From NCBI GenBank assembly GCA_902800945.1, contig CADCFX010000004.1:1-50803 (forward strand): DNA of 50,803 bases. Reading direction: 5' to 3'. The notes below the pieces were generated by a model. It was given only the letters and a program-made list of their open reading frames with translations. It had not been told where the DNA came from and searched no databases. The position numbers and the translations under genes were made by a program. This stretch comes from an uncultured Erysipelotrichaceae bacterium (lineage in GTDB: Bacteria; Bacillota_I; Bacilli_A; RF39; UBA660). Below are positions 1-50,803 of the stretch, piece after piece (position 1 is the stretch's first letter; the number at the start of each line of letters is the position of its first letter).

Positions 1-77
1 GTATACATTTTTACCTTTCCCTCTTCGTAGGGAATAAACTCTTCTATTTTTCTTGTTAATGTATTATATAATTTCAT
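1..77 (-). CDS. cysS: Cysteinyl-tRNA synthetase, N-terminal fragment (runs off the window)
   Basis: Only the first 25 codons are in the window. They read MKLYNTLTRKIEEFIPYEEG and then KVKMYT, the characteristic N terminus of bacterial CysS (the family continues with the zinc-binding VCGPTVY motif, outside the window). The enzyme charges tRNA-Cys with cysteine in the cytoplasm. The ATG at 77 follows AGAGGATAAAA, a suitable ribosome binding site. Upstream is a ~100-nt leader holding a short ORF with two adjacent Cys codons, annotated separately; the leader is too short for a T-box. Identification rests on the N terminus alone but that segment is distinctive. Confidence 0.85.
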   Translation of the reverse strand, partial: MKLYNTLTRKIEEFIPYEEGKVKMY

Positions 78-107
78 TTTTATCCTCTTTCTATTATTGT
101 TTTTTTA

Positions 108-158
108 TTATGAAAGACAACATCGTTTAGAAAGAAATAATTCCTGTATATTAAGCAT
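108..158 (-). CDS. Putative cysteine-codon leader peptide of cysS
   Basis: A 16-codon ORF reading MLNIQELFLSKRCCLS, ended by TAA TAA. Its ATG at 158 is preceded by AAGGGGATGATACA, a strong ribosome binding site, and it lies about 20 nt after the predicted transcription start. Codons 13-14 are tandem TGT TGT (117-122), 40 nt before the cysS start. The stretch UUUCUUUCU in codons 8-10, and alternatively UCUUUC in codons 14-16, can pair with AGAAAGAGG just before and within the cysS ribosome binding site. This fits translational control in which a ribosome stalled at Cys codons frees cysS translation. The ORF and pairings are seen; the mechanism is inferred. Confidence 0.6.
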   Translation of the reverse strand: MLNIQELFLSKRCCLS

Positions 159-183
159 TGTATCATCCCCTTAAATTAGGTAT

Positions 184-211
184 ATTATACTATATTATGA
201 GGTAAGTTAAA
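184..211 (-). promoter_or_regulatory. Promoter of the cysS leader
   Basis: Minus-strand -10 TATAAT (184-189) with a weak -35 TTTAAC (206-211) at 16-bp spacing. The predicted start near 177 gives a ~100-nt leader before cysS. Confidence 0.55.
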
Positions 212-237
212 AGCTATTTTTTATCTCTTATATTCAT

Positions 238-258
238 AAAAAAAGAACTATTAAGTTC
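238..258 (-). terminator. Intrinsic terminator after the 477-aa surface protein
   Basis: On the minus strand GAACT-TAAT-AGTTC is followed by a run of seven T. It overlaps the stop codon of the gene ending at 257. Confidence 0.7.
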
Positions 259-1690
259 ATTTTTTTATCTTCTTGTAAAATCTAATATACTTTTTTATTT
301 TAAATGATAAGAACATGATGATTAAAAAAGCCGTAATACTTATAGTTAAAGCAATATGATCGGTAGTAACGGGATTATCAACTATTTCAGTATTATCAAT
401 TGTTGATATTTGATCAGTTATACCCTTTTGTTGTTCATCATCTATTATTGGTATTTCTTCCCATTCAGATTTAATTATAATGTTGTGTTTAGGCATTCTT
501 ATGTATGTCTTACCACCATCTTTTATTACTTCAAGATTAATTTCTTCATTCGTATCACTATTAATAAATATAAATCTTTTGAAGCTATAGCCATCTTTAT
601 TCTCGTGTCTTATTTCTACTGGTTGGGTTTCTATGGCTTCTTTAATATCAGCATCTACTAATTGATCCACCTCTATTTTGTATTTTTCTTGATTTTTAGG
701 AACGTTATAAGGGTTTTCTCTAGTACCTAAGCCTGATAATAATAAAACATCGTTTTTTATAGCAATTAGTGGTCTAACTCCTGAGGAAGCCGTCATACTA
801 TTTCTGTTAATAAATCCTTGAGAATTAGGATATAGTATTTTATTAGAACTATTAGGAGTCATTGCCCAATAGGCTGCTTTTACTAAAGTCCAGCTATCGT
901 AATAATTATCGGTATCAACTCCATTATACTGGGCCCCAGCATACATCAATTCGTCAGTGTTAATAAGCGCAACAGGATATGTTAGCTTTCCATTACCTAT
1001 TTCACCAATAGAAAAAGCGTCTTCTTCCCGAGCACATGCAAAGGTTGGTTTACCATCCTGCAATCTTTTCCAAACGTTATAATGACCCGCTTCAGAATTA
1101 TACTCGCGGTCATTACAAAAAATAGTATCAGCAAAGTTATCTGCTTCATTGCCAAATTTTTCTTCAAACCATTTATCTATTTCTGATTTTATATTAGAAT
1201 CTTTAGCATTAATAGTTCCTGCTTCATCTGGAATCATATACCCGATATTATCAGCATTATCAGCTAAATTGTACTTAATTTTATTGGGTATAGCATAAAG
1301 ACTTGCATCCTCTGCTAAACATTTATCATCTGTTACAGTTCCAGCATATAATAGTTTTATTTTACCATCTGTGGTTGTTCTTAATATTTGCCAACAATAG
1401 TTTTTAAAAATAACATAGTTATTATCTATTTTACCACGATAATACATTATTTTATTGTCTTCATCTACAGAAGTACTATCTATATATACTCCTCTTCCAT
1501 TTGTCTCAGATGAAGTATGGGCAAAATCTATACCATTTTCATTAGCTACATAGGTACTTTTTATATTATCCATAACCGCTTGTTTTTCAATTTCGTCATA
1601 TAGATAAAAATATCTTTCTATGGCATATGTTTTGATATCTACTAGTAACAAAATAAAGAGAAATAACATAGTCTTTATTATTCTTTTCAT
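257..1690 (-). CDS. Secreted surface protein with C-terminal membrane anchor
   Basis: 477 residues. A signal peptide (residues 1-23, KRIIKTMLFLFILLLVDIKTYA) and a C-terminal hydrophobic segment (about 445-465) followed by a Lys-rich tail suggest an extracellular protein held in the membrane. No LPXTG motif is seen. The middle (about 80-330) shares CWQILRTT...G.IKLLY.GT..D.KCL and a terminal GVRPLIAIK...G.G...NPY pattern with the 655-residue protein at 4437-6389, so the two are paralogues. I do not recognise a named domain; it may belong to a DUF6273-like surface module, uncertain. A region near residues 335-415 resembles an InlB-type beta repeat. RBS AGGTGATAGT precedes the ATG. Confidence 0.7.
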   Translation of the reverse strand: MKRIIKTMLFLFILLLVDIKTYAIERYFYLYDEIEKQAVMDNIKSTYVANENGIDFAHTSSETNGRGVYIDSTSVDEDNKIMYYRGKIDNNYVIFKNYCWQILRTTTDGKIKLLYAGTVTDDKCLAEDASLYAIPNKIKYNLADNADNIGYMIPDEAGTINAKDSNIKSEIDKWFEEKFGNEADNFADTIFCNDREYNSEAGHYNVWKRLQDGKPTFACAREEDAFSIGEIGNGKLTYPVALINTDELMYAGAQYNGVDTDNYYDSWTLVKAAYWAMTPNSSNKILYPNSQGFINRNSMTASSGVRPLIAIKNDVLLLSGLGTRENPYNVPKNQEKYKIEVDQLVDADIKEAIETQPVEIRHENKDGYSFKRFIFINSDTNEEINLEVIKDGGKTYIRMPKHNIIIKSEWEEIPIIDDEQQKGITDQISTIDNTEIVDNPVTTDHIALTISITAFLIIMFLSFKIKKYIRFYKKIKK

Positions 1691-1707
1691 ACTATCACCT
1701 ATAATAA

Positions 1708-1736
1708 ATTATAGCACTAATATTTTACATTTGTAA
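1708..1736 (-). promoter_or_regulatory. Promoter with overlapping palindrome, 477-aa surface protein
   Basis: -10 TATAAT (1708-1713), weak -35 TTACAA (1731-1736), 17-bp spacer. The palindrome TTACA-TT-TGTAA (1725-1736) overlaps the -35 and could be an operator. Confidence 0.4.
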
Positions 1737-1740
1737 CTTT

Positions 1741-3051
1741 TTAATTTTGATGAAGGGTTATTTCTATATTGGCTAATGATCCTTTAAAGAATCGAAATGG
1801 TTCTCCACTAGAATTATAAGAGCAACCGAATACTACACCTTTGTTGTAGTATTTAGGCATTGTCCAATTGGCTTGATTATAAAGCGTTACATTATTGTGT
1901 TCGGGAGATGATCCTGTTATTGAAGTACTTACTATTCCGTTTACTCTTTTTATCTCAAAATGAATAGGTAGATTAGAAAGGCTAGTACTTTTACTACTAT
2001 TTGTACCACCCCATCTGTAGTTAAGGAATACGTTTGTAGTTTGTCTTGTGTTAAAACGAACAACGAAGCCTGGATAGGTATTTTGAGATTCATCTTTAGA
2101 ATTCATGATTGTGGTTTGTTCTAAGCCACTATTCATGATATGACTAGTATCAAAGGAGTATAAATCAAAAACGATTTCAAAATCTTTATTGATATTATCT
2201 TCAGAATAGAGTTTTATACCAGAATCTAAGTATTCATCTACACCATTGAAGCTAATTAAAGGAATATGAGGGAAATATTCATAAATTGAATTCCATTTAG
2301 CATATAGGTTCATATCACCATTTACGATATAACTAGAATCTACAAGGGTATTAAAGGATTGATCAGCATACCAACCAACAAATTCACCAATGTAGGTGCA
2401 GCCTCTTTCTTTTGGAGTTCCTGGTTCTGATAGCGAGCAGGTCTCTTTGTTGGGCGGTGTTGGAAGCGCTCCAAGCGGGTCACCGATTACGACATCCATA
2501 TCATCATACGTTTCTCCACCGTTGCTGACGAAATGAATTGTTGCACTATTGGCTTTTTTAAACCGAAAATTAATATAAGAATTTAAGGTAGTATTGGATG
2601 TATCTGTACCGTCATAGTGAAATGTAATGTTAAAAGTGGCAGTTTGACCAGCTAATAACGGATCTCCTACAATCAAGCCATTAAGGTCATAAGTAATATT
2701 GGTATTATCATAGAAATTATTATCATAGGTAGAACCATTATATACATAGTCTTCATTCGTCATATTGATTATGCTAATTTGATAAGTAATTGTTGATGAA
2801 CTATCATTTCCTAAGACGATATGACTATCTAATGTGGTTTGATAATACATATTTATTGATGATAAAGACGGATTTGCTCCATTATTAGTTTGATAAGTGA
2901 CATTTGATATGGCAATACCAGTTTGTTTATCAGCAAGTGCATATCCAGATATATTTAAGTTAACATCTGATATTTGAGCATAACCTATGCTCAATAAGAA
3001 TGTCGCAAAGATAATGACAATTATAAAAATAATGCTTCTCTTATCGTGCAT
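1741..3051 (-). CDS. Secreted protein with InlB B-repeat and LamG-like domain
   Basis: About 436 residues from the chosen ATG at 3051, which follows AAGGTGGTGTACC; the longer frame to 3105 lacks a ribosome binding site. Residues 5-25 are a signal peptide or signal anchor (IIFIIVIIFATFLLSIGYAQ). An N-terminal beta-rich region (30-170) is followed by a Listeria-Bacteroides/InlB B-type repeat (about 170-255: VSNGGETYDD...FVGWYADQSF...NLYAKWN) and a C-terminal concanavalin/LamG-like domain (about 260-436, starting ISFNGVDEYLDSG). Likely exported and involved in binding glycans or host surfaces (inference). It lies between other surface genes and a membrane-tethered regulator. Confidence 0.7.
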   Translation of the reverse strand: MHDKRSIIFIIVIIFATFLLSIGYAQISDVNLNISGYALADKQTGIAISNVTYQTNNGANPSLSSINMYYQTTLDSHIVLGNDSSSTITYQISIINMTNEDYVYNGSTYDNNFYDNTNITYDLNGLIVGDPLLAGQTATFNITFHYDGTDTSNTTLNSYINFRFKKANSATIHFVSNGGETYDDMDVVIGDPLGALPTPPNKETCSLSEPGTPKERGCTYIGEFVGWYADQSFNTLVDSSYIVNGDMNLYAKWNSIYEYFPHIPLISFNGVDEYLDSGIKLYSEDNINKDFEIVFDLYSFDTSHIMNSGLEQTTIMNSKDESQNTYPGFVVRFNTRQTTNVFLNYRWGGTNSSKSTSLSNLPIHFEIKRVNGIVSTSITGSSPEHNNVTLYNQANWTMPKYYNKGVVFGCSYNSSGEPFRFFKGSLANIEITLHQN

Positions 3052-3095
3052 GGTACACCACCTTATCTTATAAATTAGTATATAATACATATTAA

Positions 3096-3131
3096 ATAAA
3101 ATCAAACCCCCTTTAGGAGATTTGATTTTAT
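3096..3131 (-). terminator. Intrinsic terminator after the XRE regulator
   Basis: Minus strand AAATCAAA...CC-TAAAG-GG..TTTGATTT followed by TATTT, directly after the stop at 3133. Confidence 0.6.
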
Positions 3132-3132
3132 T

Positions 3133-4281
3133 CTAAGATATGATTTTGGCAAAACATTTATCTATGAAATCATTATCATTTATTTTGTTTTCTACATACT
3201 TATTATAGGCTTTCTTATTAATATTTTTGCTACTAATATCTTTGTAATTTGGAAAGTTTTTCTCAAGGGTGTCTCTTTTTACTTGGTAAGATGTTCCACT
3301 AAAATTATATTTTATATATTGTAAATTATCTATTAGTAAGAAAAATGATACAGAATTGTATATAATGCTTTTTTCTAAATAATGATTTTCATTAATATAC
3401 CAATCAGTAATATTATAGTTAATGATTAGTCCTAGATCTTTGGAATCTATTTCAAAAACATATCCATACTCTGATAGAGGCAGTGATCTAATTAGATTGC
3501 CAGTATTACTATTGTTCCCAATATACTTATTTTTATATTTAATAATATTATCGATACCTGATTTAATTCTATTAAATGGACTTACCGGAACAGTGTCCAT
3601 TGTATATTCTTTTTTAGTATCAACTATTATGTATTCATTTGGGGTATTAGTATTAATTCGATAAACATTATAAAATGAGTTTTCACAAACGTAGACTAAA
3701 TCATTGGAGGTCTTAATTGTACAAAATCTGGGTATTTGGTGGAGGCTTACTACACTAATATAATCTATTGTAAATAATACTATTAGGAGTAGAATAATGT
3801 AACATATATTAATTATTATCTTTTTAGTAATTGAAATTTTTTTTAATAGTTTATTAATACCTATTAGAGATATTAAGCCGCCAATAACAGAATAAATACT
3901 CCCCCAAGAACTATCTGAAGGAAAGATTGTCATAGCTGTAATAGATATTAAGATACCTAAAACTATTAATGCTATACCAAGGGTATTATTACTAATATTT
4001 ATTTTCTTAGTTGAATAATCAATGGTATTAATTATATTCTCTTCGAACCTTTCTTGGTACTTTTCCTTTTTTATTCTTTCTCCACTTAATAACTCGTTGA
4101 TAGTAATATCTAATTCGGCACATAAAGGCTTAAATAAGGATAAATCCGGCATATTTCGGCCATTTTCCCAATTACCTATAGATTTGTCCGTAACACCTAG
4201 TTTTTCGGCCAATTCTGACTGGGTCATATTTTTATGTTTACGACACTCGGCAATAAACTTGCCTATTTTCTCTTGATTCAT
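3133..4281 (-). CDS. Membrane-tethered XRE-family transcriptional regulator
   Basis: 382 residues. An N-terminal Cro/CI-type helix-turn-helix (about 5-60: MTQSELAEKLGVTDKSIGNWENG) is followed by three hydrophobic segments (about 100-120, 127-147, 155-178) and a ~200-residue probably extracytoplasmic domain. The layout suggests a one-component sensor that reads an external or membrane signal and acts on DNA. It sits among surface-protein genes on the same strand, so these are plausible targets (inference). RBS AAGGAGAAATAAT precedes the ATG. A second, shorter protein of the same design, also starting MNQEK, is at 33021-33716. Confidence 0.75.
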   Translation of the reverse strand: MNQEKIGKFIAECRKHKNMTQSELAEKLGVTDKSIGNWENGRNMPDLSLFKPLCAELDITINELLSGERIKKEKYQERFEENIINTIDYSTKKINISNNTLGIALIVLGILISITAMTIFPSDSSWGSIYSVIGGLISLIGINKLLKKISITKKIIINICYIILLLIVLFTIDYISVVSLHQIPRFCTIKTSNDLVYVCENSFYNVYRINTNTPNEYIIVDTKKEYTMDTVPVSPFNRIKSGIDNIIKYKNKYIGNNSNTGNLIRSLPLSEYGYVFEIDSKDLGLIINYNITDWYINENHYLEKSIIYNSVSFFLLIDNLQYIKYNFSGTSYQVKRDTLEKNFPNYKDISSKNINKKAYNKYVENKINDNDFIDKCFAKIIS

Positions 4282-4309
4282 ATTATTTCTCCTTTCATGT
4301 CCATAAGTA

Positions 4310-4347
4310 TAGATTTATCTACATATTTTTAACAGGAAATAAATCTA
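4310..4347. promoter_or_regulatory. Inverted repeat upstream of the XRE regulator (possible operator)
   Basis: TAGATTTAT (4310-4318) and ATAAATCTA (4339-4347) form a perfect 9-bp inverted repeat 30 bp upstream of the regulator's start. The spacing suits autoregulation; function is inferred. Confidence 0.35.
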
Positions 4348-4400
4348 GGGTTGGAAATACTTAGAAACTAGAATACAGATTTCTAGTAGTATTCTATCAT

Positions 4401-4433
4401 AAAAAAACATTCTATTAATAAGAATGCTTTTTG
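4401..4433. terminator. Bidirectional terminator after the 655-aa surface protein
   Basis: CATTCT-ATTAATA-AGAATG flanked by seven A on the left and five T on the right, just past the stop at 4437. Confidence 0.7.
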
Positions 4434-4436
4434 TTA

Positions 4437-6389
4437 TCAAGATAGTTCATTGAAAGTAAACGGGTTTTCTTTGGTTCCATCGCCATCTTTGATTGTAACT
4501 ATATTATTTAGTGATATTGCTGGTCGAACTCCGCCGCTACTTCCATTTACATAACCAGTATGGACATTATCGGTCATGGTATGAACAACACCAACATACA
4601 TATAATTAGCACTTTGTAGAGATGGTGACATAGTCCACCATACTTGACCATTACTTAGATAATTAATTCCGTCCTGGTTCCATCCATAGCCAGCCATAGC
4701 GGCCTCATCTAGAGTCAATAAACCAATTGGATAATCCAATTCACCATTACCATTTTCTGTACTAGTAGTAAAACTATCATTAGGTGCACAAGTTAAACTA
4801 GGTTTACCTAATTCAGTAATTCTATAGTTAGCACTAAATGTTAGTTTGTCAGTAAGATTACCATTTTTATCCCAACCACCTAAACTATGAATGCTTCTAT
4901 CATTACACCATGGAGTATCTTCTAAATAGTTAGTATAATTTAATAAATTAGCTTCATACCAGTTATCAATTACTGTTCTAACATCTGATTTAGTGGTATT
5001 TACTTGTTCTGTCATATCATTTTTAATTACGTCTTCGATGGTTTCACCACCCGTTAGATTGACATAGAATTGTAGAGTAGATCTTGTCATATAGACGAAG
5101 CTGACGGTTGTACAAGTACCAGTAGTATTCCAACATGTATAATGGTGAGACGCAACTTTTTCATCTCTTTCACTAGCATAATTAGCATCTTTAGCGTATC
5201 GATCATCATTTAAGACATATTGACCATTTTCGTAGGTAACATCATTAGCAAAGATTGTACCATTAGAGATTGCCGTGTTTTGTTTATATTTAAAGGCATG
5301 GCCGCCAGAATAATTATAACCAATAGCTTTAGTATTGCCGTAATCAGTATTATATTTTACGCCTGAAGCAATTTGCGTATCGGCCCCTTCGCTTAAACAT
5401 TTGCCATCAGTAGGAGTACCATTATATATCATCTTTATTCCGCCAGTTACGGTAGTACGGACGATTTGCCAGCAGAAATTAGCAAATAAAGCGTTATTGT
5501 TTACGACACTACCACGATAGTAATAAATTGGAACATCATCATTTTTAGTAGGAGCAAAAATATATTTACCCTCTCCGTTGGTATCACTAGATGGCTCTAA
5601 GAAATCAACACCTGTTTCCGCTTCAACTTTTTCACTCTTTTCATCATCGATTAGAATATCATCTTTAACTATGTTATATGTTTTCCTTTCTTTATATTCG
5701 GGAATGACTACATTTGATTCAATATTTAAATTACAATAACAAAGCGAAAAGACTTTTATGGGAACTAATAATAGTCCACCTATTATCATATATTTAGCAA
5801 CTTTGGTTTTCCGTTTGACAAGCGCTATAACAATTATTATTAATGAAAGTGAGAAAAATACCATCTCTTTGTATATCGCCATCGTTGATGTCTCAGGGTT
5901 TATTACCACATTATTATTAGCAGTATTATTAGCAGTATTACTAACAAACTTAAATGCAACTTTTTCATTGTTATTATAAACGCCATCTTGATAGTTACTT
6001 TTATCTATTTTATTCTTATATCTTACTGTTAAATATACTATTTTAGTTGTTCCGGTTTTGATAATTTTACTATTATCTTCTGTATCTAAAGTATAAGCGA
6101 TTACATCATCCCGATTATAGATTGAATCATCAATATTATAATCTTGGGAGGAATCATTAGTTAATGTTACTTTATAGGTTACATAATCATCTACTTCTAA
6201 TAATTTAACATTTAAATATATTGTATTATCCTTTACATTTGTTTCTTCTAGTTCCGTAGCCCCTTCACTTTTTTTGCTAAATTCGATAGATTGTATTCTA
6301 ATGTAATTATCATCACAAATCTCCGCCTTAGCTAGGAAAGGAATGCATAATAATAAAGCTATAATTGATATTATTCTTTTAATACTCAT
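4437..6389 (-). CDS. Large surface protein with internal transmembrane pair
   Basis: About 650 residues from the ATG at 6389, chosen because GGAAGAGATTTTT precedes it. A signal peptide (MSIKRIISIIALLLCIPFLAKA) leads into a small beta-rich domain (25-165). Two hydrophobic segments (about 175-195 and 202-218) then cross the membrane, and a ~420-residue region follows. That region shares YYYRGSVVNNNALFANFCWQ, a KMIYNGTPTDGKCL stretch and a terminal GGVRPAISLNN..G.GTKENPF pattern with the 477-residue protein at 257-1690. It ends without an anchor. Probably exposed on the outside of the membrane; function unknown. Confidence 0.7.
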   Translation of the reverse strand: MSIKRIISIIALLLCIPFLAKAEICDDNYIRIQSIEFSKKSEGATELEETNVKDNTIYLNVKLLEVDDYVTYKVTLTNDSSQDYNIDDSIYNRDDVIAYTLDTEDNSKIIKTGTTKIVYLTVRYKNKIDKSNYQDGVYNNNEKVAFKFVSNTANNTANNNVVINPETSTMAIYKEMVFFSLSLIIIVIALVKRKTKVAKYMIIGGLLLVPIKVFSLCYCNLNIESNVVIPEYKERKTYNIVKDDILIDDEKSEKVEAETGVDFLEPSSDTNGEGKYIFAPTKNDDVPIYYYRGSVVNNNALFANFCWQIVRTTVTGGIKMIYNGTPTDGKCLSEGADTQIASGVKYNTDYGNTKAIGYNYSGGHAFKYKQNTAISNGTIFANDVTYENGQYVLNDDRYAKDANYASERDEKVASHHYTCWNTTGTCTTVSFVYMTRSTLQFYVNLTGGETIEDVIKNDMTEQVNTTKSDVRTVIDNWYEANLLNYTNYLEDTPWCNDRSIHSLGGWDKNGNLTDKLTFSANYRITELGKPSLTCAPNDSFTTSTENGNGELDYPIGLLTLDEAAMAGYGWNQDGINYLSNGQVWWTMSPSLQSANYMYVGVVHTMTDNVHTGYVNGSSGGVRPAISLNNIVTIKDGDGTKENPFTFNELS

Positions 6390-6483
6390 AAAAATCTCTT
6401 CCATTCTATGTTAATTGTATAATTTTATTAAGAAATAATCTATATTTTTTGAAAAAATATGCAATTTTTGTATCTTTTCGCAC

Positions 6484-6511
6484 AAAAAAAGTTGAAACGA
6501 ATTTCAACTTA
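6484..6511 (-). terminator. Terminator of the tRNA operon
   Basis: Minus strand AAGTTGAAA-TTCG-TTTCAACTT followed by T5+, with a UUCG tetraloop; 9 nt beyond tRNA-Pro. Confidence 0.9.
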
Positions 6512-6519
6512 TTTTCAAA

Positions 6520-6596
6520 TGGTCGGGAAGACAGGATTCGAACCTGCGACCCCTAGTTCCCAAAACTAGTGCACTACCAAGCTGTGCTACTTCCCG
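6520..6596 (-). tRNA. tRNA-Pro (TGG)
   Basis: 77-nt cloverleaf. Acceptor CGGGAAG/CTTCCCG, anticodon loop TTTGGGA, T loop GGTTCGAATCC, encoded CCA. Last gene of the minus-strand tRNA array. Confidence 0.95.
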
Positions 6597-6602
6597 ATAT
6601 AA

Positions 6603-6679
6603 TGGTGCGCCCAAAGGGAGTCGAACCCCTAACCTTTTGATCCGTAGTCAAACGCTCTATCCAATTGAGCTATGAGCGC
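6603..6679 (-). tRNA. tRNA-Arg (ACG)
   Basis: 77-nt cloverleaf. Acceptor GCGCTCA/TGGGCGC, anticodon loop CTACGGA, encoded CCA. Confidence 0.95.
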
Positions 6680-6738
6680 AATAACAACCAGCGCTATTAT
6701 ATATATAAAGTTCATGGATATGAACTATTTATTAAGAA

Positions 6739-6814
6739 TGGTGACCCGCTGGGGATTCGAACCCCAGACCCTTTGATTAAAAGTCAAATGCTCTACCGAC
6801 TGAGCTAGCGGATC
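6739..6814 (-). tRNA. tRNA-Lys (TTT)
   Basis: 76-nt cloverleaf. Acceptor GATCCGC/GCGGGTC, anticodon loop CTTTTAA, encoded CCA. Confidence 0.95.
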
Positions 6815-6819
6815 AAGAA

Positions 6820-6895
6820 TGGCTGCCTTGGATGGACTCGAACCATCGGAATGTCAGAGTCAAAGTCTGATGCCTTACCACTTGGCTACAAGGCA
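6820..6895 (-). tRNA. tRNA-Gln (TTG)
   Basis: 76-nt cloverleaf. Acceptor TGCCTTG/CAAGGCA, anticodon loop CTTTGAC, encoded CCA. Confidence 0.95.
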
Positions 6896-6903
6896 ATCAA
6901 AAG

Positions 6904-6987
6904 TGGTGGGAGGACATGGATTTGAACCATGGAACCCGAAGGAACAGATTTACAGTCTGCCGCGTTTGACCACTTCGCTATCCTCCC
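6904..6987 (-). tRNA. tRNA-Tyr (GTA)
   Basis: 84 nt with the long variable arm of class II tRNAs. Acceptor GGGAGGA/TCCTCCC, anticodon loop CTGTAAA, encoded CCA. Confidence 0.95.
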
Positions 6988-6995
6988 GAAAAAAA

Positions 6996-7071
6996 TGGTG
7001 CCGACTGAGGGAGTCGAACCCCCAACCTACTGATTACAAGTCAGTTGCGCTGCCAGTTACGCTAAGTCGGC
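6996..7071 (-). tRNA. tRNA-Thr (TGT)
   Basis: 76-nt cloverleaf. Acceptor GCCGACT/AGTCGGC, anticodon loop CTTGTAA, encoded CCA. Confidence 0.95.
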
Positions 7072-7082
7072 AAAAAAATAAA

Positions 7083-7159
7083 TGGTGGGCGATATAGGAC
7101 TCGAACCTATGACCCCCTGCTTGTAAGGCAGGTGCTCTAACCAACTGAGCTAATCGCCC
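7083..7159 (-). tRNA. tRNA-Val (TAC)
   Basis: 77-nt cloverleaf. Acceptor GGGCGAT/ATCGCCC, anticodon loop CTTACAA, encoded CCA. First gene behind the internal promoter at 7179-7207. Confidence 0.95.
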
Positions 7160-7178
7160 ATTGCGATTGATCCCAATT

Positions 7179-7207
7179 AATATAACAAGTAAATCATTAA
7201 TTGTCAA
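7179..7207 (-). promoter_or_regulatory. Internal promoter for the distal seven tRNAs
   Basis: Perfect -35 TTGACA (7202-7207), 17-bp spacer, -10 TATATT (7179-7184), 20 bp before tRNA-Val. It is embedded in an imperfect inverted repeat (7160-7220). Confidence 0.8.
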
Positions 7208-7235
7208 TCTTTTACGCAATTATCAAAAAAATAAA

Positions 7236-7311
<76 letters not shown>

Positions 7312-7316
7312 AATAA

Positions 7317-7393
7317 TGGCGGTCCGTACGGGATTCGAACCCGTGATCTTCTGCGTGACAGGCAGACGTCATAGGCCTCTAGACTAACGGACC
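7317..7393 (-). tRNA. tRNA-Asp (GTC)
   Basis: 77-nt cloverleaf. Acceptor GGTCCGT/ACGGACC, anticodon loop CTGTCAC, encoded CCA. Confidence 0.95.
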
Positions 7394-7394
7394 A

Positions 7395-7471
<77 letters not shown>

Positions 7472-7479
7472 ATAAATAA

Positions 7480-7572
7480 TGGCGGAGGGAAAGGGATTCG
7501 AACCCCTGCGCCGCTTGCACGACCTTTCGGTTTTCAAGACCGACCCCTTCAACCGGACTTGGGTATCCCTCC
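7480..7572 (-). tRNA. tRNA-Ser (TGA)
   Basis: 93 nt with a long variable arm. Acceptor GGAGGGA/TCCCTCC, anticodon loop CTTGAAA, encoded CCA. First gene of the array. Confidence 0.95.
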
Positions 7573-7584
7573 AGCGACAAACCG

Positions 7585-7614
7585 ATTATACCATAATATA
7601 AAAAAAGATGTCAA
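7585..7614 (-). promoter_or_regulatory. Promoter of the minus-strand tRNA array
   Basis: Consensus -35 TTGACA (7609-7614) and -10 TATAAT (7585-7590), 18-bp spacer, 12 bp before tRNA-Ser. Confidence 0.85.
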
Positions 7615-7671
7615 CAATATCTTTAATATTTAGTCTAATTTTTTCTATTATTACTTTTTATTTAAAAAAAC

Positions 7672-7700
7672 TTGCATTGCTCTTAAAAATGCGATATACT
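7672..7700 (+). promoter_or_regulatory. Promoter of tRNA-Leu
   Basis: -35 TTGCAT (7672-7677), 17-bp spacer, -10 TATACT (7695-7700); divergent from the tRNA-Ser promoter. Confidence 0.75.
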
Positions 7701-7724
7701 TTAGAAGTCTTAGCGAAGACAAAT

Positions 7725-7813
7725 GCCCAAGTGGCGGAACAGGTAGACGCACAGGACTTAAAATCCTGCGAGATTCAACCCTCGTGCCGGTTCAAGTCCG
7801 GCCTTGGGCACCA
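7725..7813 (+). tRNA. tRNA-Leu (TAA)
   Basis: 89-nt class II tRNA. Acceptor GCCCAAG/CTTGGGC, anticodon loop CTTAAAA, long variable arm, encoded CCA. The only plus-strand tRNA here. Confidence 0.95.
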
Positions 7814-7823
7814 CTTAAAAAAT

Positions 7824-7849
7824 AAGCGACTAGTTAGTCGCTTTTTTTA
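7824..7849 (+). terminator. tRNA-Leu terminator
   Basis: AAGCGACTA-GT-TAGTCGCTT followed by T6. The convergent S1-domain gene has its stop codon inside this stem. Confidence 0.85.
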
Positions 7850-8177
7850 TTTCTTCTTCTGCTTCTTTAATCCATGTTGGTAGGTTTTCTTTTAATATTT
7901 GAAATCCTTTTTCCGAATTCTCTGGTACACTACCACATATTCTATATTCTATATTCTTTATTGAAAGTTTTAATTTTTTGTTTTTATCGTCTATATCTAT
8001 TACTTCTGCTTTTATCTTTTCTCCTAAAGATACATAGTCATACACGCTACGAATAAAGTTTTCAGACATTTCGGAAATATGTACTAGTCCACTATATCCA
8101 TCTTCAGTTTTGACAAAGAAGCCATAATCTTCTATTCCGCTGACCGTACATTCTATTATATCGTTTTTCTTAGGCAT
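7830..8177 (-). CDS. cvfD: S1 RNA-binding domain protein, CvfD/YugI-like
   Basis: 115 residues: a single S1 domain at the N terminus (about 5-75: VSGIEDYGFFVKTEDGYSGL, then VHISEMSE) and a short acidic helical tail. Size and layout match the CvfD/YugI (general stress protein 13) family of Bacillota, single-S1 RNA-binding proteins thought to act in post-transcriptional control. RBS AGAGGGATAAT precedes the ATG. It converges with tRNA-Leu and diverges from the NifU-like gene. Confidence 0.8.
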   Translation of the reverse strand: MPKKNDIIECTVSGIEDYGFFVKTEDGYSGLVHISEMSENFIRSVYDYVSLGEKIKAEVIDIDDKNKKLKLSIKNIEYRICGSVPENSEKGFQILKENLPTWIKEAEEEIKKATN

Positions 8178-8217
8178 ATTATCCCTCTTTTCAAATAGAT
8201 TATATCATTATTCAATA

Positions 8218-8246
8218 TTTACATAAAGAATTTTATGTCTTATAAT
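8218..8246 (+). promoter_or_regulatory. Promoter of the NifU-like gene
   Basis: -35 TTTACA (8218-8223), 17-bp spacer, -10 TATAAT (8241-8246). The -10 lies downstream of an upstream in-frame ATG at 8235, which helps fix the translation start at 8262. Confidence 0.75.
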
Positions 8247-8261
8247 GACATTGGTGATTTT

Positions 8262-8504
8262 ATGAGCAGCAGTAAAAAGGTTATAGCACAAATTAAAAAA
8301 GCGATTGAGGAACTACGTCCGTATTTAAATATGGATGGCGGAGATATAGAATTTATAAAATATGAAGATAAAATTGTTTATGTTAAGCTTTCTGGTGCTT
8401 GTCAGGCTTGTCTTTATACTGATGATACTTTAAAGAATGGTGTTTATGAAACTTTAAAACGTGATATTCCTGAGATAGAAGGCGTTGTTAACGTTACTTT
8501 ATAA
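8262..8504 (+). CDS. NifU C-terminal-domain iron-sulfur scaffold (Nfu type)
   Basis: 80 residues from the ATG at 8262, behind TTGGTGATTTT. The sequence is the NifU/Nfu C-terminal domain: an N-terminal helix, LRPYLNMDGGDIEFIKYED and the CxxC pair of LSGACQACL that holds a labile [4Fe-4S] cluster. It passes clusters to apo-enzymes in the cytoplasm. The upstream ATG at 8235 is excluded by promoter position and lack of a ribosome binding site. No SUF genes are in the window; the [4Fe-4S] clients RlmN and ferredoxin are. Confidence 0.88.
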   Translation: MSSSKKVIAQIKKAIEELRPYLNMDGGDIEFIKYEDKIVYVKLSGACQACLYTDDTLKNGVYETLKRDIPEIEGVVNVTL

Positions 8505-8520
8505 ATTTAATAACATATAA

Positions 8521-8548
8521 AAAGCCCCCATATTGGGGGTTATTTTAT
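8521..8548. terminator. Bidirectional terminator between convergent genes
   Basis: CCCCCA-TAT-TGGGGG flanked by AAAG on the left and a T-rich tract on the right; serves the NifU-like gene and the 725-aa gene. Confidence 0.8.
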
Positions 8549-10722
8549 TGGGTTTGTGGATTTTCAGCAGGTTGTTCAGTTGTTGTTTCAATTGGAACAG
8601 CAGGCACAGCTTCGGCAACGGCCAATGATGGTGTATTGTCTGCTGGTGTATCAGCTACTGGTGCTTCTGTCTCAATTACCGGTGGTGTATCTGGTATTGC
8701 AACCGGTTCAATAGCTGGTTGGTTTTCTGCTGGTGTTTGATTTGAAACATCACTAGTTGGAACTTCTGGTACAACACTTTCCTCTTGAGGTACAGCTTCT
8801 GTTGGAGCTGGAACCGCTTCTGGAATAGGTGTTGATTCTTGAGTTACTGTTGATTGAGCAGCTGGCTCTGGAGAAACTGGAGCGACTGGTGCAGTTGGCT
8901 CTGGAGTAACTTGCTTTTCAGGCACTGCTGGCTCTGGTGCTGCTGGCGATGTTGGTGCCGCTGGAACTTCTGGAGTTACAGGGGCAGGAGGAACAATTGA
9001 CGGCTGTTCAGCAACGGTTGGAACAACAGATGGCGAAGAATAATTCGCAGGATCAAATGTTCCATTCATCATAGCAATCGTCTTATCGTTAACAGCTTGC
9101 TCTCTTTGAGATACTATTATCTCTCTCTTCTTTAGTTCTTCTTCTTTTATTCTTAATTCTTTATAAACTCTTTCAGTCATAACCATTATTAGGTTTTTTA
9201 CTCCCTCAACAAATAGCTCTTGCGCTCCGGCAACTATTTCGTCTAAAGAGGCATTCTTGCCAAAACTGGATTCAACACCAAAGTCTAGTTTTATACCTAG
9301 AGATTTTAAAGCTTTAGATTGTCTTTCCATTGTTTCAGCAACGGTGTCTTCAACAGCTTTCTTAAGAGTTGTTTGTATTTTTTCTTCAACAGCTTGACTA
9401 ACTGCTTCCTCTACTTTTTGTTCTAGTGGGGCTTGGATTCCTGTAATTGCAGTATCCATAGCCTTTGACACACTATTTTCAACAGCGGATGGAAGTAATT
9501 CGTCTGCTTTTTCATTTATTATTTCTGATATTTTATTATTTACTATATCTCCTAGTGCTTCTTTTACTGTATCAGCATCTAGATTTGCCGTAATTATTTT
9601 TTCTTCTTTAGCAGAAGTCCCCTCTGGTACACTAGCTGTCTGTGATGTAGGAATATCTACAGCAGGAATATCATTTGTTTCTTCAGCAGGTTGAATATCT
9701 TCTGCTATGGGATTTGTTTCTTCGGTTGAAACATCAGAATTCTCAGATGGAATCGGATCAACTGAGGCTGTTTCTGATTCTGTGTTTTCTACTTGGTCAG
9801 AAGAATTTACTTCTGGTGAATCGCTAGCGTTTGAAACGTCACTTGTCGTATCACCTTGAGGATTATCATTCTCATTGATTGATATTTCTGGAACATCTGG
9901 CATTGCTGGAATCTCAGGTACTGATGGGATTTCTGGCGTTGGTACGACCGGAGCGATGGCTGGATCTATTACAGGTGTTACCGCAGAAGATTCGTTAGTA
10001 GGATCTTCTGTGGCAGGTTCTTGGTTTACTGCTTCAGTATTGATGGCTAGTACATTGCCGCCAGCTGAATCAGGATCTTCTTCTTCCGTTTCTGCCATGT
10101 TATTAACAATTGGTATTACTGGAGTTGAAGCATCATCAGATGTATTGTCTGTTGCTCCAGCAGTTGAATCTGATGTTGATTCGGTTTCAATTGAAACAGC
10201 AGGTTCAATATTAACTTGTTCATCAACTACAGAAATTCCTGGAACAATCTCACTATCTTTATCGGTATCAACAGGTGCTGTTGGGAAAATAGAGTCGCTT
10301 GAAATAGCATTAGGATCTATTACTGGAGTCGTATCATCTGTTATTGCTACCTCTTTTTTACCGTTTGTGTAACTTTCTAATAATGTTTTTGCAGCTCCTG
10401 CTGATACGGAAATATCACGTGAATACTGATCAGCTGCATTAACGTCACTAATAATAGGGATATACTTGAATGAGCCTACACTTCCAGAAATAATTGAGCG
10501 CATAATAGTTTTTATCGTTGCCCATTCGTCATCGGTTTGAACTTTTACTATTTTGTTTCCCTTTATTTCACTTACATGCAAAACCGTGAGTCCGTGTGGA
10601 TCCACTGCGTTTTCAGTTGTAATTATATATTGTTTGTTATTCTCAGGTACCATGAAAATTGACATGATATTAGAAGTAACAGACTCGCCTGATTCTTTTA
10701 CTATCGTAATCTTCTCCGGCAT
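8545..10722 (-). CDS. DUF1292-like N-terminal domain with long disordered Pro/Glu/Ala region
   Basis: 725 residues. Residues 1-80 (MPEKITIVKESGESVTSN, then YIITTE and DDEWATIKTI) resemble the small DUF1292/YrzB domain. Residues about 125-370 and 560-725 are low-complexity, rich in Pro, Val, Glu, Ala, Ser and Thr, and probably disordered. Between them (about 380-550) is a helical, coiled-coil-prone region with repeated EEAVSQAVEEKI-like heptads and the segment ELRIKEEELKKREIIVSQRE. There is no signal peptide or membrane segment. It has its own promoter and lies downstream of the type VII secretion genes; a structural or scaffold role is a guess. Confidence 0.65.
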   Translation of the reverse strand: MPEKITIVKESGESVTSNIMSIFMVPENNKQYIITTENAVDPHGLTVLHVSEIKGNKIVKVQTDDEWATIKTIMRSIISGSVGSFKYIPIISDVNAADQYSRDISVSAGAAKTLLESYTNGKKEVAITDDTTPVIDPNAISSDSIFPTAPVDTDKDSEIVPGISVVDEQVNIEPAVSIETESTSDSTAGATDNTSDDASTPVIPIVNNMAETEEEDPDSAGGNVLAINTEAVNQEPATEDPTNESSAVTPVIDPAIAPVVPTPEIPSVPEIPAMPDVPEISINENDNPQGDTTSDVSNASDSPEVNSSDQVENTESETASVDPIPSENSDVSTEETNPIAEDIQPAEETNDIPAVDIPTSQTASVPEGTSAKEEKIITANLDADTVKEALGDIVNNKISEIINEKADELLPSAVENSVSKAMDTAITGIQAPLEQKVEEAVSQAVEEKIQTTLKKAVEDTVAETMERQSKALKSLGIKLDFGVESSFGKNASLDEIVAGAQELFVEGVKNLIMVMTERVYKELRIKEEELKKREIIVSQREQAVNDKTIAMMNGTFDPANYSSPSVVPTVAEQPSIVPPAPVTPEVPAAPTSPAAPEPAVPEKQVTPEPTAPVAPVSPEPAAQSTVTQESTPIPEAVPAPTEAVPQEESVVPEVPTSDVSNQTPAENQPAIEPVAIPDTPPVIETEAPVADTPADNTPSLAVAEAVPAVPIETTTEQPAENPQTQ

Positions 10723-10748
10723 AGCAATCCCTCTCTATTCTAAGTAAA

Positions 10749-10777
10749 ATTATATCAAATAAAAAAAGGGTTTTCAA
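10749..10777 (-). promoter_or_regulatory. Promoter of the 725-aa protein
   Basis: -35 TTGAAA (10772-10777), 17-bp spacer, -10 TATAAT (10749-10754). The -35 overlaps the yutD stop region, so the gene can be expressed apart from the upstream operon. Confidence 0.75.
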
Positions 10778-11053
10778 TCATATTTTTTTGATTTCAAACC
10801 ACTTACAGCCATATGCACATTTTTCTTCGATATATTTTGTTACATTTTTTACATTATTGTGCTCTTGAGCCTTTTTATTTTTGCTATCATAGAATCCTTT
10901 TAATCGTAATTTCCCATAAGCCCAATCTCCTACTATGTAGTCAAACGCATCATAGTAATCAGTTATTTTTTCTTTTAAGATTTCTTTATCAATTGCTTCC
11001 TTAACATCTTCAATAATTTCATATTGTTTGTTATTTATTTCTATTGTTTTCAT
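10778..11053 (-). CDS. yutD: YutD family protein (DUF1027)
   Basis: 91 residues matching YutD-like proteins: an N-terminal beta hairpin (IEINNKQYEIIEDV), the signature YDYIVGDWAYG-like segment (here FDYIVGDWAYGKLRLKGFYD) and a C-terminal CAYGCKWFEIKK motif with two Cys. Conserved in Bacilli; its biochemical role is not established. RBS AGGGGGATAGT precedes the ATG. It follows the 257-residue gene by 9 bp, so it is probably co-transcribed with T7SS-adjacent genes. Confidence 0.85.
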   Translation of the reverse strand: MKTIEINNKQYEIIEDVKEAIDKEILKEKITDYYDAFDYIVGDWAYGKLRLKGFYDSKNKKAQEHNNVKNVTKYIEEKCAYGCKWFEIKKI

Positions 11054-11062
11054 ACTATCCCC

Positions 11063-11836
11063 CTATGCTACAATACGAATATTTGGTCTTTTTTTAGCTT
11101 GTGAAATAGCTAATCTTAATTTGTTTTCCTTCTGATAGTCCAGAGGATCAACTCCATAATAATCATATATTTGTTTGTTAATATTGTCAATCTGATGTTG
11201 AGTAAATCCGGCAAACAAATCTTTTTTTATTCCAAAGAAATCATATATATCTTGCGCTAGTATCCTTCTTCTTATAGGAACTATTTTAATTTTGTTAGAA
11301 ATTATAAACATATTCTTTCGAAAGTATTCATCTACTTCATATGGATTATTAGTCGATAATAAAGCAAAGGTACGGCGATAGAAATCAGAGCTGTTAGCAG
11401 TAAATAACATGTTATAGAATTCTCTTGCTTGTTCAGCGTTTAATGGGCTTTTTTTATTTTTAGCAAACATCATATCTATCATATTTTTTTGAACTGCATT
11501 AAAATATGGATTTTTTCTTTTTATATGAAGTTTTCTCTGACGCATATCAAACTCATAGTACTTTTCGAAATTGACTTTCCATCTTTCCAGTTTTTTAGCT
11601 GGCAATCCGTATTTTGTTAAATTGGTATCAAACCCACCCATACCTTTTTCATTTCTAGTATGATAGCAGTTTGTTATATCTAGTTCCCCATATAATAATA
11701 CAATCATTCTCATTATGGTTACCATAAAAGTATTAAACTCTTTAGACAGCGGCTTATCTTTAGCAGCGTAGTACATAATAAGGGAATCGTTTATCGCATT
11801 ATTAATAAAAATATAATTTGTATTTGTTTTTGGCAT
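11063..11836 (-). CDS. Conserved hypothetical protein in the T7SS locus
   Basis: 257 residues, basic, mostly alpha-helical, with no signal peptide or membrane segment. I recognise no family. Visible features are an aromatic-rich segment WKVNFEKYYEFDMRQRKLHI (near 88-107), a run of short basic patches, and a C-terminal KKRPNIRIVA. It lies 14 bp after the tail-anchored protein gene and 9 bp before yutD, so all three are likely co-translated. The position suggests a cytosolic partner of the secretion machine, but nothing in the sequence proves it. Confidence 0.6.
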   Translation of the reverse strand: MPKTNTNYIFINNAINDSLIMYYAAKDKPLSKEFNTFMVTIMRMIVLLYGELDITNCYHTRNEKGMGGFDTNLTKYGLPAKKLERWKVNFEKYYEFDMRQRKLHIKRKNPYFNAVQKNMIDMMFAKNKKSPLNAEQAREFYNMLFTANSSDFYRRTFALLSTNNPYEVDEYFRKNMFIISNKIKIVPIRRRILAQDIYDFFGIKKDLFAGFTQHQIDNINKQIYDYYGVDPLDYQKENKLRLAISQAKKRPNIRIVA

Positions 11837-11850
11837 TATTACACCCTCTT

Positions 11851-12777
11851 TTAAAAGAATCCTAAATGAAATATTTTATTAGCTAAGATTATGCAGCCGA
11901 TTATAAATACTATTACAATTATTGCAATCAATACTTTGATTAAGATTTTCGTAAAACGCATATCTTCTTTTAAATCATTAAAATCATCAAAGTCACTTTG
12001 CGTGAATGTCAACGTTCCGGTTTGAGTTAATGTATCTGTATTAAGCTTTTTATCATCTTTTTTGGTTACTTCAATATTTTCCGATTCTTTAATAGAAGCT
12101 TCTTTTTTCTTAGGTGTTTCATCAATTTCTGATACAGTTCCAAGCACTTTGGTACTATCGTCGTCACCGCGTAAATCGCTTAATAAATCAAGCGGATCTA
12201 ATTCTTTAGCGGCCTCCTCATTTATTAATTCTTTAGCAGTTATGGTATCTATTAATTCTCTTAATCTTTTTTCTTCTTTTTCTCGATGAGACTTCATTTT
12301 GTCTAATTCTTCCGCAGAAGGAATTATGTCTTCATCTTCTAGTTCTTCGTTTTCTTTGATTACTGAATCCAATTCTTTCAAGATGTCTACTTGGGTATTT
12401 CTTAATTTCTTTAGTCTTTCTTCCCCATAGTTTTTTTCTCTTTCTTTATGGGATGCAGCTAAGATAGAATTGATATCGTATTCTCTGGTTTCGTCAAGCG
12501 AGATGGTTCCAATTTCCGTTTCACTATCACCTATAGATTTGTTTTTGGGTAATTCCCGATATTGACGGTCTAACATTTCTTTTATTTGATCTATATCAAC
12601 ACTATTATTAATATTATTGTTTAGTATAGTACTATTACTATTTACATCAAAAGTTTCTAATTCTTTGTTGCTTACCTCTTTATATAATTCACGATTTTTA
12701 CTTGATCTTGAAGGTAATTCAATAGTATTCTCCAATGGGGTTTCAGAATTATAGTACTTGTCCATTCTTGATTGCAT
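11851..12777 (-). CDS. Tail-anchored cytosolic protein of the T7SS locus
   Basis: 308 residues: about 270 residues of charged, mainly acidic cytosolic sequence, a single hydrophobic segment near 281-301 (KVLIAIIVIVFIIGCIILAN) and a six-residue tail, so the protein should face the cytoplasm. A coiled-coil-like region lies near 130-190 (EELDKMKSHREKEEKRLREL). Thr-rich patches (EIGTISLDETREYD, TLTQTGTLTFTQSDFDDF) resemble sites that phospho-Thr-binding FHA domains recognise; EssC here has an FHA-like domain, and a PASTA kinase is encoded at 39726. It is not recognisable as EssB. Start at 12777 follows AGGAGTGTTTTCGT. Confidence 0.6.
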   Translation of the reverse strand: MQSRMDKYYNSETPLENTIELPSRSSKNRELYKEVSNKELETFDVNSNSTILNNNINNSVDIDQIKEMLDRQYRELPKNKSIGDSETEIGTISLDETREYDINSILAASHKEREKNYGEERLKKLRNTQVDILKELDSVIKENEELEDEDIIPSAEELDKMKSHREKEEKRLRELIDTITAKELINEEAAKELDPLDLLSDLRGDDDSTKVLGTVSEIDETPKKKEASIKESENIEVTKKDDKKLNTDTLTQTGTLTFTQSDFDDFNDLKEDMRFTKILIKVLIAIIVIVFIIGCIILANKIFHLGFF

Positions 12778-12853
12778 ACGAAAACACTCCTATCTTATGT
12801 AATGATATCATAATTGAAGATTTTTTTAAATATGTTATTTTGCTTTTTTCTCA

Positions 12854-12880
12854 CAATAAAATAGCACCAAGGTGCTATTT
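12854..12880 (-). terminator. Terminator after esaB
   Basis: Minus strand AAATAGCACC-TT-GGTGCTATTT then TATT; it overlaps the esaB stop codon. The short T tract suggests partial read-through. Confidence 0.6.
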
Positions 12881-13135
12881 AGAAAATAGTATTAGTCTTG
12901 TTCCGTTACGGATATCGGTTTCAAAGAGTAAAGACTCTGGTTTGTATAATGATAAGTTATCAGCATTGTAAAGTTTATTACAATTTGAAATTATATAATC
13001 GCCATATGACAGTTCATTGACGGCTTTATTTAGAAGGTTAATAATGGTTCCTATTCTTTTATTAATAGGCAATAACACATTATATTTTTCTTCTATTTCC
13101 GGAACTATTATTTCTACATTTACTTTATCATTCAT
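12875..13135 (-). CDS. esaB: EsaB/YukD ubiquitin-like T7SS component
   Basis: 86 residues from the ATG at 13135, which follows AGAAGGTGCGTAAT; the GTG at 13144 is too close to that site. The pattern NVEIIVPEIEEKYNVLLPIN, then helix IGTIINLLNKAV and terminal NGTRLILF is the beta-grasp fold of EsaB/YukD, the small cytosolic ubiquitin-like subunit of type VII secretion systems in Bacillota. It starts 13 bp after the stop of essC and so belongs to the same transcript. Sequence identity within this family is low; synteny carries much of the call. Confidence 0.75.
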   Translation of the reverse strand: MNDKVNVEIIVPEIEEKYNVLLPINKRIGTIINLLNKAVNELSYGDYIISNCNKLYNADNLSLYKPESLLFETDIRNGTRLILFSK

Positions 13136-13147
13136 ATTACGCACCTT

Positions 13148-16100
13148 CTAATTATACTTGATGTTTTGAGCGTTACCGTTATTAACAAGTGTAACAGTAT
13201 TGTTCAAGGTTGAATCATTATACAATCCATTTAATTCAAACAGATTTTGACTATCAAAGTCTTTTCCTAGCCAAATACCATTGTTTCTTTTAAAGAATCC
13301 ATCAAACTCCGTTTGGTCTATGATTTGTAATTCTTCTTCAGTGTCATAGAGAATGAATTTGAAGTTATTAACGGATTTACTCTTTAGAACAAGATCATCT
13401 AATCTTAGGTTAGATTCTGAATCTGTTATTTGATTAACAAATTTCCCATAACCAAGAACTAATATACAGAAAGTATCTTCTTTTGTCTCATCAAGATATT
13501 TATCTATGTTTTTGTTTATTACTTCCAATACTCTTTCAAAGCCGGCGTCAAAGTATTTAACGCCATTCGGAATGGTTAGCGAGCAATCATCCAAGGCATT
13601 CATAATTATTATTTTATTGTTTTGAATAAGGCTTAAAATATCTATCAAGAAGTTAAAGAATTTTTTGGCAGTAGAATAAGAGTTTGAAGAGATAACGTTT
13701 ACTAAATCATTGAAGTTGTAATATCCCATTTGAGCTGTGTTAGTGTTTATACCAAGTGGTACTTTGGTAATATTTGTTACCTTACTCTTTATAGTCTCAG
13801 CATCTATTTCTTCAGGTATTATAGGCACGCGAGGTGCTTTTTTTAATAGATAGACACTTAATTGATTTAGGACAAAAGACATGTTTTTGTTATAACTATT
13901 ATCTTCAAATATTAGAGGGACTTGAAATTCATATGGTTCTCCGCCAATTTCAATAACACCGCGGCCAGGATTCTTTTTAGGAACAGGGGCATTATTATTA
14001 AACACATACTTGTACTCCATTGGATCCATCATATTTAACATTATCTTTTTAGGGAAACTATCTATGTTATAACCAAGAGCTGAAGCATCAGTTGAAGTAA
14101 CTATAAAGATAATACCGACTTTGGCGCAGTTTCTAACGAATGGTCCGAATTCGTCGTCATATTGGTCAGTGAATCTTTCTTTGAATGCTTCTAAGTCATT
14201 TATAATAACCAGTATAGTTGGAAACGGAACCTTTCCCATTTCAACGTCTTTTAGGTATTCTCCACCATTTTCAGAATAGTATTCAAATCTTCTTTCTTTT
14301 TCGTCTTTCAACATATAGAACAAGAATTTAACTTTATCGCCATCATCAGCTGTTAGTACATCTCCAACTTGAGGTGCTTTTCTAAATAGTTTTAGTTTTC
14401 CAGCCCCCATGTCGATAATATAAATATTTAGTTCTTTAGAATCGTGGTTAATTATGTTTGAATAAATAATTGTTGTTAATAAATTAGTTTTTCCACTACC
14501 AGTAGCACCAATTATAAATGTATTCCCCTCTTTGGATAATGAGAGGCCGACAGCCCCTTGTCTTTGATGAGAAGGATCATCATATTCTCCTATTAACGCC
14601 TCTATATTATACGGCTTGGTAATAAAATTATATTTTTTATTAATCTTGTTATAATAGATTATTGATGGGATATTATCTAGCCATAATAATTGAGTGTTTA
14701 TATTTTCTTGGGCAGCTAATTGGGCGAGATATTTAACGATATTTCCAAGTTGTTCCCCATGGTCTTCGCTATCATCTTTTTTTATTTCCTCATTTATTTC
14801 TTTTATAACATCACCTGTATTAGATAAAAAAGTAATATTGTCTTCTACTTTTAAAGAGGATCTATCAGAAGGAATATACTTAGCTCCAGTCCATCCAGAT
14901 TGACCAAGATCAAAGATTTCATCGTTTCCAACCTGGAGATAAAAGCGTCCAGCTTCAGTAATATAAGCTGCTTCAGGTCTTTTTAGCATTTCTTGGCTAT
15001 CATCTGTTGTTTGAACTTTTAAACACACACGAAAGCGAGAATTAGACCATATTTGATCATCAACTACGCCGCTAGGCTTTTGGGTAGCGAGGATCAAGTG
15101 AACACCTAGTGAGCGGCCAATACGGGCGGTTGATATAAGCTCATCCATAAAATCTGGTTGTTGATCTTTTAACTCAGCAAACTCATCGCTTATTATATAT
15201 AGATGAGATAATGGCTTTTCAACTTTACCTTCCCTGTATAGCCTTTGGTATTTATAGATATCAATAGTTCCTTCATCTAGTTTTTCTCTTGTTTCATTAA
15301 ATAGTTTTTGTCTTCTTTGCAGTTCACTGTTTATTGATACTAGGGTTCGATTCATTTCACTTTTATCTAAGTTAGTAATAGTACCAGCCAAGTGTGGCAA
15401 TCTTAATCCTGTTTCTCTATTTTCAAAGGCTCCAGCTAAACTTCCCCCTTTGTAGTCAATAATAACAAATTGTACTTCATTAGGATGATAGTTAATGGCC
15501 ATGCTTAAAATAAAAGTAATAATGAACTCTGTCTTACCAGAGCCGGTAGAACCAGCAATTAACCCATGTGGCCCATGATACTTTTCGTGCAAATCAAGGT
15601 CTATTAGCTTGTTATTTTCTTTAACACCTACAGGTGCTTTTAACGAAGCCGTAGGGTTGTTTTCTTTCCATCTATTCAAGATATTTAATTGTTCTATTCT
15701 TCCAACCTTGTACATATCTAAAAAGCTTAGACTACTTGGTATAGCAGATTGGGAACTCTTTATGTTTATCGGTTTGTTCGCAATATATTTTGATAAGAAA
15801 ACAATATCTATTGCCGGATTAATATTAGGTATAAATTCAATACGTTCGTCATTATTAATATCACGGTTTATAATTATACCTTTATCCGGATGTACTTCTA
15901 CTAATTTTGTAAATCTACTAATAGTGTTATTAATATTATTGGAAAAGATTAAACCATAAAAACCTCTATCTTCTTCTAAACTGATTTTGTCTACTAATGA
16001 AGTATTCTTTAGCAAGGCATAATTATCACTAACTATTAAATATCGTTCTGAATTGGATTTTTTACAATCAAAGCCCGATTCTTTTCTGCTATTATATTCT

Positions 16101-17671
16101 TGTTCAAGATATGAAATGATTTCAAACAACTCTTCTTCGTCTGTTGCAAAAAATCTTTTACTATAATCATTAGTCCAATTATGAGAAAGATTCTTCATAA
16201 ACGACCATTTATTTTCGTTATCTTTATTAGTTACTATTACTACTTTTAAATCTTTTCCAGAATGATGATAGATTATTTGTAACATCATACTCTTTATATA
16301 CTCTTCTGCTATTTCGTCATTTACTACTATTGGTAATACTTTGTTATCCATTATTGATAGAGTAATAGGAATATTTTTTAACTCAAGTTTAGTTCCTTTA
16401 ATACTCTCAACCATATCTTTAAGATCATCATCTTCTAATTCAAAGCTCTTTTGAGGAGCTTGAATAGTTATTTGAGCTGGTCTATTACCTATTCCTAACA
16501 TTAAGGCTAAAAAATCATTATCAAATATCTCACGGTCCCATAATATACCTTTATCAGAAATATTATTTATTATCATATCTAGAGAAATATTGTTATATTT
16601 TATAATATCCTCTTGCTTAGATATGGTTTCATTTATATTTTGGACGACACTTTGTAAATAACTAGTATATTTTTCTACTCTAAGTTTTTCTCTTTTCTTT
16701 TCTTGGGAGATCTCCCATCTGTCAATAGCACTAGGAATTAGGAAACTACTAATAAACATTAAGCCAAATACTACTAATTCAAGTATGAGTTCAAATGCTC
16801 CTGTGTTCTTGTTACGGTAGTTCACAAAAGAATTTATTATTGAAGTGCTAGATACTAATAGCATTGTTATTTGGGAAGCCGCTCCTAATATAGCGGGAGT
16901 TCTTTGAGTGTTTTCTTTATTGGGAGGAGCATCTATTTGTATTTCAGCCGGTTCTATTTCTACCTTAAGTCTTGGCGAATGAGCAAACAATTGATTTTCG
17001 TCATATAATCTTATATTCTTTTCCGCCTCGCTAACTGGAGCCAAATCAGGAATAGGTTCCTCTTGCAAAACATATTCTTGTACCCCTTCAAGGGAAATAG
17101 CACTGAAAGGGCTGCTAACGAAAATAATGCTTCTCATATATATTATGTTAATTCCACCAATAAATATATTATCACCTATTGAAAGCACTCCTTTTTCAAC
17201 AGATTTCGAATTAACAAATATGTCATTGTAATTACCCGTTTTATATATATAGGATTGTTGGTCATGTTTTTCTATAATAGCCGCTTGATCTTTTAAATCC
17301 GGGCAAGATATTACGCAATCAGAACTGTTACCAATGGAAATATTACTCAAATCTTTTACTATATAGGCTTTATAATCCTGTTTCCCACTTGATATAAATA
17401 CATGACATATATCAGGATAGTTTTTAAATTTTATATCAAATGACAAGTCGTTATTGAATATTACTTTTTTTATTCTTTTTTCATCTTTTAATATAGTGAA
17501 CTCTTCAGAAGAATTAAGAGTCCAATATTGTTCTTCTTTTTTTAATGTTATAATTTCATTTACAAAATTGTTGGATAAGTATAATCTTATATTTAAAGTA
17601 TAGTTTTTTTGTTTATCTTGAGGGAGTCTAAATCTATGGATATTTTTCGCGTCTGTAATTATGAATTTCAT
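13148..17671 (-). CDS. essC: Type VII secretion ATPase EssC/YukB
   Basis: 1507 residues, the normal size for EssC. Order: an N-terminal FHA-like region (about 100-180: ISIGNSSDCVISCPDLKDQA), two membrane segments (about 265-320), then FtsK/SpoIIIE-type ATPase domains. Domain 1 has Walker A GSTGSGKT (about 703) and Walker B LYIISDEF (about 825); domain 2 has GATGSGKT (about 1053) and ILVIINDLE (about 1157). The C-terminal third domain (about 1290-1507) has no Walker A (SSNSYSTAKKF at the expected place). It is the motor that recognises and drives substrates through the membrane. RBS GAGGAGGTATAGTC is near-perfect. Own promoter at 17693-17721. Confidence 0.93.
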   Translation of the reverse strand: MKFIITDAKNIHRFRLPQDKQKNYTLNIRLYLSNNFVNEIITLKKEEQYWTLNSSEEFTILKDEKRIKKVIFNNDLSFDIKFKNYPDICHVFISSGKQDYKAYIVKDLSNISIGNSSDCVISCPDLKDQAAIIEKHDQQSYIYKTGNYNDIFVNSKSVEKGVLSIGDNIFIGGINIIYMRSIIFVSSPFSAISLEGVQEYVLQEEPIPDLAPVSEAEKNIRLYDENQLFAHSPRLKVEIEPAEIQIDAPPNKENTQRTPAILGAASQITMLLVSSTSIINSFVNYRNKNTGAFELILELVVFGLMFISSFLIPSAIDRWEISQEKKREKLRVEKYTSYLQSVVQNINETISKQEDIIKYNNISLDMIINNISDKGILWDREIFDNDFLALMLGIGNRPAQITIQAPQKSFELEDDDLKDMVESIKGTKLELKNIPITLSIMDNKVLPIVVNDEIAEEYIKSMMLQIIYHHSGKDLKVVIVTNKDNENKWSFMKNLSHNWTNDYSKRFFATDEEELFEIISYLEQEYNSRKESGFDCKKSNSERYLIVSDNYALLKNTSLVDKISLEEDRGFYGLIFSNNINNTISRFTKLVEVHPDKGIIINRDINNDERIEFIPNINPAIDIVFLSKYIANKPINIKSSQSAIPSSLSFLDMYKVGRIEQLNILNRWKENNPTASLKAPVGVKENNKLIDLDLHEKYHGPHGLIAGSTGSGKTEFIITFILSMAINYHPNEVQFVIIDYKGGSLAGAFENRETGLRLPHLAGTITNLDKSEMNRTLVSINSELQRRQKLFNETREKLDEGTIDIYKYQRLYREGKVEKPLSHLYIISDEFAELKDQQPDFMDELISTARIGRSLGVHLILATQKPSGVVDDQIWSNSRFRVCLKVQTTDDSQEMLKRPEAAYITEAGRFYLQVGNDEIFDLGQSGWTGAKYIPSDRSSLKVEDNITFLSNTGDVIKEINEEIKKDDSEDHGEQLGNIVKYLAQLAAQENINTQLLWLDNIPSIIYYNKINKKYNFITKPYNIEALIGEYDDPSHQRQGAVGLSLSKEGNTFIIGATGSGKTNLLTTIIYSNIINHDSKELNIYIIDMGAGKLKLFRKAPQVGDVLTADDGDKVKFLFYMLKDEKERRFEYYSENGGEYLKDVEMGKVPFPTILVIINDLEAFKERFTDQYDDEFGPFVRNCAKVGIIFIVTSTDASALGYNIDSFPKKIMLNMMDPMEYKYVFNNNAPVPKKNPGRGVIEIGGEPYEFQVPLIFEDNSYNKNMSFVLNQLSVYLLKKAPRVPIIPEEIDAETIKSKVTNITKVPLGINTNTAQMGYYNFNDLVNVISSNSYSTAKKFFNFLIDILSLIQNNKIIIMNALDDCSLTIPNGVKYFDAGFERVLEVINKNIDKYLDETKEDTFCILVLGYGKFVNQITDSESNLRLDDLVLKSKSVNNFKFILYDTEEELQIIDQTEFDGFFKRNNGIWLGKDFDSQNLFELNGLYNDSTLNNTVTLVNNGNAQNIKYN

Positions 17672-17692
17672 GACTATACCTCCTCTATTTTA

Positions 17693-17721
17693 ATTATACA
17701 ATTATAATTATAAAAATACAA
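17693..17721 (-). promoter_or_regulatory. Promoter of essC
   Basis: -35 TTGTAT (17716-17721), 17-bp spacer, -10 TATAAT (17693-17698), just beyond the terminator of the preceding small genes. Confidence 0.6.
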
Positions 17722-17729
17722 TCAAGAAG

Positions 17730-17759
17730 AAAAAAACTAATTACTATTGTAATTAGTTA
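17730..17759 (-). terminator. Terminator between the WXG100 operon and essC
   Basis: Minus strand AACTAATTAC-AATA-GTAATTAGTT then T5. It includes the stop of the 108-aa gene and splits the locus into two transcripts, allowing more substrate than machine. Confidence 0.85.
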
Positions 17760-18083
17760 AAACATTTCATCTAAATCTTCTAAATTTTTATTGATTTCAG
17801 CCGCTTTTTCCGCAGTTATTGGTGGTGGCGCTATATCAGGCACGATTTTTTCAGCTAAAGCAGGTTGTTCTACCGGGTCTTCATCGTCCGTTTCCACATC
17901 ATCTGGTAGGCTGTCAAAATCAATTTCTTCCATATTCAATACTTGTTCGGGATTCATTTTTTCATTAATCTCTCGAAATGCTTCTTGAAGATCTTCTGGA
18001 AGCGATTCATCTATTATTAGTTTGCCATCAGTACCAATATATTGGCGCAAAAAAGCCTTCACATTGTCATCAAGCTTAATCAT
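17757..18083 (-). CDS. Small acidic protein translationally coupled to the WXG100-like gene
   Basis: 108 residues, strongly acidic (MEEIDFDSLPDDVETDDEDP near 50-69), with a helical N terminus, a Pro-rich linker (IAPPPITAEKAAE) and a helical C terminus. No signal peptide or membrane segment; no family recognised. Its ATG overlaps the stop of the WXG100-like gene (ATGA), so the two are made together, which suggests a partner or chaperone of the small secreted proteins (inference). Confidence 0.6.
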   Translation of the reverse strand: MIKLDDNVKAFLRQYIGTDGKLIIDESLPEDLQEAFREINEKMNPEQVLNMEEIDFDSLPDDVETDDEDPVEQPALAEKIVPDIAPPPITAEKAAEINKNLEDLDEMF

Positions 18084-18379
18084 TTCAAATAACCGCCATT
18101 TACAAGCTCGTATAATCTTCCTAGCACTTCAAGTTCGTCTCTAACTACTACGTAATCTGCTATATCGCGTTTCAAATTCGCCACAGCATTGGTGTAAAAC
18201 TTGTCTGCAGCAGGTCCGTCCCAGTAAGGAGATTTTTTATTCCCTGTCATTAGCGCAGAAAGATTATCACTTAAGTCTTTTAAACCTTGTGCAAACACAA
18301 CCATCTGAGCGTTGATATTTTCTACATTTTTTTTGAGACTAGTCTTATCTTTAACCTTAATATTACTATTACTTGCCAT
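18080..18379 (-). CDS. WXG100-like (EsxA-type) T7SS substrate
   Basis: 99 residues, helical hairpin profile with a central W-x-G turn (SPYWDGPAADKFY, about 52-64), the hallmark of WXG100/ESAT-6 proteins. Helix 1 is about 10-45 and helix 2 about 60-95. A C-terminal YxxxD/E export signal is not obvious (ends ELVNGGYLK). RBS AAGGAGGAATATAA. Lies between two other small genes upstream of essC. Probably secreted as a dimer with itself or with the 144-residue neighbour. Confidence 0.8.
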   Translation of the reverse strand: MASNSNIKVKDKTSLKKNVENINAQMVVFAQGLKDLSDNLSALMTGNKKSPYWDGPAADKFYTNAVANLKRDIADYVVVRDELEVLGRLYELVNGGYLK

Positions 18380-18396
18380 TTATATTCCTCCTTCGA

Positions 18397-18831
18397 TTAA
18401 AAACTTATTCCATGCTGCTTTAACAATTGTTCCATTTTATCAACTTTTTCCTGTAAATTAGCACAATTCTTCAGACATTCAACGAGTGTTTGTGATTGAA
18501 TCTTATGTTGTGTATACGCCCAGTACTTTTCGGCGTCATTTTTTCTGTCTTTACAATACCCGCTTTGCCTTGCACAAGTTCTAGCGATCTTCTTTAATGT
18601 TGCTTGAATTTCGTCGCCCTCAATTGTACTTTTTGCGCATTTTTCAAACTCTGTGGCAATGCTCGCCAAACACTTTATAATAGTTGAATAGCTCTTGTGT
18701 ACTCTCCAATAATACGTGTTTGCTTTGTTGTCTACTGTATAGGTTTTCCCTATATTTTTTGATTTTACAAGTTCATATTTTTTTACTGCGGCGCCACTTT
18801 TCGCTGTAACCAATGATGATTTTATTGCCAT
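18397..18831 (-). CDS. Small Cys-rich helical protein, first gene of the T7SS locus
   Basis: 144 residues, basic, largely alpha-helical from about residue 40 on, with six Cys in the helices (for example IIKCLASIATEFEKCAKSTI, ARTCARQSGYCKDR, ECLKNCANLQEK). No signal peptide, no membrane segment and no clear WXG turn. It precedes the WXG100-like gene by 17 bp behind a good promoter and GGAGGATATTTAT, so it may be a T7SS substrate or its partner (inference from position). Family not recognised. Confidence 0.6.
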   Translation of the reverse strand: MAIKSSLVTAKSGAAVKKYELVKSKNIGKTYTVDNKANTYYWRVHKSYSTIIKCLASIATEFEKCAKSTIEGDEIQATLKKIARTCARQSGYCKDRKNDAEKYWAYTQHKIQSQTLVECLKNCANLQEKVDKMEQLLKQHGISF

Positions 18832-18859
18832 ATAAATATCCTCCTATCATATTTATAAT

Positions 18860-18888
18860 ATTTTAACATTATTCTATTTTAAAATCAA
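18860..18888 (-). promoter_or_regulatory. Promoter of the WXG100 operon
   Basis: -35 TTGATT (18883-18888), 17-bp spacer, -10 TAAAAT (18860-18865). Confidence 0.6.
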
Positions 18889-18931
18889 TCCATTCATTGA
18901 TATTTATACCTTATAATCGTTTTTTTACAAC

Positions 18932-18961
18932 AAAAAAAATAACTAGCGCTAACCAGTTATT
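18932..18961 (-). terminator. Terminator of the candidate RNA
   Basis: Minus strand AATAACT...AGTTATT with an inner AGCGCT, followed by T7. Confidence 0.75.
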
Positions 18962-19446
18962 TTTATTTAAGAACCATTATCGCGCTTTTAGAGTAATATA
19001 AATATAATATTCTTTAAAAGTACTAGGTAATCGTTTAGCACTTATTAACAAAAATTAATAAGCTTTACCATCTGAGTTCTTTTCTCTTTGTTGCGGCTAT
19101 TACCATTAGGATAGAAGACGGAGTATGAACCAAAAGGTTTTTACTTGACTAAACATACATAAGTAATAACTTGTCTAGAATCAAAAGAATACAAGATTCT
19201 TTTTCCCACTATTCATCAAGGAATAATGGAGTTTGTCCACTACAACAATTAAGTGTACGTACGTGTAGTGCCCTAATTGAAGTTTTCTCTTCGCAACATT
19301 CTTTAAAGTAGTATAGCTGTGGTAAATTGTGCTGGCGATAACCCGTTCACAATTATATATAAATCATTACTCTATAAGGAGTAATCATAATCATGAACTA
19401 ATGATTTAGTCATAATCACTATAGTATCGCTGTCATCTATACTACA
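18932..19446 (-). ncRNA. Candidate large structured RNA (~515 nt), family unknown
   Basis: This 700-bp gap between genes has no plausible ORF but is a complete transcription unit: promoter at 19452-19480, and a terminator at 18932-18961. Pairs include a 5'-terminal hairpin (19422-27/19439-44), 19325-31/19348-54 (7 bp), 19366-72/19379-85 (7 bp), 19177-82/19195-200, 19041-48/19055-62 (8 bp), and two interleaved pairs 19238-44/19264-70 and 19246-51/19274-79 that would make a pseudoknot. GC is slightly higher than in nearby spacers. I see none of the marks of tmRNA (no T-arm, tag or CCA), RNase P (no GAGGAAAGTCC), SRP RNA or a group II domain V. Large ornate classes such as ROOL or GOLLD are possible but unproven. 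Confidence 0.5.
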
Positions 19447-19451
19447 TTCCT

Positions 19452-19480
19452 ATCATACTATATATTTTTTCATTTAGCAA
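19452..19480 (-). promoter_or_regulatory. Promoter of the candidate RNA
   Basis: -35 TTGCTA (19475-19480), 17-bp spacer, -10 TATGAT (19452-19457). The predicted start is within a few nt of the first hairpin. Confidence 0.65.
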
Positions 19481-19601
19481 GTATAAATTTCATTTTTTTT
19501 ACATTTTATTACAAAATGGTAAAAACTACTTCAATCATCTTATCTATTAATTATTTATTTTTAATATTTAGTATTATATAATTGTTATAGAGGTGAATGA
19601 A

Positions 19602-19922
19602 ATGAATAAAGAATTAAAAGTTGATAATACCATGTGTATTGGATGCGGTCAATGTGTTGCTATGTTCCCTGAGAATTTCAACTTTGATCCTGAAACCGGA
19701 TTATCTACAGCAATATCTAATCAGAATCTAGTTGATGATATGGTTGATATTTGTCCTGTAAGTGCAATTAGCATTGTAGAAAGTGAGCTAGTTGCAAAAG
19801 CCACTGAACAAGATAGAAATGTTATCGAGTTCCCTGGAGTAAATAAACCAAATGAAGAAGGTAGTAAAGTTGTTGAATTCCCTGGGGCAAGCAAACCCAA
19901 TGAGGAGGATAAAGCTGCCTAA
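19602..19922 (+). CDS. [4Fe-4S] ferredoxin with repeated C-terminal tail
   Basis: 106 residues from the ATG at 19602; AGAGGTGAATGAA puts the ribosome binding site at the right distance, whereas the ATG at 19593 is too close. CIGCGQC plus a later ICPVSAI supply the four Cys of one [4Fe-4S] cluster, as in Bacillus-type Fer, an electron carrier. The core ends near residue 65; a tail with two copies of V(I/V)EFPG(V/A)(N/S)KPNEE follows, absent from ordinary ferredoxins. Monocistronic, plus strand. Confidence 0.88.
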   Translation: MNKELKVDNTMCIGCGQCVAMFPENFNFDPETGLSTAISNQNLVDDMVDICPVSAISIVESELVAKATEQDRNVIEFPGVNKPNEEGSKVVEFPGASKPNEEDKAA

Positions 19923-19948
19923 AAAAAGCAAGTACTACTTGCTTTTTA
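19922..19948. terminator. Bidirectional terminator between fer and rluB
   Basis: AAAAAGCAAGT-ACT-ACTTGCTTTTT, symmetric, shared by the convergent ferredoxin and pseudouridine synthase genes. Confidence 0.85.
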
Positions 19949-20654
19949 AATTGTATAATCTTTTTACTTCTTTTATAGATAAGGTTCGATATTCTCCCGA
20001 ACTTAAATCTTTAACATCTAAGAACGCATAGCGTTCTCTTTTTAATTTGATTACAGCATGACCTATAGCTTCAAATATTCTTTTTACTATATGATTTCTT
20101 CCTTCAACTATGCTTATCTCTATTATTTCTGTATTTTTATCTATATCTTTGTTTTTGATTTTTACATATTTAGGATAGCATTTTACCCCATCTATCATTA
20201 TTCCGGCTTTTAGTTTTTTTAATTCTTCAATATTTAATATACCTTCTATTTTAGCGATATATACTTTTTCAACATTATTGGACGGATGCATAAGTATGTT
20301 GGCTAGTTCTCCATCATTAGTAAGTAACAATAATCCAGTTGTATCATAATCTAATCTACCTACTGGATATATTCTAGTAGTTGTATCTATTAATGATACT
20401 ACTGTTTTTCTTTGTTTTTCATCGCTAAGGGAACAAATATAATTACGAGGTTTGTTAAGAAGATAGTATTCTTTAGGAACATCTTTGTTTATTACTTCTC
20501 CATTTATTTCTATAATATCTTCATAATTTACTTTTGTACCAAGTTCTGTTACTATTTCACCATTTACAGAGACCTTACCTTGTATTATTAATTCTTCAGC
20601 TTTTCTTCTTGAAGTGTATCCGCTATTGGCTATTACTTTTTGTAGTCTTTCCAT
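19935..20654 (-). CDS. rluB: 23S rRNA pseudouridine synthase, RluB/RsuA family
   Basis: 239 residues. N-terminal S4 RNA-binding domain (1-60: ERLQKVIANSGYTSRRKAEE), then the catalytic domain with the signature GRLDYDTTGLLLLTNDG (about 97-113) whose Asp is the nucleophile, and the conserved EGRNHIVKRIFEAIGH (about 184-199). Most likely RluB, which makes a pseudouridine near the peptidyl-transferase loop of 23S rRNA; RsuA/RluE cannot be excluded. Follows the zinc-ribbon gene by 9 bp. Confidence 0.9.
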   Translation of the reverse strand: MERLQKVIANSGYTSRRKAEELIIQGKVSVNGEIVTELGTKVNYEDIIEINGEVINKDVPKEYYLLNKPRNYICSLSDEKQRKTVVSLIDTTTRIYPVGRLDYDTTGLLLLTNDGELANILMHPSNNVEKVYIAKIEGILNIEELKKLKAGIMIDGVKCYPKYVKIKNKDIDKNTEIIEISIVEGRNHIVKRIFEAIGHAVIKLKRERYAFLDVKDLSSGEYRTLSIKEVKRLYNLKSK

Positions 20655-20663
20655 TATATCTAC

Positions 20664-21140
20664 CTACCTTAAATACTTATAAAATGCATAGACGCTTATA
20701 AATAATAACATAATTGCTAATAATAGTAAAAGTATTTTTGAAAATATTTCTAATCTTTTTATTCTGGCATTGGTATATAAATCTTTTTTCATATTTACTG
20801 TATTCTTTTTACTAAAGTATAAAGTATTAAATATAATAAATAGTATAGTTAAGATAGCTATTACTTTAAAAACAAAGGTTATTTGTTCTACTAGATCTTC
20901 TTTATTTAATAAAAGAAGGCTGTAAAGGATTATTACTATTATACCTGATACGAAGAAATTAAAGGCGATACTATTCTTTTGTTCAAATGAATAACCACAT
21001 TTTTGGCATTTTTTATCTTCAATATCATTTTTAAAGGCACATCTAGGGCATGCCTTCTTTATATTTTTAAAAGGAGTTCGGCATTTACCACATACTTTGG
21101 CCCCCTCTAAGTTATTGTAATTACATTTTGGACACTTCAT
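20664..21140 (-). CDS. Double zinc-ribbon membrane protein
   Basis: 158 residues. Two CxxC..CxxC zinc ribbons lie at the N terminus (CPKCNYNNLEGAKVCGKC, 3-20; CPRCAFKNDIEDKKCQKCG, 31-49). Three hydrophobic segments follow (about 60-78, 88-110, 132-153). The ribbons should be cytosolic. Function unknown; such proteins are common in Bacillota. Probably co-transcribed with rluB. Confidence 0.75.
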   Translation of the reverse strand: MKCPKCNYNNLEGAKVCGKCRTPFKNIKKACPRCAFKNDIEDKKCQKCGYSFEQKNSIAFNFFVSGIIVIILYSLLLLNKEDLVEQITFVFKVIAILTILFIIFNTLYFSKKNTVNMKKDLYTNARIKRLEIFSKILLLLLAIMLLFISVYAFYKYLR

Positions 21141-21190
21141 ATTATCACCATAAAAAGTATATCAAAATTAATAGTCTTTCTCAATATAGC

Positions 21191-21223
21191 AAAAAAGAGA
21201 TAAACTGTTTATCTCTTTTTTAG
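21191..21223. terminator. Terminator after the giant adhesin
   Basis: AAAAAAGAGATAAAC followed by GTTTATCTCTTTTTT; a long stem with A and T tracts at its ends, overlapping the adhesin stop. Confidence 0.85.
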
Positions 21224-24200
21224 CCTTTGGCTTTTTATATTTATAGATACTGCAAAAACAACAAACGAAATTAGCATTGCGATTATTATTATGTCTTTAA
21301 TATTAGAATAAGTATCTGGATTGTATGGGATAAATGACACTTTTACAAAATGGTTTTCTTTAACATCGACAAAATTATTTAATACCATCTTCTTTTGATT
21401 AGGTTTAACCTCTATCTCTTTTCCATCTACTATAATCTTGTTTATTACAAAGCCATTTGTGGCATTAATAACTATCTTTTCTTTTGTCGAGGATTCTCCA
21501 TATGAAACACTTTCATTTCCTTCTATGGTTCCTCCCTCTCCATCTACTTCTGTTTTTATATCAAATACTATTCTCTCATACTTATATATTACGATTTGTC
21601 TTTCTTCTTCAAACTCATAATTTTCGGTTGGGGGAATTTCAACTAATCTGTATCCCTCTTTTTCAATCGGCTTAGTTATTGTACTTTCCCCTACCAAATT
21701 TTCTTCAGCTACTGGTTTTTCAATTTCATTTCCGTTTTCATCCATATATTTAACGATTATTATTCCTGGTATTCTAATATTAGTGGCAACAATAGCTTCG
21801 TTATTTCTAGTATTATTTGATAATTCTATTTTAGCGTTTGTAGAACTAGTTATTAGACGATCTCTTCCAACTATACCTTCATATACTAAGGTTAGATCTT
21901 TTTTAACGTTTTTTAATGATATTTTATCATTTCCTTCGTAAGTATTAATATCATTCCATGGTATTATCCAGGTAATGGTTTTGGTAGTAGAATCGTAATT
22001 TCCACCATCTAGCTCGGATTTAGCTATGTCTATCGGGTGTGGCAAATGCTCTACCAAAGTTATTGTAGCATCTCCGATGTAATCCTTTACTTTAGCAGTA
22101 TAGTTTATGTGATATTCTACATTTTCATCTTTTCTAGTAATTAATTCTGTTCCATTTTTACTAATTATTGTTTCTAAGGAACTATCTTTTAATTGGTAAT
22201 AATAATAAACATGTATAATTGGGGCACTAACTGTACCTTTATAGTTATTTGTTTTGCGATATAATTCGTAGTTTTCGGAAATTTTATCCGATTCTTTGGT
22301 TGTATAATCATTTGTATAATCATAACTATCTGTTACGTCAGGAGATAATTCGGTAGTAGTTTCTATGCCGTTCTCATATAAATAATGATGAGTTATTACA
22401 CTACCTCTTTTTAACTTATACTTATATATTACTATTATTTCATTTTTATCTACTGTTCCTGATATCGGATCTCCTTCATGATTAACAAAATCATAATTAG
22501 GAAACTCTTTTTGCTCTGTATTATAAGAAAGTCCCCAATTGGTAGGTAAAACAACATCAGATATTATTTGATTTCCCTCTTGATCTAAGTATTTAGTCCT
22601 TACTATTGAACTATTTAACTCATAAATATATTTTACTTCAATAGTATCTTTATTAATTGTACCACTAACAGGATCTCCTTCTACTCTTACAAAGCTATAA
22701 TTAGGAAATACTAACTCTTCTGAAGAATATGAATCACCCCAGTGTTTTGTATTATCATTTATATTCTTGGTCGAATCTATATTATTATTAGATTCATCAA
22801 CATATAATACTTTTAATGTGGCCGGTTTTAATCTGTAAATATATTTTACTTCGATAGTATCTTTATTAATTGTACCACTTGTTTGATCTCCTTCTGTTCT
22901 TAATAACTCATAATTAGGAAAATCTAACTCAATAGTCGAATATGAATCGCCCCAATGTTTGGTATTATCATTTATATTTTTGGTCGGATCTATATTATTA
23001 TTAGATTCATCAATATATAATACCTTTAATGTAGCTGGTTTTAATTCATAGAAATAATTAACTACGATGTTATCTTTATCAACTATTCCTGTAGGGTCAT
23101 CGCCACTATTAGAGCTAAATCTATAATTGGTTGGAATAGGATTTAATTTATTAGTTTCATATGCATCAGTATAGTATACTGTTGATACTTCATCAGGACT
23201 TAGTGAATTAGTTGTATCTTTTATATAATGATGAACAGTTAGGCTTGCTGCTTTTTTACGAAATCCTACATTATAATTTTCTTTATTAAATATTACAGAT
23301 TCAGGATCTTCAATATGATTAATAATATCTGTTCTATAGTTACTATTTACTTTACTAGAAATATCTGAAGTTCCTTTTGGAACTAATTCATAACCAAATA
23401 ATTCTCTAAATTTTACATAATAATTACCTTTGTCTGGTAGAGAGAAAGAATAATATCCATCATCATTAGTAGTAGTTTCGGCTATCTTATTACCATCCAA
23501 ATCTAATAATTCAACTGTATTATTAGTTAGTAAACTATCAAGATTATTATAAAGATTATCTCGGTCTTTATCTAAAAATGCTATACCGCTTATTTTTCTT
23601 TCGACTACCTCAGCAATAACAGTATTAGATTTTACAGCAACTTCTAGGTTGTCACTTGTCATATTATGAGTAAAAGCATATATATCATTTTTTTGATTAT
23701 TAGTTGTAGTGAATTGTAGTGTATAACTCTTTTCATTTAGAGGAGCTATACTAGGTAACATAGTAGCAAGTGCTGTAGCGTTATTAGGAATATTATCGCC
23801 AATATTAAGCTCTATCCATCGCGAATCATTTGGCAAATCAACATCTTTAATGGTTATTTTACCATTTCTATCTGTTGTTAGACCAATATTAGATATATCA
23901 CCAGTTGTATAAAAGAAACGTTGATTAGTAATTCCACTTGTTATTTTTCCATTATAACTACCATGGTATTTGGAACCGTTATTATCATTGTTATATGGTA
24001 ATATTTCAATAGTACGAACATTTATCAATTCATCATCACTATTATTTCCTAATGTACTAGTAATGGAAAATGATTCATTTTTATCTATTATCTGGTTATC
24101 GATATTTTTTAACGTTTTAGAGCCAGCTAAGTTAGATATAATAATACCATATTCGGAATGCTTATATTTACTTTCCAAACGAGAATCATCCGATAAATCT

Positions 24201-26662
24201 AAATCTGTGTATATTGTTGATTTTATTAACAATGAAGCGTTATTACTTAACGAAGCATTTATTTCCGCTTTAAATATCAAATCGGGGTAATCAGGAGCTG
24301 GACGATTTATTTGCCAATCAACGTATTCCCATTCTATAGTTGTTGTTCCATTTGGATTAACAATTATATTACTAGGTTCTTTATTTGCCGAAGCTGTTTT
24401 ATAAGTAAGACCTTCTGGTAATATTGTTTGAACAATTACATTATTAGCGGTGATATCATCTTCGGTTGGAGTTCTATCATTGCTAAGATTAGGTGTTACT
24501 ATAATATTAACTTCATTATCTTGAACATCATACGATTGTTTTTTGTTACCCGTACTATCTAAATCTAAAACACTAGTATCAGTTCTAGCTCTTGCTCCTA
24601 GTACCAATAGTGAGGCACCAATTGCTCTAGGGCTAGAGCTTCTTTTTAAGGTACCATCCGGATTATATTGTGCTTCTTTAAAGGTTGCTGCTTCATTTAT
24701 TTTTATTTCTTTTGTTCTTTCTACATCTTCGAAGACACTAGCTTTTTGATAAAAAGCTGCTACTTTACCAATATTATCTTCGTTATCATCAATGATAAAT
24801 CTTGGTTTTAATCCTCTTTTTACACCAAGTTCTGTAGGTATAGGATCATCAACCCTTATTGCAGCTATTTTTCCATGAGTTAAAGCCTCATCAGTTGTAT
24901 TATACCAGTCAAAATCAGCAGCAGATGATGAATTAATATCAGCGATGTTAGTTAAACCATTATTAGGATCACTTTTTAAAATACCATATTGATAGATAAC
25001 TCCTTCAAAAGTCGGGCAATCAAAATCCATAGTTGATTCACAAAAAGTATTAATTACATTAGCAAAAGTTACATAATTAGAATTCCAAGTAATATAACTT
25101 ATTATTCCACCTGCATAAGGCCCGTCAGTTGTTTCTACTTCAAAGGTTGGATTTATTACGCTGCCGATTACAGCTGATGATTCTTCATTGGCATGAGTAT
25201 TACCAGAATAAATACGAACTAACGAAGCGACGGATCCTTGAAGAGATTTGGAAAATGTATTTGTAGCAACATTATCCGTAACTTTAGTTTCATCGGCTCC
25301 ATTTACTGTATAAGTATTGCCATTAATGTCTTTATATTTTACTGTATCTACTTCTATCGAGTATTCATAATCATAAGAAATGTTACTATCAAAATCATAA
25401 TAAGGAATGAATATTTGGCTATTACCGGTAAGAATTCTTCCTCTTGAAAAATTTGTAGTATCTGATGATGCACCAATATATCGTAGAGGAAATTTAGTCG
25501 AATCTAATTTATAATCAGAGAATTTTAGATGGTAATAATTATTATCAAAGTCTAGAGAGAAAATACCCGAATCAAAGACACAATACTTATCTTTGGAAAA
25601 CAAACCTAATCTACCACAAGATAATCCGTACATTGTCTTATGATCTCTAAAATAATAACCTGGTTTTGCTTCACCATTTATACCATAAGCCAGGACATTA
25701 GTATAACTAGGATCAGCAATTTCCGTCCAATCATCTGAGGAGTCTCTATTACGATAACTATAAGTACTTTTTAGGGTTATTTCAACATCTCCATCTGGAA
25801 ATTCAACACCACGCAAGTCACTAAAATTGGGGTTGGGCTGAATGATGGCTACACTATAGCCGAAATTCATATACTCTCCAGTTACTCCATCTTTAATACC
25901 TCTAAATAACCTTCTATTATGACGAACTAAAGCTACATCTATATTAGCTTTACCGCTAATAATAATGTCTCTATTGTCTTTTTGAGCGACTGATTCAGCT
26001 AAAGATGTAGGATCGTCCGGTTTATTTCCTTCCATCCAAAATTCAAATTCAGGAGCCATCTCATCAGTTACTTCTTTTTTATAACCATCGACTTTAACTG
26101 TGAAACTCAAGCTTTGATTAGCATTAGTAATAATCGTTCCTTCTGGGACATGATACTCTGCATATATTTCCGTACGATCTTCAGAGCAACTAACATTTTT
26201 CATCCAAGCATCAGATTCCCACGTCATTAATGTTGGAGTTCCTTGATTGGGCAATTTGGCTCTTACTTTTATTACTCCCCCTTCAAAGGTAGAGGTGGAT
26301 GTTACTCCTTCGTGATCGGTATTAGGTTCTATACCTATTTCAACGGTATATTTCATAATATCAAATGTACGAATATAATCATCTGTTTCTGAGACATCTA
26401 CACCTTCGCTATTGGACGTGTCTCCGTCATTAAATGGTTCGGTTCCTGTAACTCTATTTTTTATATTGACATATTCTATTCTCATTTTATCATATACAGC
26501 TAGTCTTTCTGCTGATAATTCATCATGTTTATTATGTATAGTAATAAGGTTAGAAAAGATAGATTTGTTGTTTTTAGAAGGTATAATAAAGAAAGATAGT
26601 AAAAGTATTATAGCTATAATCGGGTATAAAACTTTTTTATTCAGTCTATTCTTAATTATCAT
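21209..26662 (-). CDS. Giant surface adhesin with SdrD-type and MucBP repeats
   Basis: About 1817 residues from the ATG at 26662 (RBS GCAGGTGAATTAT; the GTG at 26671 is inside that site). An N-terminal signal anchor (KKVLYPIIAIILLLSFFII) is followed by ~1000 residues of beta-rich, DUF11-like and unassigned sequence. Then comes an SdrD B-like module (about 1025-1085: GIAFLDKDRDNLYNN), five MucBP-type repeats (about 1140-1490) with a sixth near 1640-1705, and an InlB-like domain. The C-terminal hydrophobic segment (IIIIAMLISFVVFAVSI) and basic tail have no LPXTG before them, so anchoring is probably in the membrane. Likely a mucus-binding adhesin (family knowledge). Confidence 0.85.
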   Translation of the reverse strand: MIIKNRLNKKVLYPIIAIILLLSFFIIPSKNNKSIFSNLITIHNKHDELSAERLAVYDKMRIEYVNIKNRVTGTEPFNDGDTSNSEGVDVSETDDYIRTFDIMKYTVEIGIEPNTDHEGVTSTSTFEGGVIKVRAKLPNQGTPTLMTWESDAWMKNVSCSEDRTEIYAEYHVPEGTIITNANQSLSFTVKVDGYKKEVTDEMAPEFEFWMEGNKPDDPTSLAESVAQKDNRDIIISGKANIDVALVRHNRRLFRGIKDGVTGEYMNFGYSVAIIQPNPNFSDLRGVEFPDGDVEITLKSTYSYRNRDSSDDWTEIADPSYTNVLAYGINGEAKPGYYFRDHKTMYGLSCGRLGLFSKDKYCVFDSGIFSLDFDNNYYHLKFSDYKLDSTKFPLRYIGASSDTTNFSRGRILTGNSQIFIPYYDFDSNISYDYEYSIEVDTVKYKDINGNTYTVNGADETKVTDNVATNTFSKSLQGSVASLVRIYSGNTHANEESSAVIGSVINPTFEVETTDGPYAGGIISYITWNSNYVTFANVINTFCESTMDFDCPTFEGVIYQYGILKSDPNNGLTNIADINSSSAADFDWYNTTDEALTHGKIAAIRVDDPIPTELGVKRGLKPRFIIDDNEDNIGKVAAFYQKASVFEDVERTKEIKINEAATFKEAQYNPDGTLKRSSSPRAIGASLLVLGARARTDTSVLDLDSTGNKKQSYDVQDNEVNIIVTPNLSNDRTPTEDDITANNVIVQTILPEGLTYKTASANKEPSNIIVNPNGTTTIEWEYVDWQINRPAPDYPDLIFKAEINASLSNNASLLIKSTIYTDLDLSDDSRLESKYKHSEYGIIISNLAGSKTLKNIDNQIIDKNESFSITSTLGNNSDDELINVRTIEILPYNNDNNGSKYHGSYNGKITSGITNQRFFYTTGDISNIGLTTDRNGKITIKDVDLPNDSRWIELNIGDNIPNNATALATMLPSIAPLNEKSYTLQFTTTNNQKNDIYAFTHNMTSDNLEVAVKSNTVIAEVVERKISGIAFLDKDRDNLYNNLDSLLTNNTVELLDLDGNKIAETTTNDDGYYSFSLPDKGNYYVKFRELFGYELVPKGTSDISSKVNSNYRTDIINHIEDPESVIFNKENYNVGFRKKAASLTVHHYIKDTTNSLSPDEVSTVYYTDAYETNKLNPIPTNYRFSSNSGDDPTGIVDKDNIVVNYFYELKPATLKVLYIDESNNNIDPTKNINDNTKHWGDSYSTIELDFPNYELLRTEGDQTSGTINKDTIEVKYIYRLKPATLKVLYVDESNNNIDSTKNINDNTKHWGDSYSSEELVFPNYSFVRVEGDPVSGTINKDTIEVKYIYELNSSIVRTKYLDQEGNQIISDVVLPTNWGLSYNTEQKEFPNYDFVNHEGDPISGTVDKNEIIVIYKYKLKRGSVITHHYLYENGIETTTELSPDVTDSYDYTNDYTTKESDKISENYELYRKTNNYKGTVSAPIIHVYYYYQLKDSSLETIISKNGTELITRKDENVEYHINYTAKVKDYIGDATITLVEHLPHPIDIAKSELDGGNYDSTTKTITWIIPWNDINTYEGNDKISLKNVKKDLTLVYEGIVGRDRLITSSTNAKIELSNNTRNNEAIVATNIRIPGIIIVKYMDENGNEIEKPVAEENLVGESTITKPIEKEGYRLVEIPPTENYEFEEERQIVIYKYERIVFDIKTEVDGEGGTIEGNESVSYGESSTKEKIVINATNGFVINKIIVDGKEIEVKPNQKKMVLNNFVDVKENHFVKVSFIPYNPDTYSNIKDIIIIAMLISFVVFAVSINIKSQRLKKR
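22624..23043 (-). repeat. Tandem 213-bp DNA repeat in the adhesin
   Basis: Units 22624-22830 and 22837-23043 are nearly identical, encoding 71-residue MucBP modules that share LKVLY(I/V)DESNNNID and NINDNTKHWGDSYS. The similarity at DNA level implies recent duplication. Confidence 0.8.
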
Positions 26663-26696
26663 ATAATTCACCTGCTATTATATATACGATTATAAC

Positions 26697-26726
26697 AAAA
26701 AAAGTAGATTACAACAATCTACTTAT
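26697..26726 (-). terminator. Terminator of prs
   Basis: Minus strand AAGTAGATT-GTTGT-AATCTACTT followed by T6. Confidence 0.85.
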
Positions 26727-27855
26727 TATTAAATTTTTCTTCTATTAGTTTGGATGGTAATGATTTATCTCTCAGTAATCCATGAATAGATAGATTATTA
26801 TGTATATTGTATATTAGTTTAGCAATATCTTTTGAACAATCACATATATGTAACCATTTATATTTTTCGTATTCTTTTGGTATATAAGATACATTTGTTG
26901 TATAAACGGCACTGAATTTCTTGTCTTTATAGTATTGTTCAAATTTTTCTGGCCCTTTAGTGAATAAGGCAAATGTAGTAATAATATAAATGTGTTTTAT
27001 ATTTCTTTTATTAAGTTCATCTATGCAATCAAACATAGATCCTCCAGATGCTATCATGTCATCGGTTATAATGGCGGTATATCCCTCTAAATCATTGTTT
27101 CCAATATAATCATGAGATATTATCGGATACTTTCCATCTACCAATTTATTGAAATCTCTTTGTTTAAAGAAGCTTCCAGCCTCTCTTTTAATGTAAGGCG
27201 AGTTGAATGAGTTAAGATATATATTTCTTCTTCCAGTTGCACCATTGTCTGGAGCTATAAATACCATCTTTTTTAATCTGCTAAGAGGCAAATCATTTAT
27301 TAATTGTTCTAATATAGTATTTGATGGGAAATAATTATCAAATTCCATATTATGTATAGCATGTTCTACTCCTTGATCATGGGCATCAAAGGTGATGAAA
27401 CTTTTAACATGACATAGTTCATCTATCTCATGTAGTATCATACCACAAGATAGGTTTTCTCTGGTATTCCTTCTATGTTGCCTACCATTATATAATAATG
27501 GCATTACTATGTTAATCTTCTCGGCATGACAATTACAAGCCCCAATACCATCTTTTAGTTCCATTATTAAGTCATTAGGTGAAGTGCGGTTAGTATAGCC
27601 ATGCATATTATACTCAATTGAGTAATTTCCAATATCAGTAATAAAGAATACATCTTTACCACGTACAGTTTCGTCTATCTCTACTTTAAGATGACCATCA
27701 TTAAAAAAGTTTTCTTTTATAGGAAGGATAAAGGTATTATCTTCCTTAGAAATATTATACATTTTTAGTAAGTGTTCATTTACTTTTTCGCCAAGTTCTT
27801 TGGCACTTTGAAATACCATCAGTCTGAGGTTGGTATCTTTTACTTGTTTTCTCAT
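26719..27855 (-). CDS. prs: Ribose-phosphate pyrophosphokinase
   Basis: 378 residues, longer than the usual ~315 of PRPP synthetase, with extra N-terminal sequence and loops. Recognisable elements are the RRNTREN-like RQHRRNTREN segment (near 130), FDAHDQGVEHAI (about 162-173), a PDNGATGR flexible-loop equivalent and the PRPP loop DDMIASGGSMFD (about 252-263), close to the family DDxxxTGGT. It makes PRPP from ribose 5-phosphate and ATP for nucleotide, His and Trp synthesis. Monocistronic between two terminators. Confidence 0.88.
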   Translation of the reverse strand: MRKQVKDTNLRLMVFQSAKELGEKVNEHLLKMYNISKEDNTFILPIKENFFNDGHLKVEIDETVRGKDVFFITDIGNYSIEYNMHGYTNRTSPNDLIMELKDGIGACNCHAEKINIVMPLLYNGRQHRRNTRENLSCGMILHEIDELCHVKSFITFDAHDQGVEHAIHNMEFDNYFPSNTILEQLINDLPLSRLKKMVFIAPDNGATGRRNIYLNSFNSPYIKREAGSFFKQRDFNKLVDGKYPIISHDYIGNNDLEGYTAIITDDMIASGGSMFDCIDELNKRNIKHIYIITTFALFTKGPEKFEQYYKDKKFSAVYTTNVSYIPKEYEKYKWLHICDCSKDIAKLIYNIHNNLSIHGLLRDKSLPSKLIEEKFNNK

Positions 27856-27954
27856 TTTTTCTTATTCTCTTCCCTTCTACCATATGATATTGCTATCTGT
27901 ATTTTATTATATCATTGACTACTAGTTTTTCTACATTATTTGACATTATTTGGC

Positions 27955-27983
27955 AAAAAAAGTATATGGTTACCCATATACTT
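27955..27983 (-). terminator. Terminator of the liaF-DUF4097-yugP operon
   Basis: Minus strand AGTATATGG-GTAA-CCATATACT followed by T7. Confidence 0.88.
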
Positions 27984-28671
27984 AATCTCTGTCATTACGA
28001 CGCCCATATATTAAAACTAATCTAAATATTTCTATTAGAGTTGTAGCAACGCTAGCTACGTATGTAAGAGCGGCAGCAGTCAACATAGTTTTGCCACCGT
28101 TTAGTTCTTTTTCATCTAATAATTTATACTCTTTAATCTTCGTTAGAGCTCTTTTTGATGCATCAAATTCAACTGGCAATGTAACAATTTGAAATAATAG
28201 AATCATTGCTTCGCATATGATACCAATCCAAACTAGGACAAAGCTAAATATGCAACCAAGAAGTATAGCTACATAACCCGCCTTTGAAGATAAGTTCACT
28301 ATTGGTACTAATGACGCTCTTAAACGCATGAAAGAGTAATCTTCCTTATCTTGGATAGCATGGCCACATTCATGGGCAGCTACGGAAACATTAGCAATGC
28401 CAATTCCATTATAATTGCTTTCAGATAATCTAACACATTTGCTAGACGGATCATAATGATCGCTGAGATATCCTGAAACTTTTTCAACCTTTACATTCTT
28501 TAGACCATTTTTATCAAGAATCAAACGCGCGGTTTCTTCTCCTGTTAGTCCTTTCTCGGTATTTACTTTGCTATACTCTGCATAAGAACTTTTAATATAT
28601 ATTTGCGCGCCACATGTTATTGCAATTGATATAAGTGCTAAACCAATTAATAGTATTGATCCTTCTACCAT
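27982..28671 (-). CDS. yugP: YugP-family membrane zinc metallopeptidase
   Basis: 229 residues. N-terminal membrane segment, the zinc-binding HECGH motif (VAAHECGHAIQD, about 99-110), then hydrophobic segments about 130-165 and near 200-215. Matches the YugP (neutral zinc metallopeptidase) family of Bacillota; substrates are unknown, and a role in membrane protein quality control is supposed. Last gene of the three-gene envelope operon; RBS AGAAGGAAAGAA. Confidence 0.85.
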   Translation of the reverse strand: MVEGSILLIGLALISIAITCGAQIYIKSSYAEYSKVNTEKGLTGEETARLILDKNGLKNVKVEKVSGYLSDHYDPSSKCVRLSESNYNGIGIANVSVAAHECGHAIQDKEDYSFMRLRASLVPIVNLSSKAGYVAILLGCIFSFVLVWIGIICEAMILLFQIVTLPVEFDASKRALTKIKEYKLLDEKELNGGKTMLTAAALTYVASVATTLIEIFRLVLIYGRRNDRD

Positions 28672-28685
28672 TTCTTTCCTTCTTT

Positions 28686-29477
28686 CTATTTTTGAAAACG
28701 AATGTAGATATTACCTAAGCCTCCTTCAATATCAACGACATTTTTTCCTTCTCCATAAGTTATTTTATCACCATAGTTTTTGTTATTTATGCTTATATTA
28801 CCTAGGCCTTTTTCGGCTGTTATTTTATAGCTATCTTCGTCACCGACTAAGAGAATATCTATTTCTCCAACTCCGCAATTAATTTTAGACTTCCCTGTTA
28901 GCTCTGAATTAATTCTTACACTGCCACTACCTGAAGATAAGTCTAAATCTTGTATTGCTGATTTTTCGATTGATATTTTTCCAGCTCCTCCAGATATATC
29001 TGTTGGTCCTAGGTCTACATCTGATATTTTTACACTCCCAAACCCTAATGATAATTTAGCTTTTTTGGCTTTTAAGTTAGTTATATCTACTTTACCAGCC
29101 CCACCATTTAAAACAAATTTATCTAGTTTTGTTGGGATTGTAATAATTATAGAGCCGGCACTTTGAGTTGTTATTCTGACTTTATTCTGTTTAACTTTTA
29201 GAATACCATCTTCTTCTTTCACTTTAATTTTAGATACTAAGTTTTCCGCCTTAATAGAAAATTTTTCTCCTTTTTCTATTTTTATATCGGCAGCATTTAT
29301 ATTAAGGTCTAAGGATTTAATATCTTTGAATTCTTTATAGTAGTCTTCTACCACTACTTTTTCAGTAGTTGGAACAAAGGCATTGATTGTGTGATATATT
29401 GCTGAACAGATAGCGGCAATAATACATATTGCCAGTAAGTAAGCAAATACTTTGATCATTTTGGGAAGGGTACTCAT
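28686..29477 (-). CDS. DUF4097-family membrane-anchored beta-helix protein
   Basis: 263 residues. A single N-terminal membrane segment (about 8-28) precedes an all-beta domain of short repeating strands (LDLNINAADIKIEKGEKFSI, and GSGSVRINSELTGKSKI) typical of the DUF4097/"putative adhesin" fold. The start overlaps the stop of the LiaF-like gene (ATGA). Such pairs occur in envelope-stress operons. Confidence 0.78.
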   Translation of the reverse strand: MSTLPKMIKVFAYLLAICIIAAICSAIYHTINAFVPTTEKVVVEDYYKEFKDIKSLDLNINAADIKIEKGEKFSIKAENLVSKIKVKEEDGILKVKQNKVRITTQSAGSIIITIPTKLDKFVLNGGAGKVDITNLKAKKAKLSLGFGSVKISDVDLGPTDISGGAGKISIEKSAIQDLDLSSGSGSVRINSELTGKSKINCGVGEIDILLVGDEDSYKITAEKGLGNISINNKNYGDKITYGEGKNVVDIEGGLGNIYIRFQK

Positions 29478-30121
29478 TTTATTGTTACACCTCCAAATAC
29501 TGCATCTGCTTCAATATAAATTGTTTTAGAACCGTTTTTATAGTTGTTACTAACTCCGCCAAAGATTGGGGTTGATTTTAGTTTAACATCAAATCCTTCA
29601 GGGAGAATTAGAATAATGCTACCAAAAACTGCTTCTAATTTGATATTGGTATCTTTCTTGATTTTGGCATTAGTTAAATCTAGTGTTAGTTTACCAAAAA
29701 CAGCCGAGGCTTTGCGGTTAGCAAATTCTTCATCGACAGTTATTGTTTGATCGCTAAATGTTACTTCTATTTCCTTATCTTTATCGTATTCTTTGTTAAT
29801 TACAAAATCTTTATCTTCTCTTTTAAATATAAGAAATAATCCAACTATTACTAAAATAGCAGGTACTATTAAATGTCCTATGATAGTAAAATCGATTATA
29901 TCACGAGCCGCCAAAAGAAAGATTATACCAATTGTTAAACCTATTAAGCTTCCTTTTTTATCTTTATCATCTAATAAACCTATTAAACTTGGTATTATTA
30001 TGAATAGAGTCCACCACCCTTTAAAAAAGATATTAATATTAGTGATATTAAGAGCATTTAAACCAAATACTACACCTAAAATTATTAATAATGATCCCCA
30101 TATTAGATTGCTTTTTTTCAT
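29474..30121 (-). CDS. LiaF-like envelope-stress membrane protein
   Basis: 215 residues. Four hydrophobic segments at the N terminus (about 7-22, 32-48, 58-75, 80-98: LIWGSLLIILGVVFGLNAL) form a LiaI/LiaF-type transmembrane region, and the C-terminal beta domain (about 110-215: ASAVFGKLTLDLTNAKIKKD) is the LiaF C-terminal fold. In related bacteria LiaF represses the cell-wall-antibiotic response; no LiaRS two-component genes are in the window. First gene of the operon. Confidence 0.75.
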   Translation of the reverse strand: MKKSNLIWGSLLIILGVVFGLNALNITNINIFFKGWWTLFIIIPSLIGLLDDKDKKGSLIGLTIGIIFLLAARDIIDFTIIGHLIVPAILVIVGLFLIFKREDKDFVINKEYDKDKEIEVTFSDQTITVDEEFANRKASAVFGKLTLDLTNAKIKKDTNIKLEAVFGSIILILPEGFDVKLKSTPIFGGVSNNYKNGSKTIYIEADAVFGGVTIK

Positions 30122-30159
30122 ATTATCATTCCTTTTCTTATTAATATTATAGCGCAGAA

Positions 30160-30191
30160 TAAAAGAAAGTAGAAACTATTTTCTACTTTCT
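30160..30191 (-). terminator. Terminator of the E2-like gene
   Basis: Minus strand AGAAAGTAGAAA-ATAG-TTTCTACTTTCT then TTTATT. The stem overlaps the last codons and stop. Confidence 0.8.
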
Positions 30192-31018
30192 GGATATTCA
30201 ACTTTTTTACCAGCTGGTTCCATCATTAACTCTGGTGTTTCAAAGATGTATTCTATTAATTTTAAGGCTTTACAGAAATAGAAGCCATCAGCTATTCTTT
30301 CATCAATAGTAGCTCCCATTTCCATATACCATTTGCCATTTTCTTCTTCTCTAATTTCTCCGAATGTTATTAACGAAGAAGCTGTACCAAAATTAGTTAA
30401 ATTATGGTAAATTGCTCCTACTTTAAAACTTCCTATATTGGATAGTATCGTACTAGAGTAATACAAGTTATCTTCTATTATGCCTTTAGGTAGCCAATCA
30501 TGGCGATCTAAGAATTTCATAAATCCAACAACTGGCACTCTTAAAAATTTAGGTAATTTACCAACTTTATCGGCAGCGTCATTTGCTCCGTTATTACCTG
30601 CTTCTTTACTTTTTCTTATTTTATCTACTTTTTCTTTGGTTTTACGGGAAATATCTTCTAGTGTATCATTTTCATCTATTTTTAATACTATTAGTGATTC
30701 AGCCGCTTTATCAGCAAATTCAACTTTAATTGTTTGAGCTATAGAAACATCTTTATGCATATACATAGTTCTATTAGCTATAAATCTATTCATATAGGGT
30801 CTTGTATATAGGGTTTTAGCCATAACATCGACTATTCCATGATAGAATGTTAGACCTTCTATATCTTTTTTCTTTTTATTAATAAATTTAACAAAGTTTG
30901 TCATATCTATTTTGGTATTCATATATACTGCAGAGTCACATCTATTGGGTTTAAAATCTATCAGTATATTTTGCATACCATGAATATCTTTTACTTTATA
31001 TCCATCTCTTCTATCCAT
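30176..31018 (-). CDS. Stand-alone E2-type acyltransferase domain lacking the catalytic His
   Basis: 280 residues from the ATG at 31018. The sequence is the catalytic domain of 2-oxoacid dehydrogenase E2/chloramphenicol acetyltransferase type with no lipoyl or peripheral-binding domain. The C-terminal active-site motif HxxxDG (normally DHRVVDG) reads DERIADG here, so Glu replaces His. No E1 or E3 genes are nearby. It is monocistronic. Possibly a pseudo-enzyme, or an acyltransferase using a different base; lone E2-like proteins occur in other gut Bacillota. Confidence 0.75.
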   Translation of the reverse strand: MDRRDGYKVKDIHGMQNILIDFKPNRCDSAVYMNTKIDMTNFVKFINKKKKDIEGLTFYHGIVDVMAKTLYTRPYMNRFIANRTMYMHKDVSIAQTIKVEFADKAAESLIVLKIDENDTLEDISRKTKEKVDKIRKSKEAGNNGANDAADKVGKLPKFLRVPVVGFMKFLDRHDWLPKGIIEDNLYYSSTILSNIGSFKVGAIYHNLTNFGTASSLITFGEIREEENGKWYMEMGATIDERIADGFYFCKALKLIEYIFETPELMMEPAGKKVEYPESRK

Positions 31019-31040
31019 TATTATCACTCTTTCTAATCTG

Positions 31041-31069
31041 ATTATATACTAATATTAGAAAAAGTTAAA
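31041..31069 (-). promoter_or_regulatory. Promoter of the E2-like gene
   Basis: -10 TATAAT (31041-31046), 17-bp spacer, weak -35 TTTAAC (31064-31069). Confidence 0.45.
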
Positions 31070-32866
31070 TCATTTTTGATTGATAGGTACTCCGTCAACA
31101 TATAAAATGTGGTCATTAAAATCAATATTGCTATTAGTTTTATCTTCATTTTCAAACGTTGTAAGATATGTATCTGCAGTGAGTGTTATTTTAGATTCTT
31201 TGTCTATTTTAAGATTAATCTCTTTGGCAATATTAGTAGTATTTATAGCTCCTCGATATGAGGATTTGGTCATATTAATATCTAGTTTGGATATGTTATC
31301 AACTATTATTGAACCACTCATTGTTTGACTATTGGTATTAAGTGTTACGATTCCTCCATTGGATCCGCTCGTCCCCCACTCGCTTGTACCAGCAATAGAT
31401 AGTAAAATATTACTGCCATAACTAAGTTTGGTATTAGTTAAGTTTATTTCTGCTTCAGTATTTGTTACAAAGAATAATGGTGCTGTCTTGTAAACTGCAG
31501 ATTTATTATCAATTGTTAGAGTAGAATTGGTTGAGGTAAAGATTCCTTTTCCTTCGTTTGCATCTCCCGACATTGATTGATATAGCATTATTCCTGCTTT
31601 GTCTATATTACTCCTATTACCAGTTCCTGCTGCAATTAAATAAGAGTTACTAACGGTTGCACTATTTTTTCCTTCTACAACAACCATTTGGGAATCGCTA
31701 GCAGTACCTTCGGTATTATCGATAGAAATATCTCCTGTTGAATAGATGATTGGTGATCCTTTACCACTAGTTTTTAGTTTAGAGTTGCTTACTTTAATTG
31801 TACCTTCTCCTCTATCTGTAGCTAGTGTTGCACATGAACCGCCAAGAGTAGTTATAGTTACGTTATCAGCTTCTATACTTCCACCATATGTGGCATCTAA
31901 TCCACGTGCAGAATTATTACCGCTTGTTTCTATAATACTATCGCTTATATATATTTTTGAATTCTCTCCTGTTGAGAAAATTGCATTACTTCCTTTGCCA
32001 GAAGTAGTTATCTTGGCTTTTTTTATTGTAGCAATAGAATTATTTTGAACTAATATGCCAGCATTTATTCCATAAAAATCAGATTGTTCGTTACTGGTGG
32101 TATCACCACTTTTTATTACATTAATATCGTTTAAGATAGCATTACCTCCATCTTTAACTAATATTACGCTTTCATCGGGATTAGTTGATTCATAATTACC
32201 GGTTAGTTCTTGTTCTTCAGTTATAGTAGTATTACCATTTGCTTCTACTGCTTCGTTATTATTTTGTTCTGGCTTATGTGGAAAGTCGTTAGATTTAGTA
32301 TTGGTGTTATCTTCTATTATTATAGGTTCATTATTAACAGCTATGTGACTAGCAATTGTTTTTATACCGAAAACTGTTATGCTTGTAATAATAATTGTTG
32401 TTAAAATAAATATTGTGATTTTATCCCCATCTATGAATGTTTCTTGAAAATCTTTTCTGTTCAGTTTGGATTCAATTAAATAGGATAAACACAAAGCAAA
32501 GATAAAGGCTTCAACACCAATAATAGTGTAGAATTTATTTGATAACATTGTATTTTTTTGAACTTCTTGATGATTTTCTTTTTCATCAGATAGCATATCT
32601 TCTTCATCTAAAGCATCGTTTCCCATCGACGGCGCTTTATCGTTTTCATTACTATTTTCCGTAGGTTTTTCTGGTGGCGGAGCCATTTCTCCGCTCTGTT
32701 TTTCTGGTGGGTTACCTTTGTTATCATTTATTTTTTCTTTAGTAGTACTGTTTGAAGTTGTTGTGTTACTTTTTATTGTATTATAACTTGTGAATACCAT
32801 GGCAGTTAATGAAAGCAACATAATTAATATAATTACAACATTTTTAAATGTTCTATTATTATTCAT
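31070..32866 (-). CDS. Membrane-anchored beta-helix surface protein
   Basis: 598 residues. A membrane segment (about 9-27), a Pro/Glu/Asn-rich stretch (45-100) and two more membrane segments (about 108-130 and 147-170) precede a ~370-residue domain (230-598) made of short repeating beta turns (for example SDSIIETSGNNSARGLDATY). This resembles a right-handed parallel beta-helix of the pectin-lyase class, without recognisable catalytic residues. Probably extracellular; ligand unknown. RBS AAAGGAGGAGAAAA. Confidence 0.7.
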   Translation of the reverse strand: MNNNRTFKNVVIILIMLLSLTAMVFTSYNTIKSNTTTSNSTTKEKINDNKGNPPEKQSGEMAPPPEKPTENSNENDKAPSMGNDALDEEDMLSDEKENHQEVQKNTMLSNKFYTIIGVEAFIFALCLSYLIESKLNRKDFQETFIDGDKITIFILTTIIITSITVFGIKTIASHIAVNNEPIIIEDNTNTKSNDFPHKPEQNNNEAVEANGNTTITEEQELTGNYESTNPDESVILVKDGGNAILNDINVIKSGDTTSNEQSDFYGINAGILVQNNSIATIKKAKITTSGKGSNAIFSTGENSKIYISDSIIETSGNNSARGLDATYGGSIEADNVTITTLGGSCATLATDRGEGTIKVSNSKLKTSGKGSPIIYSTGDISIDNTEGTASDSQMVVVEGKNSATVSNSYLIAAGTGNRSNIDKAGIMLYQSMSGDANEGKGIFTSTNSTLTIDNKSAVYKTAPLFFVTNTEAEINLTNTKLSYGSNILLSIAGTSEWGTSGSNGGIVTLNTNSQTMSGSIIVDNISKLDINMTKSSYRGAINTTNIAKEINLKIDKESKITLTADTYLTTFENEDKTNSNIDFNDHILYVDGVPINQK

Positions 32867-32888
32867 TTTTCTCCTCCTTTATGGCAAA

Positions 32889-32916
32889 AATATAACAGAT
32901 ATTTGTGATTGGTAAA
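32889..32916 (-). promoter_or_regulatory. Promoter of the beta-helix protein
   Basis: -35 TTTACC (32911-32916), 16-bp spacer, -10 TATATT (32889-32894). Confidence 0.5.
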
Positions 32917-32997
32917 TGAAGCACTCTTAATTAGCAGGTGAAACATTCGTTATATATTCTCGCTATTTTATTAAGATTATAATACTTTTCAGATATG

Positions 32998-33019
32998 AAA
33001 AAAAGTATATTTCTATACC
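32998..33019 (-). terminator. Terminator of the copA-copZ-ttcA-XRE operon
   Basis: Minus strand GTATA-GAAA-TATAC followed by T7, just beyond the XRE stop. Confidence 0.65.
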
Positions 33020-33020
33020 T

Positions 33021-33716
33021 TTACTCAACTGGACATATATCTTCTAATTCAAGATTTATCTTGTAATAAATCGTTTTATCTTCTTCGTTTGTGGCACTTA
33101 CTTCTAAATAAAAATTAGATTTTGTTAAATCCGAACAGGATGATTTATAATCATCTATATTAAATTTCACGTTTTTTAAATGTTCTTTAATTGTGGTATT
33201 ATGCCCTTCTTGTTCACAATCTTTTATTTTAGTATTAGTACCATTATAGTTTTCATATAATGACACTTTAAGATTTTTATATTTTGTATCATCATCTGAC
33301 TTTGTAGTAATATCTGTTATATAAATATATATCTTTCCTTTGGAATCATAGGCAAGACTCCCTGTGATGCTATAATCCGAATCGGATGTAGTAATTTTTT
33401 TAAAAGAAAAATTTCCTTTTTTATTGATAATAAGTATTCCTCCGATAATTATGAAGATTAGAATTATACCAGCAATTATTAATGGGACCTTTTTCTTAGA
33501 TTTAGGTTTTATTTCCCCATCTAGAATCTCAGTGATATCAACATTAAATAATTTGCTTATTTCGTGTAATTGGGCGATGTCTGGGACACTTTTGCCATTC
33601 TCCCATTTACTTACTGCTTGGAATGTGACATTTAGTTTTTCAGCCAGCTCTTTTTGAGTAAGATTATTATCTGTGCGAAGCTTTTTTATTAAAGCCCCTA
33701 CTTTTTCTTGATTCAT
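33021..33716 (-). CDS. XRE-family regulator with one membrane segment and extracytoplasmic domain
   Basis: 231 residues. Cro/CI-type helix-turn-helix (5-60: LTQKELAEKLNVTFQAVSKW), a single membrane segment (about 77-95: VPLIIAGIILIFIIIGGILI) and a ~130-residue outer domain ending in two Cys-containing stretches. Designed like the larger regulator at 3133. It starts 1 bp after ttcA, at the end of the copper-transport operon, an odd position for a regulator; the signal is unknown. Confidence 0.75.
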   Translation of the reverse strand: MNQEKVGALIKKLRTDNNLTQKELAEKLNVTFQAVSKWENGKSVPDIAQLHEISKLFNVDITEILDGEIKPKSKKKVPLIIAGIILIFIIIGGILIINKKGNFSFKKITTSDSDYSITGSLAYDSKGKIYIYITDITTKSDDDTKYKNLKVSLYENYNGTNTKIKDCEQEGHNTTIKEHLKNVKFNIDDYKSSCSDLTKSNFYLEVSATNEEDKTIYYKINLELEDICPVE

Positions 33717-33717
33717 A

Positions 33718-34548
33718 TTATTCCTCCTTTTCGAAATCTTCTAAAAAGGTATGTTTTTCGCCATCTTTTCTATAACCTAAGATGCAGTTTAGATTTATAT
33801 TGTCTAAGGCTTTGAATATGTTATTATCAATTTCTTTATTATTCTTTTTTAAGCTTGATATCAATTCTTTTATTTCTTTTCTTTTACCAGATAGTTCTTC
33901 TCTAGCTACTTTTTCAGTAAATTTACAAGCGCAGTTTAGAAATGTTAATTCATTATAGTTTTTCCACCTTATAATATCTTCTTCTTTAACTAGATATAAA
34001 GGTCTTATTAAATCTATACCTTTAAAATTATCACTATGTAATTTAGGAAGCATCGTTTTTATTTCTGAACCATAAAACATTGATAAAAGGGTTGTTTCTA
34101 TTACATCGTTAAAATGATGGCCTAAAGCTATTTTGTTACAGCCCATTTCTTGAGCTTTATTATAGAGGTGTCCTCTTCGCATTCTGGCACATAAGTAACA
34201 GGGATTATCAGCGCTCAATTTATTAGATACTGCAAAGATATCTGTTGTAAATATTTCGATAGGAATATTCATTAGTTCAGCGTTCTTTTTAATCATGGTA
34301 AGGTTTTGATCAGTATATCCAGGGTTCATTACAACATATTTGGCTTCAAATGGGACCATACCATGTCTTATTAATTCTTGGATGCATTTAGCAAGTAGAA
34401 ATGAGTCTTTTCCTCCACTTATGCAAATCATTACTTTATCATTTTCATTGATTAATTTATAATCTCTGATGGCTTTGATAAATTTCGAAAAAATATCTTT
34501 ACGAAATTTTTTTATAATACTCTTTTCTATCTCTCGATATTTTTCCAT
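33718..34548 (-). CDS. ttcA: TtcA-family tRNA 2-thiolation enzyme
   Basis: 276 residues. PP-loop SGGKDS (about 44-49) for ATP, a CYLCARMRR CxxC (about 115-118) and a later C-A-C that together can bind an [4Fe-4S] cluster, and ALGHHFNDVIETTLL. This is the TtcA/TuuA-type group that adds sulfur to tRNA (2-thiocytidine 32 in the type enzyme). The exact target in this organism is inferred. In operon after copZ (7 bp). Confidence 0.82.
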   Translation of the reverse strand: MEKYREIEKSIIKKFRKDIFSKFIKAIRDYKLINENDKVMICISGGKDSFLLAKCIQELIRHGMVPFEAKYVVMNPGYTDQNLTMIKKNAELMNIPIEIFTTDIFAVSNKLSADNPCYLCARMRRGHLYNKAQEMGCNKIALGHHFNDVIETTLLSMFYGSEIKTMLPKLHSDNFKGIDLIRPLYLVKEEDIIRWKNYNELTFLNCACKFTEKVAREELSGKRKEIKELISSLKKNNKEIDNNIFKALDNINLNCILGYRKDGEKHTFLEDFEKEE

Positions 34549-34555
34549 AATATCA

Positions 34556-34753
34556 CTACTTCTCTATTTTATATCCCGCTTCTTCTATTTTTTTCTCAAT
34601 TATGTCTAAGGGAGTATTATTACTTTTTATTTTGACAATACCACTTGGCAAATCTACTTTAACTTTATTTACCCCTTCTAGTTCTTTTAAAGCTTTTTCC
34701 ACTCTATTTTTACAATGTTCACACTTCATACCAATTACTTTAATTTCTATCAT
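34556..34753 (-). CDS. copZ: Copper chaperone (HMA domain)
   Basis: 65 residues, a lone heavy-metal-associated domain with GMKCEHC (8-14), where the CxxC binds Cu(I). It should deliver copper to CopA. The start overlaps copA by 4 bp, so the two are coupled. RBS AAGGAGAATGATAA. Confidence 0.9.
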   Translation of the reverse strand: MIEIKVIGMKCEHCKNRVEKALKELEGVNKVKVDLPSGIVKIKSNNTPLDIIEKKIEEAGYKIEK

Positions 34754-36951
34754 TTATCATTCTCCTTAATTCTTTTTAATCTTAATGAGTTTAATACTAC
34801 TATTAGACTACTTATCATCATTGATAAGGCTGCAAATACGGGATTTATTTTCCATGGTAGAAATCCCGTTGCGATTGGGATCATAATGATGTTGTAAAAG
34901 AAAGACCAAAAGAGGTTTGTTTTAATAATGTGTAGTGTTTTTTTACTAATATTTATTAAATCTAGTATTTTTAAGAGATTATCTTTTAAAAGAATAATAT
35001 CAGAAGAATTGGCAGCGATATCAGTCCCACCATATACAGAAACACCAACGTTAGCTGTTTTAAGACTAGGAGCATCATTAATACCATCTCCTACCATCAT
35101 TACCTGTCTACCTTCTTTTATATATTGTTTTACTAAAGATGTTTTTTCTTTAGGAAGTATGCCCCCTATAACATTTTCGATTTCTAATTCTTTACCTATT
35201 CTACTGGCAATTACTTTGTTATCGCCACTTAAGATAAAAGTATCAATATTCATTTCTTTTAGTTTTTTTATTAGTTTCTTCGATTCTTTCTTGATCGCAT
35301 CTCTAATACCTATTAATCCTACTAGTTGTTTATTTTCAAATACATAGATAATACTATTACCTTTTTCAAGTAGTTCTTTTTCATCTATTTCTTGATCTTT
35401 ACCTTTATCTAGATGTAGTTCTTTGAAGATTTTGTCGTTACCAACATAGAAACTACTTTTTCCTATTCCGCCTTTAAAACCAATGCCTGGAAACTCTTTA
35501 TAACTTAATACTTTTATATCTTTAGTTATATAGTTTTTAAATGCTAAGGCGATGGGATGATTACTTTTTCTTTCTAGATTTGCAACGATATTAATGAGAT
35601 CATCTTTTGAATAGTTACTATATGAAATGCATTCTGTTACTTGAAGTTTTCCTTCTGTAAGAGTTCCCGTTTTATCAAAAACGATAGTATCTATTTTATT
35701 AGCAGTTTCTAATACTTTACTATTTCTTATTAAAATTCCTTGTTTAGCACAGGTACCAAGACTAACTACTATGGCTAACGGAGTAGCCAGCCCAAGTGAA
35801 CAAGGACAAGATATTACGAGAACATTGACAAAAGATAATAGAGATTTATCTAATGTATGCCCCATAATAAGATGTATTATCAAGGTTATTAGTGCAACCA
35901 TAAATATTCCCGGGACGAAATAACTGCTAATTTTATCAACTAAGCGAGCAATATTTGGTTTGGTATTACTAGCTTCTGTTACTAGCCTAACTATTTCTGA
36001 AATTGTCGATTTAGGCCCAATTCTGGTTGCTTTATATTCTATAAATCCATCTATATTAATTGACCCAGCTACTACTTCGTCACCAACGGTCTTTTTAACG
36101 GGAAGACTTTCGCCATTTAAGAACGATTCATCAGTATGGGTTATGCCTTTAGTAATTATTCCATCGACAGCAATCTTCATTCCTGGTTTACAGATAAGAA
36201 CCATGTTTTCTTTTACTTCATTTATTGTTATTTCTTTTTCTTTATAATCTTCTTTTATTAAAGCGGTAAGAGGTGTTATTTGAACCAGGTCTTTAATAGC
36301 ATCTTTGGTTTTTTCTTTACTTATACTATCTATATATCTTCCTATTTTTACAAGATATATAATCATTACGACAGAATCAAAGTATAAATTATGGACTAGA
36401 TTGTAATTACCATTTAGGACTTGAAAAAGATTTATTGTACTGTAGATAAAACTAGATGTTATTCCTATAGTTACTAAAGAGTCCATATTTGGGTTTTTTC
36501 TTAGTATGTTTTTTAATCCATTAATAATTATATTTAGGCCATAACCAATAAATATACAGGAGATTATAAATAGTGTTATTGCAAATATTTTGGGATGATT
36601 ACTAGTGTTAAATATAGAAGGAACTGGTAGCTTCAACATGTTAGCAAAAGATAAATAAGCTATTAATAATACTAGTGGTAAAAAAGCTAGTAATATTCTT
36701 TTTTTATTGTTTAGTAATTTGGTATTATCATATTCTTTATATAACCCTAATGATTTATATCCCGATTCACTTATATATTTTTCAATATCTTCTATTCCTA
36801 TTATTTCATCGTTATATGTAACTGTAGTACATGCTAAAACCAGGTTAGTAAGGGAGTCCTCTATTCCTTTTTGTTTACTTAAGTGCTTATCTATAGCATT
36901 TGAACAAGCACTACACGTCATACCAGATATACTTAGTGTTATTTTTTTCAT
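34750..36951 (-). CDS. copA: P1B-type copper-exporting ATPase
   Basis: About 733 residues from the ATG at 36951 (GGATGTAGTC before it). One N-terminal HMA domain (GMTCSACSNA), eight membrane segments, the CPC motif in SCPCSLG (about 385), the phosphorylation site DKTGTLTEG (about 428) and GDGINDAP (about 622). Exports Cu(I) from the cytosol at the cost of ATP. No CsoR or CopY gene or cop box is seen. Confidence 0.93.
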   Translation of the reverse strand: MKKITLSISGMTCSACSNAIDKHLSKQKGIEDSLTNLVLACTTVTYNDEIIGIEDIEKYISESGYKSLGLYKEYDNTKLLNNKKRILLAFLPLVLLIAYLSFANMLKLPVPSIFNTSNHPKIFAITLFIISCIFIGYGLNIIINGLKNILRKNPNMDSLVTIGITSSFIYSTINLFQVLNGNYNLVHNLYFDSVVMIIYLVKIGRYIDSISKEKTKDAIKDLVQITPLTALIKEDYKEKEITINEVKENMVLICKPGMKIAVDGIITKGITHTDESFLNGESLPVKKTVGDEVVAGSINIDGFIEYKATRIGPKSTISEIVRLVTEASNTKPNIARLVDKISSYFVPGIFMVALITLIIHLIMGHTLDKSLLSFVNVLVISCPCSLGLATPLAIVVSLGTCAKQGILIRNSKVLETANKIDTIVFDKTGTLTEGKLQVTECISYSNYSKDDLINIVANLERKSNHPIALAFKNYITKDIKVLSYKEFPGIGFKGGIGKSSFYVGNDKIFKELHLDKGKDQEIDEKELLEKGNSIIYVFENKQLVGLIGIRDAIKKESKKLIKKLKEMNIDTFILSGDNKVIASRIGKELEIENVIGGILPKEKTSLVKQYIKEGRQVMMVGDGINDAPSLKTANVGVSVYGGTDIAANSSDIILLKDNLLKILDLINISKKTLHIIKTNLFWSFFYNIIMIPIATGFLPWKINPVFAALSMMISSLIVVLNSLRLKRIKENDK

Positions 36952-37002
36952 GACTACATCCAACCTTTTGCATTATTACTTAGACATTACTATTTTAACA
37001 TA

Positions 37003-37028
37003 GAAAAAGATTACCTGCACGATAATCC
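37003..37028 (-). terminator. Terminator of the MBL-fold gene
   Basis: Minus strand GATTA...TAATC followed by T5; a short stem and long loop, modest. Confidence 0.45.
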
Positions 37029-37059
37029 ATCATTTTTGAACTATATTTTTTTTCTGAAT

Positions 37060-37695
37060 CTATTCTTTAATTAGTATGTTAACATCTATATCATTATTAA
37101 CTAGTTCTTTAAGTTTTTTAGCATCTTCTTTTTTGCCAACTATAGAGCCGTAGTGAATTGGAATAACAACACTCGGTTTAATAATGTTAGCAAGGGTTGC
37201 AGCCTCTTTATAATCCATTGTATAGGTACCACCAATTGGCAAGAAAGCGATATCACATTTCACTTGTTTATTCTCTTCTGTAATATCTGTATCACCAGCT
37301 ATATAATATCTTTTATCATTGATAATAATTATATAACCGAGCCAATTATACTCTCTTTTATGAAAAGGTTTGTTAGTATTATAACTAGGTATTGTATAAA
37401 ACTTATAATCTAATACTTGATATTCTTGATTAGGTTTTGCTTTAATAATTTGGTTATTATTTATGTTTAATGTTGTTAACTTATCTACTTCTTTTTCGGG
37501 AATAATAAAAATTGTATCTTCTTTTCTTACTTTATTTAGATCTTCTAAAGACAAATGATCATAATGACTATGGGTAATAAAAATTATGTCGGCATCGTTA
37601 TAATCTTCTTCTATTCTAAACGGATCAAAACGAATTATTCTTTTATCTTCAATTCTAATACTTGATTGAGTATTTATAGTTATATTTTGTAACAT
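37060..37695 (-). CDS. Metallo-beta-lactamase-fold hydrolase (UlaG-like)
   Basis: 211 residues. The metal motif HSHYDHL (about 36-42), a later GDTD (about 130) and PIHYGS (about 180) are the ligand sites of the UlaG-like/UPF0173 metal-dependent hydrolases. Cytosolic; substrate unknown. Follows a terminator at 37714-37734, so it is expressed by read-through or from an unseen promoter. RBS AAGGAG. Confidence 0.82.
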   Translation of the reverse strand: MLQNITINTQSSIRIEDKRIIRFDPFRIEEDYNDADIIFITHSHYDHLSLEDLNKVRKEDTIFIIPEKEVDKLTTLNINNNQIIKAKPNQEYQVLDYKFYTIPSYNTNKPFHKREYNWLGYIIIINDKRYYIAGDTDITEENKQVKCDIAFLPIGGTYTMDYKEAATLANIIKPSVVIPIHYGSIVGKKEDAKKLKELVNNDIDVNILIKE

Positions 37696-37713
37696 AATTA
37701 AACTCCTTTACCA

Positions 37714-37734
37714 GAAAAAGAGAGATATCTCTCC
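37714..37734 (-). terminator. Terminator of the rlmN-prpC-pknB-rsgA-rpe operon
   Basis: Minus strand GAGAGATATCTCTC followed by T5. Confidence 0.6.
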
Positions 37735-38244
37735 TCAATAATAGATATAGTAGTTATATTTTTCTTCATCTTTATAGCGCCCGATGAATATTTTAGTATC
37801 TTCATTTATTTTTTCATACTCTTTTTTATCTACTAATATTTCAACTTGACTATCATCAACTCTTACAACTACTGTGTATAGTTTTTCAGCATCATTAATT
37901 CCCCCAGCCATTTGATGATATAGAAACTTAGTGTTAGTATTTACTTCTTCTATGTTTTTCTTTTTACCATAAAAATGTTGGTATAACTTTTTGTAAAGAA
38001 GAAGGAATACGATGATTATAAAGAATAGTACTATAGTTAATATAAGTAATGTATAAATGTTTTCCGTTTTACTTCCCCCTTTAGAAGAAAGGCTAGCAAA
38101 TGTTATTAAATATATAAGCCCTATTGCTAAGAATGAAATGATAAAGAAATACTTAGTTCTTTTAAAGAATCTTCTGTTTTCTGTTCTTCTAATAGTTTTT
38201 AATTCTTCTTTAGTAGGCAATCTCCAACCATATATATTATTCAT
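37735..38244 (-). CDS. Two-segment membrane protein, last gene of the pknB operon
   Basis: 169 residues from the ATG at 38244, 2 bp after the rpe stop, with AAAGGAATGTTAATT upstream; the ATG at 38253 has no room for a ribosome binding site. Two membrane segments (about 33-53 and 65-88) flank a short loop; the C-terminal ~75 residues are cytosolic and beta-rich (VVVRVDDSQVEILVDKKEYE). No family recognised. Confidence 0.65.
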   Translation of the reverse strand: MNNIYGWRLPTKEELKTIRRTENRRFFKRTKYFFIISFLAIGLIYLITFASLSSKGGSKTENIYTLLILTIVLFFIIIVFLLLYKKLYQHFYGKKKNIEEVNTNTKFLYHQMAGGINDAEKLYTVVVRVDDSQVEILVDKKEYEKINEDTKIFIGRYKDEEKYNYYIYY

Positions 38245-38246
38245 AA

Positions 38247-38891
38247 TTAACATTCCTTTAATAGTTTTATTCTTTCATCAAAATCTGAACTCTTACATAT
38301 ATAAGAGCCAGATACAACCATATCTACTCCTGATTCTTTGGCTAAAGAAATGGTATCAGCATTTATTCCACCATCAATGTTTATAACATATTTATAATTG
38401 TTCTCTTCTCTTAATTCTTTTAGTGTTTCAACTTTATATAAAACACTATCCATGAATTTTTGACCACCAGCACCAGGTTTAACACTCATTACTAATACTT
38501 GATCTACATGACTGAGTAAAGGAACAATATGACTTACTTTAGTTTCGGGATTTATAGCTATCCCTACTTTTTTACCAGTGTGCTTTATCATGTTAATAAC
38601 ATCTATTGGGCGACGATGAGATTCATAATGAATGGTGATATATTCAACACTTGGTATTTTAGCTAAATCTCTAACGTATTTATTGGGTGAACAAACCATT
38701 AGATGAACATCTAAGGGTTTATTAGTTTGTTTAAACATTTTTTTAATGTCAGCTATTTCAAAATTCTTAGTAGATACAAAGTTACCATCCATTACGTCAA
38801 CATGGATATAGTCAGCTATACCTTCGTCTATTTTTTGTATTGTTTCTTCTAGTGGATAATCACTACTTATAAATGAAACCCCAACTTTCAT
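38247..38891 (-). CDS. rpe: Ribulose-phosphate 3-epimerase
   Basis: 214 residues, a full-length TIM barrel. Signatures: HVDVMDGNFV (about 31-40, catalytic Asp and metal ligands), DVHLMVCSP (65), VLVMSVKPGAGGQKF (about 137-151) and NIDGGIN (about 175). Interconverts ribulose 5-phosphate and xylulose 5-phosphate in the pentose phosphate pathway. The start overlaps the rsgA stop by 4 bp, the usual Bacillota arrangement. Confidence 0.95.
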   Translation of the reverse strand: MKVGVSFISSDYPLEETIQKIDEGIADYIHVDVMDGNFVSTKNFEIADIKKMFKQTNKPLDVHLMVCSPNKYVRDLAKIPSVEYITIHYESHRRPIDVINMIKHTGKKVGIAINPETKVSHIVPLLSHVDQVLVMSVKPGAGGQKFMDSVLYKVETLKELREENNYKYVINIDGGINADTISLAKESGVDMVVSGSYICKSSDFDERIKLLKEC

Positions 38892-39718
38892 TTTATCTCC
38901 TCCATTATTTTCAAATAATTGTCATAGCGAGATTTTAATATTCTTTTATTCTCTACGGCTTTTTTTATTTCACAATCATCTTCTTTATTATGAAGACAAT
39001 CACGATATTTGCATTCATAATCTTTAAACTCTCTAAATGTATATTGTAATTCTTCTTTTGAAATTGTATTTAGTTCTAAAGAAGAAAAACCAGGAGTATC
39101 CGCTACTAAAGCATCGTCTATATCATATAATTCAGTATGTCTAGTAGTATGTTTTCCCCTTCCTAGAGCTTTGCTTATTTCTTTGGTTTCTATATCATAT
39201 TTGTCTGTTAGTTTATTAATTAAGGTTGATTTCCCAGCTCCTGATTGACCAGCTAGAACAACTATTTTTCCTTTAATAGCTTTAATTATACGAGCCGATT
39301 CGGTATTAAAGAAAACTTGATACCCGATCGATTCGTAGTATTCTTTTAGTGTAGCTATTTCTTCTTTCTTTTCATCTGTTAATAAGTCTAATTTTGTAAA
39401 CACTATTAGCGGTTCAATATTATTATAAGTAATAATTGATATTAGTTTATCTAATAGTATTAAATCTAAATCAGGTTCTTTAACACTAGCTATGATAAGG
39501 GCATTATCAACATTAGCTATCGCTGGTCTTTTTAGTTCATTTTTACGAGGAAGTATTTTAACGATAATGTTATTGTCTGTATCAACAATAACATTATCGC
39601 CGACTAAAGGGGTTATACCTTTATTTCTAAATACTCCTCTTGCTCGACAACCAAAGAGCATATCATCTATTTTAACTGTGTATAAGTTGCTAATTATTCT
39701 AATTATTTGACCATTCAT
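38888..39718 (-). CDS. rsgA: Ribosome small-subunit GTPase RsgA
   Basis: 276 residues. N-terminal OB fold, circularly permuted GTPase (FTKLDLL before GQSGAGKSTLIN at about 158-169; ADTPGFSS), and the C-terminal zinc knuckle CKYRDCLHNKEDDC (about 240-253). Assists late 30S maturation. Start at 39718 follows TTAGGTGTCTA, overlapping the end region of pknB. In the conserved order prpC-pknB-rsgA-rpe. Confidence 0.95.
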   Translation of the reverse strand: MNGQIIRIISNLYTVKIDDMLFGCRARGVFRNKGITPLVGDNVIVDTDNNIIVKILPRKNELKRPAIANVDNALIIASVKEPDLDLILLDKLISIITYNNIEPLIVFTKLDLLTDEKKEEIATLKEYYESIGYQVFFNTESARIIKAIKGKIVVLAGQSGAGKSTLINKLTDKYDIETKEISKALGRGKHTTRHTELYDIDDALVADTPGFSSLELNTISKEELQYTFREFKDYECKYRDCLHNKEDDCEIKKAVENKRILKSRYDNYLKIMEEIK

Positions 39719-39725
39719 TAGACAC

Positions 39726-41495
39726 CTAACATAGATTTGTTTCGGAACACTCTTCTTCTGTATTTCCTCCTTCTGGAGTTACAGATCCATCGTTTGCTTT
39801 AGCTACTTTAATAGTTAGTGTTGTTCCCTCAGTAACAGTAAATCCTTTTTCTCTACTTTGATAGAAGATTGTACCAGGATTATAGTCTGAATTTGTATCA
39901 TAAGTTACTTTTAAAGTAACATTATGTTCATCGCAGAAGGCTTGAACTTGTTCTACGGTATATGAACCATCTTTAAAATCAGGATATTTAACTACTATAT
40001 CGGGAATATATAATGTAATAGAATCGTTAGCTCTAAGTTTAGTACCGGCTTCAACATCTTGACTCATAACTACTCCGTCTTTAGCTTCTTCTCCTTCTTT
40101 TACTTCTTTTCTTTCTATTAGAACATTAATTCCATATACTTCTAACATACCTTTTATTTCTTGATAATTTTTGCCAGCATAGTTTTCAATAGTTACTGTT
40201 GAATCACCAGTTGAAATAGTTAAAGTAACTGTTGTTCCAGATGCTCTTTTACTTCCAGCAGCTGGATTAGTCTTAATGACATGATCTTTTTTTATCTCCG
40301 AACTACTTTCTTCTTTTTGCGTATCAGCTACTTCAAAGCCTTCATCTTGAATCTTCTTTATAGCTTGTTTTACTGTCATATTAGTTACATCTGGGATAAT
40401 TTTATCCTTACCATTAATAAGAGATGGAATAAATAAGAAGACAGCTGCAACTAATATTACTAAACCGGTAAATATTGAAGCCAAGATAATTAATAGTTTA
40501 TTCTCTTTTTGTATTTCTTCTTCATCTACTTGTTTTACCTTTACTTTTTTACCAGAATCTTCTTCTTCGTCATCTTCCATTTCAACGGCTTTTTCTACTT
40601 GTTTGGTAAATTTTTTACCATCAGTATCTAGCTCAGGATATTTGTATTCTAGTTTTGGCTCGTTTAAACGAGATTCTTCTAAGCAAGTTACTAAATCTTC
40701 ATACATTTCTCTAGCATCACTATATCTATTTTTAGGATTTTTAGCTGCAGCTTTTAAAATGATATTTTCAACGCTTTGAGGAATCTCTGGTAATTCTTCT
40801 CTAATAGAAGGTAGAGGTTCTTTTAAGTGCTTTAAAGCTATTTCAACGGCGTTATCTCCACGATATGGTAAAGTACCTGATAATAATTCATACATTAATA
40901 TACCCATTGAGTATATATCACTTTTTAGGGTTGAACCTTTACCAGAAGCTTGTTCTGGTGGGAGGTAATGAACACTTCCCATTACAGAGTTAGTTTGAGT
41001 TAATTGAGTAGCATTCATAGCCATTGCTATACCAAAATCAGTAATTTTTACTAAACCATTTTCTAGAATCATTATGTTTTGTGGCTTAATATCTCTATGA
41101 ATGATATATGAATCATGGGCTACAGATAAACCATCTGCTATTTGACTCATTATATCTACTACTTCAGAAACAGTTAGTTTACCTCTTTTTTTCAATAACT
41201 CTTTAAGTGTTTTACCATCTATATATTCCATGACAATGAAATATTGGCCATTATCATCACCAACATCATAAACCTCAACTATATTAGGATGAGATAATGA
41301 TGAAGCTGATAAGGCTTCTCTTTGGAAACGGCGGACAAATTTTTCGTCGTCAGCAAGATCTCCACGTAATACTTTTACAGCTACGTCACGATCTAGTATT
41401 GTATCATATGCGAGATAAACATTAGCCATTCCACCTTCACCAATAGATTTGATGATTTGGTATCTATCGTTTATCTTTTGACCTTTCATTATCAT
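39726..41495 (-). CDS. pknB: PASTA-domain Ser/Thr protein kinase (PknB/PrkC)
   Basis: 589 residues. Kinase domain about 10-270 (GEGGMANVYLAYD, HRDIKPQNIM, DFGIA), an acidic linker, one membrane segment (about 338-360) and three extracellular PASTA domains (about 365-570) that sense peptidoglycan fragments. The C terminus ECSETNLC carries two Cys. Start either ATG 41495, coupled to prpC by ATGA, or ATG 41489. Forms a switch with the adjacent phosphatase, acting on cell division and envelope targets. Confidence 0.95.
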   Translation of the reverse strand: MIMKGQKINDRYQIIKSIGEGGMANVYLAYDTILDRDVAVKVLRGDLADDEKFVRRFQREALSASSLSHPNIVEVYDVGDDNGQYFIVMEYIDGKTLKELLKKRGKLTVSEVVDIMSQIADGLSVAHDSYIIHRDIKPQNIMILENGLVKITDFGIAMAMNATQLTQTNSVMGSVHYLPPEQASGKGSTLKSDIYSMGILMYELLSGTLPYRGDNAVEIALKHLKEPLPSIREELPEIPQSVENIILKAAAKNPKNRYSDAREMYEDLVTCLEESRLNEPKLEYKYPELDTDGKKFTKQVEKAVEMEDDEEEDSGKKVKVKQVDEEEIQKENKLLIILASIFTGLVILVAAVFLFIPSLINGKDKIIPDVTNMTVKQAIKKIQDEGFEVADTQKEESSSEIKKDHVIKTNPAAGSKRASGTTVTLTISTGDSTVTIENYAGKNYQEIKGMLEVYGINVLIERKEVKEGEEAKDGVVMSQDVEAGTKLRANDSITLYIPDIVVKYPDFKDGSYTVEQVQAFCDEHNVTLKVTYDTNSDYNPGTIFYQSREKGFTVTEGTTLTIKVAKANDGSVTPEGGNTEEECSETNLC

Positions 41496-42238
41496 TCTTC
41501 TTCACCACTTTCAAGTGTTAAGTAAGCTACTGAAATATTGTCCTGTCCACCCCTTGCATTACTTTTTCTAATTAGCTTAATTAATTTTTCTTCTATTTCT
41601 AGTTCTTCATCATTTAGAACTTTCTCTATTTGTTCTTTACTAAGCATGTTAGTCAATCCATCACTACATAGTAAGATTCCATCAACATTTGTATCTACTT
41701 CAAAAATATCAATATCAACCTTATCAAAAGTACCTAATGCTTTCATTAGGACATTTTTCTTAGGATGGTACTTAGCTTCTTCTTCTGTTAAATCCCCCGC
41801 ATCGATAAGAAGGTTTACTAATGTATGATCTTTAGTTACTTTAGTAAGTTTACCATTCTTAAAAACAAAGCCTGAAGAATCTCCAACATTACCAAATATT
41901 AGGAATTCTTTGGTAAGAAGTGCTAAAACACAAGTAGTTCCCATGCCCGTACTTTCAGGATTTTCTTTGGTATAATCTATTATTTCTTTATTGATTTCTG
42001 CTATGTTATCTCTTATCCAATTAATGCCATCTATCTTGCTTCCGATTGTAGACGTTTCGGTAAATCTTTTGCCTAGATGAGTTAAGACTAGAGAAGAAGC
42101 TACTTCTCCAGCTCTATGTCCACCCATTCCATCAGCAACGATAAGAAGATATTCGTTATTAGCGTTTTTTAAAATGGTAACAGAATCTTCGTTATGATTT
42201 CTTACTTTTCCTGTATCTGTTAAATAAAAACTCTTCAT
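41492..42238 (-). CDS. prpC: PP2C-type Ser/Thr phosphatase (PrpC/Stp)
   Basis: 248 residues. Metal-binding motifs NEDS (14-17), VADGMGGHRAGE (about 35-46), TGMGTT, GDSS and GQDNIS near the C terminus place it in the PPM/PP2C family. Removes phosphates put on by PknB. Its start overlaps the rlmN stop and its stop overlaps pknB. Confidence 0.95.
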   Translation of the reverse strand: MKSFYLTDTGKVRNHNEDSVTILKNANNEYLLIVADGMGGHRAGEVASSLVLTHLGKRFTETSTIGSKIDGINWIRDNIAEINKEIIDYTKENPESTGMGTTCVLALLTKEFLIFGNVGDSSGFVFKNGKLTKVTKDHTLVNLLIDAGDLTEEEAKYHPKKNVLMKALGTFDKVDIDIFEVDTNVDGILLCSDGLTNMLSKEQIEKVLNDEELEIEEKLIKLIRKSNARGGQDNISVAYLTLESGEEE

Positions 42239-43257
42239 GATTTCACCTCTTTACTTCTTAGTTGTCCACATGCAGCATCTATCTTACTTCCAAATTCTTT
42301 TCTAGTAGTTGCTGTAAGACCTTTTTGAATTAATATATCATAGAATTTTTTTATTCTTTCTGGTGTGCTCTTTTTAAATTCAATATGACTGGTTTCATTA
42401 TAAGGAATTAGGTTTACATAAACATTTAGTCCTTTTAGTAAACTAACCAGTTCTAAAGCTTGTGTTTCATTATCATTTACACCATTCAACATTACATATT
42501 CTATTGTAACACGCCGATTGGTTTTAGCGCTATATTCTTTTATTGTTTTAATTAAATCTTTTAATTTGTATGCTTTATTAATAGGCATGAGTTTATCTCT
42601 TAATTGGGTATTGGGAGCATGAAGAGAAATAGCTAGATTTATTTGAATGTTTTCTTCAGCTAATTTCTGTATTTTAGGGATTAGACCACAGGTTGATAAC
42701 GTTATATGTCTTGCCCCAATTGCTAAACCTTTAGCATCATTTATAGTTTTAATAAAATCCATTACGTTATCGTAGTTATCTAATGGTTCGCCAATACCCA
42801 TTATTACTACACTAGATATTCTCTTCTTGATATCTTCCTCAACTAATAGTATTTGTTCAACCATTTCATAGCTTTCAAGATTTCTAACTTTTTTTAATCG
42901 TCCAGATTCGCAAAAGGCACATCCCATATTACATCCGACTTCACTACTAACACAGATACTTAAGCCATAATCGTGTTCCATTAATACTGCTTCTATATAG
43001 TTATTATCTTGCAGTTTAAATAAATACTTTTTGGTAAGTTTATCTTCTTGTTTTTTCTCGATAGTAATAAAATAATTAGAAAAGTCATTAGCTAGTACAT
43101 CTTGAAGTTCTTTTTTTATATTGGTCATCTCATTAAATTTACGTACTTTTTTTTCATAAAGCCACTCAAAAACTTGTAAAGCTTTATACTTTTTTTCGCC
43201 TTTACTTAAGAAATATTCTTCTAAATCAGATCTTTTAATTCCATATATATTCCTCAT
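42235..43257 (-). CDS. rlmN: 23S rRNA (A2503-C2) methyltransferase RlmN
   Basis: 340 residues. Radical-SAM motif CNMGCAFC (about 109-116) binding [4Fe-4S], the second catalytic Cys near the C terminus in KIDAACGQLR, and a second in-cluster Cys region ITLSTCGLIP. Methylates A2503 of 23S rRNA and A37 of some tRNAs. Promoter directly upstream; first gene of the operon. Confidence 0.95.
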   Translation of the reverse strand: MRNIYGIKRSDLEEYFLSKGEKKYKALQVFEWLYEKKVRKFNEMTNIKKELQDVLANDFSNYFITIEKKQEDKLTKKYLFKLQDNNYIEAVLMEHDYGLSICVSSEVGCNMGCAFCESGRLKKVRNLESYEMVEQILLVEEDIKKRISSVVIMGIGEPLDNYDNVMDFIKTINDAKGLAIGARHITLSTCGLIPKIQKLAEENIQINLAISLHAPNTQLRDKLMPINKAYKLKDLIKTIKEYSAKTNRRVTIEYVMLNGVNDNETQALELVSLLKGLNVYVNLIPYNETSHIEFKKSTPERIKKFYDILIQKGLTATTRKEFGSKIDAACGQLRSKEVKS

Positions 43258-43272
43258 ATTTACACCTATTTA

Positions 43273-43301
43273 ATTATAACACAAAGAATTATAAAATTGA
43301 A
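43273..43301 (-). promoter_or_regulatory. Promoter of the rlmN operon
   Basis: -10 TATAAT (43273-43278), 17-bp spacer, -35 TTCAAT (43296-43301). Confidence 0.5.
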
Positions 43302-43309
43302 TAACACAA

Positions 43310-43339
43310 GAAAAAGATAACAATTTTGTTGTTATCTTA
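43310..43339 (-). terminator. Terminator before rlmN
   Basis: Minus strand AAGATAACAA-CAAAA-TTGTTATCTT then TTTC, ending the frameshifted membrane-protein gene. Confidence 0.75.
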
Positions 43340-43347
43340 TTAATACT

Positions 43348-44102
43348 TTACATATTATTCGGATTATTTGTGTCAACTGGAATAGTATTTATTTCTGTTG
43401 TTGGATTTAAATCAAGTTGTTCAATTTTTGATTCTACAGTTGCATTACTTACTGCCGGTTCTTGGCTATTAGTTGCTGGGGCATGATGAATAATACTTTC
43501 TATGGTAGCATTGGGATCTACCCCTGCAATAGAAGATGTCGTTGTTGGTTGAATAGTCGCAGTTTGGCTTTCTTCCGCTGCAGCTTCCGTTTGGATAGTT
43601 TGAACGTTGATTTGATTTGCTGGCATAGCTTGAGTTGGAGGTTGAACAGCAAGGGATCTGTTTGATCAATTGGTCCAAGCGGCACTTGTCCTTCAATATT
43701 TCCATTAGCTGCAACAGCGCCCATTTTCATTTGTTTTTTTATTCGAACAAATTTAATAATTGCATAGATTATTAACACTATCTGAATAATAATGTAAATA
43801 GTTGTAATGGTATTCCTCAATTGATTGTCTCTGATAATTGTCATATTTTTTCCAAGCAACGTTGTTTGGGAAGAGACGAAGCCTAGAGCAACCATCCCCC
43901 AACCAAATGCACTATTAAAACACACTTTGCCAAGAAAATATGATTGGAAGAAAAAAAATGGTATAAAAATTAGAAAACTACCTTTACCATATAATATTTT
44001 ATGAAAGCCATTTAAGAATAAAGTAAATGCTATATACGGGATAAATGCTATGAGTGCAATTATTACTAAATATACTAATGGTGATGAAGAAAATTGACCC
44101 AT
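43348..44102 (-). pseudogene. Membrane protein interrupted by a one-base frameshift
   Basis: The frame from 44102 encodes three to four membrane segments (about 10-32, 40-60, 65-85, 100-122) and a basic stretch (KFVRIKKQMKMG), then a Pro-rich beginning (GQVPLGPIDQTDP). At the CCC run 43653-43655 the natural continuation, VQPPTQAMPANQINVQ and on to residue ...NNPNNM, is in the -1 frame. Restoring one C would give a single 251-residue protein with a Pro/Thr/Gln-rich cytosolic or external tail ending at 43348. Unrepaired, the first frame runs into basic nonsense sequence to 43518. Family unknown. It may be an assembly error, a mutation or phase variation. Confidence 0.6.
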
Positions 44103-44121
44103 GATATTACCTCCTATTGTC

Positions 44122-44760
44122 TCATTTTTTCTTTTTTAATAATCTACTAAATAGATTATTAGTTTTGTTAGTTTCTCTGATAATTATTTTTTTGTTATGA
44201 AGATATTTTATTGTATAGTAGCATAAAGCTATCATTACTAAAGTCCATATAACATGGTTAATAACTATTCCTAGATATAATCTATTATGGACATCTAGAG
44301 CATAATTATAGAATGATAAATCTGACATTTTACAAAGACTTCCTATAGATAATATACCATCATATGATGCATTTATAAGAATGATGCCTGTTGTTATTGT
44401 TAATAAGATTATTGATATGGTAATGAATCTTATGTAAGGTTTATAGGTCGTTTTATTTAATAAACGCGCTTTGAAGCTGCTTATTATTGTTCCCATAAAG
44501 ATTAGTAGAGTTCCAACATTAATTAGTATTGAAATGATTGCCATATATATTGTATTGTTCAAAGTAAATTCTACGGCGTTTTTATAATCATTTATTATAG
44601 TTGTACTATTGAGATTAAAAATAGATATTAATATCATTCTGAAAATAATAAAAGCTATTACAAATATTATCGTATATATCATAATGTCATATAAAGAGTT
44701 TATTATAATTGTTTCTACTTGTTTGTCTTTAGCTCTTTTTCCTATATTAAATAGTTTCAT
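44122..44760 (-). CDS. Four-segment membrane protein of unknown function
   Basis: 212 residues from the ATG at 44760, after AGAGGTGCATAAA (the GTG at 44769 is within this site). Four membrane segments (about 28-50, 72-95, 110-132, 160-185) and basic N- and C-terminal tails (cytosolic). No family recognised. It precedes the frameshifted gene by 19 bp; probably co-transcribed. Confidence 0.65.
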   Translation of the reverse strand: MKLFNIGKRAKDKQVETIIINSLYDIMIYTIIFVIAFIIFRMILISIFNLNSTTIINDYKNAVEFTLNNTIYMAIISILINVGTLLIFMGTIISSFKARLLNKTTYKPYIRFITISIILLTITTGIILINASYDGILSIGSLCKMSDLSFYNYALDVHNRLYLGIVINHVIWTLVMIALCYYTIKYLHNKKIIIRETNKTNNLFSRLLKKKK

Positions 44761-44785
44761 TTTATGCACCTCTACTCTATGATTT

Positions 44786-44814
44786 ATAATAACATAGTTT
44801 AGTTTGAGGGTAAA
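44786..44814 (-). promoter_or_regulatory. Promoter of the membrane-protein pair
   Basis: -35 TTTACC (44809-44814), 17-bp spacer, -10 TATTAT (44786-44791). Confidence 0.5.
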
Positions 44815-44840
44815 GAAAAAGACGATTTAAAAATCGTCTC
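44815..44840 (-). terminator. Terminator of ftsA-ftsZ
   Basis: Minus strand AGACGATTT-TT-AAATCGTCT then T5; the ftsZ stop lies in the stem. Confidence 0.85.
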
Positions 44841-45879
44841 TATTTCTTAAAAATGGTGGAATTTCGATATCTCTATCTATATCACTTCTCATATAGGTAT
44901 TATTGGGAAGATCATCTGTGACTCCGCCAACTTGTTCTTTATCATCATCAAAACCTGTAGCAATAACTGTTACTATTACTTCGTCATTTAAGTTTTCATT
45001 AATTACAGCACCAAATATTGTATTGATATCTGTATTAGCAGCATTTCTAACTACTTCGGCAGCATCCTCTGCTTCGAATAAAGTTAGTGAATTTCCACCG
45101 GTAATATTGATGATAGCATCTGTTGCTCCATCAATAGTATTTTCTAATAATGGAGAAGCAACAGCGTGCTGAGCAGCTTCAATTGCTCTATTTTCTCCTT
45201 CACCTATACCGATACCGATAATAGCGTTACCTCTATTTTGCATTACTGCTTTTACATCAGCAAAGTCTAAGTTTACTAAACCAGATACAGCAATCAAATC
45301 TGATATTGATTGAACTGCTCTTCGTAAAACGTTATCTACTTCTTTAAAAGCTTCTACGATTGGAGTAGATCTATCTATAATATCTCTTAATCTATCATTA
45401 GGTATAACTATTATTGTGTCAACATGTTTTCTAAGTTCTGCAAGCCCTACTTCCGCATTTTCCATACGACGACGTCCTTCAAACTTAAATGGTTTAGTAA
45501 CTATTGCAACAGTAAGGGCTCCTTGCTCTTGAGCTATTTCAGCAATAATTGGAGCGGCACCAGTTCCGGTTCCTCCTCCTAAACCACATGTTACAAAGAC
45601 CATATCAGAACCTTTTAAAACATCTTCTATTTCTTGTTTGCTTTCAACTGCAGCTTCACGGCCAATTTCGGGATTACCACCAGCACCAAGGCCATCTGTT
45701 CCTAATTGGATTTTTGTTTCTGCTTTACTGACATTCAATACTTGTAAATCAGTATTGGCTACGATAAAATCGACTCCTCCAACTCCTGATTCAATCATAC
45801 GATTTACGGCATTGCATCCTCCACCACCGGCACCGATGACTTTTATTTTTGCGATTTGATCTCTTTCTAAACCGTGCAT
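44827..45879 (-). CDS. ftsZ: Cell division protein FtsZ
   Basis: 350 residues. Tubulin-like GTPase: [13 protein letters not shown], the tubulin signature [10 protein letters not shown] (about 104-113), and a C-terminal conserved peptide IPPFLRNR that binds FtsA. The unstructured linker is very short. Polymerises into the Z ring. RBS AGGAGGATGTTAA. Downstream of ftsA by 18 bp. Confidence 0.97.
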
Positions 45880-45897
45880 TTAACATCCTCCTTAAAT

Positions 45898-47133
45898 CTA
45901 TCCGAAAAAGTTTCTAAACAACCTAACGATAGAGGAATCGTTCTCTTCATCCAAATCATATCCCCCTAATGCTTGTTGTTCTTCTATACTATATATTGAA
46001 TATTCTTTATCTTTCAATCTAGACTTCTCATCATAATATTTAATCAATCCTACAGAAGAACCATATCTATTATGTCTGACGCCAAGTTCACTAACTCGTC
46101 CTACTATAGCTTTATCTTTAAATATTTTATTTAGAATTAATCTGAAATCTCTGTTCTCAGTTAATCCTCCTGTAACAATTATATAACTTATTTCCTTTTT
46201 TGTTAAGATATTTATTTGTTTTTTGCATAAATTGAGTATTTCTTCAATACGACTTTGAATTATTTTTGATACCTCTAATTGGTTAATAATTATATTATCG
46301 CCATATTTATCTTTTACTTCAACGGTATTATCTTCTCTAGCTCCTTTAGCAAACGATAAACCGAGATTTTCTTTGATGTCTCTAGCAGTACTGCTATCTA
46401 TTTTATAAATATACATGAGGTCATTTTCGATATTTTTAGCACCAACATTAATTGTTTCAATATTTGTAAGTATTCCCTTATTGAATAAAGCAACATCAGT
46501 AGAAGTATGACCTATGTTTATTATTATACCAGAATTATCTCGCATTTCATCTATTTTATATTCATAATAGTCTCCTATAGAACTTAAAGAAATGTCTAAT
46601 ACTTCTAGTCCTAGTTTTTCTAAGGTAACTAAGATTGGGTAAATATTAGTTTGAGGAGCAGTTATTAGGATACCTCTTGCAGTTAGGGAATCTGATTTTA
46701 CTCCTTTGGGATCTCTAACCTTGCGTCCATCTGATAGAGTAAAACTAGTTGGTAATAGGTTTATGTATTCTCTATCTTCTTTTATTTGGCCTCTCAATGC
46801 TTCTTTAAAGACTTTGCTGACTTCTAAACCTGTTACTACGTGGTTTTCATTATCTATTTTTATTTCGCCTGTTATAACAGAGAATTCTAAGTTTTTGGGA
46901 GGTATTGTAATGATTACTTGTTTTATAGGAATACCCATTATTCCATCTGTTTTACTAATAGCATTTTTTAAGCTCTCTTTAAATTCTTCCTCGTTTGTTA
47001 TAATTCCGTCTTCCATTCCGTTGATGGGTTCATATAGTGATGCTAGGATATTAAGTTTATTTCGAAACATTTCGCCAACTACTAATTTGATACTATCTGT
47101 ACCAATATCCATACTGGCCATTATTTTGCGCAT
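45898..47133 (-). CDS. ftsA: Cell division protein FtsA
   Basis: 411 residues. Actin-like ATPase fold: MDIGTDSIKLVVGE phosphate-1 loop, NIGHTSTDVALF (about 208-219) and VTGG (about 318-321), and a C-terminal amphipathic end (SSIVRLFRNFFG) for membrane binding. Tethers FtsZ to the membrane. No ftsQ, mraZ or mur genes are nearby; the locus starts at its own promoter and abuts the IS element. Confidence 0.95.
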   Translation of the reverse strand: MRKIMASMDIGTDSIKLVVGEMFRNKLNILASLYEPINGMEDGIITNEEEFKESLKNAISKTDGIMGIPIKQVIITIPPKNLEFSVITGEIKIDNENHVVTGLEVSKVFKEALRGQIKEDREYINLLPTSFTLSDGRKVRDPKGVKSDSLTARGILITAPQTNIYPILVTLEKLGLEVLDISLSSIGDYYEYKIDEMRDNSGIIINIGHTSTDVALFNKGILTNIETINVGAKNIENDLMYIYKIDSSTARDIKENLGLSFAKGAREDNTVEVKDKYGDNIIINQLEVSKIIQSRIEEILNLCKKQINILTKKEISYIIVTGGLTENRDFRLILNKIFKDKAIVGRVSELGVRHNRYGSSVGLIKYYDEKSRLKDKEYSIYSIEEQQALGGYDLDEENDSSIVRLFRNFFG

Positions 47134-47160
47134 ATCATCACTCCTATCATAACTATGTTA

Positions 47161-47189
47161 ATTATACAAGACTTAGGAAGATAAATCAA
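47161..47189 (-). promoter_or_regulatory. Promoter of ftsA-ftsZ
   Basis: -10 TATAAT (47161-47166), 17-bp spacer, -35 TTGATT (47184-47189). GACTTAG (47170-76) and CTAAGTC (47190-96) form an inverted repeat around the -35. Confidence 0.7.
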
Positions 47190-47196
47190 CTAAGTC

Positions 47197-47217
47197 AAAA
47201 AAAAGTAAGTATTACTA
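47197..47217 (-). terminator. Right half (3' arm and T tract) of the rplT terminator, split by the IS
   Basis: Minus strand TACTTACTT followed by T6-8 (47197-47211) is the distal arm. The matching AAGTAAGTA arm is at 48575-48583, on the other side of the IS. Confidence 0.75.
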
Positions 47218-47297
47218 TGAAGTTGTAATATAAAAGTGGACACATGAAAAGTGTTTCCACTTTTTATTTGCTATAATCAGTATAAGGAGATGATAAT

Positions 47298-47645
47298 ATG
47301 GCTAGTAAAGGTCAAAAATTTAAAAAATGGACTGCAGAAGAAAAATTTAAAATAATTGAACCGGCATTAAATTTTGAAAAGAGTACATGGGATATTACTA
47401 GAGAAAGTGGTCTAAACAATGGAATGATAAATAATTGGATAAAGGCTTATAGGGAAAAGGGTTATGAAGGATTAGTTCCAAAAATTAAACATGATAATCC
47501 ACTTGCTAAATATTGTAATAAAAAGAATTTAACTAAAGAAGAACAATTAGAATATGAAAATATGAAATTACGAATTGAGAATGAATTATTAAAAAAAGGA
47601 TACCTAATGAAAGGAGATGGTACGATTGTAAAATTCATGAAGTAA
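47298..47645 (+). CDS. IS3-family transposase OrfA (HTH)
   Basis: 115 residues. An HTH_28-like DNA-binding domain (about 10-55: WTAEEKFKIIEPALNFEKST and NNGMINNWIKAYREKGYEGL) and a C-terminal leucine-rich segment ENMKLRIENELLKK. RBS AAGGAGATGATAAT. Near its end, TTA AAA AAA GGA (47589-47600) is an A-rich slippery site for -1 frameshifting into OrfB, as in many IS3 elements. Confidence 0.88.
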   Translation: MASKGQKFKKWTAEEKFKIIEPALNFEKSTWDITRESGLNNGMINNWIKAYREKGYEGLVPKIKHDNPLAKYCNKKNLTKEEQLEYENMKLRIENELLKKGYLMKGDGTIVKFMK

Positions 47646-48532
47646 CTCAAATAAAATATGAAATAATAGAATTTTTAAGCAAAGAATATAATATAAAATC
47701 ATTATGTCTAATATTAAGAGTATCTAGATCAGGATATTACAAATGGTTAAAAAATAAAGATGTATTAAACAGATATGAGATTAATAGGAAAGATTTAGGA
47801 GAATTGATTAAGGATATTCATAAAAGAAAACCAAGTTATGGATATCACAGAATATGGAAAATAATAGTAGTAGAAACAGGCTGGATAATTTCAGCCAACT
47901 TAGTTCACAAAGTTTGTAAGATTTTGAATATAAAGTCCAAAGCAAAGCATTATAAATATAAGAAACCTGGAGAAGAATCTATTAAATATCAAAATATAGT
48001 AAATGGAAATTGGGAAACAGTTAGACCATTTGAAATAATTGTTTCAGATACTACATCCTTTTATTTTAAAAAGAAAAAATATGATTGGACATTTTATTTA
48101 GATGTATTTAATAATGAAATAGTTGGTTCTGACATAAGAGAATCATTAAATGGTAATGGAATAATAAATCATAGAGAAGCAGTTAATAATATGTTAAATA
48201 ACAAAATAAAAAGAGGATACGAAAACCTTGATACAATCGTTCACACAGATCAAGGAGTCGTATATTCCTCATTGTCATTTAACAATACATTCAATTCTTA
48301 CAAAGTAACCAGGTCTATGTCAAGAGCTGGCACACCAACAGATAATCCAGTTATTGAATCTAAAAATGGCTGGATTAAAAAGGAAATGTATATTGATTTT
48401 GACATTAATAATTATAACACAGTTAAAGAATTTATTAATGATATAGTTTGGGATAATAATAATTATCGACCAAGTTATGCGTTAAAATATAAAACCCCAA
48501 TTGAGTATAGAACTCAACTAGGGTTTAAATAA
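47591..48532 (+). CDS. IS3-family transposase OrfB (DDE integrase core), made by -1 frameshift
   Basis: The -1 frame is open from the slip site and reads IPNERRWYDCKIHEVTQIKY, then the HTH_21-like helix SRSGYYKWLKNK and PSYGYHRIW. The DDE catalytic residues are visible: IIVSDTT (D), VHTDQGVVY (D) and NPVIESKNGWIKKEM (E), 35 residues between the last two. Independent ATG starts are lacking, so expression is as an OrfAB fusion. The frame ends at 48532 just before the right inverted repeat. Confidence 0.85.
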   Translation, partial: KKRIPNERRWYDCKIHEVTQIKYEIIEFLSKEYNIKSLCLILRVSRSGYYKWLKNKDVLNRYEINRKDLGELIKDIHKRKPSYGYHRIWKIIVVETGWIISANLVHKVCKILNIKSKAKHYKYKKPGEESIKYQNIVNGNWETVRPFEIIVSDTTSFYFKKKKYDWTFYLDVFNNEIVGSDIRESLNGNGIINHREAVNNMLNNKIKRGYENLDTIVHTDQGVVYSSLSFNNTFNSYKVTRSMSRAGTPTDNPVIESKNGWIKKEMYIDFDINNYNTVKEFINDIVWDNNNYRPSYALKYKTPIEYRTQLGFK

Positions 48533-48573
48533 TACTTTTTCAGTGTCTACTTTTTGTTGACAAGTTCATATTA

Positions 48574-49125
48574 CTACTTACTTAATGCTTCAACTAATTC
48601 TGCTTTTTTCATAGTTGTATAGTCAGCTATTTTCTTTTTCTTAGCTAGTTCTTTTAATTCAGCTACTGTTAATTTAGATAAATCTTGTTCTTCTTTTTTA
48701 GCAGGAGCCTTTTCTTCTTTTTTTACTTCAGCTTTAGGAGCTTCTTTTACCTCAGCCTTTTTAACTTTACCAGCATTAGCATCTTTAGCTAATTTAACTA
48801 GTTCAGTAAAAGCCTTAGGATTATCGATTGCTATTTCACTAAGCATCTTTCTGTTAATTTCAACACCAGCTTTAGTTAACCCATTAATGAATTTAGAATA
48901 ACTAATATCGTTTTCACGACAAGCTGCGTTAATTCTTACTATCCATAATTTACGGAAGTTTCTTTTATTTGCTTTTCTATCTCTATAAGCATATACTCCA
49001 CTATGGAATGTTTGTTCTTGAGCAGTTTTAAATAATCTATGTTTAGATCCGAAGTACCCTTTAGCTGCTTTTAGTACTTTTCTTCTTCTATTTTTAGCGA
49101 TATTTCCGCCTTTAACTCTTGTCAT
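48574..49125 (-). CDS. rplT: Ribosomal protein L20 with C-terminal Rho_N/SAP-like extension
   Basis: 183 residues against the usual ~118. Residues 1-118 are typical L20 ([40 protein letters not shown]). A Lys/Glu/Ala/Pro linker (about 119-148) then leads to [20 protein letters not shown] and [11 protein letters not shown], a two-helix Rho_N/SAP-type fold that binds nucleic acids. L20 builds the 50S subunit and represses its own operon. Stop at 48574 lies within the 5' arm of the split terminator. Confidence 0.93.
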
Positions 49126-49142
49126 CTATAATCACCTTTCTA

Positions 49143-49337
49143 CTAAATGAAGTCCTTTAAACGTTTTGCATCAGATGTAGATAAAACGCCTTTATTTCTT
49201 CTTTGTCTAATTTGTTTTCCAGAATCACCAGCAGTTTGATGATTACCATTTGATTTTTTATAAGTTAATTTTCCATTCTTCTTTAATTTAAACACTTTGC
49301 TAGATGCTTTATGTGTTTTTTGTTTACATTTTCCCAT
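49143..49337 (-). CDS. rpmI: Ribosomal protein L35
   Basis: 64 residues, basic, with the family pattern KCKQKTHKASSKVFKLKKNGK, KSNGNH and AKRLKDF. Sits in the universal infC-rpmI-rplT order, 17 bp before rplT. Confidence 0.96.
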   Translation of the reverse strand: MGKCKQKTHKASSKVFKLKKNGKLTYKKSNGNHQTAGDSGKQIRQRRNKGVLSTSDAKRLKDFI

Positions 49338-49355
49338 ACTAATTCCTCTTTTCTT

Positions 49356-49880
49356 TTACTTTTTCGGTGCAAGTATCATAATCATAGTTCTACCATCTAA
49401 TTTTGGCTGACTTTCAATTATAGAACATTCTTCTAATTCAGAAGCAAAACGAAGCATTACATCCTTACCAATTTCTGGGTGAGACATTTGTCTTCCTTTA
49501 AATTTAATAGAAACTTTAATTTTATGTCCCTTTAGTAAGTATTCATTGGCATTTTTCTTTCTAGCATTGAAATCATGAATATCAATTACTGGTGAAAGAC
49601 GATACTCTTTTATATCTTTATTACTCTCTCTTTGCTTTTTCTGAGCTTCTTTTTGTTTTTTTTGTTTCTCATAACGATATTTATTGTAATCCATTATTTT
49701 GCCTACTGGATGTTCAGCATTATTGCTCATCAAAACTAGGTCTAAACCAGCATAATTTGCCAGAGTTAGAGCATCTTCTAACTTTTTAGTTCCCATTTGT
49801 TCTCCATTAGGACCAATAACCATTAATTCTTCTACGTTAATATCATTATTTATTAACACATCATTTTTATCCTTTGCTAT
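49356..49880 (-). CDS. infC: Translation initiation factor IF-3, non-AUG start
   Basis: 174 residues from the likely start. IF3 N domain (INNDINVEELMVIGPNGEQMG) and C domain (IKVSIKFKGRQMSHPEIGKD, RTMIMILAPKK). There is no ATG at the right place; GGAGG (49890-49894) precedes ATC (49883) and ATA (49880), and ATA-GCA-AAG-GAT aligns with the ATT-AGC-AAA-GA of B. subtilis infC. A rare Ile-type start codon is the hallmark of infC autoregulation. ATC at 49883 remains possible. The ATG further upstream (about 49928) falls in the leader terminator and is rejected. Confidence 0.9.
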   Translation of the reverse strand: MAKDKNDVLINNDINVEELMVIGPNGEQMGTKKLEDALTLANYAGLDLVLMSNNAEHPVGKIMDYNKYRYEKQKKQKEAQKKQRESNKDIKEYRLSPVIDIHDFNARKKNANEYLLKGHKIKVSIKFKGRQMSHPEIGKDVMLRFASELEECSIIESQPKLDGRTMIMILAPKK

Positions 49881-49901
49881 GATAAAGCACCTCCACACAA
49901 T

Positions 49902-50029
49902 CAAAAAGGGCGAATACATAGTATCCACCCATAAAGTCTTAAATAATTATATTCATTTTTAAGCTTTATACCTATCGTATCTATCTACAATCAGGTGGAT
50001 GTGGATACATCGCTTTCTTTTCAATAACA
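49902..50029 (-). promoter_or_regulatory. L20-type attenuator leader of the infC operon
   Basis: Leader RNA of about 145 nt. GGGTGGATAC (49921-49930) pairs with GTATTCGCCC (49908-49917) to form a terminator followed by T5 (49903-49907). The upstream GTATCCAC (50001-50008) can pair instead with GTGGATAC and prevent termination. This is the L20-leader arrangement of Bacillota, in which excess L20 shuts off infC-rpmI-rplT. Confidence 0.8.
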
Positions 50030-50035
50030 AGATAG

Positions 50036-50064
50036 ATTATATACTAAACTCTAATTATTGTCAA
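50036..50064 (-). promoter_or_regulatory. Promoter of the infC operon
   Basis: Perfect -35 TTGACA (50059-50064) and -10 TATAAT (50036-50041), 17-bp spacer. Confidence 0.9.
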
Positions 50065-50091
50065 TCTTTTTTATATAATTATTTAATATTT

Positions 50092-50803
50092 TTAAGTTCC
50101 CCATATTCCATAGTATGTGGTAGCATCTAAAGGAACTTTTTCGTTACTTGAAATGGCTGACGTTGAACCATTGGTTAATGACCAGCCTTTAAAGGTCCCT
50201 TGGTTTGCCCGCCTAGTTGGTACTGGTGCATAATCACTTATTTTAGCATTGTACGGAGCCCACGTTCGTACTAGAACTCTTCCGACGTTCATATCAAATA
50301 CTGTGTTGTCTTTTTTAAGAGTTCCAAAATCTACTACAATATATGACGTACTACCGGCAGCTATGAAGTCGAAACTATTTAGAACCAATTCTGTTGTAGG
50401 AGAGGACATTGTAAATCTTTCCAGGTCGGATGTTATAGCTGACGTTCCATTCGGAGCAGATGCCATTGCTCTAATAACCAATCCTGTATTTCCAGTGGTT
50501 GGTTTTAACTGCGTAGTTGATGGTATCTTGTGCTTGAAGAATACTCTATACTTTTGACCCTCCTTTGTTGCAATTGGTAATGTATACCTTTCATACTGGT
50601 TGTCATTTTTGATTGTATATCTAATATTCTGACGCCAAAAGTTATGCCTTATCTCTGTTTCGGTTAATACTTTCTTATAGATTCTAACAGAATACATTTC
50701 ACCTTTAAACCAATCATTTGTAGCATAACCTTTATCCTTCTTCGTAGCTTCAGCCCCTATTATTACGTGTGCGCCATCGTATGGATCGTGTATAGGCGTG
50801 TCA
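50092..50803 (-). CDS. C-terminal part of a LamG-like surface protein (runs off the window)
   Basis: At least 236 residues; the frame is open to the right edge. The first part reads IHDPYDGAHVIIGAEATKKD...KGEMYSVRIYKKVLTETEIRHNF, the end of a concanavalin/LamG module. The rest is beta-rich, ending in an InlB-type repeat-like segment (TFKGWSLTNGSTSAIS, KVPLDATTYYGIWG). No cell-wall or membrane anchor is seen. Resembles the protein at 1741 in domain style. Probably secreted. Confidence 0.7.
   Translation of the reverse strand, partial: DTPIHDPYDGAHVIIGAEATKKDKGYATNDWFKGEMYSVRIYKKVLTETEIRHNFWRQNIRYTIKNDNQYERYTLPIATKEGQKYRVFFKHKIPSTTQLKPTTGNTGLVIRAMASAPNGTSAITSDLERFTMSSPTTELVLNSFDFIAAGSTSYIVVDFGTLKKDNTVFDMNVGRVLVRTWAPYNAKISDYAPVPTRRANQGTFKGWSLTNGSTSAISSNEKVPLDATTYYGIWGT

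Follow-up and report, generated by a model that had tools for sequence, protein, structure and literature searches.

The cysS gene at one end of the window (the whole 50,803-nucleotide stretch of DNA analysed here, from an uncultured Erysipelotrichaceae bacterium) is preceded by a short upstream open reading frame (uORF) that probably serves as a translational attenuator in cis, sensing Cys-tRNA(Cys). Comparison of sequences shows the uORF, its distance from a promoter, an Arg(CGA)-Cys(TGT) core and how far this core lies from cysS; sequestration and release of the cysS Shine-Dalgarno (SD) site come from folding predictions. The charging of tRNA(Cys) as the signal, and the direction of control, are suggested by the geometry and by the downstream gene, which encodes the synthetase for the amino acid at the proposed stall. 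In the proposed mechanism, the cysS mRNA would begin about 20 nt before the uORF. With plentiful Cys-tRNA(Cys), ribosomes would complete the uORF and leave, the uORF would pair with the cysS SD region in a hairpin, and CysRS synthesis would stay low. Under a shortage of Cys-tRNA(Cys), the ribosome would pause at the Cys codon, its P site occupied by Arg(CGA); it would then cover the 5' arm of the hairpin, and the freed SD would allow more CysRS to be made. The parts of the locus are as follows.

1 to 77, minus strand: start of cysS (CysRS), ATG at 77-75; the first 25 codons are in the window and the rest on contig C30.
84 to 93, minus strand: 3' arm of the predicted sequestering hairpin, UAGAAAGAGG, containing the cysS SD AAAGAGG (90-84), from the sequence, RNAalifold and predicted accessibility.
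108 to 158, minus strand: leader uORF of 16 codons plus TAA, MLNIQELFLSKRCCLS, ATG at 158-156, stop TAA at 110-108.
117 to 122, minus strand: tandem Cys codons TGT TGT (codons 13-14), the proposed stall site.
123 to 125, minus strand: near-invariant Arg codon CGA, adjoining the putative regulatory Cys codon on its 5' side.
128 to 137, minus strand: 5' arm of the predicted sequestering hairpin, UUUCUUUCUA, in uORF codons 8-11, from the RNAalifold consensus of four congeners.
166 to 172, minus strand: SD of the uORF, AAGGGGA, from the sequence; well-placed SD-like sites precede nearly all uORFs of the relatives.
184 to 189, minus strand: predicted -10 element TATAAT of the cysS leader promoter, from the sequence; its position about 30 nt upstream is conserved.

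A second TAA (107-105) directly follows the uORF stop, which lies 30 nt from the cysS ATG, and UUUCUUUCU (137-129) is complementary to AGAAAGA within the cysS ribosome binding site AGAAAGAGG (92-84). The first-pass annotation had described the 16-codon uORF with its SD, the TGT TGT pair at codons 13-14, the double stop and the pairing; all of these are present, the minus strand being the one thing it omitted. Contig C30 of the same genome shares an exact 99-nt overlap with the window end and carries a complete CysRS ORF of 465 aa. The window's assembly has an estimated contamination of 7.9%, and all genomes compared are metagenome-assembled (MAGs). Elsewhere in the window, a cluster of 12 tRNA genes occupies 6520-7813, 11 of them on the minus strand and tRNA-Leu on the plus strand.

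CysRS relatives were gathered from the genus, family and order, together with a collection of named genomes, and the cysS upstream regions were then read. The 236 distinct regions became 214 once distant Lachnospiraceae-type loci and short contig ends were set aside; the relatives are Bacilli/Tenericutes MAGs, and the order-level matches among those listed all belong to one family. Leaders, meaning short ORFs that have an SD-like site and place a Cys codon 41-59 nt upstream of cysS, were present in 24 of the 214 regions, all in the same order (probably RF39, family UBA660), and the window's uORF thus has counterparts at 23 other cysS loci (examples of leader peptides are MFIKIVSFLSIRCCCC, MLRILISFLSKRCCFSN, MNNIVVLYLSKRCCI, MLTKRCCTYFCINNKI, MVKRCCIYIT, MYIKRCCRF, MYTKRC, MKYNYFRCLCHS, MNLYPLRCLSFIRHE and MKIHYQKINYSTRCQK). 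Lack of conservation of the uORF and its Cys codons had been named beforehand as grounds for giving up the first-pass reading; the uORF and its first Cys codon turned out to be conserved. No such leader was found in 40 cysS upstream regions from other families of the class Bacilli. All 24 leaders fall among the 74 loci with at least 100 nt to the previous same-strand gene, and none among the other 140 (Fisher P = 5e-13); this restriction is partly a matter of simple room, and it also fits a leader tied to cysS's own promoter.

The distribution within the family is patchy, and 50 loci with at least 100 nt of free upstream space (e.g., L027, L033, L043, L044 and L076) have no leader, as would be the case if the uORF had arisen by chance or were functionless inherited sequence. 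We give this explanation next to no credence. Across the 74 loci, 23 uORFs with Cys-Cys or Arg-Cys were observed against 0.03 expected from dinucleotide-shuffled upstream regions searched by the same rules, the gap and SD thresholds having been set by hand once the first leaders had been inspected and applied identically to the shuffles. The core is moreover unchanged amid diverged surroundings, and loci with a leader have their promoter shifted upstream. Of the 24 leader loci, 23 have a -10-like element 18-50 nt (mean 31) upstream of the uORF; within that range an exact TATAAT occurs in 18 of the 24, compared with 5.6% of random windows, and the window's own TATAAT lies 31 nt upstream of the uORF start. 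Where there is free upstream space but no leader, the -10-like element closest to cysS mostly lies 21-38 nt before that gene, implying a very short 5' UTR there; the leader is thus a module between promoter and gene. Since the predicted TATAAT precedes the uORF, a transcript start downstream of 158, the other condition under which the first-pass annotation would have been refuted, is unlikely.

Comparison of the leaders indicates where selection acts. Their peptides differ in length (6-25 aa) and in the position of Cys, and the uORF stop lies at varying distances from the cysS start (-14 to +45 nt), while the distance from Cys to the cysS start stays at 41-59 nt. This variable stop and constant Cys distance speak against a uORF that, without any sensing, couples or improves cysS initiation through reinitiation, a role that would also leave the conservation of Arg-Cys unexplained; we therefore regard reinitiation as highly improbable, even though a role of short leader ORFs in increasing downstream translation has been proposed (PMC4833913) and one uORF overlaps the cysS start. 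That uORF (L048, 1437-1514, MLTKRCCTYLCINNKNIKECRNEII) crosses the cysS SD and stops 14 nt inside cysS; in L049, its near-twin, the uORF ends before the cysS start. The first Cys codon is TGT in 24 of 24 leaders. Arg precedes Cys in 23 of 24, encoded by CGA in 22 of these 23 and by CGG once, and a second Cys codon (Cys-Cys) is present in 15 of the 23 leaders other than the window's, such that the Arg codon, which the first-pass annotation had not remarked on, is the better conserved of the two neighbours. In genes, CGA accounts for 27 of 442 Arg codons in the window and 52 of 742 in relatives (6-7%), and for none of 10 Arg codons in Arg-Cys pairs; no simple binomial P value is claimed for the CGA excess because the leaders are not all mutually independent.

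The residue before this Arg is Lys or Arg in 18 of 24 leaders. A basic Lys-Arg stretch before Cys might also cause nascent-peptide arrest, with free cysteine or some other small molecule as the trigger in place of tRNA charging; besides the frequency of these basic residues, the predicted fold is compatible with it, as a ribosome halted at codons 11-15 for any reason would open the SD. In some leaders, however, Cys comes after only 4-5 codons (MVKRCC, MYTKRC), leaving little peptide for sensing in the tunnel, and selection on the peptide would not fix CGA over AGA or CGT. Arrest of this kind is very unlikely in our view. That CGATGT is kept at the nucleotide level in the coding frame suggests that decoding, and not the peptide alone, matters.

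The tRNA-Arg anticodons of the window's own genome are ACG, CCG and TCT, so CGA should be decoded by the ACG (inosine) tRNA. A tentative idea, which we would not favour over its negation, is that CGA acts as an inherent brake: a P-site tRNA-Arg(ICG), held by a poor inosine-adenine wobble pair, would weaken decoding of the next codon, and a mild fall in Cys-tRNA(Cys) could then stall the ribosome at UGU. Were this true, the codon pair, and not a run of codons, would set the sensitivity of the attenuator. In yeast, elongation is destabilised by CGA in the P site (PMC6301793). In B. subtilis, a 4xCGA-lacZ construct was translated normally with lacZ output not reduced (PMC10454642), which speaks against a strong general CGA effect in Bacillota and does not support slow CGA decoding as a general property. 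Other explanations of the core were considered and rejected. The internal ATG of CGATGT as the start of an overlapping ORF would presumably be served equally well by AGATGT, and the overlapping ORFs share no conserved length. TadA editing of the A in ACGA in the mRNA does not fit several leaders, in which that base is G or T. For mimicry of, or pairing with, tRNA-Cys, no stretch matching or complementary to CGATGTTGC was found in the tRNA-Cys of six relatives. A regulon marked by CGATGTTGY was not supported, with 10 copies in the window's own genome against 27 for the reversed control; among these copies the sole leader is that of cysS, and the other occurrence of AAACGATGTTGY runs antisense within a ribosomal-protein gene. 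The 31 tRNA matches of the window's assembly include no tRNA-Cys, probably because the assembly is incomplete.

Folding predictions are consistent with control at the cysS SD. In the window, the mean unpaired probability of the SD rises from 0.14 in the free leader to 0.96 once a ribosome has stalled at codon 13. When the ribosome is moved along the window leader, the SD is predicted to open only with the A site at codons 11-15 and to have closed again once the stop codon is reached, as a switch must do if it is to answer a wait for Cys and not termination. Against controls in which the uORF and spacer were shuffled, the 24 leaders show a lower unpaired probability of the SD when free (mean 0.35 vs 0.54; P = 0.0003) and a larger gain when a ribosome footprint covers the first Cys codon (0.35 vs 0.065; P = 0.0002). 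Different clades use different pairings for the predicted release. In 4 of the 24 leaders (L026, L028, L067 and L068), a Cys stall leaves the predicted accessibility unraised or lowered, and in L175 and L196 it is barely altered. Overall, the free window fold is no more stable than its shuffles (z -0.31). RNAalifold on four congeners joins uORF codons 8-11 to the cysS SD in a hairpin with one two-sided pair change; this covariation is weak evidence, as the sole two-sided pair is broken in the window itself, and the predicted accessibilities of the 24 leaders are the stronger evidence. The features of a translational attenuator present here are a conserved, apparently translatable uORF with Cys codons and an SD, a downstream SD predicted to be sequestered in the free leader, and its predicted release by a stalled ribosome in the window and most leaders. 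The first-pass annotation had called for folding with and without the footprint of a stalled ribosome, and the outcome, an SD paired unless a ribosome is at codons 11-15, fits its logic. Its proposal that a stall frees cysS translation thus agrees with the models, while the link from that stall to a shortage of Cys-tRNA is one that we, too, infer.

A stalled ribosome might instead act on transcription, by keeping a leader terminator, whether intrinsic or Rho-dependent, from working. This logic has been proposed for uORFC-8-2, a cysS leader of Rhodobacterales (PMC8632094), and a role for Rho has been put forward where Cys leaders of Actinobacteria lack a hairpin terminator (PMC1262725). In positions 1-1000 of the window, no terminator-like site was found; the 3' arm of the predicted hairpin is formed by the cysS SD itself and leads into A-rich sequence and the start codon, not into a U run. 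Without a terminator, attenuation of transcription is less likely, and we consider it very improbable beside translational attenuation at the SD.

The history of CysRS bears on the translational attenuator both ways. Mapped on the CysRS tree, in its favour, the presence of a leader requires 8 changes, of which well-supported branches force at least 4, implying that CGA was either retained through deep divergence or arose more than once. The leader of L006 (G006:C43) is closely like the window's, yet its CysRS belongs to another clade, and at L016 (G013:C11) an Arg(CGA)-Cys leader precedes a CysRS of only 36% identity. At both loci the leader may have been retained while the synthetase beneath it was swapped. 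These cases show that leader and synthetase are separable in evolution, which counts against our preferred reading. One genus holds two CysRS types of 36-42% mutual identity (L007-L016 vs the window and L004-L006), and most genomes of that genus have the other type, without a leader.

In Bacillota, the charging of tRNA(Cys) would be expected to be sensed for cysS by a T-box riboswitch (RF00230). The Rfam model has no match in the window, and none of the 17 T-box matches in its genome is on C4 or C30; these lie on contigs C11, C43, C7, C34, C19 and others, and relatives have 7-17 each. The core T-box motif was found in one of 112 cysS upstream regions, that of a distant locus. The organism therefore appears to use T-boxes, though not for cysS. 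The first-pass annotation was right that the leader is too short for a T-box; its premise that cysS is usually under one does not describe the norm in this order. A lineage rich in T-boxes can thus still place a synthetase gene under a peptide-based switch that hides the cysS start site. The shortest leader, MYTKRC, has 6 codons and is among the smallest amino-acid sensors that could be proposed. Leaders that are otherwise unrelated share a near-invariant CGA before UGU; this is a clean natural experiment in how codon pairs act, and it makes testable whether a P-site wobble pair tunes the sensitivity of the bacterial ribosome at a hungry codon.

Among published systems, the one nearest to this leader is uORFC-8-2, in which tandem Cys codons precede cysS (positions 14-15, compared with 13-14 of 16 in the window) and sensing of Cys-tRNA(Cys) by ribosome stalling, with a terminator, has been proposed (PMC8632094). 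It belongs to Alphaproteobacteria, its intrinsic terminator makes it transcriptional, and UGC dominates. The window's leader shares the tandem Cys codons, but it lies outside Rhodobacterales, the SD itself is predicted to be paired, and its first Cys codon, like that of the other 23 leaders, is UGU after a near-invariant CGA; with no 3' intrinsic terminator, it is not a member of uORFC-8-2. Nor does it resemble a trp-type transcription attenuator with terminator and antiterminator hairpins, as positions 1-1000 of the window hold no terminator-like site. Cys-rich leader peptides have been described in Actinobacteria before the Mycobacterium cys operon and Bifidobacterium cbs (PMC1262725). These are likewise short ORFs with Cys codons before Cys-related genes and with no clear hairpin terminator; they differ in serving cysteine biosynthesis operons, in having Cys runs near the stop and in belonging to another phylum. 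No report of a cysS leader peptide in the window's lineage was found in the openly licensed literature searched. Translational attenuators of the erm type, such as the ermC leader, have a free leader hairpin that hides the downstream SD and is opened by a ribosome stalled on the uORF, the stall arising through a drug and the nascent peptide. In the leader described here a hungry Cys codon would be the cause, and the regulated gene is a synthetase. The cysS leader is therefore best described as joining the action of an erm-type translational attenuator to the sensing logic of an amino-acid attenuator. While this type of switch is known, a version with an invariant CGA in bacteria that use T-boxes seems undescribed; what is new is the lineage, the predicted sequestration of the SD in place of a terminator, and the invariant CGA-UGU pair.
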